DNA from: Chaetoceros tenuissimus
Lineage: Eukaryota; Bacillariophyta; Thalassiosirophyceae; Chaetocerotales; Chaetocerotaceae
Reading direction: 5' to 3'
DNA: 64,000 bases
NCBI GenBank assembly: GCA_021927905.1
Contig: BLLK01000047.1
Coordinates: 3,286,001 to 3,350,000, forward strand
Below the pieces are notes generated by a model. It saw nothing but the letters and a program-made list of their open reading frames with translations, had not been told where the DNA came from and searched no databases. The first letter of the stretch is position 1. Each line of letters begins with the position of its first letter. The position numbers and the translations under genes were made by a program. Positions 1 through 64,000 of this stretch are shown piece after piece.

Positions 1-417
1 CCTTTGCATCCAAGAAACCTTCGTCGCATTCAATATTTATCTGGATCTGTGACACAGAGTGAATCTAGTTCTGATGATGAAAATGCGAGAAGGAGGAAGA
101 AGAACCAGATGAAGCACAATTGTCCACCACTATCCGTAAGACCACAGTTGAAGGTGGAAATTCCATCATATGATATATCCATGAACAGTGATGATGATAT
201 CTCGTACTCGGCAAGTTTCGATAACGCAGACTTTGAAGATGAAGAGAGCGTTGTTACAACTATGGAAAACCAGTGCATTCTATGCTGCGAAGCTCAGATA
301 GATTGTGTTTTTAGAAATTGTGGTCATCAGATTTCTTGTTTGGGATGCGCAAATAAAGTGACCCAGTGTCCAATCTGCAATACTCCAGGGGGTACATTGA
401 AAATATTCAAGCCATAA
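1..417 (+). CDS. RING-finger protein, C-terminal part (5' end outside window)
   Basis: The frame is open from the first base, so the gene begins upstream; 138 residues are visible. The last ~45 residues form a C3HC4 RING finger: C-x2-C (CILC), then C-G-H, C-x2-C and a final C-P-I-C. A RING at the extreme C-terminus is typical of the cIAP/MUL1-like class of E3 ubiquitin ligases, which bind a ubiquitin-loaded E2. The preceding ~90 residues are Ser/Asp/Glu-rich and probably disordered. The gene converges on the F-box/kinase-like gene, whose stop lies 58 bp further on. The RING call is firm; the substrate and the upstream domains cannot be known from here. Confidence 0.8.
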   Translation, partial: PLHPRNLRRIQYLSGSVTQSESSSDDENARRRKKNQMKHNCPPLSVRPQLKVEIPSYDISMNSDDDISYSASFDNADFEDEESVVTTMENQCILCCEAQIDCVFRNCGHQISCLGCANKVTQCPICNTPGGTLKIFKP

Positions 418-475
418 GGTTTTGGATAGTTGATATGCCAATTTTTGTTTTAAAAATTTAATTTATAATGTACGT

Positions 476-3400
476 TTACCTCAAACTATATGACATGTAT
501 GAGCGCACTATATCACCCTCAGTAATGTCCTCAGCTCCGTATCCAACTCTAAGCGATTCCATAAAAGTTGAATTCAAAACTCCTAAAGGTGATTCTCTTT
601 TCTTCGGATCGAAATTTACAAGTGACAATAGTAGATCCATTCCACCATTTATTTTCTGTAAATTCTCTCTTGCTCGTGCTATGTATTTATTGTTACCAAA
701 ATGAATAGAGAAGGCTTCGCAGTCTTTCTGATATTGCTCAAAATCAAGTCCTCCAGAAGTAGCATTTTGACTGGAAGCATTTCTCCCAGATCTTCTTGAT
801 GGTGCTGAGTATTGAGGAGGTGATAGACACAATTCAAGGGCGCGCCAGACTCTATTCCCCTCCTTCATGTTAAACTTTTCACTTGGGAGACCAAAGAGCA
901 CAAGGAAGCGATACAAAGTATCGTACAAAGTATCATCTGGTTCTCCTTCTAGAATATTTCCATTTTCGTCCTCAAAAACATCACATAGAATAACATTTCT
1001 AATAACCTCGTAACCAGTGGTCTTTTTATTTTCCCAAATGGTCTTTAGTTTCTTCTCTAAATTCTTTGGACAGAAAACTGTTTCAAGGATTTCTTCATAA
1101 GGTGCGTGTCCTGTGAATAAATGAAGCATACATAGACCAAGTCCAAAGTAATCATGACCATAGCCTTGAGTTGCTGCGTCTCCTAGAATAAGGTACTCAG
1201 GAGGAGTATTCTCAAGAGTCGTGAAATTTCCAATCAACACAGGTTGCCCAATGGAGTCAGCCCTTACATTTGCTGTACCAAAATCAGCAAGCTTTGCAAA
1301 AACAGCATTTGGTGTCTTCATTTTCAAGTGAAAGATATGTGATCCTAGACCATATCTAAGAATAGTATATGGGTGTTGGCTTTCTTGAATTGATGGATCA
1401 TTCACGTTGTCAATAAAAAAGTTGAGAAGTTTGACGTCATAATGCTTCATTCCAAATTTATTTCCAGCGACATGCAGGGAAAATGCCATTTGAAATAGGA
1501 GGGATCTTGCATCTATAAGTGGTAGTGTGGCACCAGGTTGTCTCTTGATGTACTCCTCAGCATCGCCTTCTCTGCATAACTCCATTCTAATATACTGGAA
1601 GGATCCCTTGTCCTCTTTGGATGGTTTCTTTGGCATTTTGTATTTACAAGTAGGATCAAAGTGTGTTCCGTTTGGTCGCTTATTGTCCTCTGTTCCCCAG
1701 AGATCATCAGGTTCGTATTCAGAGGTGAAAACCCCTCTTACCAACACAAAGTTTGGACAAATATTACGTCGTGCCATTGAAGAGAGCATGACTGAGACAG
1801 CAAGTTCTGAACCTACAACATTCACATTGTCTATTTGGTCCACATTCATGACTGAGACAGCTTCATTTGCATTTACATTTGAGTTCCATACTTTGTACAC
1901 GCGTTTGAATGCACCTTCGCTCAAAAACATACCCCATGGAAATCTAGATGCGAGATAATTCCATGGTCGTTGCATCGATATCATAATTGATCTACTTGCA
2001 GTGTCTTCAACCTCATCCTGGTCTTCATCTTCTGTATCAAAAGAATTCTCCCCTTGATTATCGTAGACAAAAGAAGAATTGCAGCCGACACTCAAAAGCA
2101 TCAGTGATGCATGTGCATCTGTTGCAGCATCCGCCCAAGACGAACAAACTACTGATGAGCTTGTCAGTAGCTCGTACTCAGTTAGATATGAGAACACTTG
2201 AAGTAAAATATTTTGGTCCATGTTTGCGAATAATGATGAATCATCAACAGTCCTTTCTTGTTCTGTAAATGATGATATGTTCGAAGTCAATGACTCGTCA
2301 AGAGTCTGCATTCTTTCTACATTCAATTTGATTTGAGAATCAAGTGCAAATGTTGATTTTTTACGGACGGATGATAATCTAAATGGTCTAGGTGATGAAA
2401 GTGAAGACTCGCAGATAGACATTCTTGTTCGCTTAGCCATGGACTTTTCTCTTCTCCTGTTGAACTTTGAAGGCTCGTCAATCTCGGTATCATCCATCGC
2501 GCAAAATGAATCTTCGTCCTCCTCCATTTCTTCCTGGCTCAAAATTGTATTCAAATTAGGCACATTTGTCGCAACACTATTGTCATCAGCTTCTTGGTCA
2601 AATCCAAGCTGTATAGAATCTGCCCTCACAAGTGCGATTTCTTTGGATCCTATTGAAGACAAATGCTCGCTGTTTCGTTTCTCTGTATGTGTTTCACAAA
2701 CGAATGAAGTACTTTTATCTAGCCTGGATCGATATTTGGAGATGAGAATTTCAATTATTGTTGGATCACATTTCTTCGAAGCTCCCCAATCCTTTCCTGA
2801 AACTGGTCTAGAACCCCAATTCATACTACTTCTTGGCATGGGTGTTTCCATACAATCATTATCATCCAATGAAAGAATTTGATTCTGTCTAACACATGGA
2901 GACATGATAGAAAACCCTACTGGAGTCTTGTTGTTCGAAAATGATGGCGGTGGGGCAGAAAGTGTTTCGGTATTGGCCCTTGGTGTCAATCCTACACTTT
3001 CCATGTGTAAATTGTTCAAATAGTCTCCAGCATTTACAGAGCAGTCATGAGAGGGTCTCCCTGGAACTAAATCGCTGTTAACGTCCATTGTGACAGTACG
3101 TTGAAATGGAGTACTCTGGAAGTTTTCCTCCTTCTTTGGTTCAGCTTCGGCCTTGAGGTCAATCCAAATCTGTTCAAGGTGAGTATGTTCTAGTTTTTGA
3201 GCAATATCTCCTACTGACTGATTCATTGGAGATGGATGATCTAATGTCATGGACCTAAGTGGAGAAATTACGTTAGAAGCGAAGAAATGGTGAAATACAC
3301 CTCAAAATAAGATTTGAAACATACCTTGACCTTCTTGACCTGAAACTTGGGAAAACACTTGGCGAAGTAAGTGATCTCCCACGCAACATTGGGATGCTAG

Positions 3401-4862
3401 GCGATCTTGCTATTTTGACAGAGCTAATTGGAAACGCAGGCGGACAGGTAGATTTTCGTTCGAGCTTTGGCCGAGTATTATCCTTCGACGTTGTTTTATA
3501 CGATAGCATTGCATCTTCTAATTCTTTATGAACCTTGGACGCATTGGTCTTGTTTGTTTGCAAATATAGAACCCCACCACCTCCAGATCGCAATGAAAAT
3601 CCTAATGATGAAGTCAGCCAGTTGTTGAATTTATTCTTTCTCTCATGTTTCCACTTGCTCGGCGGTACAACCGTGCAAAACCTAGACACCATTGCTTGAG
3701 TTCCATTTTTCCAAGCTCTCAATTGACGAATCAAAAATTTCAAGTCATCATAGGAAGACATTTCCTCAAACACTTTTTCATGACCTGTTTTCCCATCTTT
3801 AAGATTGATGGGAGCAAATATGTCATTTTCAAATCTTGATGCAATCGAGGAAGTGCGTTTTATTTGAAGAGGAGGTCTGTCTACCTCAATCGATGAATCT
3901 AATTCATTTACGGAAACATCTTGACTACTATCTAAATCAATAGACGTGGAGAGAATATTGGAAGTATCATTGACGTCAGTGTCGGAATCACAAATATCAT
4001 CATCTGGTCTCTCTGTACCTGGAAAGAATAGCAACGATTCGTAAGCATCTAAATTGACAACAGAGGAACCAATAATACTTTTCGTGGCTTGTGGTGAGAA
4101 TATTCTAGATCTCGAACGGCGAGTCCCGAAGGAGGACGTCGAAGTCCTCGTGATGGAAATTCCCCCATTGTTGCTCAATTCATCAGGATGAATGGCTGGT
4201 GATTCACATACGCTTCTTTTTCTAGATGAAGCTTTTGGAGACAGGTAAGAATTCGTAGAGGATACACCCGTCGATGACGATGATTCTTGATGACTGAGTC
4301 CAAGACCACTGCTATTGTGAAAGCTGGATCTTTGACCCAATCCTGCTGACGATGATCTAGACAAACTTGAGAAACATGTTGAAGCAGAATTGGCTTTGAA
4401 CGACAGTCCTTCTTCATTGAGATTAGGATGAAGATTTTCAGTATTTCTAGAACTGGATGACTTTGTAGACATGGTACTCAAGCTTGATGCTTTGCCTGTA
4501 GTAGCTTCTGAAGAAACATCCTGAATGTCTAATGCACCAATGCCAATGGAAAGAGATGATCTATGTCTCTGTACTTTGCGACGACTACGAGGATTTGGAG
4601 CTGCTAATGATTCACCTTGTACATCTTCAAAATCCATGGAGTCTATAGTCTGTCCTAATGAGCTTTCATTGTGCAAAGAAGCAATGGGCCGTGGCTGCCT
4701 ACTTCTCGTTGAACCTCGTTTCCCATATGCTACACGTCCTCTCCGGCCAGTGAATCTTCTCGTTGCCAATTGCGTAGTTTGTGATTCATCAAAGCCAATT
4801 CCATCTAAATTGTCCGATTGAAAATTAAAGTCTGATTCTAGCTTTGTACTTGTGTCCTCCAT
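476..4862 (-). CDS. F-box / protein-kinase-like fusion protein
   Basis: Two exons joined over a 70-bp intron (3255..3324, GTATGT..TTAG), phase 2, give about 1438 residues. I chose the first ATG, at 4862, because the frame further upstream holds only a TTG before a stop. Residues ~1-850 are Ser-rich and low in complexity. An F-box-like segment lies near 859-899 (ILLQVFSYLTEYELL then a V-C-S-S-W). A protein-kinase fold follows from ~950 to the end: glycine loop EGAFKRVYKV, catalytic loop HYDVKLLN (the usual HRDxKxxN), DFG, then P-P-E-Y-L. The beta-3 position reads AVSVMNV, without the usual lysine, so ATP binding or activity may be altered. F-box proteins normally bring substrates to SCF ubiquitin ligases. 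Fusion of both modules is seen directly; the function is inferred. Confidence 0.75.
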
Positions 4863-5414
4863 GGTGTTGTTTGATAGTTGAACAAAAGCTGCTGATAGTT
4901 TGTTGCAAGATCTGGTAGTTTTCAAGTCAATGTCTGCTGTATGTTATGAAACTAACTCTCTCCCTTCACAAACCTGTACAGATTTGACTTTTAGACAAAG
5001 TAAATGAGATCCAGGTTCAGGTTTGAGGAATGTAGGGACTATTATTGAAATTGAATGTGTTGTTGAGGGTCGCTTCTTATTTACTTTTTACTCTCCTGAG
5101 CATGCTTGGCTGTTAAGGAGGTATGGTGGTTTGCTCTGTTGTTTGAAAAGGTCTCTCGCTAGCTAAATTTGTAAATGGCATTCTTGTAAAAGCTGTTCGT
5201 GCTAAATGAATGATTTTCGATCGGTATTTCTGTTTTACATGAGCACCTATATTTAGATGAGTTTATTAATAAGGAAATAATGAACAGTAAATAGAATAAT
5301 ATAAATCTTTAAAAGTCAAACGGTATGATAATCTTTTTCCAATCAGATTGTTAGTTCGGCAATACATTTGTAATACATTTAAAACTTACTTTATCCTTGA
5401 CTAGAGTAGCTTTT
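4863..5414. other. intergenic, upstream of the F-box/kinase gene and of a tRNA
   Basis: AT-rich. It should hold the promoter of the leftward F-box/kinase-like gene and the flank of tRNA-Ser. No convincing coding frame or repeat was seen. Confidence 0.5.
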
Positions 5415-5496
5415 GACACCGTGTCCGAGTGGTTAAGGAGGTGGACTTGAAATCCACTAGGCTCCGCCTGCGCAAGTTCGAATCTTGTCGGTGTCG
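5415..5496 (+). tRNA. tRNA-Ser (anticodon UGA)
   Basis: An 82-nt complete cloverleaf. The acceptor stem GACACCG (5415-5421) pairs with CGGTGTC (5489-5495), followed by discriminator G. The anticodon stem GTGGA/TCCAC encloses loop CTTGAAA with anticodon TGA (UCA serine codons). A long variable arm (around GGCTCCGCC) is typical of serine tRNAs, and the T arm has GTTCGAATC. No intron. CCA is not encoded, as expected in a eukaryote. The sequence right after it resembles the body of a nearby repeat family, so it may be a repeat head as well as a working gene. Confidence 0.93.
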
Positions 5497-5497
5497 C

Positions 5498-5506
5498 TTT
5501 TTTTTT
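5498..5506 (+). terminator. RNA polymerase III terminator of tRNA-Ser
   Basis: A run of nine T starting two bases after the mature tRNA end, the standard Pol III stop signal. Confidence 0.8.
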
Positions 5507-5640
5507 GCTGCTTTCAGCGTCCTTTTAATTATTGTTAATGGTATTCAATAGTCGAAGGCAAGCTTTTCATTTGATTTTTTTTATTAATTTGAAATTGTAA
5601 TTTTGATACTACATATACGTACACGAAAATGTCATGATCT
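5507..5640 (+). repeat. candidate SINE body following tRNA-Ser
   Basis: It begins GCTGCTTTCAGCGTC, a motif that recurs at 8083 and 8244 after tRNA-like sequence. It then runs into TTAATGGTATTCAATAGTCG and ends GATACTacatatacGTACAC. The same order (ATGGTATCTAATGGTC ... GATACTgtgcttGTACGTACAC) is found at 8450-8540 behind a tRNA-like head. About three quarters of bases match by eye over the best 35 bp. The arrangement tRNA head, T run, unrelated body fits a short interspersed element. The family name and copy number elsewhere are unknown. Confidence 0.5.
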
Positions 5641-5686
5641 AGTTTCACGGCCTGCGCCTCAGCACTACCGCCATCATTACACCCCC

Positions 5687-5714
5687 GCGCGATGGGGGAG
5701 GGTCCTGATCGCGC
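5687..5714. other. GC-rich perfect hairpin
   Basis: GCGCGAT (5687-5693) and ATCGCGC (5708-5714) are perfect inverted repeats around a 14-nt G-rich loop, in otherwise AT-rich DNA. The function is unknown; it could be a remnant end of a mobile element or part of an RNA. Confidence 0.45.
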
Positions 5715-6889
5715 ACCTAAATATCAAAAAACTACATAACTTGCAAATTTCGGGGTCTGTACGATTTGAATTTCCGAACCAAAACCCACCGTTATTACAT
5801 GACACCTGTCAATGAGCTAATAAACTATTAAATAATTACTAGCCAAACATCACCATAGCTGTTTTATCTATCATACTTACTGCTTTTCCGTTTTTTATGG
5901 TGCAGACAACGACGTAACAGCAACTTCATGAAACTGCATCAACACAACATTACAGAAACAATAGGTACCTTTCATCATATGAATATGTACAAAACCAACA
6001 ACTAATAGAACACAATAACTAACCAAACCATACCATAACTTATCAGAAACGGTATTACATAAAACATATCAACACCTTTATTTTACAATGTCGAGAACTA
6101 AGAGACAAGATTGAGCATGTAAGAGGAGCGAGTACCACACTAGACACTAGATCAATGAATGATGGCCAAACTTGCTTACCTACTCCTACTCACAATTGTC
6201 AGTTCTTTTGAGTTCAGACTCACACCAGCTTGTACAACAAAAACAAAGATCACGAAAAAAGTAATGGAGGGTATCTCCAATTGAATATAACAGTCAACAC
6301 CTTCATGTATATTGAATAGTCAAGCAATCTATCTCCTAAATACATTCAATCCATGTGGGCAGCCAGAATGAATATTTCTTTCATTTTGTTGAAAAGAAAA
6401 CGATTTTTACTCAAAATATTTCGGAGCACACAATCACTGCCATCACAACCTCACAAGCTGTACGTCTTCCTTTTCAAGCCGTTTTCTTTTCAAATGTTGA
6501 TTGCAAATAATTAGCGCAAAAAAAGCACCAATCTGCTGTTCAAAACAGCCAACTCGACTCTACCTTGAGATCCTTGAATAATGTTATGTTTCTTTGAAAA
6601 TAGGAACTGACCCAGATTCAATTTGATGATGAACAAGTTTGTCTGAAAAGTAGCATGAAAAAGACAAATTCAGTATGCATTTACTATCTCTCAACAAGGG
6701 AAAATATTTAATGGTTGAAGAGAAAATTGTTGATTATGTCATCATGGATAGAGGCATTTGTATTGGCTATTGATTTTAGTCTAAGTAGGACTACGTGCGT
6801 TGTTAGATTGGATTCTTCTTCATATATTCATATCACTTGAATCGCTCATTCACTCAACTTTTGCAAAATTATTTTATTGAAAAGAATCA

Positions 6890-6932
6890 GCCACGCATTA
6901 CACTTTCGCTTGCCGAAATGTGTATGCGTGGC
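6890..6932. other. long hairpin with 5-nt loop
   Basis: The left arm 6890-6908 begins GCCACGCAT and ends TTTCG. The right arm 6914-6932 begins CGAAA and ends ATGCGTGGC. The outer nine and inner five pairs are perfect, and the middle ACAC/GTGT pairs with a one-base offset. Loop CTTGC. Such a stem is too long to be likely by chance in this composition. It sits in the gene-free stretch with no gene to terminate nearby. Confidence 0.5.
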
Positions 6933-7572
6933 ATAGCCCAACAAATACAAAAAATGTGCGATTCCTTCTCACCTTTTTTGCATTTTGAGTAAGTGCGAAG
7001 CACACCAGTGATAATACAAAACTTTTTTTAATTAAAACAAGCTTTTATTATTTACATGTTGAGATTTCAAACACCAAACCAGGAGGAGACCGTGCTAGGA
7101 GGTAGGTTTTCATGCTGATAAAACTCAAATGGATTTCGAAACGTGATAATGAAAATCCAATACAACAAGTTGTGTAACCTATTTTGTGAACCTTCTACTG
7201 AAATACGTAGGTATTTCCTCATCTAGCAAAGTCAGCTACCTCGTCCCATTTTACCACCAACCTGGAATGGATAGTGGTTACCACTTACATATCTTTGCTC
7301 TCCCTCATCCCTCATCTCTCATCTCTCGTCGACTAGCTTTTGCCTTTTCCATCCTTACACTCAGTTGCTTGGCTGCGGCCAGTATAGGAGGGTGCCCCTC
7401 ATGACATAGGGGTTCAGCTAGGCTCTGTGAATGGGCTGGTGGCTTCGGCGCACCAGTTCCAAACGAACGGCCCTCCTTAGCAACTCCTCTGTTCACCTAC
7501 ATATGATTTTTTTGAATTCCAAAGTTGGTTATACATTTACATATACATATACTACTGCGCACACAAGTTTAT

Positions 7573-7929
7573 CTATACATTTCCCCTCCAGGTTCTGAAT
7601 CTTATCTTGAACCATTCTTTTGGATCCTCAACCAATTCAAAAGAGACATCATCAGGAATATACTTGTAAACACGAATATTCTTTCGTTCTAGATCTGAAA
7701 CAAAGTCTTGCGCAAACTGATCTTTGCTGTCGTGGTTATGATAGATTGCAACTCTGTCCTTGAACATTTGAGCGACACGTTGGTTTGTTTCAAATTCTGC
7801 AAATCGACCATGGCTATCAATAAGATAATGGTCGCTATATTCTTCCCATTTCTGGACAATGCTCAAACGGTTTTGAACTTCGTTGCGATACATTTCAAGA
7901 GTGAATCCAGTCTTGTTTTTATTCTTCAT
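7573..7929 (-). CDS. hypothetical protein, 118 aa
   Basis: The frame from ATG 7929 encodes a polar, charged protein of 118 residues (starts MKNKNKTGF, ends RFRTWRGNV) with no family I recognise. Composition and length without stops look like a real alpha/beta protein. Upstream, a GTAAGT donor (8038) and TGTAG acceptor (7967) mark a 72-bp intron. The exon before it is open in the same frame but has no ATG before a stop, so translation probably starts in the second exon and the intron lies in the leader. That upstream exon sits inside the tRNA-derived repeat block (8083 onward), so the transcript may start within repeat DNA. Confidence 0.5.
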   Translation of the reverse strand: MKNKNKTGFTLEMYRNEVQNRLSIVQKWEEYSDHYLIDSHGRFAEFETNQRVAQMFKDRVAIYHNHDSKDQFAQDFVSDLERKNIRVYKYIPDDVSFELVEDPKEWFKIRFRTWRGNV

Positions 7930-8082
7930 GATATTTGTTTGGAATGTTTTACAACTATCTCCAATTCTACAAAATAATGTAAAACAATATTGAGTATAAA
8001 ACAAAACAATAAACAACATTCAAAATATGAAAACTTACCTTGTGGGAATCCAAGCCCTTATTGCTGCCTCTTTTTTAGTTTT

Positions 8083-8545
8083 GCTGCTTTGAGCATCGTA
8101 AATTGTTCATCTGAGCATCAGACATTCCTCTACTTATTCTCCTCTTTTAATTGCGCCCACAACGAGCCAAATCGAGCTGGTGCATCTTGAGATATGATGC
8201 TTTTACTGTGACCACCTGGGTTTGATCCCCGTCCTCTTTTTTTGCTACTTTCAGCATCATGTATTGTTCTTATTAATCTCCTCTTACCATTGCACCAACA
8301 AAGAGCCAAATCGAGCTGATACATCTTGAGATGTGATGCTATAACTTTGCCACCTCGGTTCAATCCCCGTGAAGGAGTTTGCTTTTTAACTTTTTTTAAA
8401 CGAAAACGATCTGTTTTTGCTTTTTGGTTCAATCACATTCTATATTGTAGATGGTATCTAATGGTCAAGGGCGAGCTGCGATCAAAGTCTTTTATTTTTC
8501 ATTGCCATTGCAGTTTGATACTGTGCTTGTACGTACACAAAAGAA
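8083..8545 (+). repeat. tandem tRNA-derived repeats with SINE-like tail
   Basis: Two successive copies of a tRNA-like unit. GCTGCTTTGAGCATCG (8083) matches GCTACTTTCAGCATCA (8244). GAGCCAAATCGAGCTG occurs at 8164 and 8303. Each copy then has a CATCTTGAGAT..GATGC stem-loop and a B-box-like end (GGGTTTGATCCCCGT and CGGTTCAATCCCCGT). The second copy runs into a tail at ~8430-8545 shared with the DNA after tRNA-Ser. The tRNA folds are degraded (weak T stem), so these are not working tRNAs. I read them as old tRNA-headed SINE copies inserted side by side. Confidence 0.55.
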
Positions 8546-9028
8546 TTAGTTTTGATTAGAATTAATTACGAAACTTAGAGGCTTTTCTTTGTTCTTGGAT
8601 ATATTACATCCTAATTCATATTGGTTTCAGGTTTCAACAATTCTATATATGTTCATGTATTACTAGCCATATTCATTTCTTTAAATTTTGTGAGTAACCT
8701 CTTTTAACCGCGATTTTTAAGTATATGATTCAGTAGGTGCATCCAAAAGCGTTTTAGCAGCCAATGGCGTAGATAAGAGTCAAAGCATACCCCTTTGTAG
8801 TGTTGCAGTGTCCGATGTATTCTTGATGAATTGATTTGAAAAGAAGAGAAAAAGATTCTACCCACTTCGAATTTTAGTTTGGAACCTCTTTTACCGCGAT
8901 ATTTGAAACTTTTCGAAAAAAGAATCGATTGATCGCTTCGTTTCCACATATACACACTGCATAGATTCGATATTTCATCGATCAAACCTTGCAGAGAGAA
9001 CTAATAAAATTTGCTATCCTCGAGAAAG
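8546..9028. other. intergenic
   Basis: AT-rich spacer upstream of the MYND gene. No coding frame or repeat supported. Confidence 0.4.
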
Positions 9029-10272
9029 ATGGGAAAGAGTAGCAAAAGTAGAGGCAAGAATATAGCAAAGCAAGAGCGAGCTATGCATCTGGAAAATGTT
9101 GAGGATTGGAAGAAGACCATGTCTACAATTGACAACAAATTTTGTACTAGTTTAGAGGGCTTATTTACAAATGGGAAAAAGCGTGAACGAGTCGGGTTTT
9201 TACAAGAGCAAATTCAACTCACTTTGAACGTTGAAGAATCTTTTGCTTTCATCAATCGGTACAAATTTTATAAAACTGAGCTATCTGGAGTATGCTCGCT
9301 TCTACTCTTCGAACAATGTCTCTCAGCAAAGTATATTCAAGCTTCCAATTCCTATAATGAAATGATGAACTATTCCTTGACTGAAGACTTTAGGTTTAGA
9401 ATGAAGCCTTTTTCAGATTTATTTCTACTGTGGACAGGGAGCGGAAATGTTGATAAAAAGGAGGCAATTGCTAAGATCATTAAGAATGCTTTTGAAGTAA
9501 TCTATACACATGAGGCAAATATCTTTCTTGGCTTGTGTTTCTAGAAAGGACTTTGGTTGTATTGATTCGACAACCAATTTCCAAACAGCATTTTGAAAAG
9601 GTAGAATTGCTTTCATTAACGATGTTGAGGAATGTCTGTAAAGGCGAGTTTAAGAAGGTTTGGATGAAGTTAGCGCAAACATTTTTAGTATTCTCGTACA
9701 TTGATAAATTCCGTTTTTATTTCTCTGGAGATCACGAGCAAGTAAAAATTCAAGCAATCCTTAAAGACCTTGGAAAGATGAGGTCTTCATTTCACCAACT
9801 GCCATTTGATGCAGAGCATTTGGCTAATTCTCTCCTTGAGTATTACGAACTCATTTACGAAAAAGAGGAACATTCATCCAAATCAGAACTGGAATTCACA
9901 AACAAAAGTATTGAGTCATTCAAAGAGTATATTGCTTTGAGATCTATAGCTGCAAAAAACATTTGTTACACATGCAAAGATGATGATACTCCAGATCACG
10001 AAGGTCTTGTATGTCAAGGATGTCGAGTGGTTTCTTACTGCTGTAAATATCATCAGCGTCTGAATTATCTTCATCATGAGGAGACCGGGACAAGAGGTCT
10101 CGGACATAAGCACTTATGTCCTGTATTTAAAGCGTATAGAAGAAAGAGAGAGAACACTGATACTTCAAAAGATGGTCACTTTGATAGAAAGTTTCAGAGA
10201 GCGTGTAAGAGGGCCTTGCGAGGAACACTGGAAAATAATTTGCAGCTGAAGAGACAAGATTGCGAGGACTAG
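9029..10272 (+). CDS. MYND-type zinc-finger protein, frame interrupted
   Basis: From ATG 9029 (MGKSSKSRGKNIAKQERAM) the frame runs to a stop at 9542-9544. The next frame is open across that point and continues to 10272 without its own ATG. Together they would make a ~410-residue protein. The second part carries a MYND-like finger at ~9960-10110: C-Y-T-C, then C-Q-G-C, Y-C-C, H-Q and a final H-x3-C. MYND fingers usually bind proline-rich partners, and diatoms carry many MYND proteins of unknown role. The shift between frames lies close to 9520-9545. No GT..AG pair I tried there repairs it, so this is either a recent pseudogene, a sequence error, or an unusual intron. Confidence 0.55.
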
Positions 10273-11200
10273 TGGAATCGAATCCGTCTGCAGCAGACGA
10301 GACATAAACCAGATCAACGTAGTAATGACTTTTGAAACTAATGCACAGAAAGAAATTACACTACCATTGTGAGGATCTACTCGTCGCTATCCCTAACCCT
10401 AACGCGAAAGGAGAGGGACGATTTTCATATCATGCAATAGGACTTTTTGAAAAATATAGAAATGAAAGTCGCATAAATGAAGTAAAAAGTGAATTAGATC
10501 AATCTATGATTTTGGCTACTTTCCGGGGCGGAGCTGTTCTTAATAATGATGATTATTAGCTTTCCAATTTAGTTTTAGATGAGGTAATAGATTCCATTTC
10601 ACCAAGCTCATGAAGTTCCTGAGTTGGACTTATCGTCGTAATGTTGAGCATTTACTTGACCTTTCGGAGTACTTATTGTCGAATCTATCAGTGTCGACTC
10701 ATTTTAGATGATATGATTGAACTACATTGACTCGAAAACAAAAAAGAGGGACTCGAGTGGGGAGATTTTCATCACTAATGGCTTCAATACTTTGGATCTA
10801 CTAAGCATAGTTCGCGTTGAAAGTACCTCACTGAAAGAGCTTCTCAGTTGGTAAAGTCTTGTAGGGTAATCGATGTATTGATTGTGGGAGTGAAGGGCAT
10901 GGACATTTAGACTGCAAAGGCTGAAGGGATTCATCTAGATTACAAAACTTGTGATTTGCTGTTCGTGTATCACGCTATCCCTAACATCGTTTGGCCGACA
11001 GTACTTTGAAGCTATTTGTTAGTTCAGACAAGAGGGTTCAGGGTTCGTTTGGGTTGCTTTCTGTATATTCAAAATTGAATCTGATCATTCTTGCGGCGAT
11101 GAAGCTAGTACGTAGTGTATCGTGACACCACAATCATTCCCTTTTCCAGTAGAAATCAGTAATGAATTGAATTGCGAATACGATAAAAAGCTTATAAACA
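10273..11200. other. intergenic with one short open frame
   Basis: The only notable frame is 10341..10559 (+), starting MHRKKLHYHCEDLL, 72 residues, unrecognised. It may be a decayed extension of the MYND gene, as it follows at once and reads like protein. The rest has no supported feature. Confidence 0.35.
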
Positions 11201-11776
11201 ATGGCCAAGAAGAAAAAGGCGAGCAAGAAACCGTCGCAAACTGATGGAATTGAATTGACACCAGAAGATCAGGTAAAGTATCTCAACGGTCAGCTTCAGG
11301 CTCTCCATTTACAACTAGAACAAAAGGTGGAATCGACCGCTTTAATCCAAGAGGAGTACAATAATCTAATGAAAGATTACAAATCTGAACAAGAACAATT
11401 GAAGCAAGAAAGGGAAAGAAATGAATCTGTGACTAGAGACATGACGAGGCAATACAAAGGGATGCAAGATACTTTGTTGGAGAAATTGAACGAGCGAGAA
11501 AATAGGATACAAGAATTAAATGAACTCCTTTTCCAAACCAAGGAACAGAATCAAATCGATATGGAAGAGAAAAACAAAGCGTTGAGAGAAAAAGAAGATG
11601 CATTGCTTCGATTGAAGGAACAAATGGACCAAAATACAATGGAGTTTTTAAACATGATGAAAAGTCTTAGCTCAGCTCTCATGAAGAAATTGGACCCAAG
11701 ACAATACGAAAAGGGTAAAGTTGCATTGTTGGAGTTGTTTGGAGCTCCGGAATATTCTTACAAGACTAGCAAGTAG
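11201..11776 (+). CDS. coiled-coil protein, DRC12/CCDC153-like
   Basis: A single-exon gene of 191 residues. After a Lys-rich start (MAKKKKASKK) almost the whole chain (~25-165) is a heptad-type coiled coil rich in E, K, Q and L. The stretch DMTRQYKGMQDTLLEKL and the short size resemble CCDC153 (DRC12), a subunit of the nexin-dynein regulatory complex of motile cilia. That would fit centric diatoms, whose sperm carry a flagellum. The similarity is judged from memory and coiled coils mislead easily, so the ciliary assignment is tentative. The upstream region is long and without genes. Confidence 0.5.
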   Translation: MAKKKKASKKPSQTDGIELTPEDQVKYLNGQLQALHLQLEQKVESTALIQEEYNNLMKDYKSEQEQLKQERERNESVTRDMTRQYKGMQDTLLEKLNERENRIQELNELLFQTKEQNQIDMEEKNKALREKEDALLRLKEQMDQNTMEFLNMMKSLSSALMKKLDPRQYEKGKVALLELFGAPEYSYKTSK

Positions 11777-13238
11777 CTTCTTGTACCTCGCAAAGTTTCA
11801 TAAAAAGGTTGGTTTGGTCCTCCACAGAAAAATAGCTTCGTTTTTTGTGAAGGATCTGAGTCCAGATGAATAAGTTGGAAAGAGGTGCGACCTGCAAAGG
11901 AGGTGCGACCTGTTTTTCCAACCATCCCATTCCCGATGTTTAGAGACAATGTACCTAGTGAAAATTAGGATAGGAACCCTTGCGTGAATACGATATATTG
12001 AGCAAGATCAATAGTAGTTTCTATCCACCTTACAATACAGTCTCCTCAAATGTAAATTATACATGTTTAGCTAACAACTGCAGTTTTTCAGTCAGCTTTA
12101 GTACATGTCATGAGGAAAATCTCTCGCTCCCTTTCTATTATCATGCATGCAACAAACTGATTTCTTTTGGAATGGATGACAAAAAAACGCTTTGCTTGAG
12201 TTTCTTTCAGACCAACGAGCAACTTTGAGTCATTTTCATAAAGTCTGACTTTGAAAAAGGATACGTCTTTCTTCTCACTGAATGAACTACTATGAATTTA
12301 CATTTCTCTGATTTGATATATTTGTACTTTGAAAAGGATGCGTTCACCTCACATCTGCTTTCCTTCCTTCTCATCTTCAGATTTGTTATTTTTTGTTGCG
12401 GGCAATACACAATCCATCACAATATGTAGTACTTTTCTTTACTTACCCTTAGAAGGCATGGTTATAAAGGAAATATTTCTCTCTTTCTTGCTCAAATCTT
12501 TACGGTCATTAATTTTAGAAAAAGACGTTCTTCTGGAAAAGACACAAGTGGAATCTCACTACTCCTATGATATATATCCTCATGCATTCTACCCAAACGA
12601 GAATAGAGCTGAACAAGGACTGTAAAAAGAAGTACCATGTTTGCAATGTTCAGACAAGTTGAATGGATAAACAAGCTATTGTCTATTGTATTGGACTGGA
12701 ATCGATAAAAGTACCTTTGATGTTGGTCATCCTCCTTCTACTACATATTGCACGTAAAGAGAGTTTTCATTCAACCCATCTGTCACAAGCAAACGAACCA
12801 TTTCAAATCAATGGTAAATTTTTACAATCGAGCGTGTAAAATTTCCACGATGTATCGAATTGAAAGAGACAAAGATGAGAAACATACGTTTAGGATGTGA
12901 ACTCTACTATCCGTCTCATCGATAGCGTAATCATCGTACAATTCTCAATAAAAATAATGTTCTTACAAAATCTAATTCAGGTTTCCATAGGCATTCTCAA
13001 CTACAACCTATTCCCTTTCTACAGGCATTATCAACTCCATCGTTGACAAACAATATTCAAAACTTCATTCGTGGCAGACCATACAGAGATAATTCTATAT
13101 TCTGTGCCGTTGGGTCTGTGCCAACTCTGATTTGAATTGCAATTGTCGTTATCGTTATACGCTGATTGCTATGAAAAACATGTAGATATACTGCATTTGC
13201 TCATAAAAACTACATTTGCTTTTTCGCATCAGATCATC
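11777..13238. other. gene-free 1.46-kb stretch
   Basis: It contains an 18-bp-spaced direct repeat of AGGTGCGACCTG (11883-11894 and 11901-11912). Short frames (e.g. 12329..12625) have no family likeness and I do not support them. The right end should contain the promoter of the zinc-finger gene. Confidence 0.4.
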
Positions 13239-14225
13239 ATGACACTTCAAGACGTAACCAACAGTTTAGCTCATGTCAGCATTACTCAAGGAGACAGACT
13301 CAGATCTCCAGCCCCAAAGAGCGCAAGAGTTAATAGGAGAAGCAATCAAATCCACACCGAGACTACTGAATTGCCAGTGACTACCACTATGGATTATGGA
13401 GAGTGGATTGCAGCCCAAGCAGTCTCTAGTCAGCAACATCATCATATTAATGGACTCCTCCAACGTAATTTGTTCTGTGCAGGTACAACTCCTTTTATGA
13501 ACAATTATCAGCAGTTCCAGATGATGGGAGCTGCAATTCCAGCTTATCAAGGTCCTTATGGTCAGATGATTGCTCAGCAGGCAAACGCTCATTCAAGAGA
13601 ACAATTGATTGCTCATCAAGCTCTACCAGACCACCCACCATCTACTCCAAGCACTGCACAACCACAATCCATCAACTCTCCAGGCAATAACATGTCGCCA
13701 GCTAATGTTGTTGCTTCTGCTCAAAAGATTAGAGTAATGAAGGATAATGGCAAAAGATCCAGAGAAATTTCTCCAAGCAAGATCACTGAGGCTACTTTTG
13801 GGTCGAAAGTTACTGGTTTCACCCCAGCGAAGGAAGTGAAGAAGCGAATTGAAGAGAGTGTGACCGTGCCTCTAGTTATCAAAGAGAGATGGGAAAAATG
13901 CACTGGTATTCCAGTCCGTATCAAAGAGTACTACAAAGATGGCTTTGGCTCGAGAAAGTCGCGTGCCTGCAGTATTTGTAAGGCAGACACACGCTGGTAT
14001 TGCTTTGGATGCAAGAGCTGGTTCTGCGTATCACAAGGCAGAGCAACTAAAGGTCGCAAAGTGAGTTACGTGAAACAGATGATCGGAGGAAAGGAAGTGG
14101 TGTTTGAGCTATCCTGTTTTCACCAGAAGCACAAAGCTGCTTGGGAAGAAGAAGCTAAGAATGACGAGGAAAATTCAGTTTCCAAGGAAAGCGAGAATGA
14201 CGATGAGAATGAGCACGAAGATTAG
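13239..14225 (+). CDS. Cys-rich zinc-finger protein with PiggyBac-type C-terminal finger
   Basis: 328 residues from ATG 13239; the frame upstream lacks a better start. Residues ~1-190 are Gln/Ser/Pro-rich. A basic stretch follows (~200-250), then a Cys/His cluster: C-S-I-C, a T-R-W-Y-C-x2-C, a W-F-C, and C-F-H-x2-H, ending in an acidic tail. The spacing resembles the C-terminal cross-brace finger of PiggyBac-type transposases, where R-Y-Y-C-x2-C is typical. No transposase catalytic domain is present, so this looks like a host protein that uses the finger for DNA binding. Inference only; it could also be a diatom-specific transcription factor family. Confidence 0.55.
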   Translation: MTLQDVTNSLAHVSITQGDRLRSPAPKSARVNRRSNQIHTETTELPVTTTMDYGEWIAAQAVSSQQHHHINGLLQRNLFCAGTTPFMNNYQQFQMMGAAIPAYQGPYGQMIAQQANAHSREQLIAHQALPDHPPSTPSTAQPQSINSPGNNMSPANVVASAQKIRVMKDNGKRSREISPSKITEATFGSKVTGFTPAKEVKKRIEESVTVPLVIKERWEKCTGIPVRIKEYYKDGFGSRKSRACSICKADTRWYCFGCKSWFCVSQGRATKGRKVSYVKQMIGGKEVVFELSCFHQKHKAAWEEEAKNDEENSVSKESENDDENEHED

Positions 14226-14535
14226 AATGTTGGATGATGCTGCAAAGATGACGGACTATTTAATCCTATGATTTCTATGCAACGTATTTTATGTTGCTGT
14301 ATTCCTTAGAAGACTCGTGATTGTTTTGTGTTGTTACGAGGTTCAACATTTCAAAACTATGTACGGATTAAAACTTGTAAACGATATGTTATATTTACTT
14401 TCATATATTTACATTTGTTTTAATGCAAAGTGGTTTGACCTTACCTGGGAAGCAATCCATTTCAAGGATACAGTACCAAAGTCAAGAAAAAGTAAAAAGC
14501 AAAGCCAAATATAACATCACATTTATTACATAGTA
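14226..14535. other. intergenic between convergent genes
   Basis: 3' flanks of the zinc-finger gene (+) and the PH-domain gene (-). AT-rich, with nothing else seen. Confidence 0.4.
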
Positions 14536-17500
14536 TTACAGTAGATTGGATTTGAATTCCTTGTGTCGCGGAGTTGATTCTAAAGTCTCGGTTGATCGAC
14601 GAAAGTATTCAGGAGTATAATGAACATCATTCTTCTTCTTTTCTTTTCTCGAGAGTCCAGGAACTAATTTGGACAAGAGATTAGATGATGGCATATTTGG
14701 AGATCCAGCTTCACTAAAAGACTTCCAATTATCAGAGTATCTGGAGTAGTCAGATATTGTTGTATTATCATCGATGTTTGAGCTTTCTCTCGAAAAATTT
14801 CGGAGGGAGCCATCGGATAGTCTGGAGTTGGTATTAATTGTGACTGGAATTCTAGCTTGCTGTGCTGACTTACTTGAGAATTGTAAAACATCTTTTACTG
14901 CTTTGTCAAGTATAGCTTGCTGCTCTCTATTGAGATTGTCATCGCGAAAAGTAAGAGTCAGTGGTCTTCCTTGCTCTCTGATAACTTTTGCAACAGCATC
15001 AAAAGTCCACGGCCCATGCTCAAGGCTAACTCCATTGTAGCCTACAAGTCTAGCCCCTAAACTTGGTTTTCTGTTAGAATTTGCACCTGCATCAAAGCCG
15101 TTGAAGCCACAAACGAGAACCTGATGTTTTGGGCGCAAATTAAGGTATCGGCGATTCTGAGCTGGAGTCACTTGTTGTGAAGAATCAGTATCTTGAGAGA
15201 GCGATTTGACGAGGGCTAATTCAGCCTCAGTTTCTGCTTGGTCAGATGCGATGGTTGTGCCATGCTCGTCAACATTAATTGCGTCATTAAGAATTCCAGA
15301 ATTCTTGAGATCTGTAGGAACGTTCTGAAACTGCAGTCCAATCTTTGAAGAGTAAAAGGTCAAGCTATAAACACGGCCACTTGAATTTTCTTCTCTATTA
15401 GGTGTACTTTGAACCATAGTGTTTGAGACTAACTTTGACGTTGCTCGCCCATTTTCCGATGGTATTGATTTAAGGGAAGGTTCAGATGCGCTTGTAATGG
15501 AATTATCATCCAATTGATCAAGAGGATGCTTTCGATTCTCTTCGAAGCAATCACTGCCTTTGCTCTCGTTCGATATATTAAGAAGTTCTTGACGACTGGA
15601 CAAAGATTTCGCATCTTTTGATTCTAGTGCTTGAGACGAGACACTACGGAGTATCTCGACAAGCTTTGCATTTTTCTTTTCATCTAAAACAGCTTGATCC
15701 ATTAGGGAAATATTTTTGGAAGGCTTGATCTTGTTCTCTACAAGTGGTAGTTGCTTTGGAATTAGAGGTGAAAATGATCGCTTTGGAGATTTTCCTCCTT
15801 CATCTTTTTCATTGGCTTCTTCTTCTTGCAATTCTTCGCTACTATCTCCATCCCTTGCCTCGTAATCTCGGTGCGGATATCTAGAGGTATCCGTAACATC
15901 AACAGAAACGTTCGATTTCTTGCAAGTTTGCAACAGCAATTGTCCAGCACCTTCCATATTATCACACGATGTTGGATCGGGTAAGTCTTCAATGTCATCA
16001 AGAAGATATTCATGCTCAACCAAGCTGCTGTTCACAAAATCTTCTAGATCAAAAAGAAGCTTCTCCTCATGAGGTGTCAATTGCCTTAGTTTCTTGATTT
16101 TGTTTGAATTAGTTGTCGTGAACTGGCCACTTGAATGAGCAGCACTCTTCCCAAGCTGCCTTTGCATTTTCTCGTTCTCCAGTTTTAGGCGCTTAATTTC
16201 GTTTTCTTGGGATGAAGTTTTCTCCATAAGAGATTTAACCTCAGATATTAGTATTTTCTTTTCGTTCTTTCTTTGCTTGATAGATTCTCTAGCAGAACAA
16301 TTTTCTTCCCATAACTTACAAATATACTTCTCAGCCTTGGCCATCTTCTCTTCAACAATTTTTAGTTTTTCATTTGAATTTCTCAAGTCGTCAAGAGCAA
16401 CATCAGTTTCATTAGACGTCAAACGCAAGTTCTCCTTGACCCCTCGACAAACATTCACCAAGCTAGCAAATTGACTGTCTGGTAGATTGATGGCATCTAA
16501 ATCGTGCTCTTCTTTACTAAGGGAGAGAACCCCAGTATCATCTCCACTAGTATCAATGCTTTCATTCACAGATTTATTTGAATCAGATGCCATGAATCGC
16601 TTGAGAGTGCGCATAGCATCATCCATCTTCTCTACCCGCATCTGCCACTTTTTAGAATCTTCCATGGCACCTTCTAGGTCTTGTTCAACAAGTTTCAAAT
16701 TATCTAGATTCTTTTCCATAGTCTCTAATTCCTTTTCAAGTACCTGAATCTGATCTTGTAGCAATTGATGCTGCCCTTTTGCATACGACAGTCGTTCTGT
16801 CTTGAGAGCTTCCATCCACTCACGACCTACTTCTTCATTTCTACTTTCCAATAGAATCTTTCGTGAATTAGGACTATCTCTATCATTTCTTTCTAAAGGA
16901 ATCACACACTCAAAACGAAATCTACCATCAGGAAGTGTCCCCAAACTATTCACTTGCAATCCCCCGATCCCAGAAGAGTCGTTAGGATCTACAAACCCTT
17001 CTAGATCAATACACCCCCTAGGTTCTTCATCATTAGGCGACAAAAAGTAATACAAACATGTAGTCGGCTTAAGGACAAAGAATCTTTTTTTGTATTCTGC
17101 AACAGAAGAACCCAATTTACTCAAATATCCAGCTTTTGGTGCATTCTTTGCAAATTTTGCAGCAGACATGCTGTTTTCAACATGCTGCTTCTGTTGTTGT
17201 TGTTGCTGCTGCTGCACAGGTATCCCTTGATTCAAGACAGGTGAAAATGGTAATAATCTCGGCCTTGGTAATTGAACATTCGGGAAAAAATGCTTCAATT
17301 TGTTATTTTGCAATTCGCGAATATGTCTCTCTTCATCACTTGTTAAAACTACTGCACTATTGGGATTACTCGACGTTGGTCCAAATAATCCATGACTTTC
17401 TTTCGTATGACTAGATGATGGAAAATTACTGTTTGAACCCGAACCTAATATCAATGGTGTATTATGTGCTGTCAAATCTTGCGTTACTGCAGTTACAGCA

Positions 17501-18006
17501 GTAGAAGGAGTTTTTGTAGAATATTTATTTGTATCATCGATAATGTCATCTAATGAACTTCTAGACCTAGATGGCGAAGATCCAGAACTCCTGACTAAAG
17601 TTGGCAGATCATTCTTCAGCATAGCTTTCGAGACCGACTGTGGTGTCTGTTGCAAATATTCTTTTCTGGGTTTATGACCACTTGCACTACTCCTAATTTT
17701 TGTAGATTGTCTCTTTTTCAAATCAGTCCTATTGTATCGATTCTGATCTCTTTGAAACATCTGTTGATTCTCATCAAATTGAATCGCTCTTCCGTTCAAG
17801 ATATGTGCATGTAGTGGCTGATGCATCATTGACTTTTCATCAGTTGGACACAAGTTGTAATTCATATCGCAACTACTTGTACTTGAATCATCATCGTCGC
17901 TGCTATCAGGAGTTGGTGAATCCATCAGAGACCTTACTGCTTGTGAATGAGCTGGAGAATTCATCATTCTCTCTGCCGACCTCGCCACGATTAGTCTTTC
18001 AGTCAT
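14536..18006 (-). CDS. PH-domain, coiled-coil and PDZ-like protein
   Basis: Single exon, about 1156 residues, from ATG 18006 (MTERLIVARSAE); a TTG three codons upstream is not used. Residues 1-285 are Ser-rich with a Gln run at ~270. A pleckstrin-homology domain spans ~290-405 (AGYLSKLG, YKKRFFVLK, final W before an amphipathic helix). Long coiled coils follow to ~640. After a Ser/Glu-rich linker, a PDZ-like fold lies near 980-1050 (LGARLVGYNGVSL, then PLTLTFRDD). PH domains bind phosphoinositides or proteins and PDZ domains bind C-terminal peptides, so a membrane-linked scaffold is likely. The gene shares a ~220-bp divergent promoter with eRF3. Confidence 0.75.
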   Translation of the reverse strand: MTERLIVARSAERMMNSPAHSQAVRSLMDSPTPDSSDDDDSSTSSCDMNYNLCPTDEKSMMHQPLHAHILNGRAIQFDENQQMFQRDQNRYNRTDLKKRQSTKIRSSASGHKPRKEYLQQTPQSVSKAMLKNDLPTLVRSSGSSPSRSRSSLDDIIDDTNKYSTKTPSTAVTAVTQDLTAHNTPLILGSGSNSNFPSSSHTKESHGLFGPTSSNPNSAVVLTSDEERHIRELQNNKLKHFFPNVQLPRPRLLPFSPVLNQGIPVQQQQQQQQKQHVENSMSAAKFAKNAPKAGYLSKLGSSVAEYKKRFFVLKPTTCLYYFLSPNDEEPRGCIDLEGFVDPNDSSGIGGLQVNSLGTLPDGRFRFECVIPLERNDRDSPNSRKILLESRNEEVGREWMEALKTERLSYAKGQHQLLQDQIQVLEKELETMEKNLDNLKLVEQDLEGAMEDSKKWQMRVEKMDDAMRTLKRFMASDSNKSVNESIDTSGDDTGVLSLSKEEHDLDAINLPDSQFASLVNVCRGVKENLRLTSNETDVALDDLRNSNEKLKIVEEKMAKAEKYICKLWEENCSARESIKQRKNEKKILISEVKSLMEKTSSQENEIKRLKLENEKMQRQLGKSAAHSSGQFTTTNSNKIKKLRQLTPHEEKLLFDLEDFVNSSLVEHEYLLDDIEDLPDPTSCDNMEGAGQLLLQTCKKSNVSVDVTDTSRYPHRDYEARDGDSSEELQEEEANEKDEGGKSPKRSFSPLIPKQLPLVENKIKPSKNISLMDQAVLDEKKNAKLVEILRSVSSQALESKDAKSLSSRQELLNISNESKGSDCFEENRKHPLDQLDDNSITSASEPSLKSIPSENGRATSKLVSNTMVQSTPNREENSSGRVYSLTFYSSKIGLQFQNVPTDLKNSGILNDAINVDEHGTTIASDQAETEAELALVKSLSQDTDSSQQVTPAQNRRYLNLRPKHQVLVCGFNGFDAGANSNRKPSLGARLVGYNGVSLEHGPWTFDAVAKVIREQGRPLTLTFRDDNLNREQQAILDKAVKDVLQFSSKSAQQARIPVTINTNSRLSDGSLRNFSRESSNIDDNTTISDYSRYSDNWKSFSEAGSPNMPSSNLLSKLVPGLSRKEKKKNDVHYTPEYFRRSTETLESTPRHKEFKSNLL

Positions 18007-18229
18007 GCTTCTCAAATTAAAACTAATCTCTTTTTCTAATACTGCTTTTCATTACTTTTCTTTTATATGTTATAACTCGTATTTCCATAGGTTTTGTTCG
18101 TTTTGAGCACCGTGTTCGTGTAAACTACTCTTGTGACCAAAAGCGCCAACGTTTTTTGAAGACAGAAGTCTTTTGGCTAAATTTCCTTAGACACCAGACA
18201 ACTCATAACTTGATACGGTTTTCGAAACA
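18007..18229. promoter_or_regulatory. divergent promoter, PH-domain gene / eRF3
   Basis: Only ~220 bp separate the two start regions. A TATATGTTATAA tract at ~18065-18076 is a possible TATA-like element. No other site is claimed. Confidence 0.4.
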
Positions 18230-18304
18230 ATGGCTGAGAATGCAAAAGGAAAGGCACACAGGTCCGTCTTGAAGGTTGAAATGTTGAAGGAGTAGGAAGC
18301 TAAG
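18230..18304 (+). promoter_or_regulatory. eRF3 leader exon with in-frame AUG and UAG
   Basis: ATG 18230 in a strong context (AAACAATGG) opens 21 codons (MAENAKGKAHRSV...) and ends at TAG 18293-18295. GAA GCT AAG then lead to a GTACGT donor at 18305. The acceptor CAG (18531-18533) abuts the eRF3 ATG at 18534. After splicing, the leader frame, UAG included, is in frame with eRF3, and the main AUG lies 9 nt after the UAG. Ribosomes should start at the first AUG, so eRF3 needs reinitiation, stop readthrough or an internal transcription start. This suggests feedback on termination efficiency. Confidence 0.6.
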
Positions 18305-18533
18305 GTACGTAGAACTTCTTCTCTATCTAATTGAAGGAAAATCCAGATACACTTGAAACATCTTGGTACTTTACTTTGGTTGATTACTTGATTTTAAAAG
18401 AGTATTTTCGAATTAAAAAAAAGGTAAGCATTAAGGACGTATAGCATATGTTATTTTCATGCCCTAGCTCTTTAAAGAACATATATGAAGAATATCACAT
18501 CTCATCATTCTTTTTATCCACGAATCTTGACAG

Positions 18534-20303
18534 ATGAACCCGAACGCAAGTACTTGGACACCAAATGCAGGTGCAGCAACATGGACACCTGGTGGAGTTT
18601 CAGCCCCAGCTCCTGCACCAGCACCAACTCCAGCACCTGCTCCAAAACAGTCCGAGTCTGCTGTATCAGACGTGGATGAAAACGATCCACTATGGAAGAT
18701 TGTAATCAAGATTGCAGAAGGTGATAGAGACAAGGCACTCAGAATGATCAATGATCCAGACTGCCTCACTGCATACCCAGAAATAGAAGAACTTCTTGCA
18801 AAAATGGAGGATGAACCCATGGAGGACAGCACAGAAGAATTGGCAAAGGCTGTGGAAGAGAAAATGACCATTGAAGACGCACCTGCTCCAGCTCCTAAAA
18901 AGCCAGAACCTGAACCAGAGGAAGAGGAGGATGAAGACATGGAGGAAGTAGATGATGTAGTTGATGGTGATCCTCGTGAACATCTCAACCTTGTCTTTAT
19001 TGGACACGTTGATGCTGGAAAATCGACCCTTTCTGGAAATATCCTCTACATTACGGATAATGTAGACAAACGTACAATTGAGCGTTATGAACGTGAAGCA
19101 AAAGAACGTAACCGTGAGTCTTGGTTCCTTGCATACATTATGGACACAGATGAAAAGGAGAGAGAGAAGGGAAAGACTGTCGAAGTAGGAAGAGCATTGT
19201 TTAACACTGAGAAAAAGAGATATACTATCATGGATGCTCCTGGACATAAAAACTATGTTCCTGATATGATTAAGGGAGCAAGTCAAGCTGATATTGCAGT
19301 TCTTGTGATTTCTGCACGTAAGGGAGAGTTTGAAGCTGGATTCGATCGTAGTGGACAAACTAGAGAGCACGCGATGCTCGCAAAGACTCTCGGTGTATCA
19401 TACCTTGTTGTAGTGGTCAATAAGATGGACGACCCATCTGTAAACTGGAACAAAGCTAGATTCGATGAGTGTGTCACCAAGACTCGTCCTTTTTTGAAGA
19501 GTTGCGGTTTTGTCATCAAGAGAGAAGTTAAGTTCCTTCCTATTTCTGGTCTTTCCGGAGCAAATATTGTGAATCCTGTTGATGAAAAGGATTGTCCATG
19601 GTGGAGCAAGTGTGTTGCAAATGGTGACAACAATACTACTGAGTCCACTCTTATTGGACTTCTCGACACTCTTGAAATGAAGGGAAGAGATCCAAAGGCA
19701 CCTCTTCGTCTTCCTGTTCTTGAAAGATACAACGATCGTGGAACTATTGCAATGGGTAAGGTTGAAAGTGGAATTGTCAGAGTTGGACAGAAGGTGACTG
19801 TTATGCCAACTCGCAATGTCTACAAGGTAACTGAAGTATATGCAGGAGAAGAGCCACTGAAGTCTGCAAGACCTGGAGAGAATGTGTTGGTAAAACTTAA
19901 CCAGTGCGGAGTTGAAGATGTACAAAAGGGATATGTAATCTGTACTCAACCTGCTTGTCGTGCAGTTACTAAGATGATTTGTCATATTGGACTCATGGAT
20001 ATGCCTGATAACTGCAAAATTTTTACTGCTGGGTTTGAATGTATGTTCCACACCCACACTGTCGAGGAAGAATGTACCGTTGTCAAGATATTTGAGACCA
20101 CAAACAGGAAGGGACAAGTTAACAAGAACGCTGCTTTCGCTAATGTTGGAATGAAAGTTGTTTGTATGATTGAGACAGAGAGATCTGTGCCAGTTGAGAC
20201 CTATGATCACGAGCCTTCTATGGGACGCTTAACGCTCCGTACCGAAGGAAAGACAATTGCTATTGGAAAGATCACCAAACTTCCACCGAAAAAGGATGAT
20301 TAA
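18534..20303 (+). CDS. SUP35: eukaryotic peptide chain release factor 3 (eRF3)
   Basis: 589 residues. eRF3 is the GTPase partner of eRF1 that drives stop-codon recognition to peptide release. A short Pro/Ala-rich N-terminal part (~1-145) starts with two PAM2-like motifs (NPNASTWTP and NAGAATWTP), which would bind the poly(A)-binding protein; W replaces the usual F. The GTPase follows from ~150: GHVDAGKS, DAPGH, NKMD, then the two beta-barrel domains ending KLPPKKDD. The start is the first ATG after a 229-bp leader intron (18305..18533). The PAM2 motif begins exactly at this methionine. The gene converges on the ABCG gene with 93 bp between stops. Confidence 0.95.
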   Translation: MNPNASTWTPNAGAATWTPGGVSAPAPAPAPTPAPAPKQSESAVSDVDENDPLWKIVIKIAEGDRDKALRMINDPDCLTAYPEIEELLAKMEDEPMEDSTEELAKAVEEKMTIEDAPAPAPKKPEPEPEEEEDEDMEEVDDVVDGDPREHLNLVFIGHVDAGKSTLSGNILYITDNVDKRTIERYEREAKERNRESWFLAYIMDTDEKEREKGKTVEVGRALFNTEKKRYTIMDAPGHKNYVPDMIKGASQADIAVLVISARKGEFEAGFDRSGQTREHAMLAKTLGVSYLVVVVNKMDDPSVNWNKARFDECVTKTRPFLKSCGFVIKREVKFLPISGLSGANIVNPVDEKDCPWWSKCVANGDNNTTESTLIGLLDTLEMKGRDPKAPLRLPVLERYNDRGTIAMGKVESGIVRVGQKVTVMPTRNVYKVTEVYAGEEPLKSARPGENVLVKLNQCGVEDVQKGYVICTQPACRAVTKMICHIGLMDMPDNCKIFTAGFECMFHTHTVEEECTVVKIFETTNRKGQVNKNAAFANVGMKVVCMIETERSVPVETYDHEPSMGRLTLRTEGKTIAIGKITKLPPKKDD

Positions 20304-20396
20304 ATGTAATAATAAAATTTGACGAAATCTTTTGGTAGTTTTTTTACTATGGTGCATTAGTCAGTCGATGTTTTGAATAACATTCAATTTAATCAT

Positions 20397-22627
20397 TTAT
20401 GGGGTCGCCATCTTTTCAAACTTAGCTTTAGTCAAGGAAAGTCCAAGGTAACTGAGAAGCCAACAACCTCCAATGATGTTTCGCTGAGCCTTGATTACAT
20501 CGGTAAGTTTAGATTCTGCAAATCCAAAACGTTCTAGCGCTTCTTTACCTGTATGACTTACAGGTCCTCGACGTGGGCCATCTGTTGAGAATTGAAGTCC
20601 ATCGAATTCATTGATACTAAGCCCCTGGAATCCCCAACGCACCAAAGATACTTTTGGAACCCAGCGTAAAACCTTTGGTGTATTTTCTTCTGATATGTTT
20701 CGCCCGTCGAAAATTATATTTAGAACTACGATTGCCGGAAAAAGCGACAATGCAACCTCACTTGAAGGACTGATCGCTCCAATGATTAAACCACCTGCTT
20801 CTCCAGCCAGCGTATGAAGGGTAGTTAAACCAATGAATTTCTTGAATTTACCCTTTTGTAAACCAGCCAATGGATATATAATAGCCCCGAAAATTGCATT
20901 GAATACACCCACCAAAGGTACCTCAGAAAGAGCTTTAGCTACAAAGTATGGAAGAGTTCTGTACATTCCACTTGCCATCTCACCCTTGACGATCGATTTT
21001 TCTTTTGTGAAACTACGAATGGTAGATGCAAGCGACATATTCAATCCACCAATAGCGATAAGTGAGAGGAGACCATAACGATCCATGATGGAAGCTTGGT
21101 CATCGCCGACTTTGTAAATTCCTCCATAAACAAGTCCAAGTGTGACCTGTTGTACAATCTTGATAATAATAGCTACCTTTCCTCGTAGCGTTTCATGAAA
21201 TGCCCTATTCAACAATAATTTGAACTGCCTGAAGATGTTGGCACCTGGAAGACTTCTTTCCCTCCCAATCGTAAGTTTGTGATGATGCTTATGACCAGGG
21301 ATAACACTGTTACCACTTGAAAGCGTGATCTTTCCAACACTTGCTTTCGCAGCCTCAGCAATGTGATTTAATCTCTCATCAGATTTCTTTTGCGCGTCAT
21401 GACCTCCATTTGTTCTAGAAACTACATCTAATACATGCTCTGCAGTTCCTGTGTCCTTTGGGCAGGGATATCCTAGGGTTGAAAAATAAGATTTAATCTT
21501 TGATACTTCACCATAGTACATCAATCTTCCTTCACTCAACAATAGTAAATCATCAAACTGGGCAAAAACGCTCTGTGAAGGTTGATGAATTACTGCAATG
21601 ATTGTCTTTCCTTGATCAGCAAGTTTACGGAGAAATTCCGTAAGCTTCGCCGCTTGATAGCTGTCCAACCCACTCGTAGGCTATGACAAATGTAGTTGTG
21701 ACGATGTTAGAAAGAAAGAATAGCTAGACTATGTTTTGACCTTTTTCATACTCACTTCATCCAAAATAATCACAGGTGGAGAGGAAATCAACTCGACAGC
21801 TATACTCAATCTACAATTATAAGATGGTGAATTAGATAGTGGATATTTTGAATAAAATGTGATTTTACTAACCTCTTCCTCTCACCACCAGAAAGCCCAC
21901 GAACTTTTGTGCTTCCAACGATAGTGTTGGCGCTTTTTGTAAGACCAAGCATATCCATTAAATTATTGACAACATCATCTCTTGCAGACTTTCCCAATCG
22001 TGATCCCAATTTCAATTCTACACGAAAGTCCAACGTCTCCTTCACAGTCATGTGTGGGAAGAAATTTACATCTTGTTCAATGAATGCGGCTGGTAGCATA
22101 GATTTTTCTGAAAGTGGTTGATCATTTACATATCTCAACCCTACATTGTAATAATTAGTCAAACATGGTGACACCTAGCTAGAATCCAAAATGAAAAAGA
22201 AATGATACTAACCTTCCAAAGTCAATTTAGGGGATTCACCGATTCTACCAGCGAGAGCATGGACTAATGAACTCTTTCCTGAACCACTTGGACCCATCAC
22301 TGCAAGCATACGTCCAGGCATAGCTTTTCCCTTCAAAGATCCATCGAGAATTACACGATCTGGTTTATTTCCTTTTTGCTTTAAAGTCAACTTTACTCCT
22401 TCAAACCCCAATTCACAACTTTGCATAAAATGGCGATTCTCTATATCTTCACTCAATTGGATTTCTGAATCTGAATCACTATCGGATAGATCTACCTCCG
22501 TCGCAGTTGCAAAGAAAGATGACTTCTTCTTCTCCTCAGTTCGAACGAGTTTTGTGCCCAGAGATAATTGAGCATTTGTAAATGATAGCAGCGACGATGT
22601 CACTGCGAGAGCTATTGCTAATTTCAT
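20397..22627 (-). CDS. ABCG-type half-transporter with signal peptide
   Basis: Four exons: 22213..22627, 21873..22140, 21756..21810 and 20397..21680, with introns of 72, 62 and 75 bp, total 673 residues. The start at 22627 gives a clear signal peptide (MKLAIALAVTSSLLS); a further in-frame ATG at 22762 would bury it. The nucleotide-binding domain has Walker A (GPSGSGKSS), the ABC signature (LSGGERKR), Walker B with LDEPTSGLDS, and the H-loop (HQPS). A six-helix membrane domain follows (FRQFKLLLNRAF onward). ABCG half-transporters dimerise to export lipids or small compounds. A signal peptide is unusual for the family and may reflect routing to a plastid or secretory membrane. Confidence 0.88.
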
Positions 22628-23038
22628 TCCGATGATTGCGACTTGAGGAAATTTTACTTTTATGAAATTGCAATAAAGAAGAAGCGAAACATCAACAAAA
22701 AATATGATTGAACAAGAGGAAGATATGTTCAATGAGAAGTTCTGGTTTATCAGCCTTCGCATTGTTCTTTGTGCGTATGTTATGGTAGGATACTAACCTA
22801 AAACATACTTTTCCAGTAGTAAATAGTATCCAATTGTATCCATATCAGGTAGGTACTAAAAGGAAGGGCTGTGAGCAACCTTCCACCGAGAGCGACGAGC
22901 AACAAAGAGGAGATGCAACCTATTGTCGACCAAAAGTGAAGGACTTTGAAGTCTTTGCTATTCATTCAATTTCAAACTAGTTGAGTTTCATCTACATCAA
23001 TTAGCAGCCTCGCTTACCAGTTAATAGCATCAAGAAAA
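22628..23038. promoter_or_regulatory. divergent promoter, ABCG gene / eIF2 alpha
   Basis: A 411-bp spacer between outward-facing genes. No defined element is claimed. Confidence 0.35.
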
Positions 23039-24031
23039 ATGGCAGACACTGAAGCACCAGCAGCAGCAGCTGAAGAAGAGGCAACCCTCTACAACGAAGG
23101 TACTTTCCGCATCTACCTTCCAAAAGACAAGAAAAACCTTGAATGCCGTTTCTACCAGAATGAGTTTCCTGAAATTGAATCTCTTGTTATGGTAAATGTT
23201 CGTAATATTGCTGATATGGGAGCATATGTTTCTCTTCTCGAGTACAATAACATTGAGGGTATGATTTTATTATCTGAGCTTTCTAGAAGACGTATCCGTA
23301 GTATTCACAAATTGATCCGTGTTGGAAGAAATGAGGTTGTTATGGTTCTCAGAGTTGATCAGGAGAAGGGATACATTGATCTCTCAAAGAGACGTGTATC
23401 TCCTGAAGATGTAGCAGCTTGCGAGGATAAATTTAACAAGGCTAAGGCAGTTCATGGTGTTTTGAGGCATATTGCAGATAGAAAAGGATTGTACCTTGCG
23501 GAATTATACGAAAAGATTGGTTGGCCATTGTACAGAAAGTATGGGCATGCATATGATGCTTTCAAGCTAGTTCTTGGGGATGATATTGATCCTTTTGCAG
23601 AGCTTGAGTTCCCAGAAGAGCTCAAGAATGAATTGAAAGCATATATTAGAAGAAGACTTGCACCACAACCTATCAAGATCCGTGCTGATGTTGAGGTTAG
23701 TTGCTTCACTTATGAAGGTATCGACGCTATTCGCGAGGCTCTCTATGCTGGTATGAATGTTGGGGGAGAGAAAAATCCTATCAAGATTAAGCTGATTGCC
23801 CCTCCTATTTACGTTTTGAGTACCACTGCCTTAGAGAAAGAGTCAGGAATCAATCTTTTGAACAAGGCTATTGATACCATCAATGAAAGCATTACAGCAA
23901 AGGGAGGAAAGCTTGAGGTGAAGATGGCTGCAAAGGCTGTCAGTGTCAAGGAAGAGAACGAGTTGCAAGCAATGATGGACAGATTGGCATTGGAAAATGA
24001 TGAAGTTGATGGGGATGAACCAGAAGATTAA
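23039..24031 (+). CDS. SUI2: translation initiation factor eIF2 subunit alpha
   Basis: 330 residues, single exon, family length (~300-330). Alpha is the regulatory subunit of eIF2, which brings initiator tRNA to the ribosome. The N-terminal S1 RNA-binding fold (~22-95) contains ILLSELSRRRIRSI, including the serine that stress kinases phosphorylate (Ser51 in animals and yeast). The helical and C-terminal alpha/beta domains follow, with an acidic tail. The kinase target loop is intact, so eIF2-based stress control should operate. The start at ATG 23039 fits the family, with a short Ala/Glu-rich extension. Confidence 0.96.
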   Translation: MADTEAPAAAAEEEATLYNEGTFRIYLPKDKKNLECRFYQNEFPEIESLVMVNVRNIADMGAYVSLLEYNNIEGMILLSELSRRRIRSIHKLIRVGRNEVVMVLRVDQEKGYIDLSKRRVSPEDVAACEDKFNKAKAVHGVLRHIADRKGLYLAELYEKIGWPLYRKYGHAYDAFKLVLGDDIDPFAELEFPEELKNELKAYIRRRLAPQPIKIRADVEVSCFTYEGIDAIREALYAGMNVGGEKNPIKIKLIAPPIYVLSTTALEKESGINLLNKAIDTINESITAKGGKLEVKMAAKAVSVKEENELQAMMDRLALENDEVDGDEPED

Positions 24032-24162
24032 ATCCATATTAAAACAAGTAAAATGAAGTAAATAGTATATTCGCGTCTTTGAGATTTTCATACACGATAC
24101 ACATGTAGTTGTATTTGTAGAAGAATCATACAATATGAAAGTGAAGAAATTGCGAAGTAAAA

Positions 24163-24464
24163 AGGATTTACTCTCTTGTACAAATTACATGTAAAGCAAT
24201 AAATACGTATCATTACGAATTTCTAAAAAGAAACTTTTGCAGATATTATTTAAGAAAAACGAAGATGTTAGTTTGGTATGGTAAGCCTAGATGGTTTTCA
24301 ACTTTGTACATCATAACCTCCAGGCCTACGGAGTGGTTGACAAATGTATCTTCTTTATATTTTCTAACAAACTCGTAATTCAATTTTTTATATCTGAAGT
24401 ACTAGTATACAAATCACTGTAAATTACAGAATGAATAAAATTCAAAGGATTCATGTTTTTCAAA
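24163..24464 (-). pseudogene. left copy of a duplicated segment: remnant of the 29851..30846 gene end
   Basis: The sequence matches 29680..30043 in the same orientation, with small gaps (302 versus ~364 bp). Shared landmarks are AGGATTTACTCTCTTGT, CAGATATTATTTAA, CTCCAGGCCTACGG, GACAAATGTATCTTCT and ACAAATCACTGTA, ending TCATGTTTTT. In the right copy this segment is the 3' flank and last ~65 codons of the SLATT-like gene. Here, read on the minus strand, it gives MNPLNFIHSVIYSDLYT and then a stop, so the coding part is dead. The two copies flank the IDO-like fusion gene. Confidence 0.75.
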
Positions 24465-24473
24465 GATACTTAC

Positions 24474-24647
24474 CACGTACTGCACGCTTGGGTAATGTCT
24501 ACAACAGTCAGATGCAAATCTGTACTCAGCCTGAAGAAAATAATGAGGCATAACATGGCAGTAGCAGTTTTCCTGACGATGGTATTGACCAGCCACTACT
24601 ACTGTATATAATAACACATCCAACATTACTATTTCCAGCCTCATCAA
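24474..24647 (-). CDS. possible first exon of a small Cys-rich secreted protein
   Basis: 58 codons from ATG 24647, a hydrophobic start (MMRLEIVMLDVLLYTVVVAG) followed by six cysteines in ~38 residues, ending exactly at a GTAAGT donor (24473). The next exon would lie in the remnant segment; one acceptor there would place a stop at once. Signal-peptide-like start plus Cys content suggests a secreted peptide, but evidence for expression is lacking. It may also be a chance fusion made by the duplication. Confidence 0.3.
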
Positions 24648-25174
24648 TGAATAATCGAATAATCGTTATCATTTTTCTATTTTTGTAGAAAAAGGAAACT
24701 CACACTTTCTTATTTTGTATCAAATTAGCCTCATGACTCGATATCGACAAAGAAAATAGAATTTATTTTCTAATTTCGATGTTTCACAGACGACGTACAC
24801 CACGTACGTGTTCTCCTTCACTTATTTTGTTTGCACACATGCATAATCATGAAATTTTTTTTATAAAACTCTTGCTATTCTATCCATACTACACATAAAT
24901 TCATTCTCAAGCCTGCATTCTCCATCTTCCCATTTCCCATCTTCCCTTCTGCCACCACTCACTCCACGTACGTCGATAATGACGTAGACGACGAGAACTT
25001 GTTCAAGATTTAGATTGCTTCAGCAAAGCAGGAAACAGCATAACGCTTACTCATAAGTTCTATCGGTATTTCTCACAATCTTCGTTCGTTCCGTCTAACT
25101 CCAGTCTTCTTAAAATCCATTCATATATATTTGTCATATAGTTCATCTGGATTTGATTCCAAAACAAATGGCCA
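24648..25174. promoter_or_regulatory. upstream region of the IDO-like fusion gene
   Basis: AT-rich. It contains repeated ACGTAC motifs (near 24794-24808 and 24966), reminiscent of cAMP/CO2-type or bZIP sites but unproven. An overlapping upstream frame of seven codons (ATG 25168, stop 25189-25191) straddles the main start and could lower translation. Confidence 0.35.
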
Positions 25175-28100
25175 ATGAACACTTCAACTAGTAACGCGAA
25201 TGCCTATGTAAATGTTCCTCGTCACAAACAAACAGATGACGATGATAACAGTGTGAAGACTATTGGTTCTTCTATGAGCAGCAAGTCAAGCATTCATACT
25301 TTAAAGAATGAAAAGAAGAGACAAGAGGAAAAGATTTCCAAATTGCGTAGTAAAGTTGCGAGTACTCGCAGTCTCGTGAAAAGTAAGCTACTGCCAGAAG
25401 ATTTGTTGAAAGTAGAGAAAGAACCGATTAAGCTACACAATCTTGATACAACTCTGTCCACATTTGTTTCAGATTCATCGTCTACAGACAGCTCTTTGAA
25501 ACGTACATTGCATCTGTATGAAAGTGTTCATGATGAAAATGTGAGATGTTTGGACGTTCCTTTAGCTCGTTACATTCGAGAAGTAGAAGAGGAAACAATT
25601 CAGAAGGGTAATGAAAATAGAGGATTTCTCTCTTTTCGGAATGGATTTTTACCAATGCTCTACCCCGAACATTCACTTCCTGATACTCATATTTTATGGG
25701 ATGAACTTGGAGCCAATTTGAATACCATGGTATCTGATTTAACTCTCAGACCATATATTGAGAATGAGTTGCCTTTACTTTCGGCCAAACAAGAGGATCT
25801 TGAAGACAGGTTTCTGTTTAGGGCTGCTCTTATCCTTGGACTCGCATCTCATGCGTATTGGTACTGCGGCCCAAATGAACCAACAGAATTGCCTTCATCT
25901 TTGAAGGAGCCATGGGATATAGTGAACTCCCGCCTAGGAAGAAAGGGGTCATACTTGTCTGGTGAAGACGTGCAACTTTACAATTTCTCATACAAAGACA
26001 ATGTCAGTGTAATTAGCGGGGAGACATTTGATGCACAAGAAGGACAATTTCAAATTGCAAATTTGAACATGTTGCAATCAATGTGGGGAAATAAGGCGGA
26101 GATTGTATTTCATCTTGCTTTCTGTGAGATGGCGAGAGCTGCTGCCCCATTACTATCACTTATGTGTCTTGCTCAAGATGCAGTGCAGCGTAGTGACGAT
26201 GAAGCAATGTTTCATGTTCTACATGACATTGGAGAGTGTATCCAAAATATTCAAGTGGCATTTATGAAAATCATTCCTGATCCAAATGCTGACACAGGAA
26301 TTGAACCTCTTGTTTGGGCAAAGACTGTCGCTCCAGTAGGTGTGAGTTTCAACAAAGGAATGCCAAGTCCATCGGGGTTGGGCACTCCATTTTTCCACTG
26401 TCTTGATGTATTCTTCTCGAGAGGTCTTTACGCGTCTACCCTTGGAAAAGATGCTGTAGGAGCTCGTTCTTTTTTCCCTGAGACGTGGATTGGGGCTCTG
26501 AATAGTATTGCCTCAACTTCGATTCATGTTTATGTTGCCAGTAGTGACAATGAGGAGCTCCATACTGCATGGAGCCATGCTATAGATACATATGCATCAT
26601 GGAACGGACTCTTAGGAAAACATCTTCAAAAGACCTACAACTTTCTTGAGCTTGCGTTTAAAACTGGAAGAGAGAAAACATTGGGTGGATTCAAAGGCGG
26701 ATTCGCTGACCGTATGTGGGACAAAATTATGGATATGCTAGATAGATCTCGCGAGGAGAGACTTGCTGCAAAGAATTCCACACTCAAGTTGCCATTGGCT
26801 AGTCTACAGAAAGCTCAAGGTGAAGGGAATATGAAATCTCTAGTGTATGAACTTCCACATGACGCCTTTGACTGGAAACCAGGTGATACTGTTTCAGTAT
26901 GGCCCTCAAACTCGGATGAGATAGTGTCAAATACACTCGAATGTTTTAATGCATCAGGAGATGAAATGATTCCGTTATCAGAAGAATGGCGTAAGCATCT
27001 GAAAAAGTTCCTTCAACTAGGAATGAAAAGAGGCAAGAAACCAATGCAAGCAAAGTTGAGAGACATCCTTCGCTTTGCATCTTTATCACCTCTACCTAAG
27101 GAAACGTTCATGCAATTCACCAGATACTGCCCTGATGTTGCTTATCATATTAATCCTGATTCATTCTTTGACGTGCCTGAGTTACTTGGTTATATTAGAT
27201 TTATTCGAGGTCAAGACGCTCTAGGATTAGATAGAGATGGAGATATCCCTGATCTGCTTCTGAAAGATGATCCTATCATGTATTACAACTTCTTGAAATC
27301 AGATAATGAAGATCCCCCTTTGGCACATGCAGTTGCTAGAATGCTTATGGTAATGGGAGTCAAAGATATTCCTATCTTTAACAATCCAGTGGTTTCTCTG
27401 GAAATTTTCGAAGAAAAGGTATATCCAATCCTAACAAGCTTGGCAGCAAAAAGGTGTAATGTGCTGGATATGTTGAGACCAATCAAGCAAAGGCAATATT
27501 CCATCGCAAATGCTAAAGATGAAAAGAAAATGGTACTGAAGCTTGTAGTTGCAAATCTGACCTATGAAAGGTATGCAGTACAGAAGTACTTCAAATCAAT
27601 CAAAACTACGATGGACTCGGAAAGAGCTATAGCTCTTGCTTCAAAATATTTCAATAAATGGAAATCCAAGGCCTTAAATAAGAGAACTATGATTAGGAGT
27701 AATTCTGTTGTTCGTTACTTTGCGAATGATCTCATGGGTAAACGAGAGAAGAAAACTATGAAGGGAGTCACTTCAAACTATTTGACAGACATGACAAATT
27801 CTGATCTCATGTTCTCTATAGAAACCAATGTTTCATTCCATGCCCCTTCTTCATCACAGCCAATCATCATGATTGCTGCAGGTAAGTATGGTAATGACAC
27901 TATTAAAAGGCAAGCGTAAACTATGCATCTCATATTTCTCTCTTAGGGTCGGGTATCTCTCCATTCCTTGGTTACTTGGAACAACGCATTGCTGATCATT
28001 CATCGGCTCCAATATTGCTTATTTGGTCTATTCCATATATGAAGGAAGGAAAGTATATTTTGAAGGAAATTGAGGAAAAATTGAGAAGTAGCTCGTTAGA

Positions 28101-29649
28101 CATTGAGGTAATTGTAGCTGTCACTCGCGAGAATGTTTGGCCCGTCTTTAGTGATGGTCAATTCGAAATGAAGAGTCATCCTAAAGAAAGAATTACGGAT
28201 CTGATTGTGCGTAAGATTCAGCTACGGAAGAAAATTCATAGGATGCTTCATCCTGAGAAATTTGGTGGTAGCAATGGATATTGTTATCTATGTGGATCTG
28301 CTAGCTTCATTCACTCTACTCTAGATGTTATCGATGATATACTCATGGACTTCTCTCTTTTCGATGACGGTGATAATCTGGAAGCGTTCATGAACGAAAA
28401 GATGCAGCAGACATCTAAAAAATGGCTTACGAAATATCTCCAGTCAGACCAGAGGATTGTCTATGAAGCATTTAATGATAAGCCGCCGAAGACCCTTCCT
28501 CTTATCACTATCTCAGAGCTGACAACCAAGAATGTCATCGAGACGGTGGAATCAGAGGGCCTTTACATGGCAATATATGACAAAGTGTATGATGTAGCTT
28601 CGTTTGTTCATCCAGGAGGAACACGCATTCTTCAGTCGTATTATGGGATGGATGCAACGACAGCTTGGGAGGCAGTGCGTCATCATCGGTCACAAGGATT
28701 GAATGCAAAATTAGCAACTCTTTTGGTAGGAAAGTTGAAGATGCCTTCATTTTCTCCAATACCACTTTTGATTTTGGATGGGGAAAAAACTACGAACATG
28801 GATGGCGTTTTCAAATCATGGTGCAGCCTCTTGTTCTCCGTTGTTGAAGTTGAAAATACAATGGCAATGGAGTATAGCTTGGACGTCTTACATGTTGCTG
28901 GGAAAATTCATAATGAGGTTATCTCTCCTATGAAGTTGCAGATGATGTTTCAGGCGCATAGAAGAATGGTGTTTTCTCATTTAAATAGCGTATGGACATC
29001 AGCTGTAAGCAAGGCAATGGCATACACAAAAGCTGTTATCAATATCCAAAAGTCAACAGGAGGCGAATCACCTGATAAGTATGAGGCGAAAGTATCAAGT
29101 ATTGATTCTATTGGGAGTAATTACAGTATCTGCCATTACCTACCAGTGCCATTTGAAAAGAACAAAGATGACATCAACTGCTTTCATGAGGATTTTGAGA
29201 AAGTGCTTGCTTCTCCTAAAGTTGCAAAAATGCTCTCATCTTGTGATGCATTAGTTTCTGCATGTCATGACATTAAAGATAATAATGGAAACGAAGACAC
29301 GGAGTTGGTCGGGTATCTCACAACTTGCATTAGAATAATGACAAGTAACGATTTGAAACTACTTCGCGAATGGAAAAACATTTTGAGGAGAGTAATGATA
29401 TTCTTCGAGGAAAATGACGGTGCAGCAATTTCTCTGTATAATTGTTTCCATGAATTGTTGACTGCGCTTCGATCTATGCTTTCAAGCCTCGAAAAGTATA
29501 TTGATTTGAATTCTTCCCAGCAATTTCTGGACCAGCTCAATAGTTTGGGAAGAGGAGTAGAATCTTACAAAGATAACGATTGGCTGAGGGTCAAAGAGCA
29601 GAGGGCCCCCGCTACTCATTCATGGCAAAATACCCACAAGAGGTCCTAG
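25175..29649 (+). CDS. IDO-like dioxygenase / FAD-NADPH reductase / cytochrome b5 fusion
   Basis: Two exons with a 65-bp intron (27882..27946) give 1469 residues. Residues ~130-525 resemble indoleamine 2,3-dioxygenase: RAALILGLASHAYWY, then SGLGTPFFHCLDVFF, FFPETW and a candidate heme-ligand histidine in GKHLQKTY (H483). Residues ~555-800 are an FAD-binding domain of the cytochrome P450 reductase type (RQYSIANA at 773-780). Residues 897-1070 bind NADPH (AAGSGISPF, YLCGSASF). No FMN domain is present. Residues ~1090-1165 are cytochrome b5, with heme ligands in HPGG (H1124) and the HH pair at 1148/1149. A helical tail follows. The IDO arginine that holds the tryptophan carboxylate seems to be Ala (TVAP, ~386), so the substrate may differ. 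Known IDO1 is reduced by b5 and P450 reductase, so this reads as a self-supplied enzyme. Confidence 0.82.
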
Positions 29650-29679
29650 ACTTGGTAATGATACAATGCACAAGCAGAG

Positions 29680-30043
29680 AGGATTTACTCTCTTGTTCAA
29701 AGCACAAATGTAATGCAATAAATACGGATATTAGGAATTTTTTTAAAATAAACTTTATAAATGCAGATATTATTTAAACAAAATTGAAGATGCTAGTTTG
29801 GTACCATATTGGAAACCGAAATACGATTAGACTTTAACATAGCTCCAGGCCTACGGGGTGGTAGATACGAAAAAGTTGTCACTTGACAAATGTATCTTCT
29901 GTATATTTTCTAAAGTATTTTCAACTATCTCTTCTGGATTCAATTTTTTCCACGACCAACGACTTTCTTTTGAAATACGAGTATACAAATCACTGTACAC
30001 TGCAGAATAGATAATATTCAAAGGATTCATGTTTTTTTCAAAT
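29680..30043. repeat. right copy of the duplicated segment
   Basis: Direct repeat of 24163..24464, about 5.2 kb apart. It covers the spacer after the IDO-like gene and the 3' part of the SLATT-like gene. The copies are clearly diverged (substitutions and several gaps), so the duplication is not recent. Confidence 0.75.
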
Positions 30044-30846
30044 TCATCATTAATACGTCTACGAACGGCATTCTTATTCAAAAGCATCTTCAGTCTTGAA
30101 TCAGCTAATGCAAATGCTTCAAAGATAGGGTCAGGAATTACAGAATCACAAGAAGATATGATCTGTTTGAAAACTGCATTGTATCGTTCTGGATTTAAAT
30201 CATATTTCCTTTGATGACTTTCTTTGTCAGCTTCTTCAAATACTAAATCGTCATACAATCTCTTCATTTCCAGAGCTGCAGTACGATGCATATCACTTCG
30301 AGCAGAATAATTTAGTCGCTTACCACAAGTATTTTCATTTAAAGTCATGGCTAAAAGAGAAATAATCCCAACCAAAACTTCAATCAAAGTGTCAGCAAAC
30401 ATCTGTTTTTCCTGTAATACCACAGACGAAAGTGATAGGACACCACCTATAAACGTGAGAGTAGTCAAGGGTATGAAATTCAACCAGTAATCTCTTTTGT
30501 CAAAATAATGATGTGATAAACGATTCATTTGGCGGTGCTTTTCACATAGGATTGGCAAATCTATGGAAATTTCATTTCCATTACCCGATCGTCTGAGTTT
30601 GCCACCTTGGAGTAATGGGTACTGGATACTTTTTCCATCCTCCAAGTACTGGTCAATATTGCTATTAGTGTTGGGGGAAGAAGTAGTGGATGACAAATCC
30701 CTTGTTTTTGATTCTTCACTACTAGTGACAGTACCCTGCTTGTTTACTTCTTCAGTTGTTTCATAAAAATGAAGCGCTTCCTCTGCGACAAGGGTATAAT
30801 CATTTGCAGTAGCTACCATGTGATTCTTTACTGTCGGAGTTTCCAT
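29851..30846 (-). CDS. two-transmembrane protein with SLATT-like domain
   Basis: 331 residues, single exon, from ATG 30846. The N-terminal ~95 residues are polar and Ser/Thr-rich. H-R-Q-M-N-R-L (~104-110) precedes two membrane helices (~121-142 and ~151-170), followed by a long cytosolic helical part (RSDMHRTAALEMKRLYDDL). This layout matches the SLATT domain, a two-helix membrane module found with nucleotide-sensing systems in bacteria, where it is thought to form pores, and also in some fungi and algae. I recognise the layout rather than a diagnostic motif. It converges on the IDO-like gene and its end was copied to 24163..24464. Confidence 0.5.
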   Translation of the reverse strand: METPTVKNHMVATANDYTLVAEEALHFYETTEEVNKQGTVTSSEESKTRDLSSTTSSPNTNSNIDQYLEDGKSIQYPLLQGGKLRRSGNGNEISIDLPILCEKHRQMNRLSHHYFDKRDYWLNFIPLTTLTFIGGVLSLSSVVLQEKQMFADTLIEVLVGIISLLAMTLNENTCGKRLNYSARSDMHRTAALEMKRLYDDLVFEEADKESHQRKYDLNPERYNAVFKQIISSCDSVIPDPIFEAFALADSRLKMLLNKNAVRRRINDEFEKNMNPLNIIYSAVYSDLYTRISKESRWSWKKLNPEEIVENTLENIQKIHLSSDNFFVSTTP

Positions 30847-31381
30847 GATTGATCTGTTTGTTTTTTTTCATGTCCATATTACAGATGATGAGATGACAAC
30901 ACAAAAGAATCACCACCATACTGTGCATCTCTACTTACAAAAACACCAGTGCACCGCACGGTGGACATAAGAATTCTGTCAAGTATAAATACTGTTCAAC
31001 ACGAATAAACGTAGTATGTATCAATAGTAAAGAAAATTCATGGTTTCCCACTTAGGGCCAAGTTTGTTAAAATACATGGATGTGGGATCGTAAAGAGACA
31101 TTATTTGACATTGACTTCTTTCTCTTACGTATGTACCGGTATATAAAATGCAAACAGGTTATCAGGCATATTTTCAAGAAAAAGATAGAAAGGGAATGAA
31201 AAGAGAAAGACAATTTACCCCTTTTACCTCTTTACTACACAGATTTTCATAGACACCCTACTGCCCTACCTACTTGTTGTTGCCTCTTTACCAACACCAC
31301 GAAATCATCATAGTCCAAGCCGCTTTACGCTTAAATTGCCTGTACTACACTTTAGCTTTTGCTACACATACCTTTGACAAT
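30847..31381. promoter_or_regulatory. divergent promoter, SLATT-like gene / ribosomal P1
   Basis: A 535-bp spacer. A pyrimidine-rich tract (CCCCTTTTACCTCTTTAC, ~31218-31235) upstream of the ribosomal protein gene is a plausible transcription start region of the pyrimidine-rich kind seen at ribosomal protein genes. Inference. Confidence 0.35.
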
Positions 31382-31738
31382 ATGAACAAGCTTACTAAGG
31401 ATCAGAAAGACGAGATGGCTGTCTCTTTGGCAGTTCTTGCTCTTTACGATGGAGGTGCAGAGATCTCTTCTGGACAGATCACCACTCTTCTTGAGGCAAC
31501 TGGAAACACCGAGGTTGAGGCATTCTACCCAATCATCTTCGCTAACTTCCTTTCTAACCCAGAGAAGATTGCTGACTTGATTGCTTGCCCAGCTGGAGCT
31601 GGAGGAGCTGCTGCTGCAGGAGGAGCTGCAGGAGGAGAGGCTGCTGCTGAAGAGGAAGAGGAGGAAGAAGTTGAGGAAGAGGCTGGTCCAGGAGATGCTA
31701 TTGATATGTTCGGAGGAGATGACGGCGGAGACTACTAA
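31382..31738 (+). CDS. RPLP1: 60S acidic ribosomal protein P1
   Basis: 118 residues, the family's usual length. P1 and P2 dimers form the ribosome stalk that recruits translation GTPases. The N-terminal helical dimerisation domain (MAVSLAVLALYDGGAEIS, then ATGNTEVEAFYPIIFANFL) is followed by an Ala/Gly hinge, a Glu run and a short end, DMFGGDDGGDY. The usual end is M-G-F-G-L-F-D; here the two Leu/Phe anchor residues are replaced, which is notable because that tail binds elongation factors. The start at ATG 31382 gives the family N-terminus; a longer upstream frame lacks it. Confidence 0.9.
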   Translation: MNKLTKDQKDEMAVSLAVLALYDGGAEISSGQITTLLEATGNTEVEAFYPIIFANFLSNPEKIADLIACPAGAGGAAAAGGAAGGEAAAEEEEEEEVEEEAGPGDAIDMFGGDDGGDY

Positions 31739-32257
31739 TTTCCTTGTAACTATTAAATAAATCTTACTCAAAAAAGACATAGAGCTGGATTTCTCATTCT
31801 TGTATCTATGGGTCATCGATTTGCTATTACATCCGCTATCCAGATTAGACTGTTCAGATGGCAACATTGAACAAGCCGAGAAAACTTCACGAACTTTCGA
31901 GTATATTCTATAGTTTGCACTTAATTTTGTGATTGCATTTGATATCTTTTTCTTGTTGTAACAATTCTCTATATAAAAAAATAAAGAAGCAACGATGTTG
32001 CTTTGCTGAAATGCACATTCTTGCTTTGCTAAAATGAACATTTTACACAATATATTAATCCTATGTGCTATTTTATAATGCCAATTACAAAGTAAATTCT
32101 AAAATGCTACTTAAAAGTAAAATCAGCATGTCGGTATAGTTGAGAAAGAAGGTTCGATGCTCTTGTAGCTCATACATTATGTACTGATATCATTCATCAT
32201 GTTCTTCTGGATATTTTCTCAAAAGCATGGTTTCAGATAAAAAGTTTCAAACATAAT
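31739..32257. other. intergenic between convergent genes
   Basis: 3' flanks of P1 and TRM112. It contains a near repeat AGCAACGATGTTGCTTTGCTGAAAT / TTGCTTTGCTAAAAT at ~31990-32035. No gene supported; long frames opposite P1 are shadows of its acidic tail. Confidence 0.4.
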
Positions 32258-32851
32258 TTACATTTCATCCGCATGAAGAACCATATTCGGTATGCCCATT
32301 TTGATTGCAAAGCGTCTTCCTGTATCTGGGCAAATTAAATGTCCCTCTACAACATGTAAATCAAATAATACTGTATGAAGCTTTTTCAATAATTCTTCAT
32401 CGAGATCTTCTCCTATATTTTCAGGCAATTCTGGTATTTGTACTTCTTCTATATCCTGCTTACACTTTTCAACTATTTGACCTAATGCAAAAGACAGTAT
32501 TTCATAGTTTAATTTGGGAATAAGTGCCTTTACAAATTCTGCATCAAATGGTGATTCTTCGTATTCAACTTTGTCAGCTTCAATTTTCAAAGGATATCCT
32601 TTTTCAGTACTGTTGGCATGTTGGAAAAATGTTGAGTTGGGAATTATGGCACAAACGATCTATTCAAACTATTGTTTTGCATACTTCGCTTTATTCAGAA
32701 AACAGCTCCATAGCAAGAAGCAAGATTTATTTGATTCAACTTTTTGTTTTAAAAAAGATGGACCCATTGCTCACAACATCATAACCAAGTCTTATTTACT
32801 AACTTACCCCTTTACAGTTGACTGCATGTAGTTGTGCGTAAGTAGTCTCAT
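32258..32851 (-). CDS. TRM112: TRM112, methyltransferase activator subunit
   Basis: Two exons: 32808..32851 and 32258..32609, with a 198-bp intron (GTAAGT..CAG), 131 residues. The first exon encodes MRLLTHNYMQSTVKG, which matches the family start MRLLTHN and shows why the shorter second-exon ATG is not the start. The second carries FDAEFVKALIPK and the C-terminal zinc-ribbon-derived part GHLICPDTGRRFAIKMGIPNM. TRM112 stabilises and activates methyltransferases acting on tRNA, rRNA and release factor eRF1. One zinc-site cysteine remains in LICP, as in many eukaryotes. It shares a divergent promoter with CMC2. Confidence 0.92.
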
Positions 32852-33257
32852 CGTGCTATGTTCTGTTTTTAATGAAACAACACCAGTAGAACGAGTGTTG
32901 ATTGAGTTGTATTTGGATTTGTCCGTCTGCTCATTATTTTTAAATATTCAGTGGACCTGGTGTTGGCAAGCTGAAGAGCCACAAAACCAACAAAGAGGTG
33001 GAGGAACATTGTTTTTCTTTCTTTTTTGACAACACACCAAGGATGATGATGATTCATTCATCCAAAACATTAACTGTCGCAAGTGAAAGTAAAATATAGT
33101 ATTGAGAATCAATAGCATAAAGAATATCCACTTTTTTTGAAGAAGGGGTTAGAACGATAAGCGGAATCAGCTTCATTGCATGCAGCATATAAAACACACG
33201 TCAAGAAGCAAACTAAAATTTCCATACATTTCAGAAAAGTATAGAGTACATAACAAA
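32852..33257. promoter_or_regulatory. divergent promoter, TRM112 / CMC2-like
   Basis: A 406-bp spacer. No defined element seen. ATG 33180 is an alternative in-frame start for the CMC2-like gene. Confidence 0.35.
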
Positions 33258-33593
33258 ATGCATCCTCCATTAGATAGACCGCACCCAATGTGTCAAGATG
33301 AGATTGAAAAATTAAGGACGTGTCATGCAACCCAATCAAAGTTGAAATTTTGGGCATGTAACGAACTCAAGTTTGCACTCGACAAATGTTTCAAAATGGA
33401 GAAGCAGGAACTACTCAAACAAATCAATTCTGACTACGACGAAAAGAGAAAACAAGAAGATGAAGCACTCAGAGATGCAATTGGACACGAGCAATCATTC
33501 GAGGATTTCCTCAAGAATGACAAAACATATCTTAAAGAGATGGAAGCAGCAAAAAAGTCTACTAGAGTCTATTCAGACAAGGCATTTTCATAG
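33258..33593 (+). CDS. CMC2: CMC2-like twin CX9C protein of cytochrome c oxidase assembly
   Basis: 111 residues from ATG 33258. The N-terminus MHPPLDRPH and the two C-x9-C motifs (CQDEIEKLRTC and CNELKFALDKC) match CMC2, a small intermembrane-space protein imported by Mia40 and used in complex IV assembly. The C-terminal ~50 residues are charged and helical and longer than in yeast or human CMC2. An in-frame ATG at 33180 would add 26 residues lacking family likeness. Confidence 0.82.
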   Translation: MHPPLDRPHPMCQDEIEKLRTCHATQSKLKFWACNELKFALDKCFKMEKQELLKQINSDYDEKRKQEDEALRDAIGHEQSFEDFLKNDKTYLKEMEAAKKSTRVYSDKAFS

Positions 33594-33884
33594 GAAGAAC
33601 ATCGCGATAGAAGTGAAGAATTCACAAAATTGTAATTTTTCCAAATGTTAATGTAAATAATGACATTAAAAGTATATTCCTAACGTTACAAAAGAAGAAC
33701 TTCACAAATCATGATTTCCAAGGCAATTGAACCCTAAAGATTGGTTCATCATTAATTCCATCATCCATCATGAAAGCGCAACCAACTTTTCTTCTTTTCA
33801 TAATCCTACTACCCACCAAAATTCTTTCAACTCAAAATCCATTCAATCCTTATCGATTTATTTTTCAATTTGACTCCATGGAAA

Positions 33885-34992
33885 TTACTTGACATATGTA
33901 ATTGCACGAGTCTTGTATGGACTCCACTTGAATCTCTTGTAGTATCCAGTCATCAAAGCAGTGAATCCAATAACCAACATGTACTGTGCCGCTTGCTTCT
34001 TTCTTGTATCAGCCTCTGGCTCTGCACACCAATTCAAGAACTGAACAACATCCTTAGCCTGCTGGGAGATAGTAGCAGGTGTTCCATCCTCATAATCTAC
34101 TCCACCGTCATTAAGTGGAGGAGGCATAGCAATTGCTCCACCAGGAAAGTATGGGTTGTAGTAAAGACCTGGCATCATTGGCTTTCCAGCTGGTGCATCA
34201 CAGTATCCAGTCAAGAGAGAGAAAAGGTAGTCCTGTCCAGAGTGTCTAGCCTTGACCATAAGACTAAGATCTGGTGGAAGTGCTCCTCCGTTAGCAGCAC
34301 GTCCAGCCTCTTCATTTGCATATGGGGATGGAAGAGGATCAGTAAGCTTTCCTGGGCGCTCAAACATTTCTCCCTCATCATTAGGTCCATCAACAACATC
34401 AACTTCAGAAGCCATTTCTACAAGTTCGTCAGTGGAATGGGTAACTCCTACAAGTTCACGGTAGTGGATACGTTCAAGGGAGTGACAGGTAGCACATACT
34501 TGGCGGTATACTTGGAATCCACGGCGAAGGGAAGCACAGTCATAAGATGAAAGAAGTCCAGTGTGGTCCCATGGAAGGTGAAGTGGGTGTACAACATCAT
34601 CGGAAAGAAGTGTTACAGCAGCTGCAGAAGTTGCAGTGGTTGCTGCAACAGCTGCTGCGGCCTTATTGGCATGCTTGCTAAGCTGTATCATGGCGAAGAA
34701 AAAAAGAGGTGAAATTGTGAGTAAAATATTTTCGATGAAAATTTCTCAAACAAAGTAGCTCTCAATATACTGTATTATATTTTCTTTTCACTGTCAAGGT
34801 CATTCCAATATCTAATGCTATGCTTCCTTCAATTGTTGCCATTTGCAAAACTATTAGATTCTAATACTGGTTTCTGTTGAACATCTAGATTCCATATCCA
34901 CAACGAGACTGCAACCGCCCTCTTTTCAACTATAACTTTCTTTTCTTCTCTACAAAAATTTAACTTACAACTGAGCGAAGACGGGTAGCCAT
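33885..34992 (-). CDS. CYT1: cytochrome c1 of complex III
   Basis: Two exons: 34969..34992 (MATRLRSV) and 33885..34682, joined over a 286-bp intron, 273 residues. The first exon with its Arg-rich start looks like a mitochondrial presequence. The heme c site is V-C-A-T-C-H-S; the methionine ligand region is AGKPMMPG; the C-terminal membrane anchor follows (QYMLVIGFTALMTGYYKRFKW). Cytochrome c1 passes electrons from the Rieske protein to cytochrome c. All conserved segments are present (LPWDHTGLLSSYDCASLRRG, YANEEAGRAANGGALPPDLS). It shares a divergent promoter with SPC25. Confidence 0.95.
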
Positions 34993-35337
34993 GTTGACTG
35001 TATTAAGACTGATTAGCACAAAGCTGATGTTACCTAGATAGCCTGCAGTTAGCTCGTAGTATTATTAGCTGCCTTGGTTGCATCGGCGGGAGAGAAGAGA
35101 ACAGCTTTCTTCGCTTGGCTAGCTCATCACCCGTTGGAAAGATAGAGAGGGGAAGGGAAGAAGAAGAGATAGAGACGAAATTTTCTTTTCGCGCCATTTT
35201 TTGGATTTGCAAAAACGGTCGGAAATGAATGTTTCTTCTATTTTATTTGAATGATTCCCTTAAGACCTCTTTGAATTCTAATTCAATTCAATAACAATAG
35301 CATACCTTAGCAAGCAAGTAGCATAAAACTCTAGATA
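34993..35337. promoter_or_regulatory. divergent promoter, cytochrome c1 / SPC25
   Basis: A 345-bp spacer. No defined element seen. Confidence 0.35.
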
Positions 35338-36140
35338 ATGTCAGCAGCTACAGCGAGTCCATTGGGCTTTACACACAACGCCTTGAATCAACTCAAAAAG
35401 TCACGCCAACTACTCAACAACTACGTTGCCAAACAAACTGCAGAAATAAATCAAATACAATCGCAAAAGAAAATCATTTACGAACAACAATGTGAGCAAA
35501 TCAAGGAAAAGATTCAAGAATTGCAACAGATTCAACGTCATCGTGGTGTTGCTTCCGAAGAATCTGATAGTGATGGCATTCAGCAGCGTTTAAATGTATT
35601 ACAGGCAAAACAGATTGAGTTGGAAAGGGAGCTTGCCAATCTTCATTTGGAAAAGAAGGGTCTTCAAAAGTCTTTGAATGGTGAGTATTTTATTATTCTT
35701 GCTTTTGTGTTACGATTTCAAGTTTGTCTCAATTTCCTATTTCTATTGTAGCCACAAAAGAAGAAGAAAAGGTGGCATTTACAAAGGCAGAACAAGTTCG
35801 TAAATCCAAGGAAAGAATTGAAAAGTCTAAACAGGTGACAGTGGAAGATTTGACTATTGGCTTGGTGAAATATAGAGAACTGGGATTGGATTTTGTACGT
35901 TGCGATGAGAATGGTGCACTCAAATTTCAGTTTACAAAGATTGATGCAACTGATGTAGATCGTATCTTTGGATTTACATTGAAAATTACAAATGATGACT
36001 TGTACGTGGTCGATGATTGCGATCCATTTTTAGACGATGATGTCGTTATGAAGCTAGTGAATGAATTGAATGAGACAGAAGATTATCCATATTTTATGAG
36101 GGGAATGAGAAGAGCCTTTCAAGAGAGTTTGAATCAGTAG
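35338..36140 (+). CDS. SPC25: kinetochore protein Spc25
   Basis: Two exons with a 71-bp intron (35681..35751), 243 residues. The N-terminal ~150 residues are coiled coil (QIKEKIQELQQIQ). The C-terminal RWD-type globular domain (VEDLTIGLVKYRELGLDFV, then KFQFTKID, FGFTLKI, YVVDDCDP) matches Spc25 of the NDC80 complex, which together with Spc24 anchors microtubule-binding NDC80/NUF2 to the inner kinetochore. Length and order fit the family. A long frame running through the intron without splicing would end the protein early. Confidence 0.88.
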
Positions 36141-36242
36141 GGATCATTGTTCGTTCGTATGGGGGTCATGTGAAACATGCATGGAGTTTGCCAAGGGGCA
36201 TACCATACGTATTTGTGTTTCACTCTCTATTTAAATTATACA

Positions 36243-37544
36243 TTAGTGTTTGCTTAAACTTCTTTGTCTCATATTCTTGTCAGCAGCCTCTTTACCGCCT
36301 TGCACTTGATCCCAAAACATGTCTGCTTCTTTCATACCATCCCAAGATTGTCCATTAGATTTCCAAATCTGAGCAAATGGACCATTCTTTTCATTTAAAA
36401 TGATCTGTAATACTTTGCTCTCTGTATCTGTCAATACTGGACGCAATTTGATCTGAATCTCTTTGCGAAGTGCTTTGCCACCATCATTGGTACTATTCAT
36501 ATTTGAGATGGAGGATTCCGTGTTTTCTATTTTGGAAAACCTTTCAATGGCTGTCATTGCATTTTCAACATCTCGTTCGCATCCCATGCCTATCAAAGTG
36601 CATGAAATGTCATCATGTGCAAGTGCAAATAATGTTGCAAGCATGGGAAGATTCACACCATTATCAGCAGCAATTTCACCCGCAATGCGACATGCTTGCT
36701 TCAATTCAACTGAAGCAGGATGCCAAAAGGGAGGAGTATTGTGAGTCAACAATCCCATGGATAACGGAGCTGCAGCCATCAATGGAATAGATTTTGATTT
36801 GCAATATTCCATAAGAGACAATTTTTTCTTTTCATCTTTCATTGGCAATGTGCATAGATTTTGATTGTGTAAATTGAAATGACAATAAGTGAGAACTTGA
36901 TCAAACACTCGCCCATCATTTACAAGTGAAAATTCTCTAGATGCACATTCTAGAATCTCATAATGTAATTCTAAAGGATATCCAGTGAGTCCTAATGCTT
37001 TGGTCCATCCTCTTTTTTTACACTCCAACATTGCGGGAATAGTCTCCTTCATTAATAAATCAACAGATGGAGCAAATTCAGGGTCATGCAATTGTAAAAC
37101 GTCAATATAGCCACATCCCATTCTATCTAATGAACGCTTCACAGACTTTATTGTCATATCATATGAGAAATCAAATTGTTTCGAAGGTTCTGCATCATAT
37201 CTACCAATTTTCGTGTTAATTATGAGCCTTTTTCGATCTATATTTATATCCTTCAATGCAAATCCTATCAAAACTTCACTTGAACCATGGCCATACCAAG
37301 GTGCAGTATCTAGCAAATTGAACCCGAGATCTATTGCTTTCTGTAGCGTCTTGATCCATTCTTTTACCTTTGGATGGTCTTTTGGTAAACTATGAGCTGT
37401 TTCCTGATTCACACTGAGCGCACTGACTACATCACACTCAGATGCTACAAAATTATTTGCAAAAGATGAGCATCCTATGCCAATGATGGGCACTTGAGAA
37501 TTCTCCCTTCCAAATATTCGGGATGGTATAATGTTTGTATTCAT
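36243..37544 (-). CDS. aldo/keto reductase, L-galactose-dehydrogenase-like
   Basis: 433 residues, single exon. Aldo/keto reductase barrel with the catalytic set Asp/Tyr/Lys/His visible (LLDTAPWYG, INTKIGRY, LQLHDPEF). The segments LGLTGYPLELHYEIL, TYCHFNLHNQNL and AAPLSMGLLT..PPFWHPAS closely follow plant L-galactose dehydrogenase, which oxidises L-galactose to the lactone in ascorbate synthesis. D-threo-aldose dehydrogenases are close relatives, so the substrate is not certain. A C-terminal extension of ~80 residues beyond the barrel is not found in the plant enzyme. The start at 37544 precedes the family N-terminus by about seven residues. Confidence 0.85.
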   Translation of the reverse strand: MNTNIIPSRIFGRENSQVPIIGIGCSSFANNFVASECDVVSALSVNQETAHSLPKDHPKVKEWIKTLQKAIDLGFNLLDTAPWYGHGSSEVLIGFALKDINIDRKRLIINTKIGRYDAEPSKQFDFSYDMTIKSVKRSLDRMGCGYIDVLQLHDPEFAPSVDLLMKETIPAMLECKKRGWTKALGLTGYPLELHYEILECASREFSLVNDGRVFDQVLTYCHFNLHNQNLCTLPMKDEKKKLSLMEYCKSKSIPLMAAAPLSMGLLTHNTPPFWHPASVELKQACRIAGEIAADNGVNLPMLATLFALAHDDISCTLIGMGCERDVENAMTAIERFSKIENTESSISNMNSTNDGGKALRKEIQIKLRPVLTDTESKVLQIILNEKNGPFAQIWKSNGQSWDGMKEADMFWDQVQGGKEAADKNMRQRSLSKH

Positions 37545-38098
37545 AGGTGCTTGGTAGTGCTTATTTCGATATCAATGTTGCAATCATCAAAATGAGAGAT
37601 GAGAGAATCAAAGGACTTACGAGTTACGAGTTACGGTAGCTTGTTTGAGAATTTCAAATTACGAGCGAAAAGAGAATTTTCTATGTACTTGTATTGATCT
37701 GGTATTGTTTGTACGTAGCGGTCATAGCGGTCATTCTAAAAAAGTCTTAGTTGTATGGGAACAACTTTTACGTTTATGGGAACAACTTTTTGCGGCCAGA
37801 GCAGCTGCTTACTCAGTCTCATTTTTGTGAGACAATAGAGAGAAATAGTAAGGTAACAACTAACCGGAGAGCCTATCGCAGGATCACCATTCATTCATTT
37901 AGAGCGAATCAGCTAGCTTTCACATACTAAGAGAAGAGCTACCAAATACCAAACTAAGCATCATAGCTGCCCATTCCAGTAGAACGACATACAAGTTCTC
38001 AATAAATTATAAACTTCACGGAGCACGTTTATAAGAAGTTTCATACTTCCAACAATTAGACTAGTATCACCTTATTGGGCCCATTGAAAACGTAGACC
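37545..38098. promoter_or_regulatory. divergent promoter, aldo/keto reductase / 7TM receptor
   Basis: A 554-bp spacer. It contains a direct repeat TATGGGAACAACTTTT (37754-37769 and 37775-37790) and a shorter one, AGCGGTCAT. These may be regulatory but are unproven. Confidence 0.35.
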
Positions 38099-39931
38099 AT
38101 GTTGCACTGGGGAAAGAGCTCATTAGTCCTGTTTATTTCTATTTTATTACACTCTATCCATCATGATAGATGCACAGAGGCTTATGGCCACGTCGGGGTA
38201 GTACCAAAAGCAGATGATGCATCAGATTTATTGTCTGATCGCCTAGCATATGCAATTGAGATTGACCATGATAGTTCTATCCAAGATCATAGAATTACAC
38301 ATGCATCACATCCCACATACGAAGAAAAATATGAAAATGCAGAGAATGACCCAGAAACTTACATTGAAACTGCCTATACAAGTTCTTGGGGTCCCAACAT
38401 TGCGCGAGTATCAGCATCTCTATCTACGATATCATCGATATTGATTATATATATAATCATGCGCTCTAATTTAGGGTACACCACTTATCATCGAATAATG
38501 CTTATGCTCAGCACGGGAGATATCCTTGCATCCGTCGCTATGGCATTGGCGACTATACCTATGCCAAGAGATATGATATATACTCAGTTTCAAACAGGAG
38601 GTTATGGAAATAAACTCACGTGCAATGTTCAAGGGTTCCTCTTCTTCTTTGGCACTAATTTTGCATTTGGCTCCAACGCTAGCCTATGCTTTTACTATTT
38701 TGCGTCGATCACCTTGAAATGGAAAGAAGAATATATTAAAAAGAGAGTCGAACCATGGCTTCACTCTTGTGTAGTTCTTTTTGCGCTTCCGACTGCCATT
38801 CTTGCATTTTTCATACATCAGTATAATCCAACACCCTTTGATGCTTGGTGTACAACTATTTCTGTTCCATGGCAATGTCACTACTTGGATAGCAACGATG
38901 AAAAAATGGAGTGTATGCTAAACGGGGAGCATTTTTCTCTCATGACCATATCTTTTACGGTGGTTTACATTGGTTTCTTTATTGGCCTGTTTTCCCTTGT
39001 TTTTTCAATGATATCAATTTCTATATCAGTGTATAGACAAGAGAGATTACTACACATGTATATGAAGAGAATCTATCGTTACCGAAACCAAAATACGTCC
39101 CAAAGTAGGTCTCCATCACCATCCACCAGCAACAATAGAAATCTAGCCTTGAGTCGTTCAAGGCATCACTACACAAAAATCATTCTTGTACAAGCATTTG
39201 CTTATCTCTTTGCATTTCTAATATGTCAAAGCAATGTATTCGTCAGTATGACAAGCGTACTCAGTGTGAATGTTGAAGACTTGAGAAAGCGTCAGAGCTT
39301 CCAGATCTACCATTTGCTTTCCAGGCCATTACAAGGATTTTTGAATTTGATCGTATTCCTAGGTCACAAAATTTACAATATACGTCAGGTAAAGAAAGAC
39401 TTGACAATATGGAAGGCTTTACAACATCTCTTATTCAACAGAGAGGAACCAAAGTTCGTCTTCTCACAAGTGAGCATTGTAAATGCAGATGGTGACGAAG
39501 AAGACATGTGCTTTGAAGGTTCTGATTCAGAAGATGATACTGACCCAGGTGGAAGCTATCTGCCATTTCCAAAACGAGGAGCAATTCAACTTGACGATGA
39601 CAGCTTCATGAGCTATGATGAAACTGTTGACAAACCTGAGGAAAGTAAAACAAGTTCTAGATCCAGATTGGACGGAGAGGATGGGTCTTTGAAAACTGAC
39701 CTTAAAGATGTAGATCTTTCAGTGACTGTAAGTCCAGAAGATCCATTTGAGGATGATATAGCTAGCAAGAAGCAGGTCAAATGGGGTCCTACTTTCAATC
39801 ACAATTATAGTACCAAGGAAGATTCATCATCAGCTGGATATTTGTCTAGCGTGTTTTCTTTTTCAAGCAGAAAGTCAGTGAGCTCTATGTCGAATAGTGG
39901 AAAAAATGACTTACTGGATTCGAAGACCTAG
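38099..39931 (+). CDS. seven-transmembrane (GPCR-like) receptor
   Basis: 610 residues, single exon. A signal peptide (LVLFISILLHSIHH) precedes a ~90-residue luminal part. Seven hydrophobic helices follow between ~100 and ~430: the first at VSASLSTISSILIIYIIMRS, the third preceded by CNVQGFLFFFG, a Cys-rich outer loop (WCTT..WQCH..MECM), and the last ending VFLGHKIYNIRQ. The cytosolic tail of ~170 residues is acidic and Ser-rich, as expected for phosphorylation. The pattern resembles the cAMP-receptor-like/secretin-like GPCR set that is enlarged in diatoms. The ligand is unknown. Confidence 0.75.
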   Translation: MLHWGKSSLVLFISILLHSIHHDRCTEAYGHVGVVPKADDASDLLSDRLAYAIEIDHDSSIQDHRITHASHPTYEEKYENAENDPETYIETAYTSSWGPNIARVSASLSTISSILIIYIIMRSNLGYTTYHRIMLMLSTGDILASVAMALATIPMPRDMIYTQFQTGGYGNKLTCNVQGFLFFFGTNFAFGSNASLCFYYFASITLKWKEEYIKKRVEPWLHSCVVLFALPTAILAFFIHQYNPTPFDAWCTTISVPWQCHYLDSNDEKMECMLNGEHFSLMTISFTVVYIGFFIGLFSLVFSMISISISVYRQERLLHMYMKRIYRYRNQNTSQSRSPSPSTSNNRNLALSRSRHHYTKIILVQAFAYLFAFLICQSNVFVSMTSVLSVNVEDLRKRQSFQIYHLLSRPLQGFLNLIVFLGHKIYNIRQVKKDLTIWKALQHLLFNREEPKFVFSQVSIVNADGDEEDMCFEGSDSEDDTDPGGSYLPFPKRGAIQLDDDSFMSYDETVDKPEESKTSSRSRLDGEDGSLKTDLKDVDLSVTVSPEDPFEDDIASKKQVKWGPTFNHNYSTKEDSSSAGYLSSVFSFSSRKSVSSMSNSGKNDLLDSKT

Positions 39932-39981
39932 TTTCATCAAGACTTTTGAAAAGCAATAACTTTTTCTTTAATAACTTAAGT

Positions 39982-41330
39982 TTATGCATGATGGATTCCC
40001 ATCTTTTCATGTTCAAGCATTATGATTCTATTATTCAGATTTTCATTTTGATCTCGAAGATCTTCATTGTCCATAAGTAGTGTTTCCAACTTCTTACTAA
40101 GTTGCATGATAAGCTTTGAATCATTGGCCTGTACTTTATCCTTCTCTTTGATCTCACTCATTTTATTTTCGAGTTTGTCACGCAGAGATACCATATCATC
40201 TTCACAATTTTTGAGGTCGCTAGCACCTTGCAGCATCATCAAGAGAAGACGATCGTATGCATGTCTCTCAGCATCAATAGCTTTATGAACCTCAGTCAAA
40301 GGAACCATGATCTTATCAGCATTTGGAGGTAGTGCTGGTTCCTCATAAATTTTCGCTTCACCATTGGCAGAGCGCATTGGGCTTGAAGAACGCATAGGAC
40401 TTGCAGATCGGGTTCCATTTTGCTTAGGTGTAGCTATGGAAGAGATACTCACCCCTTCATTCACCTGCAGCTCTGCCAAGAGACCTCGTAGTCCAAAGAG
40501 CAAGTCGTTTCTCGACCCCCGAGATTTAAACTTTAGAAAATATAATCTTGATGAAGCTATTGGTGTTGGAGATGCTTTCAGCGTTATGAATTGACTACTT
40601 TGTTTATGCTCTCCTTTCTTTGTCTTCTTAGAAGATGATGGTAATTTATTTTGATCAAATCCATGACAACCGGCCTGAACTTCCAATATTTCGTTAAGTG
40701 ACAATGGTTCCAGAGCTGATTTGTCGACTAGGAGAGAAATGTAAGTTCCAACGAAGTACTACACAAATTGACAAGAATGTGGTTTTGATAAAACTTACCT
40801 CTTCTTCTATTGAGAGCCTTAGATAGATACCCGCCTTTCATTGAAAATGTTAACGCTGATTGTACAAGAAAATCACCGCGTTTTTGTAACTTCAATTGAA
40901 TCTGTGTACTCTTCAGCGTGAAATCATCCTTTGAAGCAGTACCAAACTCAACATTACTATTCATTTGCCACATGGTCACTTCTATACCTTGCTCTAGAAG
41001 GTGAGTGAATTTTTTCAATTTTAATTCAAATTGATGTGCGTCGTCTCTTAAAGACTCTTCTCTCTCCTTTCTACTAGTAATTTCTACGTTCCAACCAGAT
41101 GAAATTACTTCTGTTGGTTCAACCTCCCTTGTAGAATGACCCCGTCTTATCATAGGGAAATAGTCACTAGGAGAACGAAGGAAATCTCTTCCAGGTGTCC
41201 CCATTGGAGAACCTAACTTTGCAACTGTTGGCTGCCGGGTAGGAGTTGCAACTTGAGGCGGTGATACATCAAACTCGTCACTTTCTTGACTTTCGCTGAA
41301 TAAAGAAAGATGAAAAGGAATTAGAGACAT
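39982..41330 (-). CDS. PH-like and coiled-coil protein, or alternative tail of the myosin gene
   Basis: Two exons, 40799..41330 and 39982..40727, intron 71 bp (40728..40798). From ATG 41330 the product is 425 residues. Residues ~75-290 form a PH-like region (LLEQGIEVTMWQ, KLQKRGDFLVQSALTF, SRLYFLKFKSRGSRNDLLFGLRGLLAEL). The end is a coiled coil. Inside the first exon a pyrimidine-rich acceptor (TTTATTCAG, exon from 41295) matches the phase of the myosin donor at 41762. The sequence could therefore be a separate gene or an alternative C-terminus of the myosin next door. The 142-bp gap to the myosin stop is short for a promoter. Confidence 0.65.
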
Positions 41331-41472
41331 GCATTAAGACGAGAAGAATGAAAGGTCAGTCAATAGTCGCGACATATATTTATACACATTTCAACAAAAT
41401 TATATTATATATTGACTGGTTTCACGCAAATGTTGTAGATTCGAAACATTGCGATCAACATTGACTCCAAAA

Positions 41473-44400
41473 TCATCCCAATGAAAGATGAGAGACTGGA
41501 GCCATCAACATCTCTGACACATGTGAAGTAATTGGTCCATATAACGAATAGTGCCGGTGGATCTTAACACATCGATATAAAATGACCAAGGTGACAAAAA
41601 TCATAATCATCAACAGCAACATCAAAATCAAACGAAAGTCAAGTTCCCACCATCTAATGAACAATTGTAAAAAATTAAATAAAATCAGCACGAACAGTAG
41701 ACAGTGCGATAATGCAATACAACAGAGTATGTACATGATGGAAACGGGTAAAATTTACGTACCTTTCAAGGTCCGTAACTTCAACAACATTCGATTCCAT
41801 TGATTCTTTGTGTTCAATCGTTGGTTCAGTGTCTAACTTTGTCAGTGAAACGGAGACATCATCACCAGATGGAATGAGTGCAGCAACTTCTTCATCGTTG
41901 AGTGTCACTCCATTGATTTCTGCTCGCAGTTTGATAACTTCACCGTCGGCTGTCTTTCTCGAAGCTCTTTCCCGTTTAAGTTCTTCTTCTAGTCTTGCAA
42001 CTAAAGCCTTCTGTTCAGCAAGTTCTTGAGGATCTACATCTCTTTCAACATAAACCTTTTCCACTGTCTGTCCAACTGCTGAATCAAGAGATGCACTTTT
42101 CACATGCTTTCTTGTAGGTGAACGTGTTGGGGAGGCATCTCTAGGAGGCATAGGAGCAGAATTTTTGAGATTCTGATTTTGTTGTCTAAGAGCAGTGATT
42201 TCATCCTTTCGCTTCTCTGAAATAGTCTTCTCTTTCTCAAGCTTACTCTCGATTTTCTTGACAATCTCTTTCTCTTTTTCGAGCGTTGCTTCAAGCTCGG
42301 CAATTCGTTTCTCCAGTTTTGCAATCTCAGCCTCCTTTTCTCGAAGCTTGCTTTCGCTTTCGGCTTTTGTTGCACTGCTTGTTGCCTCAGCAGCAAGCAT
42401 TGCCTTCAAACTTGCCATTTCAAGTTTGAGCTTCTCATTATTAGCCTTCAATTTACCAATATCCTTCTGTTCATGTTTGAGGCCTGCAAGAATCTTCTTC
42501 GCCATTCCTCTCCTTTGTCTGCATTGTAGCGAAACAGTTGCACTCTTCATACGACAATACATGTAATGCTGCTTTCGCATGCGGTATTGAGATTGAATCT
42601 TAATAGCAGCAAGTTCTCGTCGTGTAGCCCTTCCCCTGTAAAGACTCTGCAACAAGATGGTACCATCTTTGGCTCTGACGAACCGACGTTGAACAATAAA
42701 CATTCTGAAGTTCTTTGTAAGGAGGTCTCCAGCAACAGCTTCACGAAGCCGCCACCATTTCTCTCTTCCTTTGCATCCACGGTAAAATCTTTGTACAGTC
42801 AATGCTGCGTCGCAATAAATAAGATGACGTACACGTTTTTGTAGCCCTCTAATCCAAGCTTGCAGTATAGTAGCTGCTGCAGTCTGGTGAAAGACTCGAT
42901 GTGCCTCTAGTGCATCATGTGCAGGCTTTCTCATGAACACTTTTGTTGATCCTAACTGCACATCTGTTCTTGGGAATACCATTGGAATCGGTTGGCGTTG
43001 CATTCTACGGATTCTTTCCGAGCGGGTTATACCATCTTCATGTGGATCCTTTTCTCCTTGGTCTGCATCTTTTTTCCCTTCAGTCAAGAGTGTATCGACG
43101 AGTTTCACACAAAGGGCTTGTGCATCTCCACCGTCCAAACTCCAAGATAATTGCTCATCTCCAACTGTCGGTAAAAGCATTCGATATTGCTTGAAAAAAC
43201 CTTCATGTATCATACGGACTGGAAATCCCATTCTCGCAACACGCACTGCTTCCAATACACCACCATATCGCAGCTGTTCTGTGAGTCTTCTTCTAGTCAG
43301 CATCTCTGGTTTTGCGGCGTCGTTCGGTTTCAAACACCGGATGTAATGAGGTTGTGTGCTTTCAATCTTAGTCATTAGTTGTGTCAATTGTTCCTTGAAT
43401 TGTTGCCCAACAGTCTTCGTCTTGCCAGGTTTTCCTGCTTTCGCTGTTGACCTCTCTTCTGTTTCCATTTTCTGAATTTTATATATATCTTTGATTAGCC
43501 AACTGTCAGCACTATCGAAAAGATTTTGAGCCGTCACAGGGATTTCGTCCTTATTTTTCTCCAAGAAACCAGTCGTAGCTGTGTATTTCACTGGACCTGC
43601 AAAATGTCTAACGGTAAAGATCGATTTTGATTTTTCAATAGGTGTAGCACTAAATCTAGTATTTTCAGATTCAATCTGTTTTGGAGCAGGAATAAAATGT
43701 TTGTACAAACGATCTGCCCAGTTTCTATCATTACCTCTAGCTCCTAAACGACATTCATCATCAAGCATTGCGAGGATACCATTGGGTCTACTTTGAATAG
43801 TGTCAAGACAGTCTTGATTATCTGGAAATGAGATAAAATCCCACTAAAATGATTACATTCGGATGAGATGCTATGAAAAATCAACCTGGGAGGAAAATCA
43901 TTTTGAAACGTACCTGAATCTGTTCTCTCTCGTATTCTGTTTGCTCCATCTTGAAGATAAATTTGTTGAATTGTTGTTGTAGAGCTTCATTGGTGAAGTT
44001 GATACATAGTTGTTCAAATGAGTTGATCGCAAAACATTCAAATCCGAAAATATCAAGTACTCCAGTGGACGATTTTACTTCTGCTTCGTTCTTCCAGATG
44101 ATAGACTCGTTCACTTCTGATACCACCCATAAAAATAGAGCTCCATATATTGTCTTTGTCAAAGCGTCTCTGGAATCTACAGCTTTTTCAGGTGCAAGTT
44201 GAATTGTAATGGCTTCTCCGCGAGTTACCAAAATCCTTTCAGTCAATGCAGTTTTCAACTTGGTCTCGTCAACACCAAGTAATTCTGCAGCACTCTTTAA
44301 ATCTGCTTCGTTAGATATAGAAGCGACTTCTTGTCCACCTTCATTTTCGACACTGTCAAAATTAACTTGACCAAGATGCAACAGGCCCGCAATCAATGCA

Positions 44401-45566
44401 AGAACTTTGTCAATCTTATCTTCATTCCAACCGATACTTCTCATAGCTTTGAGGGTATATTTGAGACCATCTTCATCTGTAAATTCTCTCAAATTTGGTG
44501 CACCACCTTGTCCAGTGTAGTGATAGTAGTTGGACAATTCTAATCCATGTGTATCTCCGTCATGAAAGTTATATTTCTTCTTTTGTTCATCCGATGCACC
44601 ACGCAAGAGCTGATAGAAAATATGATAATTTCGTTCTCCCGAAGCATGGAATCCCAATCTCACTTTTTCCAAAAGATATGTCTGCACTTTTGCACCCAAC
44701 AATGATCCACCTCTTGAAAATCCCAATTCAATAAATTTACCAAAACGAGAAGAATTATCATTTCTCAGAGTTTTTGCATTTCCAAATGTTTCAAGGATAG
44801 GGTTGGACTGAAGTACACGTTCCATAGTTGACAAGTCTCCAGCTTTTTCCTCTTTTCCATCATCTCCAATGTGTGCTGTTCCTAGAGTGGTCAAGTAAAG
44901 CATGACAATTTTTGTAGATTCAGTTTTACCCGCTCCTGATTCTCCTGAGATGAGGATAGATTGCGAGATTCTTTCTGGAGCCATCATTTGTCGATAAGAG
45001 AGATCTGCAATGGCATATACGTGCGGTCCAAGTTTTGATGAATCCATTCCTTGAGATCTTAGTAATCCCGCTCGTCTATACTTTTCCAGAATTTCCTAAT
45101 AATAAAAGAAGGAATGAGTATACAAAGATTATACAGAACATGTTTGAAAGCATATTGTCCAATGTCAACTTACATTGGTATAAAGTGGCAATCTTTGAAA
45201 AGGATTCACAGCAATGAGTACCGGTCCAGTCCAAGTATAAATTTCACCTCTTGAAAAGCGATCTCCAATGGCATGCAAAATAGCCGGTTCATGCAAATGC
45301 GGCAGAGTAATCATGTCACTATCCTTCCCCTCCGCCTTTTCAGCATCGGACAAGGGAGCATTTGCCAACTCGACACCTTGATACTTGAGCTCAATGACAC
45401 CGTCATCATTTGCGGCTGCTTCCACTCTTGGACGGGTGAATGTCGTCGAGGGAGAATCTACTCTTGTGACTTTGAGTTCGGAATCTGTTCGTGATGTCAC
45501 TTCGCAGAGGATCCATGCGTCGTCTCCGTCTGCATCTGAGATCCATACACGCGCACCTGATTCCAT
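41473..45566 (-). CDS. myosin heavy chain with C-terminal membrane helix
   Basis: Four exons: 45174..45566, 43914..45095, 41763..43843 and 41473..41653 (introns 78, 70 and 109 bp), 1278 residues. An SH3-like start is followed by the motor: P-loop GESGAGKT, switch I NDNSSRFGKF, switch II DIFGFE, and YIRCLKPN. Five or six IQ motifs come next (ILQAWIRGLQKR, VQRFYRGCKGR, LLQSLYRGRATRR, IKIQSQYRMRK), then a coiled coil. The last exon adds WWELDFRLILMLLLMIMIF, a membrane helix, and a short tail. Such a myosin would move membranes along actin. The motor and IQ parts are certain; the last exon rests on splice phase. Without it the donor could join 41295 instead. Confidence 0.85.
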
Positions 45567-46173
45567 GGTGTGTTGTGTCTATTGCTTCTTGTGATGTAAC
45601 TCTTGATCTATGACCCTCTTTCGATACAGTGAATGTGGACCCTAGGAGTGTAGGAAATGAGTCTTGTTCAAGTTGCAATAATCTAAGTAATGAGGTCCAA
45701 AGGTGACTGATTTCAATCAAGTGTTTTCTCCCTTCTCTATGCAGGAATACGAAACGAAGGAGGAAACTACTAAAGCAACGAACAGTTTGGAGTTGAACGA
45801 TGATGAATCTTTTGGACTGTGGAGCACTTCGTTTCTTTCTTGCGTGTCTAATTCAAATGAAGTAGAAACAAAAGGCAAAGGTGCTGCTACTATGGTGCTT
45901 TTAAATCGTGTAAAAGGCAAAATCTTATTGACAATGACGCCCACTGGAACCACAAGCACCAAGCCGACAGTGATAATATTGCCTCTTTCTTTTCCCTTTT
46001 TTTCTATTTTGTAAAAGCGATAGCATGAAGCCGACTGCCGAGAGCAAACAACGCGAAAATGGAAAAATAGCGACAACATTTGAGTGCAAAACAAGGAACC
46101 AGACTTGTGTAATCAAAGCAAATCTGTACTCATTACTTTAATCAAGTAACCTTTTATTTTTCATATAGTCATC
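45567..46173. promoter_or_regulatory. divergent promoter, myosin / NDUFB9
   Basis: A 607-bp spacer. A pyrimidine tract and ATATAG just before ATG 46174 could be a leader-intron acceptor for NDUFB9. The open stretch 45703..46014 has only a GTG start and is not supported. Confidence 0.35.
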
Positions 46174-46782
46174 ATGAACGAGGTATTCACATCGGCAGGA
46201 AATCAATTTAGACAAAAGATTCCTCAGCTTTCTAGAAAAACTGAGGTAAGTCATGTATGTGTGCTAATGTAGAAACTAGGAGCATGTTGTACTTCTCATT
46301 TAGCAAACAACAATCACATTTATTCCTTCTGTCTTGCAAAACGTCTCTATATATTGTTAAAAATGAATTGCTCATGTTTTTCATCATAGGTTCAAAGATT
46401 GTACCGTAAATCTCTAAAGGTACTTTCATGTTGGGCAATTGATAGAGAAATCTTCCTCGATGAAGCAGACGCGCTCCGCCAACGCTTTGAAGACGGTAAG
46501 AACGTATCAGAAGCAAAGGCAATCCGTCTACTCAAAGAAGCAAAAACAGAATTGCACAAAAATAGTCACCCAGATCCATACTGTGTGCCATTCATGCCTG
46601 GTGGATCTTTATTCATGAGAAATCCACCTCCTCCTCTTGAGGTTTGCTTTCCGGACGGAAATTATCCAGCGGATGCACCAAAGGTTTTGTTCAATCCTGA
46701 TATGAGTATTTGTAAAGAGGAAACTGGTAAGAATTACAATGGAACCGTTTTGGTTGATTTCACCAAGAAGAATATGGAGTAA
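46174..46782 (+). CDS. NDUFB9: complex I LYR subunit NDUFB9 (B22)
   Basis: Two exons, 46174..46245 and 46390..46782, intron 144 bp, 154 residues. The second exon opens V-Q-R-L-Y-R-K, the LYR motif that binds acyl carrier protein; W-A-I-D-R, the F-E-D-G-K-N stretch and LLKEAKTELHKNSHPDPY follow the NDUFB9/B22 family. It is an accessory subunit of mitochondrial NADH:ubiquinone oxidoreductase. The C-terminal part (PPPLEVCFPDG onward) is shorter than in animals. The start codon gives a short N-terminal stretch (MNEVFTSAGNQFRQK) consistent with a non-cleaved mitochondrial protein. Confidence 0.85.
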
Positions 46783-47029
46783 ATTATGGATGAATGGAAA
46801 ATGGTAGATGGAGGAGGAGTGTATTTTACAACTGGTGAAACTATATGAATTAGAACTTTGTGGTGATTTGCAACCACGAGCTAAACTTTATAATGCAAAA
46901 TATAATGTTAATGGTTATATTTGAACATGCATTTTGCAAAATCTTTCCATCGTTGGACTTATTTCATGACATATGAAATTTTGTGAAAAGAGAAGGCAAT
47001 GTATGACAACAAATCTTTACAAAACTATT

Positions 47030-47273
47030 TCATAGTTGTGAATGTGGCATAGACATGGGCATGGACAAGTTTTCAACTCGGCTTTGAAATCTCAACATGG
47101 ACGCTATGTGATTATCTTTTGCACTAGAAAATTGATTCAATTCTGTGAGGTGTTCTGGATGTGAAGAATGAGCCGACGCGCTTGTTGGTCCAGGATCCAT
47201 CCTTTCAAGTACTCGAGACTTTGAGGGATGTTTAGGTGGACCATAGATTGGTTTGCTCGACAAATAAGAAACT
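47030..47273 (-). CDS. possible coding exon of an unresolved small gene
   Basis: An open stretch preceded by an acceptor (TTTTTATAG, exon from 47273) encodes VSYLSSKPIYGPPKHPSKS and ends MPHSQL, about 80 residues, Ser/Pro/His-rich. There is no ATG at its head, only TTG, so it needs an upstream exon. Upstream on the same strand an open segment (around 47430-47500) ends GLGKPMGIDEPSSKK and another (around 47530-47590) encodes a hydrophobic YMVLYITDAAIFIYIIA. I could not join them confidently. Confidence 0.3.
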
Positions 47274-47700
47274 CTATAAAAATTATGGTTGGGGCGTTAC
47301 CCAATCTTGTGATTAATCATTTTATTTGAAGTGTAAGATATTGTAAAAAGAAGGATATCTACTTAATCTTCGAATCAGCTTGTTTAACCGGTTTGAAAAC
47401 TGGTTATTGAAAGCAAAAGACCTCCAGTGACTATCAATTACTTCTTGGATGATGGTTCATCTATACCCATAGGTTTTCCAAGACCGAATGGTTTGTTCAT
47501 GGAAAGTTGATATCTGTTTTAAGCAATGATATAGATGAAAATTGCAGCATCGGTGATGTAAAGAACCATATATGTAATTTGCAATCCTTGGCTTTTTTAC
47601 ATTGAAATTTAGCTTAATAGAACATACTACACACGTATATTGATATGTTCATTTTACGGTTTCATCTCGCATCTAGTCTAAGATGCTATCAGGGTAACTA
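47274..47700. other. intergenic with open hydrophobic segments
   Basis: See the exon candidate at 47030..47273. Two short minus-strand open segments here may be further exons of a small membrane protein. No complete model is supported. Confidence 0.3.
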
Positions 47701-48318
47701 CTATCGCTTTGTTGCTGGTGCATCCAAATCAACATCATCATCATCTCGTTTTCTTTTCTTAGATACAGCGGCAGCAAAATTCTCTACGCTTTGTTTCGAC
47801 TCTTTCTCTGCCTCTCTCTTGTCAGCAGCAGCAATCTTTTCATCTAAACTCCTAATCTTTTGTAACTTTTCTTCACGATCTTTCATTCCATTCTGAATAA
47901 AATGAGCCAACATATCCATAGACATCTTGCGCCTTTTCAAATTACCCATTTGTCGCTGTGCTTCTTCCATCAAACCACGTGCAAAACAATCAGGATTAAG
48001 CCCCCCTGCATAGTCCATCATATCTAGCAAATCTAGTGGAATCGCAATTTGTCGAAGCTTACTTGGAAGATCTTTATCTGTACCACTGGATTCACCGGTT
48101 GGTACACAATTGACCTTTTCTTCAACTAATTTGATTCCATCAACTATCCTTTCTATAGAATTAATAAGCTTATCTGTAGTTTTTATATGTATTGTTGTAT
48201 CACTGCCTTTAGTATCTGGCCATTTCTTGAGTATTTCAGAAGTATCTGATAATCTTGTGAGAAGAGTATGCAATCTTTCTTGAAGAGACTGTTTGCTATC
48301 TTGGAATGAAGTTGACAT
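47701..48318 (-). CDS. MED10: Mediator complex subunit 10
   Basis: 205 residues, single exon. The core (~10-140) is helical, with the family signature IPLDLLDMMDYAGGLNPDCF (I/VPL-x5-D-x-G-x-NPD), which places it in Med10, a middle-module subunit linking Mediator to RNA polymerase II. The C-terminal ~65 residues are charged and end in a nuclear-type basic cluster (KKRKRDDDD); this extension is not part of the family core. The ATG at 48318 is the only fitting start. Confidence 0.82.
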   Translation of the reverse strand: MSTSFQDSKQSLQERLHTLLTRLSDTSEILKKWPDTKGSDTTIHIKTTDKLINSIERIVDGIKLVEEKVNCVPTGESSGTDKDLPSKLRQIAIPLDLLDMMDYAGGLNPDCFARGLMEEAQRQMGNLKRRKMSMDMLAHFIQNGMKDREEKLQKIRSLDEKIAAADKREAEKESKQSVENFAAAVSKKRKRDDDDVDLDAPATKR

Positions 48319-49025
48319 ATTTGATGATCGATCAAGAAGATACTGCAGCCTTTCCTTCTTTTACTTGATTCAAGATATATTGTAGATATTTCCCGATCTA
48401 TTGGTAAGGTACCTCAATTGATTCAATATGAAAATAGGAATGTTCAACTTCACCTTTCCCTTCCTCATCATTCTTTGTTGTCTTTCAACCTATTGTAAGA
48501 CTTCAAGAATAAAAGTACTCACGACAAATGACATTCCACTCGACGTAAGTACTACTAGTACGAGCAGTACTATTGTCTATGACGTTGAGTCCCAGAGAAG
48601 CTAGGAAAGTGGAGGAAGGGAAGAAGAATGTTTCCCCGAAGATTGCCCGAACTGTGGAACCTAGGGGACGTACGTACTTCTTCTAGTAAAGGAAGGCCAA
48701 CACGACTTTTTTGCACCTCGTTTTACAAAGAGAGGAGAAAAATTGATGCCTACAGGAATAGAAGGGTCATTCCAACATGAAGTGAAGAGGAAGAACTTGT
48801 TTCCCAACAATAATTGCTAGTACAATTGCTACTATCTAATCCAATAGTTGCTAACTATCAATCAATAACATATCAACTGGAGCAAACTAAACTTTTAAAA
48901 ATAGTTTAGCCGAATATTTTATTCACACGGAAGGACGAATCATACCATCGTCGGAAAAGAACACCCTACTGAACTATCGATGCACACACATGACTAGCTA
49001 CTTCAAAGAATAATATATATTATAT
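48319..49025. promoter_or_regulatory. divergent spacer, MED10 / GT64
   Basis: A 707-bp spacer holding the small frame 48428..48604, repeated TACGTAC-type motifs near 48670, and a TATATATTATATATG tract directly at the GT64 start. Confidence 0.35.
48428..48604 (+). CDS. possible small secreted protein or first exon
   Basis: 58 codons from ATG 48428. It starts MKIGMFNFTFPFLIILCCLS, a good signal peptide, followed by a Ser/Thr-rich stretch. A GTAAGT donor at 48545 could end the exon after codon 39. No family resemblance. It lies in the divergent spacer between MED10 and the GT64 gene. It could be a leader frame of a longer transcript. Confidence 0.35.
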   Translation: MKIGMFNFTFPFLIILCCLSTYCKTSRIKVLTTNDIPLDVSTTSTSSTIVYDVESQRS

Positions 49026-50780
49026 ATGAATATTATGGATAGAACGCATCAGAGGAGGAGGTCGATGGACCTGTCCCCGAAGAAGCGGCTGCCCATGGAG
49101 CAGGATCTATTCCTCAGAAGATTGAATTCTGATATACTGGATGATGACAGCGAAATTCCACAGTGTAGTACACCACCTCTTGCCGAGTCTTCACCTTCAA
49201 GACCAAGTTTTAGGCGAATGAATTCGGAACTTGCACAAGCTCCAATTCGACAACGGTCCATGAGGAGGCTAGCATCTATGGATTCAAGTGATCACTTCAA
49301 CTTGTCTACTCACGGTAGAGACATGATTGAATTAGGCACAAGTACCCATAGTCCAGATGTTGAGCAAGGACCGCAAGGACCACAAGGACCGCGTTCGCCG
49401 ATATTGCGTAGGCTATCTTCAGACCTATCAAACGCATTCAACAGCTTGAGGAAAGCCCCACAAAGTAACATGCACTTTGAAAGACACGGCTCTCTGTCTA
49501 AAACAAAGAAACGGAAAAACCCGAAAATAAAAATTAGGATAATTGGACTGACACTGGTGATGTTAGTTTTAGGTGTACTATACATGGAAATTCAGTTTAT
49601 AACATCTGCATATATAGATTTCGATCAATCATTAGAGGACGAAGTCACGTTACAAGAACTTCGCATCGCAAAATATCAAATGGACAAAGCTAGGGAGCAA
49701 AGTCTTTTGAAATCATTAGGGGATATAGATCGTGAAAAGTATACAGTCAGAATAAATACTTGGAGAAGAAATAATCAGTTGATTGCTGTGATTAGGCATT
49801 ATCAGACTTGTCCAAACGTTGCTCAGATACAAGTAGTCTGGTGCGATGAAGAGAACAAGCCACCTGCAGAACTTTATCATCAAGAAGATGAAAAACTGCC
49901 CAAAATAATTGTGGAGAGACATGCTAAGAATTCTTTAAATGAGAGATTTCGAATGTCTGAAGATACAAAGGCTATAACACCGACGTTAGGAATCCTGTCA
50001 GTTGATGATGATGTGACCCGACCTTGTGAAGCAATCGATGCTGGTTTCTACAAATGGACGGACATTCCAGATAGAATACTTGGCTTTGATTACAGAGTCC
50101 ATATGATCACAGAAGATCATCGTGATAATCGCTTAGATACAAATCCTATTTGGGCATACGGATATTTGAGTTCTACACAAATGAGAAATCAGTACAGCAT
50201 CACTTTGCCTAGATTCAGTTTCATTCATCGAGATTATTTCGATCTCTACACAAAGTTTGCCCCTCAAAGAGTCATTAGTATGGTAGATACTCATACAAAC
50301 TGTGAAGACATTGCAATGAGTTTCTTTGTCTCAGCGCTTACACATGGTAAAGTGCCTAGACTTGCAGACTTTTGGGCGGCAATGCCATCCATGGTTAAAC
50401 TTAATTCTCCAAAAGCAATCAGTGAGACAGATGATCACAAAAGAATCCGCGACGAATGTGTGGATAAGTTTGCGTTTCTATATGGACTAAAAGATGGATA
50501 TAAAGCTTTAACCGATGGTAAAGTTCGAAATACAAATAATGTCATGGAGGATCTACACTCTTTTTCATCAAAGAAACTATTCCACGACTCACTGTTTGAG
50601 CTTGGAGATGATGCGGGGTACGAATCTTACATTGTACTAAAAGGCTTCAATAAGGGGAGAAAAGAGCTTGCGCTTCAACTTTCTGATTGGATTAACAATC
50701 AAGAACAAAACAAACAAAAGATACCATTCCAACACGTTTACATGAAGTTGAAGTCTCAAATGAAAAGTAGAGGATTCTAA
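49026..50780 (+). CDS. type II membrane glycosyltransferase, exostosin-like (GT64)
   Basis: 584 residues, single exon. Residues 1-165 are cytosolic, Ser/Arg-rich. One membrane anchor lies near 170-190 (IIGLTLVMLVLGVLYM). The luminal catalytic domain (~240-580) follows GT64: RINTWRRNNQLIAVIRHYQ, VVWCDEENKPP, LNERFRMSEDTKAITPTLG, and the metal-binding D-D-D in LSVDDDVTRPC, then FSFIHRDYF and HTNCEDIAM. GT64 enzymes (EXTL2, plant GINT1) transfer N-acetylhexosamine or glucuronyl units in the Golgi. All key segments are intact. The exact acceptor is unknown. The long cytosolic tail is unusual for Golgi transferases. Confidence 0.85.
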   Translation: MNIMDRTHQRRRSMDLSPKKRLPMEQDLFLRRLNSDILDDDSEIPQCSTPPLAESSPSRPSFRRMNSELAQAPIRQRSMRRLASMDSSDHFNLSTHGRDMIELGTSTHSPDVEQGPQGPQGPRSPILRRLSSDLSNAFNSLRKAPQSNMHFERHGSLSKTKKRKNPKIKIRIIGLTLVMLVLGVLYMEIQFITSAYIDFDQSLEDEVTLQELRIAKYQMDKAREQSLLKSLGDIDREKYTVRINTWRRNNQLIAVIRHYQTCPNVAQIQVVWCDEENKPPAELYHQEDEKLPKIIVERHAKNSLNERFRMSEDTKAITPTLGILSVDDDVTRPCEAIDAGFYKWTDIPDRILGFDYRVHMITEDHRDNRLDTNPIWAYGYLSSTQMRNQYSITLPRFSFIHRDYFDLYTKFAPQRVISMVDTHTNCEDIAMSFFVSALTHGKVPRLADFWAAMPSMVKLNSPKAISETDDHKRIRDECVDKFAFLYGLKDGYKALTDGKVRNTNNVMEDLHSFSSKKLFHDSLFELGDDAGYESYIVLKGFNKGRKELALQLSDWINNQEQNKQKIPFQHVYMKLKSQMKSRGF

Positions 50781-51147
50781 TAGACCAAGGGAGCTATCGC
50801 TATTATTATTGTACAATTATAACTTTAAAATTTGTATTATTACTTTTAAAAACCAAAGACTGAATACTAGCGCTCTACTTTGTGTCTCTTATTCAAGAGG
50901 TACTGCACCTCGTCATTGGTATAGAATAATTGGCAAGCATGTAGCCAAGATTGGCCTTCCGTTTTTAACCGTTGTAAGGACTCCTCACTTTGTTTCAAAA
51001 TGAAAATCTTTGACACAAAGAGAACAGAGAACATCATCATCATGCATCTGCATGGCTTCCCTTTCATGCAAATACATACTCGTAAAAAATTAGATTGCAT
51101 GGGCATGTAGCTTAGTTTTCAACATCATAAGAGAAAGGATCATCAAA
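50781..51147. other. intergenic between tandem genes
   Basis: A 367-bp spacer holding the 3' flank of the GT64 gene and the promoter of the apyrase gene. Nothing else supported. Confidence 0.35.
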
Positions 51148-53067
51148 ATGAATGAGGACTTTGTAGATCACCCAGCTCTCAAAATTGAGGCAAAAAAGTC
51201 TCGAGATCTTCATTTAAAACGTGTAGAAGCTTCATCAGATATTTTGAATCGAGGTAGACGCCTAAAGCATCATCATCATCACCATGAATCTGAATCTGAA
51301 CTTGAAAAGGCAGAACGTAAACGTATTAAGCATGAGATGAAGGAAGCTAGAAAAAGAGCGAAACATCAGGCAAAGATTGATGCACTTTTGGAAGATTCTG
51401 GGATTGGAGACGACACAATGCATGGAATGATGATCGATGCGGGAAGCAGTGGTAGTCGAATGCATGTATTTGAATGGAAAAGTCGCATACTGGTTGGAAA
51501 GAAAGAGACAGCGGCTGCTCTAGCCGGTAAAAAGCTTTCTTATCCTAATACAAATTCTAGATGGACGGACCGTTTAAAGCCTGGAATTGCAACTTTTGCA
51601 ACATTGCCTGATGAAGAGCTGTATCCTGCGATCGAGAAATACTTGAAACCTTTGCTGGACTTTGCAGAAGCTGTGCTACACACAAAGAATGAGAGCTTTG
51701 CTCATTATCCAATTTATCTCAAGGCAACAGCTGGTGCTCGTATGTTGACTCCTGAAAATAGGAAAAGACTAATCACTGCTTGCAGAGACTTTTTCAGTAA
51801 TTCGACGCATAGTCAATTTATGTTCAATAAAGAACATGCAAGAGTGATTTCGGGGGAGGAAGAAGCAATCTACGGTGAGTCTTATTGAAGAAAAACAAGG
51901 TCTATAGATTATTTGCAACGATTCGAGTCTAACATCTCCATTTTCAACTTAGGTTGGACTGGAGCTAATTTTGCTCTTGGATCTTTAATCAAAAGTTCGC
52001 AAGGTATAGGAACCGTCGTGAATCCAGATTTGACTTATGGTACTGTAGAAATAGGAGGTGCTTCCTCTCAAGTTGCTTTCTATCAGAACGACGAAGATAT
52101 CATGGCCAATTTGTTCAAATTACAAATTGGACAAGGAAAGCATTGGAATGTATATGCACACTCGTATCTATATTTTGGTATCAATGAAGCATGGAATCGC
52201 ATGGGTGCACATGTTTCCACTTTAGGTCTTTCAAATACAAATGTACCATCAAAGGTTGAGAATCCATGTCTTGCTGGAGGAATGAAAGCAGAGTTTGAAT
52301 CTACCATTTGGTTCAAAGATGGCCACGAGTCTTTCATATATAATGATGATGGAAGCAAGATATCTTACAAAACTCAAATGAGAAATGAAGAATCTAAAGG
52401 TTCTTACGACGGTTGTACAGATGTAGTCAAAGATATCATTCACAAGCAGTACAATACCTGGTGCGAATTTGCTCATCATGGAAGTTGCGCATTTAATGGA
52501 GTGTATCAACCCGTTCTACCTGTACAGGACCAGACTATGACTGGAGAATTTCTGGGACTATCAAATTACTTTGACGTCTTTGACTTTCTTCAAATCCCAC
52601 CTAAATCATCATTGCGAACTTTGCAAAATGCAACAAAGGCTCTTTGTGAAATGTCAAAGGATGATCTGACCAAATTCAATGATGGCAGATTAGAGGCAGA
52701 AGATATGTTAAAAATGTGCTTTCAATCTGTTTTTGCATTTGAGCTGTTGAACACTGGCGTTGGCTTTGGAATGGATGACAATATTACAGCTATTGATGTG
52801 GTTAATGGGCAGAAAGTTGGATGGGCGCTTGGCAGTATGCTGTACGAGATCAATACTTTACCTTGGAAATATGTTCCGAAGAGATATGTAGATGAAGTTT
52901 TTGATATGGCTGACAAAGAGTCACGAATTATACCAGTATTCATTGCCCTCACAGCCGCACTTATCATAATTGGAACAGCTTTGACAATCATGAGATCTGG
53001 TCGTCGAGGATACCATAGAGTTCCTAGCAATACCATTTCAATGAGCCCTACTCGAAGAGACAGATAA
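51148..53067 (+). CDS. apyrase / nucleoside triphosphate diphosphohydrolase (GDA1/CD39)
   Basis: Two exons with a 78-bp intron (51875..51952), 613 residues. Apyrase conserved regions: DAGSSGSRMHVFEW (~97), KATAGARML, the SGEEEAIYGWTGANF segment created by the splice, and TVEIGGASSQVAF. The C-terminus has one membrane helix (VFIALTAALIIIGTALTI). These enzymes remove phosphates from nucleoside tri- and diphosphates in the secretory lumen or outside the cell. The N-terminal ~90 residues are charged, with a natural run of six histidines, and show no signal peptide or helix. The orientation in the membrane therefore needs either an upstream exon I did not find or a tail-anchored topology. Confidence 0.9.
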
Positions 53068-53204
53068 TTAGAAGTTGTTGAGGTAATGAAGCATCGTAGG
53101 GTTATCTTAGTCTTAGCTTCCGAGCAACTATCTATTTCAGCTATATATATTTTATTGTTTTTTAATATTGAAAAAAGGAAAAATTCTTAAACGTAGCTTT
53201 TATC

Positions 53205-55900
53205 CTATCCCCGTAAACTCATTCCTCTAGCAAAACCATCTTTTTTTCCAGTCTTAGCTGCAAGTCTTTTCTTTTTCTTTTGTTTCTTTTGCTTTGGCGT
53301 TTTGTCGTTGGAAGATTCTGCATCATTTGGTCTCAGTTTGTTGACATATGCACTACTAATGACGGTTTTACAAGTGCTATTGATGCTAGCCACAATTGTC
53401 CCATTACTTCTACTCCATATTTGTAACCCTATCTTGGAAGTATCCCCAATGACTCCATCATAAATCACAGTTTGATCAGGGACATGAACTACTCTCAAGT
53501 GAACGGATGATATTTCTTCATCCTCTCCGAACCAATGAGCATCAATGTCTTCTTCTGGATTTAGCTCTTCTTCGCCGTTCGGGAGAACTATGCCTTCTCT
53601 GCAAGCAATAAGAATGTGATTTTCATCAATTCTTGATAAGTGTAGAAGACTTTGTACCCCTTTCTTCAAAGGAATCTCTACAGGAGAACCCTCATTGCAG
53701 ATATAATAGATCATCCCATCGTTCATTGTAACTAGTCCATCCATCATAGGAAAAGTGTGTGTAGCATCTATTGGTACTAAAAAGGACCCTGCTCTATTAG
53801 TTCCAGTACCAGGAACGGTATCATTATCAAAATTATGCAACAAAGAGCTCTCGTCACTAAAGCGACCATTTCTATCAACGTTTATGGTGAATGAATGTGG
53901 TGATTGCAACTGCTTACAAATAATCGTTGTTGATTCTGTACGTTTTTTGAAAGAGTAATTGGAATCGAGAGTGGCTGAGGCAGTCTGCACTGTGTTTGGT
54001 AGTTCATGAAAATCTACACATCCCTGTCTCCCTTTTGAAGCAGAAAAACACATCACTCCATCGCAAACATAAACATCCGTCGAAGCATCATCATCGTCCT
54101 CTAGACCGATTTCAACTCTAACAAGTAAAACAAACATTCCATGACCAGTTTCGATGATGTTTTCGACCATGAATTTGAGATCATCTACATTTTCACCTGC
54201 ATCTATGTAAGCTCTGATTGCATCCATACTGCCTTCTTCTTCACTTGAATTAAAATAATCGACAAAGCAACAAGAAAGGTCATGCATTTGTAAAACGTCC
54301 CCACATTCAATTACATCTTCTGATGAATTTGCCAGTAATTCATCCTTTGTTATTGTAGTTAGAAGTGACTTTCCATCTACTTGAAACGAGGATAAAAGGT
54401 ATCGGTCGTCAGTAGCAAAATGTGCAAGCATGCAACTTGTCTTTTTAGAATGAGGGATAGGCGCTAATCGCAGTTTGAGAACTTCTCTAAGGTATCTTTC
54501 TCCATCTGAATTGAATGATACCTCTTGAATACAAATAGTACAGGTGGATCTGTGAAACATGACAATACTTTTGTCGTCCCATGTTCGTATTATTGAACCT
54601 TCAAGTGATATATTCTCCACGGATGGACTTATAGCAGTGCCATTTGAAAGCTCTAAGTCTGTGTTCCTATCGCTATGAATAGCCTTTTCTAAACCATGTT
54701 GAAAAGATTGAACTCGTTGAAAGACTCTAAAATTTGAGATGAAGCGATCTTTGTAAAATTGTGTTGGATCTACACTGAAGTCTTGTTTTGGTTGGTTCCA
54801 TTCATGTCTTGATATCAAATTCTTCCATAGAGATGGTGACTGAGTTCCAATTTCTGAATGAAGATTCTTACATACCATCGGCATAATTCCGCTATATTCA
54901 TCAGGTAAAAATAAGAGAATATTTTCCAGCACTGCGGCTGGAAATTCTATGAAACTGTCACATTTTGTAATACTTGTAAGTGCATCTTCATCATTATTAG
55001 CACCAAAGATCTTTTCCTCTTCCTCAGGTGAAAGGATTTTACCGCCGTTGAAGCGATCATACAGAAAACTCTGGGACTTTTCATAGACGACATATGCAAT
55101 ACTTGCCATGGGAATTGATTCTTTCGCAAGAAAGTCAGTGATTGTTTGAGTTACATTCTTCTCTTTGCTAGAATCTAATGGTATCTGAACATAATAAAGC
55201 ATATCTATACCAGCATTTTCTTCACTGTTGGTGTCTTCTCCATCAATTTTTCTTTGAGTATCTAGAGCTGCTTTTGAAGCATTTTTCAAGACATGTTTTG
55301 GACCAGACTTGAGAACTTTATAAAGGGTTAGCTCCTTTTTTGTAGCATAATGCATCAATTCGCACTTTCGACAGTTTTTCTTTTTCCCAACGTTTAATCC
55401 TTCACATGACCCAGTGAAAAAGTAATCACTACACATCAGAGGTTCGTCATCATCATCGTTTCCGTCATCAACTGCAGATTCATGGCTTCTAGGATGAACC
55501 TTTTTCGCAGCTGGACTTGCTTCCCCCATCTTAGACTTTCCTTTTTTCTTTTTACCATTTGTGTTATCATTGTCGTCATCTATGAAATCATTCTTTCCTT
55601 GCATTGAACTTGGTTTCATATCAACCCATACATGTAAATTACCCAATGGCTGTCCAGGATCCAAGTCGTCGAAGCGATCTAACAGAGGCCACAAACCATT
55701 TTGCACCAAGGATTTGTACTGCGATCGAAGCTCCTTCTTGAGCTATAAATAAGGATTGACATCAAACGTCAGAAGATTTCTACAAAGTCCAATCTCGCAT
55801 CTCCTCAAAATCGGAGGATCATACACACCTTTTTGTTCTTTTGCGCAGCTTTGCGCTTATTTGCTGTCTCGACTCTTTTTTGCCAGTTTCCACGGACCAT
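53205..55900 (-). CDS. C3H zinc-finger and F-box-like protein
   Basis: Two exons, 55829..55900 and 53205..55742, intron 86 bp, 869 residues. The first exon supplies the start MVRGNWQKRVETANKRK. A C3H-type finger lies at ~130 (C-x8-C in CSDYFFTGSC, then C-x2-C and H). An F-box-like segment lies near 290 (EFPAAVLENILLFLPDEYSG..MVCKNLH, and W-K-N-L-I). The remaining ~500 residues alternate short strands and loops, like a beta-propeller without clear WD repeats. The end is Lys-rich (KKQKKKKRLAAKTGKK). Likely an SCF substrate receptor that may bind RNA; inference. Confidence 0.7.
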
Positions 55901-56258
55901 AGTAGCAGTATAGAAGTCACTCTAGATTATTAGTTGCTTGATGTTATCCTATGTTTAGAAAGTTTCAAAATATCTTAAAAACATAGATTGGCTCTTCCTC
56001 GTAATGTAAAAGATAAAGATGAGACCGTTGTGCATTTACTATCCCTTTCAAGAAGGGGGAATGAGTCAGGGTTCGCATCTCGACCAGACACGACTTTACA
56101 ATGATGATGCAGCAAGAAAAGCCAAAAGGCTACTGGCAAAACAACATACATCATCATCACTGCCACATGTTTACATATCATGTATCCTTGTTGAGTAATT
56201 CACTTTTCAAGAACAATCACCCTCTCATAAAAACTGAAATATCACATATTCCGATAAA
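55901..56258. promoter_or_regulatory. divergent promoter, C3H/F-box gene / M41-like gene
   Basis: A 358-bp spacer between outward-facing genes. No element is claimed. Confidence 0.35.
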
Positions 56259-57446
56259 ATGTACAAGATTTACGCTGCAGCAGCCCTCTCCTTTCTCGCT
56301 TCTTCCGATGCGTTCACAGTGCCTTCATCATCCTCTAGAATAATTTCTAGAAAAACTTTTGCAAATTCAAGTATGCTAAGAATGTCAGCAGATGATGAGG
56401 TGGAGAAGCTACGTGCAGCAGCTGCAAAGGCAAGAGAAGAGGCTCAGGCATTGGAAAAAGCAATGGGGAAAGAAGTTACTACAGCAACAGCTACACAACC
56501 AGTAAAGAAAGAAATTCCAGTATTATCGGCAGATGATGTCAAGTCCACCGTAACTTCCATCAACTTCGAAGCAGGAAATGCAGAAGAACAAGCATCATCT
56601 CTTGACTCACTTGTAGAGGACTCAAAGCTTGGTTTGTGGAAAGCAGCGCTTACTACATCAGTCAACACCAATTCTCCAGCCCCAATCAGACCATTTCCTG
56701 TTTCTCTCAATTTTCTTGAGCAGAGAACTGGAGGAAAGATTACCTCGCAATCACTTGGAGTCGGAGCAAAGGAGGATGTTTCTTTGGATGACTTCAAATA
56801 TGCCACCTTGGGAGTAACTCTAGGATGCTCTGTCCTTGGAGTACTAGCTCTTGCATTCCTTCCACCAAACATTGGTGCAACTATTTGTTACTTGGTTGCT
56901 TTGATTCCAATCTTGTTTTTGGCTGTCGGAAGTACAGCACCTGGTATTATTGCAGGAGCCATCAAAGGAGTAAAGGAAACAAAAGAAGATCAATTGGCTC
57001 AGGAAGATAGAGTCTGCAGACATGAAGCTGCACATTTTCTTTGTGGATACGTATGTGGGCTACCAATAAAATCTTATTCTGTGAATGATCTTGGTGTACC
57101 ATGTGTTGAGTTTTACACTTCTGGTGAAGGAAATATTGCTAGAGAATACTCTCCTGAAGAAGTTGCAATCATGTCAGTTGTTGCAATGTCTGGATCTGTT
57201 GCAGAAGCCTTGCAATTTGAAGAAGCAAAGGGAGGACAAAACGATTTGATTGAGTTGAATGGTATCTTCAGTAGGAGTTCTGAATTCATGGGAGCAGAAA
57301 AGCAGCAGGATATGACTCGATGGGGAGCGTATGCAGCTTACCAAATCATCACTGCAAACAAAGATAAATTTGAGAAGCTTGTAGATGCGTTCAAGCAGAA
57401 GAAGCCAGTTGCTGAATGTATCGCTGCTATTGAAGGTTCAAGCTAA
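56259..57446 (+). CDS. plastid-targeted M41 (FtsH-type) peptidase homologue without AAA domain
   Basis: 395 residues, single exon. The N-terminus is a diatom bipartite plastid presequence: signal peptide MYKIYAAAALSFLASSDAF, with the critical Phe directly after D-A, then a Ser/Arg-rich transit peptide. A short coiled helix (~45-70) follows, two or three membrane helices lie at ~185-240, and then an M41-like domain carrying H-E-A-A-H (HExxH zinc motif) in CRHEAAHFLCGYVCGLP. No Walker motifs are present. Plant plastids have similar AAA-less FtsH relatives with H-E-A-G-H. An intact HExxH suggests a working metalloprotease in a thylakoid or envelope membrane; activity is unproven. Confidence 0.8.
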   Translation: MYKIYAAAALSFLASSDAFTVPSSSSRIISRKTFANSSMLRMSADDEVEKLRAAAAKAREEAQALEKAMGKEVTTATATQPVKKEIPVLSADDVKSTVTSINFEAGNAEEQASSLDSLVEDSKLGLWKAALTTSVNTNSPAPIRPFPVSLNFLEQRTGGKITSQSLGVGAKEDVSLDDFKYATLGVTLGCSVLGVLALAFLPPNIGATICYLVALIPILFLAVGSTAPGIIAGAIKGVKETKEDQLAQEDRVCRHEAAHFLCGYVCGLPIKSYSVNDLGVPCVEFYTSGEGNIAREYSPEEVAIMSVVAMSGSVAEALQFEEAKGGQNDLIELNGIFSRSSEFMGAEKQQDMTRWGAYAAYQIITANKDKFEKLVDAFKQKKPVAECIAAIEGSS

Positions 57447-57532
57447 TCTGATAACAAAATTATCATTCTATAAGTACATGTCCAATATACAAAAACTATA
57501 TTTATTTAATAAACAACAGTAAGCTATTTCTA

Positions 57533-59044
57533 CTAGTCAGTTTCTTCAGTGTCGGAAATAATTACAATATTCCACAGTGTGGCTTTTGCTCTTCCGTCAA
57601 CGTCATGTCTTGTAATAGAAAAGTTCTGTGTATCTTCGGAACAAATAAGCCATCCACCATTGCCCATATTTGCAGCTGCACATAATAGTTTTGTGCGTGT
57701 CATATCATCGTCAATTTCCCATTCTTCATTGCTCCCAAATACTTTGGCTGAACAAACTATACCTCCAAATGTAGACCGTCCAAGCCATGTACCAGTGCAA
57801 ACATTCTTGAACCCGATTAAATTATACTCGCGTCTTTCATGACATTCAAACGTACTCATTTCTGAATGCAAAGTTTCATGTAGAGCCAAATGTTTGTTAT
57901 TGTGTGGTTCTACTCGAAGATATTTTTTCGTTGGTATATGTTCGATTGCTACCCTATACTTGTATTCACTCTTTGGTCGTCCCCACATCTATGGTACATG
58001 AGATAAGTGAAGTTTTCCATTAACGAATCTTCATAGTCATGCTGCCATCAATCATAATATAAAACTTACCGATCGGTGAGCTAATCTATCTGCCCGCCTT
58101 GTAACCATTTTCGTCTTTTCATGCAAATCATCTGTTTCTGAGTCCAACTTGCCTAGTAATTGACTTTGTGATTCTAATGTAGCTCCTATAGCACTGCCAT
58201 TATGCATGAGCTCTTCAATATTACTTGCCAACATGTTCAAATGGTTGTCCTGTCTCTCGATTCTATCTTGTAACTCCTTGTTGGTGGTGGATGAAATAAG
58301 GCTACTTGATGAAAACTTAGGCTGTGAGCTTGGTTTTGATGAATTATTTCTTGGAAAAGTTGAGGAACCATGTGTATTTCTGTTCTGTCCGTCATTATTA
58401 TTCCTTCTTGCTTGTACAATTTTGTACTGAAAGTCGTAGACTTCTTGCGATTTCTTTTCGAGAGTTCTCAAGTGCTGCATATTTCTACCATCTAATTTCA
58501 CTCCATTGTATCCATTTCTTTTCAGTTCATTATTTTTTGTGACGATGGAATCGTGTAATTTTGTGCATATCTCGAGACAAGTATCAAACTCATGGTTCTG
58601 AGAATTTTGCAATAATATTACATTGCACTTATAGTTTTGAATCATCATTGCGACATTTCGCAGCTCGACTGGATATCTTGCTACATCGCTTTGGCTGATA
58701 ATAGAGCTTAAATTTGAATCATCGGTATTCCTTCCAATCTGTTCTGATTGTTCCGTTTGCTTCGAACTTGTTGGTGGTTCCACATCTTTGGAAAAGGCAT
58801 TCATGAACCAACCAGACCAAGTCATTCCTCTTACAATTCTATTTGACTTATCAACAATATACTTGTTTCGCTCATTTATATCCTCACAACGCTGCAGTTG
58901 TTCACCTTGAGCTAGCGATGTCTCTAGCGTTGCTCTTGAAATGTTTACAGCTTCAACGGAGGCACGCAGAGCCTGCAAGTTCTCTTCTTCCAATTTTTGC
59001 AAATATTCTTGCTTGGTCGAGGACTGCACATTTCTACTTGACAT
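57533..59044 (-). CDS. Qbc-SNARE (SNAP-25/29 type) with C-terminal beta-trefoil-like domain
   Basis: Two exons, 58070..59044 and 57533..57988, intron 81 bp, 476 residues. The Qb helix (~15-75: LQALRASVEAVNISRATLE, QLQRCEDINERNKYIVDKS) is followed by RGMTWSGWFMNAF, typical of SNAP proteins. The Qc helix lies near 265-325 (IERQDNHLNMLASNIEELM, central Q in TLESQSQLLGKLD). Right after it the second exon adds ~150 residues of beta-rich sequence (YKYRVAIEHIPTKKYLRVEP, LIGFKNVCTGTWLGRS, NGGWLICSEDTQ) that resembles fascin/actin-crosslinking trefoils. Qbc-SNAREs drive fusion at the plasma membrane or endosomes. The appended domain is unusual. Confidence 0.75.
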
Positions 59045-60138
59045 TCTACTTGAACCTATGAGGATTCTTATTCTATTCAATTATTTAAATGAAATCTGCT
59101 TTGTAAAAAATAGAAGCAAAGTCTAGTGTAGATCAACACAGAGTGTTTCTTAGTTGTTCTCTTCTGTCCACATCTTGTACGTAGTTAATTCTTTCATCCT
59201 TCTTCTCTTTCCACTTCAATGACGGATGTCAATCTCTGAGCCAAGAGGAGTATACGCTAAATTTGTGTAAATTCTAAACTTCGCGCCTTTTTACCTCACA
59301 AATTCTAAAAGTTCAGATCTTCTCTTCTTCCAGAAGCATTCCTCCTCTACTTCCTCAACTGACAAGAATGTCAACTCTTTGTCAACAATCTTCTCGAAGT
59401 GTCATAGCTTTGGCTTGTCCTTTCTATGAAACAATGGGATCCTCTGCACATAAATTTAATGTGTTCACATTGAACATAGATACCATAACGAACAAAGATG
59501 GACCCACTCTCTATGCTTTTTATTTACTTCTGGATTGATATGGCAACGTTAACCTTGAGTCCTATGCAATTGCCATTGTATAACTTCCTAGATCAAGCAC
59601 TCGAACGGTCCATGAACACATAAGCAGGTATTGAAGCTTGTCTACCAAATGAAGACGAAGCTTCTATTCCTCATAGATACTACGTAGATTTTACCATGGT
59701 GCAAGCATCAGCTATTCGCATCACTATGTACTGTATTACTAATGTATTTCTGGTACCTTGCTTCACATTCAATGTGATGGCTCCGTTTGATAGTTCAGAT
59801 TTTTCATAACAACTGAACTGCATCCAAGCTATAGCGACGGTAGAACTAACTCACTCGATGCTTCGAGGAGAATATTATTCCAAATGATTTTTGAGATTTT
59901 TTATATTTTTATTGATAAAATGTAGATTAACGAACTGTATAATTATAAAAAGTTCCAAACATATAATTGCGAAATATAACTATTTAGGCAAAAGAATACC
60001 GGGTTGCATTTCTTCTTTGGTAGTTGTTGATCTATGTATTACGAAGTTCATCTTATAATCTGTCTTCTCAAAATATTTGCAAAGTTAAGAAAATTATGAG
60101 TACGTACTCGATTCAATAGCAACGAAAGAGCTTTTGGT
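59045..60138. other. gene-free 1.1-kb stretch
   Basis: It contains one short frame, 59368..59538 (+), 56 codons, starting MSTLCQQSSRSVIALACPF, unrecognised. Downstream of its stop the same frame still reads protein-like between further stops, so it may be an eroded gene. No other feature. Confidence 0.35.
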
Positions 60139-60494
60139 ATGATTCAAGGTTGTGTTGCGGAGCATGATGATGGAATCTCTCCAGAAGCTAAGGTTTTACT
60201 TATGTACCTCATGGGTAATAATTTCGATGCAAGCATCAGTCTATCTGTCTTGAAGCAACTTACAAATCATGGATGCTATGCTTGGGCACCAACAGAAAAT
60301 GAAGAAATTATCTCTAGATATAATGTGAAACGAAAATTGAAAATTGCTCGGTGAGTCTTTCTATTTTGAAATTTTCGCATTTACTTTTTAGGATTAAAAA
60401 ATCACTGAGTGTACTGTATCGTCATAATCATTCTCAAGATAATTTCCTTGTCAAAGCTGACTTCAGTAGGATACAAATGGCGATCGTGCAATAA
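60139..60494 (+). CDS. hypothetical small protein, two exons
   Basis: Exon 1 (60139..60350) starts MIQGCVAEHDDGISPEAK. A 41-bp GTGAGT..TTTTTAG intron (60351..60391) joins it in frame to a second exon that ends at TAA 60492-60494, 104 residues. Its last part reads FLVKADFSRIQMAIV. That is reminiscent of motif A of family A DNA polymerases (A-D-Y-S-x-I-E), but nothing else of that family is visible. The intron is shorter than the others here, so the model is uncertain. It could be a degraded fragment. Confidence 0.35.
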
Positions 60495-60500
60495 CAATGA

Positions 60501-60545
60501 ATATACATATATATATATATAATCTATATATATATATATAATATT
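60501..60545. repeat. AT microsatellite
   Basis: Two AT dinucleotide runs separated by a short interruption, ~45 bp. Confidence 0.85.
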
Positions 60546-60933
60546 ATTCACTGAAAATTGAGGACAGATTCAAATTGTTCTATGATAGCTGAATGGTAAT
60601 GTTGGAGGATTTGTTATCCTAGGAGCGTTTCATTCCACTGCAAAATTGGGCGTTGCTATCCACAATGCTCAAGCTATGTATTGTACATAGACCTACGCAT
60701 AATTGTTTCTTCGTGTACTCGTTACGTCAGTTAATTTCAGTTAATCTACTACTGAAATTGATTTGACATTTTAGGAAGGTTCAGGTCTTGACGAGTCACG
60801 GATTGGTCATTCGCTTACAATGACCCGTGAATTTGCACAAGACATTGTACAATCTGACGTCGAGAGGGTGGTGGTTGGTTGTTACTTTTACTATCTATTT
60901 TACTATTTATCCATAATCTTTCTACAAGAAAAA
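60546..60933. other. upstream region of the peroxidase gene
   Basis: A frame from ~60775 through ATG 60820 is open into the peroxidase frame (GSGLDESRIGHSLTMTREF) and follows a possible acceptor (TTTTAG, ~60774). It could be an exon of another gene or leader sequence. I start the peroxidase at its signal peptide instead. Confidence 0.35.
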
Positions 60934-62494
60934 ATGAATTGCATAAGAGCATTACACACGCTACTCTTTTTTATTCTCTCACACCTTTGTTGTGGAGTGA
61001 AGATCAAAGGGCTGAGGCCTGATTCGACTACCATCTGTAACCCAGGAGATCAAAAGTTCTCGGCAAAGATTGTACTAAAGGCCGATGACATCAGTCAGGG
61101 GTTGGATGTAACAGATGTCCAGTTTCAGTTCAACCTCGATACGCCCTGGGAAAGTATTGAAAACCTCGTTTTTGAGCCTTCAACCAAAAATGCTGGTGAT
61201 CTTATTGCCAAAGCTACCATTACCAAATCTGTATCCGAGAACCTTGAATGGAGAGTCAGAGCAATTTTGAGTAATGGCTTTGAAGAAATAACTGGGTGGC
61301 AATCCTTGAATGTGAAAAATACAGGCCCTATTGCACCAACAACATCCGCACCTGTACCAGCTCCTGTTCCTACCACAAATGCACCTGTACCAGCTCCTAC
61401 TACAAGTGCTCCTGTTCTGGCTCCTACTACAAGCGCTCCTGTAGTAGCTCCGACTCTAGACGGTCCTCCTATTGATGCATTGATTGCAGACATTAGAGCT
61501 ATCATCTCTAGCTTTGGAATCCCTCTCCGGGCAAAATTTGTGCGTCTCGGATTTCATGATTGCGTTGGGGGATGCGATGGATGTGTTGATCTTTCTAATC
61601 CTGATAATAATGGATTGGAACTCCCTATCGATCAACTTGCTCCCATTGTTGAAAAGTATACCGGAACTGGTATCACCCGAGCAGATGTTTGGGCCATAGC
61701 TGCTATGGTAGGTGCCAATGATTCTCAAGCTCAAAACAATGCTGCACAGGACTATGAGGTTGCTTGGTATGGTCGTCCTACTTGCAATGATATCACCGGG
61801 AAGGGAGGACCAGAAATAGAACTACCCTCAGCTGATCTAGATTCGCGAGGTCTAGGCTTGTTCTTTTTGAATGAGTTTCAATTTACTCCAAGAGACACTG
61901 CAGCAATTTTGGGCGCACATTCTCTAGGAGAACTATCTCCAGCAAATTCTGGATTTAGTGGACAGTGGGTAAGAAGAAATGAAATCTTAGACAATGTTTA
62001 CTATGCAGAAATAGTTGGAGCTGGCGATACTCTCGACGACCAACTAGCTGCTCCAAATTGGACAGTAGAACAAGTTTTAAACAACGCTCCTATTCCAGAC
62101 AGATTTCAATGGAGAAGAGGTGGTGCTGGGAGTACCGACGAAAGAGTATTTCTAAATGTTGATATTGTAAGTATTTACTTTGGAAAAACTATTTGAACAT
62201 TTTCTTTCATATTTATTGATACCCTTTATTTCCATAACACGACAGGCACTTGTCCGCGACTTTGAAAATCATATTGATACTACAACTGGAGAAGTAAGCT
62301 GTACATTCCGAGCAAATCGCAATAATAGTTGCCCCCATGCAACTCAATTTTTCGAACACTCGGTTGAGTTCCGCAACGACAACGCTGCATTTCTTCTTGC
62401 CTTTCACGACACTTTTATGAGAGTTTTACATCAAAATACAGATCGTCAGGATGCTAGAACAACATGCTCGTCTCCTCCTTGTCAGTTAGTTTAA
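60934..62494 (+). CDS. secreted heme peroxidase with N-terminal beta domain and Thr/Pro linker
   Basis: Two exons with a 79-bp intron (62167..62245), 493 residues from ATG 60934. A signal peptide (LHTLLFFILSHLCCG) is followed by a ~100-residue beta-rich domain (~25-125) that I do not recognise. A linker of repeated T-S-A-P-V/P-A-P units comes next (~130-172). The peroxidase domain (~175-490) has the distal site RLGFHDC with Arg and His, calcium-type D after GGCDGCVDL, and proximal His in ILGAHSLGEL. It belongs to the plant/fungal/bacterial heme peroxidase superfamily and uses H2O2 to oxidise small substrates, probably outside the cell. ATG 60820 would precede the signal peptide and is less likely. 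Confidence 0.87.
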
Positions 62495-62552
62495 TGACTC
62501 GGAAGTAGAAGTTATCAAGATGATCTGTACTCATACGTGTATAAATAAAAAG

Positions 62553-62846
62553 TTATTTCTTTCCTTTCTTTTTTGAGTGTTTTGCCTTCTTTTTCGATCT
62601 TTCCTTTGGAGGCGAACCAATGCGCACATCTATTGCATTTCCGCGACAAACCTCATCCCAAATCATTTCAAAGGGAGCATCATCTCGAAGTGGATAGTCT
62701 CCTAACCACAGACTCTGTTGCTCTGCGGGCACACCTGTTTTGGATGCTATTTTTGATTTTATTATAGACCCAGACTCATTCCCTTTGATGTTAAAGGAAA
62801 TTTTGGTTCCATTTGACAAAGATACTTTGAGCGTGATGCCTGACAT
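62553..62846 (-). CDS. small ubiquitin-like protein
   Basis: 97 residues. The first ~76 form a ubiquitin-like beta-grasp: TLKVSLSNGTKISFNIKG, SIIKSKIASKTGVPAEQQSLW (compare ubiquitin I-x3-G-I-P-x3-Q-x-L), and a last strand AIDVRIGS. The C-terminus is a Lys-rich tail without a Gly-Gly end, so it is not conjugated like ubiquitin; the tail may bind nucleic acid or act as nuclear signal. The name and partners are unknown. It is followed by a WD40 gene on the same strand, 211 bp apart. Confidence 0.65.
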   Translation of the reverse strand: MSGITLKVSLSNGTKISFNIKGNESGSIIKSKIASKTGVPAEQQSLWLGDYPLRDDAPFEMIWDEVCRGNAIDVRIGSPPKERSKKKAKHSKKKGKK

Positions 62847-63057
62847 GCTGATTTTTTCTGGATTGGAATGGTTACTGTTTGAACTAGGTAGTGCTATTGT
62901 TTTATGATGATCATGATTGTTCTTCTTCTTCAGAATTTTGTCTATTACAAAAATGTGGTACGTACGCTCTCAAAGAGGAAAAAGGACCATCCGTTGAACT
63001 CCTCTTCAGCTAAAATCGTTGGACGAAGGGGCTTTTTTTCTCGTTCTGTTTCAAACC

Positions 63058-64000
63058 TTACAATTTCAATCTCCATGTGTGGAATCCATTTGATTCTCCT
63101 ATGAGTAAAAGATATTCACCGGAATCATTGATCTCAACACATTCAATGCTAAAGATTGATTGATCCTTCCCAACTTCAGCACAAGTATCCAAAAGTTTAG
63201 TACTAATGCAACCTTCTCGTCGGCTCAGCTCAACAATCCGGACAGATCCTTCAGAATTACCGACGGCAAATGTAGCATGATCTTTACTCTCCGTTAAAAT
63301 GCAGATTGCAGTTAGTTTCGTTACCTTCTCTGAATATTCTTTGAAGTCTTTCATATCAAACAAATACGATTCCCATTCATCAAAGTTCGAATGCTTTTTA
63401 TTTCTTCCGTCCAAACATCGAATACAACCGTCGCTGCCTACAGACAAAACAGTGTCAAATATATCACATATGGCTACAGCATTCACTCTGCCCTCATGGC
63501 AAGCGACAGCTTCTACACATTCATTATCAATATGTCCACTTGATATTTTCCATCGATGCAATCTACCGTCTACACCCCCAGCAAACAGGAATCTATCACA
63601 ATAAGAAGTAGATAAAGTATTGGTAACTCCAAGACATAAAAGATCGCTAGACAACGTGCAACCCATATCAATAGATGAATCAATTTTTAATTTCTTTTCA
63701 TGTAACCATTCACCTTCGCTATTTCTCCAAATCTCAATGCAATTACAACCAATACTACATAAATACTGAACCATTTCATCCTCATTTTCGGAATTTCGAG
63801 CTATAAAGTAAGCCATACTCTTTACCCATCCAGTATGCGCTCCCAATTGACTGATAACTTGAAAATCTGGAAAACCAGAAGATGAAGACCCATCACTGGA
63901 CTGTGTTTGTACTCTGCTCCATACAGTGACAAATCGATCGCCTCCACCGCACATTATTGTAAAATCATCTGATTCTTTTTCATTGGGTATAATTTGCATG
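63058..64000 (-). CDS. WD40-repeat protein, 3' part (5' end outside window)
   Basis: 313 residues from an internal or initial ATG at 63999 to the stop at 63058. It shows repeated beta-propeller blades: TIMCGGGDRFVTVWSR, FLFAGGVDGRLHRWKI, TVLSVGSDGCIRCLD, FAVGNSEGSVRIVEL and a last YLLLIGESNGFHTWRLK. Blades are typical G-H...W-D units with relaxed W-D. WD40 propellers are binding platforms. The protein probably continues upstream beyond the window. No more precise family is evident. Confidence 0.75.
   Translation of the reverse strand, partial: MQIIPNEKESDDFTIMCGGGDRFVTVWSRVQTQSSDGSSSSGFPDFQVISQLGAHTGWVKSMAYFIARNSENEDEMVQYLCSIGCNCIEIWRNSEGEWLHEKKLKIDSSIDMGCTLSSDLLCLGVTNTLSTSYCDRFLFAGGVDGRLHRWKISSGHIDNECVEAVACHEGRVNAVAICDIFDTVLSVGSDGCIRCLDGRNKKHSNFDEWESYLFDMKDFKEYSEKVTKLTAICILTESKDHATFAVGNSEGSVRIVELSRREGCISTKLLDTCAEVGKDQSIFSIECVEINDSGEYLLLIGESNGFHTWRLKL

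Follow-up and report, generated by a model that had tools for sequence, protein, structure and literature searches.

Introduction

The cellular electron source of the indoleamine dioxygenase (IDO) family is debated. Human IDO is reported to need a reducing agent to insert one oxygen, with ascorbate or NADH in that part (PMC12921851). Monooxygenation by MarE depends on an outside donor, and its natural reductant is unsettled (PMC12312684). IDO1 was supported in vitro by P450 reductase with or without cytochrome b5, with an unclear role in vivo (PMC13142367), while PrnB gave no product in vitro with P450 reductase or b5, and the authors of that work deem an exclusive redox pair unlikely (PMC11791213). 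Bacterial IDO relatives were reported from ocean data, with no domain layouts given in the part of the article seen (PMC1821046). A full-text search, judged by titles and abstract openings and with most subscription journals outside its scope, returned no published description of an IDO, reductase and b5 layout among the matches listed.

Here we describe such a layout in a 64,000-nucleotide stretch of the Chaetoceros tenuissimus genome (the window), and in a wider, mainly bacterial family.

Results

Gene structure

The features of the gene, all on the forward strand, were as follows.

25175..29649, + strand: whole gene in two exons, start and stop codons included, encoding 1469 aa (open spliced frame and intact paralogue)
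25175..27881, + strand: exon 1, aa 1-902 and base 1 of codon 903 (spliced translation)
25532..26809, + strand: IDO-fold heme domain, aa 120-545
26315..26332, + strand: W381-A386 (WAKTVA), aligned with the substrate segment of canonical IDOs
26621..26623, + strand: H483, predicted proximal heme ligand
26810..27871, + strand: CysJ/P450-reductase-type FAD module including its connecting part, aa 546-899
27491..27502, + strand: R773-S776 (RQYS), FAD motif
27875..27966, + strand: AAGSGISPF, aa 901-909, nucleotide-binding motif split by the intron
27882..27946, + strand: intron, 65 nt, GT...AG (spliced frame; identical site in the paralogue)
27947..29649, + strand: exon 2 (spliced translation), with the stop codon at 29647-29649
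28291..28296, + strand: C1018-G1019 of the NADPH module
28492..28749, + strand: cytochrome b5 domain, aa 1085-1170
28609..28620, + strand: HPGG with axial ligand H1124
28681-28683, + strand: H1148, partner axial ligand
28777..29646, + strand: family-conserved, all-helical C-terminal domain, aa 1180-1469

Joining 25175-27881 to 27947-29649 gave 4410 nt and 1469 aa, with the sole stop at the end, and an in-frame TGA was present at 25154, 21 nt ahead of the ATG. The protein sequence across the exon junction read ...MIAAG/SGISPF. The paralogue L004 has a 70-nt intron at the same position, and the homologues P0002 (AAGSGVSPF), P0003 (ASGSGLAPF) and P0004 (GAGSGISPF) are contiguous across this point. 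These results bear out the sequence-only reading of one continuous frame over one intron. Its motif positions were also recovered (TVAP at aa 384, His 483, RQYSIAN at 773, AAGSGISPF at 901 and HPGG at 1124), and the Pfam scan and spliced translation agreed with it that IDO, FAD, NADPH and b5 parts are fused in a single frame.

The best 19-residue hydrophobicity mean over the whole protein was 1.54, and no strongly hydrophobic stretch lay near the N terminus. Because no strongly hydrophobic stretch was seen, we take the protein to be soluble.

The IDO-fold domain

The Pfam scan of the whole chain matched PF01231 (IDO) at aa 153-366 with 4.4e-20, above the curated cut-off, as had been anticipated for this segment. 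The first part of a 61-sequence family profile matched IDO2/IDO1 at about 1e-33, and a profile of the IDO domain only matched IDO2 at 4e-33 and IDO1 at 1e-32. Predicted structures covered homologue P0007 and the tail of the window protein; the P0007 model showed the IDO fold throughout, and the proximal His, the predicted heme ligand, is conserved across the family.

For the key residues of this domain, 190 family domains were aligned with 12 stand-alone IDOs; the 190 came from 126 proteins, 63 locus frames and the window, near-copies included. H483 was His in 190/190 family domains and 12/12 canonical IDOs, and W381 and K383 were kept in 189 and 187 of the 190 family domains. At the position of A386 the family had Ala (132/190) or Gly (58/190), where canonical IDOs had Arg in 10 of 12, the other two being gapped; we take this Arg to be R231 of human IDO1. 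A second, separately made profile-profile alignment (40 vs 9 sequences, E 6.4e-47) gave the identical register at A386, so that the change of the substrate Arg to Ala proposed from the sequence was found twice over by alignments made apart. An earlier HMM alignment to IDO2 differed in register over the substrate segment, and for that register we trust the two alignments that retain the shared Asp-Pro anchor. The GTGGT loop of canonical IDO was not retained in the family in two alignments. The window protein thus has the fold and proximal His of a canonical IDO, with its substrate-binding Arg replaced at A386.

The diatom distal pocket appears to differ further, at three positions. G263, H313 and F316 were present in 6/6 diatom-type sequences, with equivalence taken from the IDO2 HMM alignment, and presumably correspond to human IDO1 Y126, F164 and S167.

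The reductase, cytochrome b5 and helical tail

The NADPH part matched NAD_binding_1 (PF00175) at aa 899-1025 with 2.7e-5, above cut-off, and Cyt-b5 (PF00173) matched at aa 1098-1167 with 1.5e-11 (44.6 bits against a cut-off of 23.7). The FAD_binding_1 (PF00667) match of the window protein (8.8e-7, 29.2 bits) fell below its 32.3-bit cut-off, so that of these three assignments made from the sequence the NADPH and b5 parts passed in Pfam and the FAD part did not. Four of the five bacterial-type members scanned passed the FAD_binding_1 cut-off, with P0018 below it (19.9 bits). The reductase part of the 61-sequence profile matched CysJ (1ddg) at 3.3e-58 together with P450 reductases, and Foldseek with the P0007 model matched 1ddg at 8.9e-20.

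H483, R773/Y775/S776, G903/G905/P908, C1018/G1019 and H1124/G1126/G1127 were kept in all 62 aligned homologues, which excludes chance. The b5 domain has both axial His residues, with H1148 being His in 61/62 homologues.

The FAD/NADPH module is of the diflavin-reductase type. The absence of its FMN domain, claimed earlier, held in Pfam searches for flavodoxin families, which gave no match in the window protein (E up to 10) or in seven relatives (E up to 1).

We found no clear solved relative of the 290-aa C-terminal helical domain. This domain had escaped the sequence-only reading, as had two further copies in the genome and the bacterial family.

Copies in the diatom genome

PF01231 occurred at three sites in the own genome (41.03 Mb, 68 contigs): the window gene, L004 and L005. 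L004 lies on the same contig (C34), ~190 kb from the window gene and in opposite orientation, and splices to 1472 aa with 90.7% identity to the window gene over 1467 aligned codons. The dN/dS between the two was 0.24 overall, 0.11 in the IDO part, 0.08 in b5 and 0.39 in the tail. Because the L004 frame is intact with a dN/dS of 0.24, both copies look functional. L005 (contig C33, 2030-6292, minus strand) is a distant third copy in a single 1420-aa frame, about 24-26% identical over matched stretches, with IDO and b5 above their cut-offs and EF-hand matches below theirs in the tail.

Family members and distribution

The first search gave 11 relatives from 7999 scored candidates: four diatom-type proteins with 42-96% identity to the window, six bacterial-looking proteins (IDO, NAD and b5, with the FAD domain in 5/6) and one distant protein. 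The diatom-type P0002 had an additional NmrA-like N-terminal part. The search with a nine-sequence alignment gave 436 proteins at E<=1e-3 from 8000 scored candidates, and three main builds were seen among the 120 matches listed: a plain one of ~1160 aa, one of ~1295 aa that carries an FHA domain at its N terminus, and one of ~1570 aa that carries a GGACT/AIG2 domain there. The last, gamma-glutamylcyclotransferase-like domain lies N-terminal to the IDO part in P0008, P0075 and others. Database names of family members were generic ('cytochrome b5 domain-containing', 'FHA domain-containing', 'sulfite reductase ... flavoprotein').

The scan of GTDB species genomes gave 101 pattern matches, which resolved to 61 loci in Herbidospora, Microtetraspora, Catellatospora, Dactylosporangium, Ktedonospora, Anaerolineae, cyanobacteria, Myxococcota, Oligoflexus, Aquimarina, Poribacteria and more. 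Judged from their ORFs, 51 of the 61 loci were full-length fusions. The motif script alone gave 48; L035, L046 and L053, without an exact RxYS, were scored as full because they are 1136-1157 aa long and match almost the entire query. Nine loci lacked the reductase and had IDO, b5 and tail (L055, L056, L059-L063, L065 and L066), and the remaining locus, L057 (Saprospiraceae), was split into a 419-aa IDO gene overlapping a 277-aa b5-tail gene. Thus the b5 and tail accompany the IDO part even without the reductase.

The fusion was rare in phylum samples. PF01231 in a frame >1100 aa, frame length alone scoring a fusion, was found in 4 of 1281 genomes (Actinomycetota 2, Chloroflexota 1, cyanobacterial sample 1, Bacteroidota 0), a count that leaves out four seed genomes. 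Canonical IDO was present in 2 of these 4 genomes and in 14/1281 overall (hypergeometric 7e-4), from numbers that are small and not phylogenetically independent. The fusion of an IDO to its own reductants stands, with the same layout in many bacterial phyla, but it is not unique to the diatom: the layout is that of an unnamed, mainly bacterial family.

Gene neighbourhoods

A CBS-domain gene was present upstream on the same strand at 34/61 loci, or 20/34 genus labels, as judged from BLAST clusters with Pfam checked on L023 only (L023:6730-7251). It was not found at 27/61 loci, some of which end near the fusion gene. The reductase-less locus L059 (Streptomyces coelicoflavus) had NmrA, HpaB, FAD monooxygenase, AraC regulator, arylamine N-acetyltransferase and, by eye, ketosynthase-like neighbours, and the upstream set of the reductase-less L066 (S. 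harbinensis) resembled it by eye, without the acetyltransferase. In Limnofasciculus a canonical IDO (PF01231 3e-102) immediately followed the fusion. In Chrysosporum the fusion and a canonical IDO share a contig with amidohydrolase and PhyH genes; genes resembling sulfotransferases and ABC transporters were recognised there by eye. A DsbA-like gene lay near the fusion in 3/5 Aquimarina loci (L043, L045 and L054; Pfam checked on L045) and near the split L057, with none seen called at L050, and HxlR genes lay near some Bacteroidota members. No single pathway is common to these neighbourhoods. A link to low-molecular-weight thiols, considered for the PIG-L and glycosyltransferase genes near L021, L023 and L029, was rejected, as one expected partner had no Pfam match and the pattern was not observed elsewhere.

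Within the window, the gene just downstream (29851-30846, minus strand) showed weak similarity (2e-6, below cut-off; PADLOC RTasSLATT 2e-4) to SLATT_5, a 2TM domain that takes its name from conflict systems of bacteria. A heme peroxidase-like gene (PF00141, 5.5e-11) lies at 60820-62196 on the plus strand behind a Pro/Ala/Thr-rich repeat.

Phylogeny and role in the diatom

The careful tree of 49 rows, which leaves out five long rows (L005, P0011 and three stand-alone IDOs), split the family from canonical IDOs with 100/100. Its five diatom-type rows formed one clade (100/100) on the family side. In this tree and in a quick tree, long branches meet where the family joins canonical IDOs. The quick tree set the diatom clade by Chrysosporum and P0107 (96), and a cyanobacterial origin was dropped because the careful tree did not resolve the place of the clade. 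The diatom gene was probably acquired from bacteria, since all named members of the GTDB scan, a collection without eukaryotes, are bacterial.

A kynurenine/NAD role in the diatom was also rejected. The own genome has NadA and gave no TDO match (the control matched in 2 genomes); the 3-HAO search gave no match either, with its control likewise silent. Diatoms apparently use the aspartate route (PMC4217691).

Discussion

We read the protein as an oxygenase of the HDAO superfamily (histidine-ligated, IDO/TDO) that is self-sufficient and driven by NADPH, with a probability of about 0.6. Sequence and model together support its parts: one gene, an IDO fold with a proximal His, a CysJ-type FAD/NADPH module, a b5 with both axial His residues and a helical tail. 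Judged by sequence, oxygenase and NADPH electron chain lie on one polypeptide. NADPH would pass hydride to the FAD, which would pass single electrons straight to the b5 heme without an FMN step, and b5 would then deliver electrons to the IDO-domain heme in its ferric or oxy state. The substrate may be an indole or other aromatic metabolite, receiving one oxygen, and would not be held as canonical IDO holds tryptophan. Monooxygenation is the likely chemistry, since the protein would bring its electron supply with it, and such a built-in NADPH supply fits monooxygenation best. The failure of the related PrnB to form product with P450 reductase or b5 counts against this reading.

The reductase is no proof of monooxygenation, because dioxygenation too needs ferrous heme. 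The protein could be a true indole-ring-cleaving dioxygenase whose fused reductase and b5 serve just to reactivate autoxidized ferric heme, with NADPH rarely used. Evidence points to a ferric resting state of IDO1 that requires one-electron reduction (PMC13142367). The IDO fold seen throughout the P0007 model and the canonical IDO on the fusion contig in two cyanobacteria would also suit a dioxygenase. However, stand-alone IDOs, found in 14 of the sampled 1281 non-seed genomes, manage without a fused reductase, and the substrate Arg and GTGGT loop are not retained, so we consider a dioxygenase unlikely, at perhaps one chance in four.

The N-terminal FHA domains of many members and the upstream CBS genes hint at regulation or sensing. 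Together with the DsbA-like and HxlR genes of some Bacteroidota, they would suit a heme protein for redox, O2 or NO handling or sensing, such as a flavohaemoglobin-like detoxifier or a regulated sensor, in place of a biosynthetic oxygenase. We find this still less probable than a dioxygenase, as the CBS gene was not found at 27 loci, many members have no FHA domain, the Streptomyces and cyanobacterial contexts look metabolic, and the entire IDO fold is retained. That two or more adjacent genes were read as one is very improbable: the spliced frame is open, layout and intron site are shared with an intact paralogue, and bacterial homologues are uninterrupted. We regard the observation of the fused gene as confirmed.

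The occurrence of the layout in many bacterial phyla strengthens the idea that the debated reductants of IDO are fused to the enzyme, and suggests that a self-powered form of IDO-type enzymes arose in nature. With even odds, the family is a cross-kingdom class of His-ligated heme monooxygenases that has not been described before, self-sufficient and the counterpart of P450 BM3 with an IDO fold. In this reading the CysJ-type FAD module would feed a tethered b5 directly, without FMN, the substrates would not be free tryptophan, and in many bacteria the enzyme would be wired to phosphothreonine (FHA) and nucleotide (CBS) signals. A fusion kept across phyla makes the question of the electron source testable in one purified chain. 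It would give chemistry a one-component, NADPH-driven His-heme oxygenase, and may show electrons passing directly from the FAD of a P450-reductase-type module to b5.

Comparison with known systems

IDO1 and IDO2 (PF01231; PDB 6pu7, 9uz0) have the tryptophan-binding Arg and the GTGGT loop, whereas the family has Ala or Gly and does not retain the loop; in turn it has near-invariant W381 and K383 and the fused reductase, b5 and helical tail. The HDAO monooxygenases MarE and PrnB, compared by their descriptions, resemble the family in their IDO/TDO-type fold, His-ligated heme and one-oxygen chemistry, but no fused donor is described for them in the excerpts available. CysJ and NADPH-cytochrome P450 reductase (PDB 1ddg, 3qe2) have in common with the window protein the FAD/NADPH module with its connecting part. 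Their flavodoxin (FMN) domain was not found in it, and its b5 comes after the point at which the CysJ chain ends. P450 BM3 (CYP102A1) also combines a heme oxygenase and an NADPH reductase in one chain, with a related FAD module (4dqk); it does so with a Cys-ligated P450 and an FMN domain, whereas the window protein has an IDO fold, a His ligand and b5.
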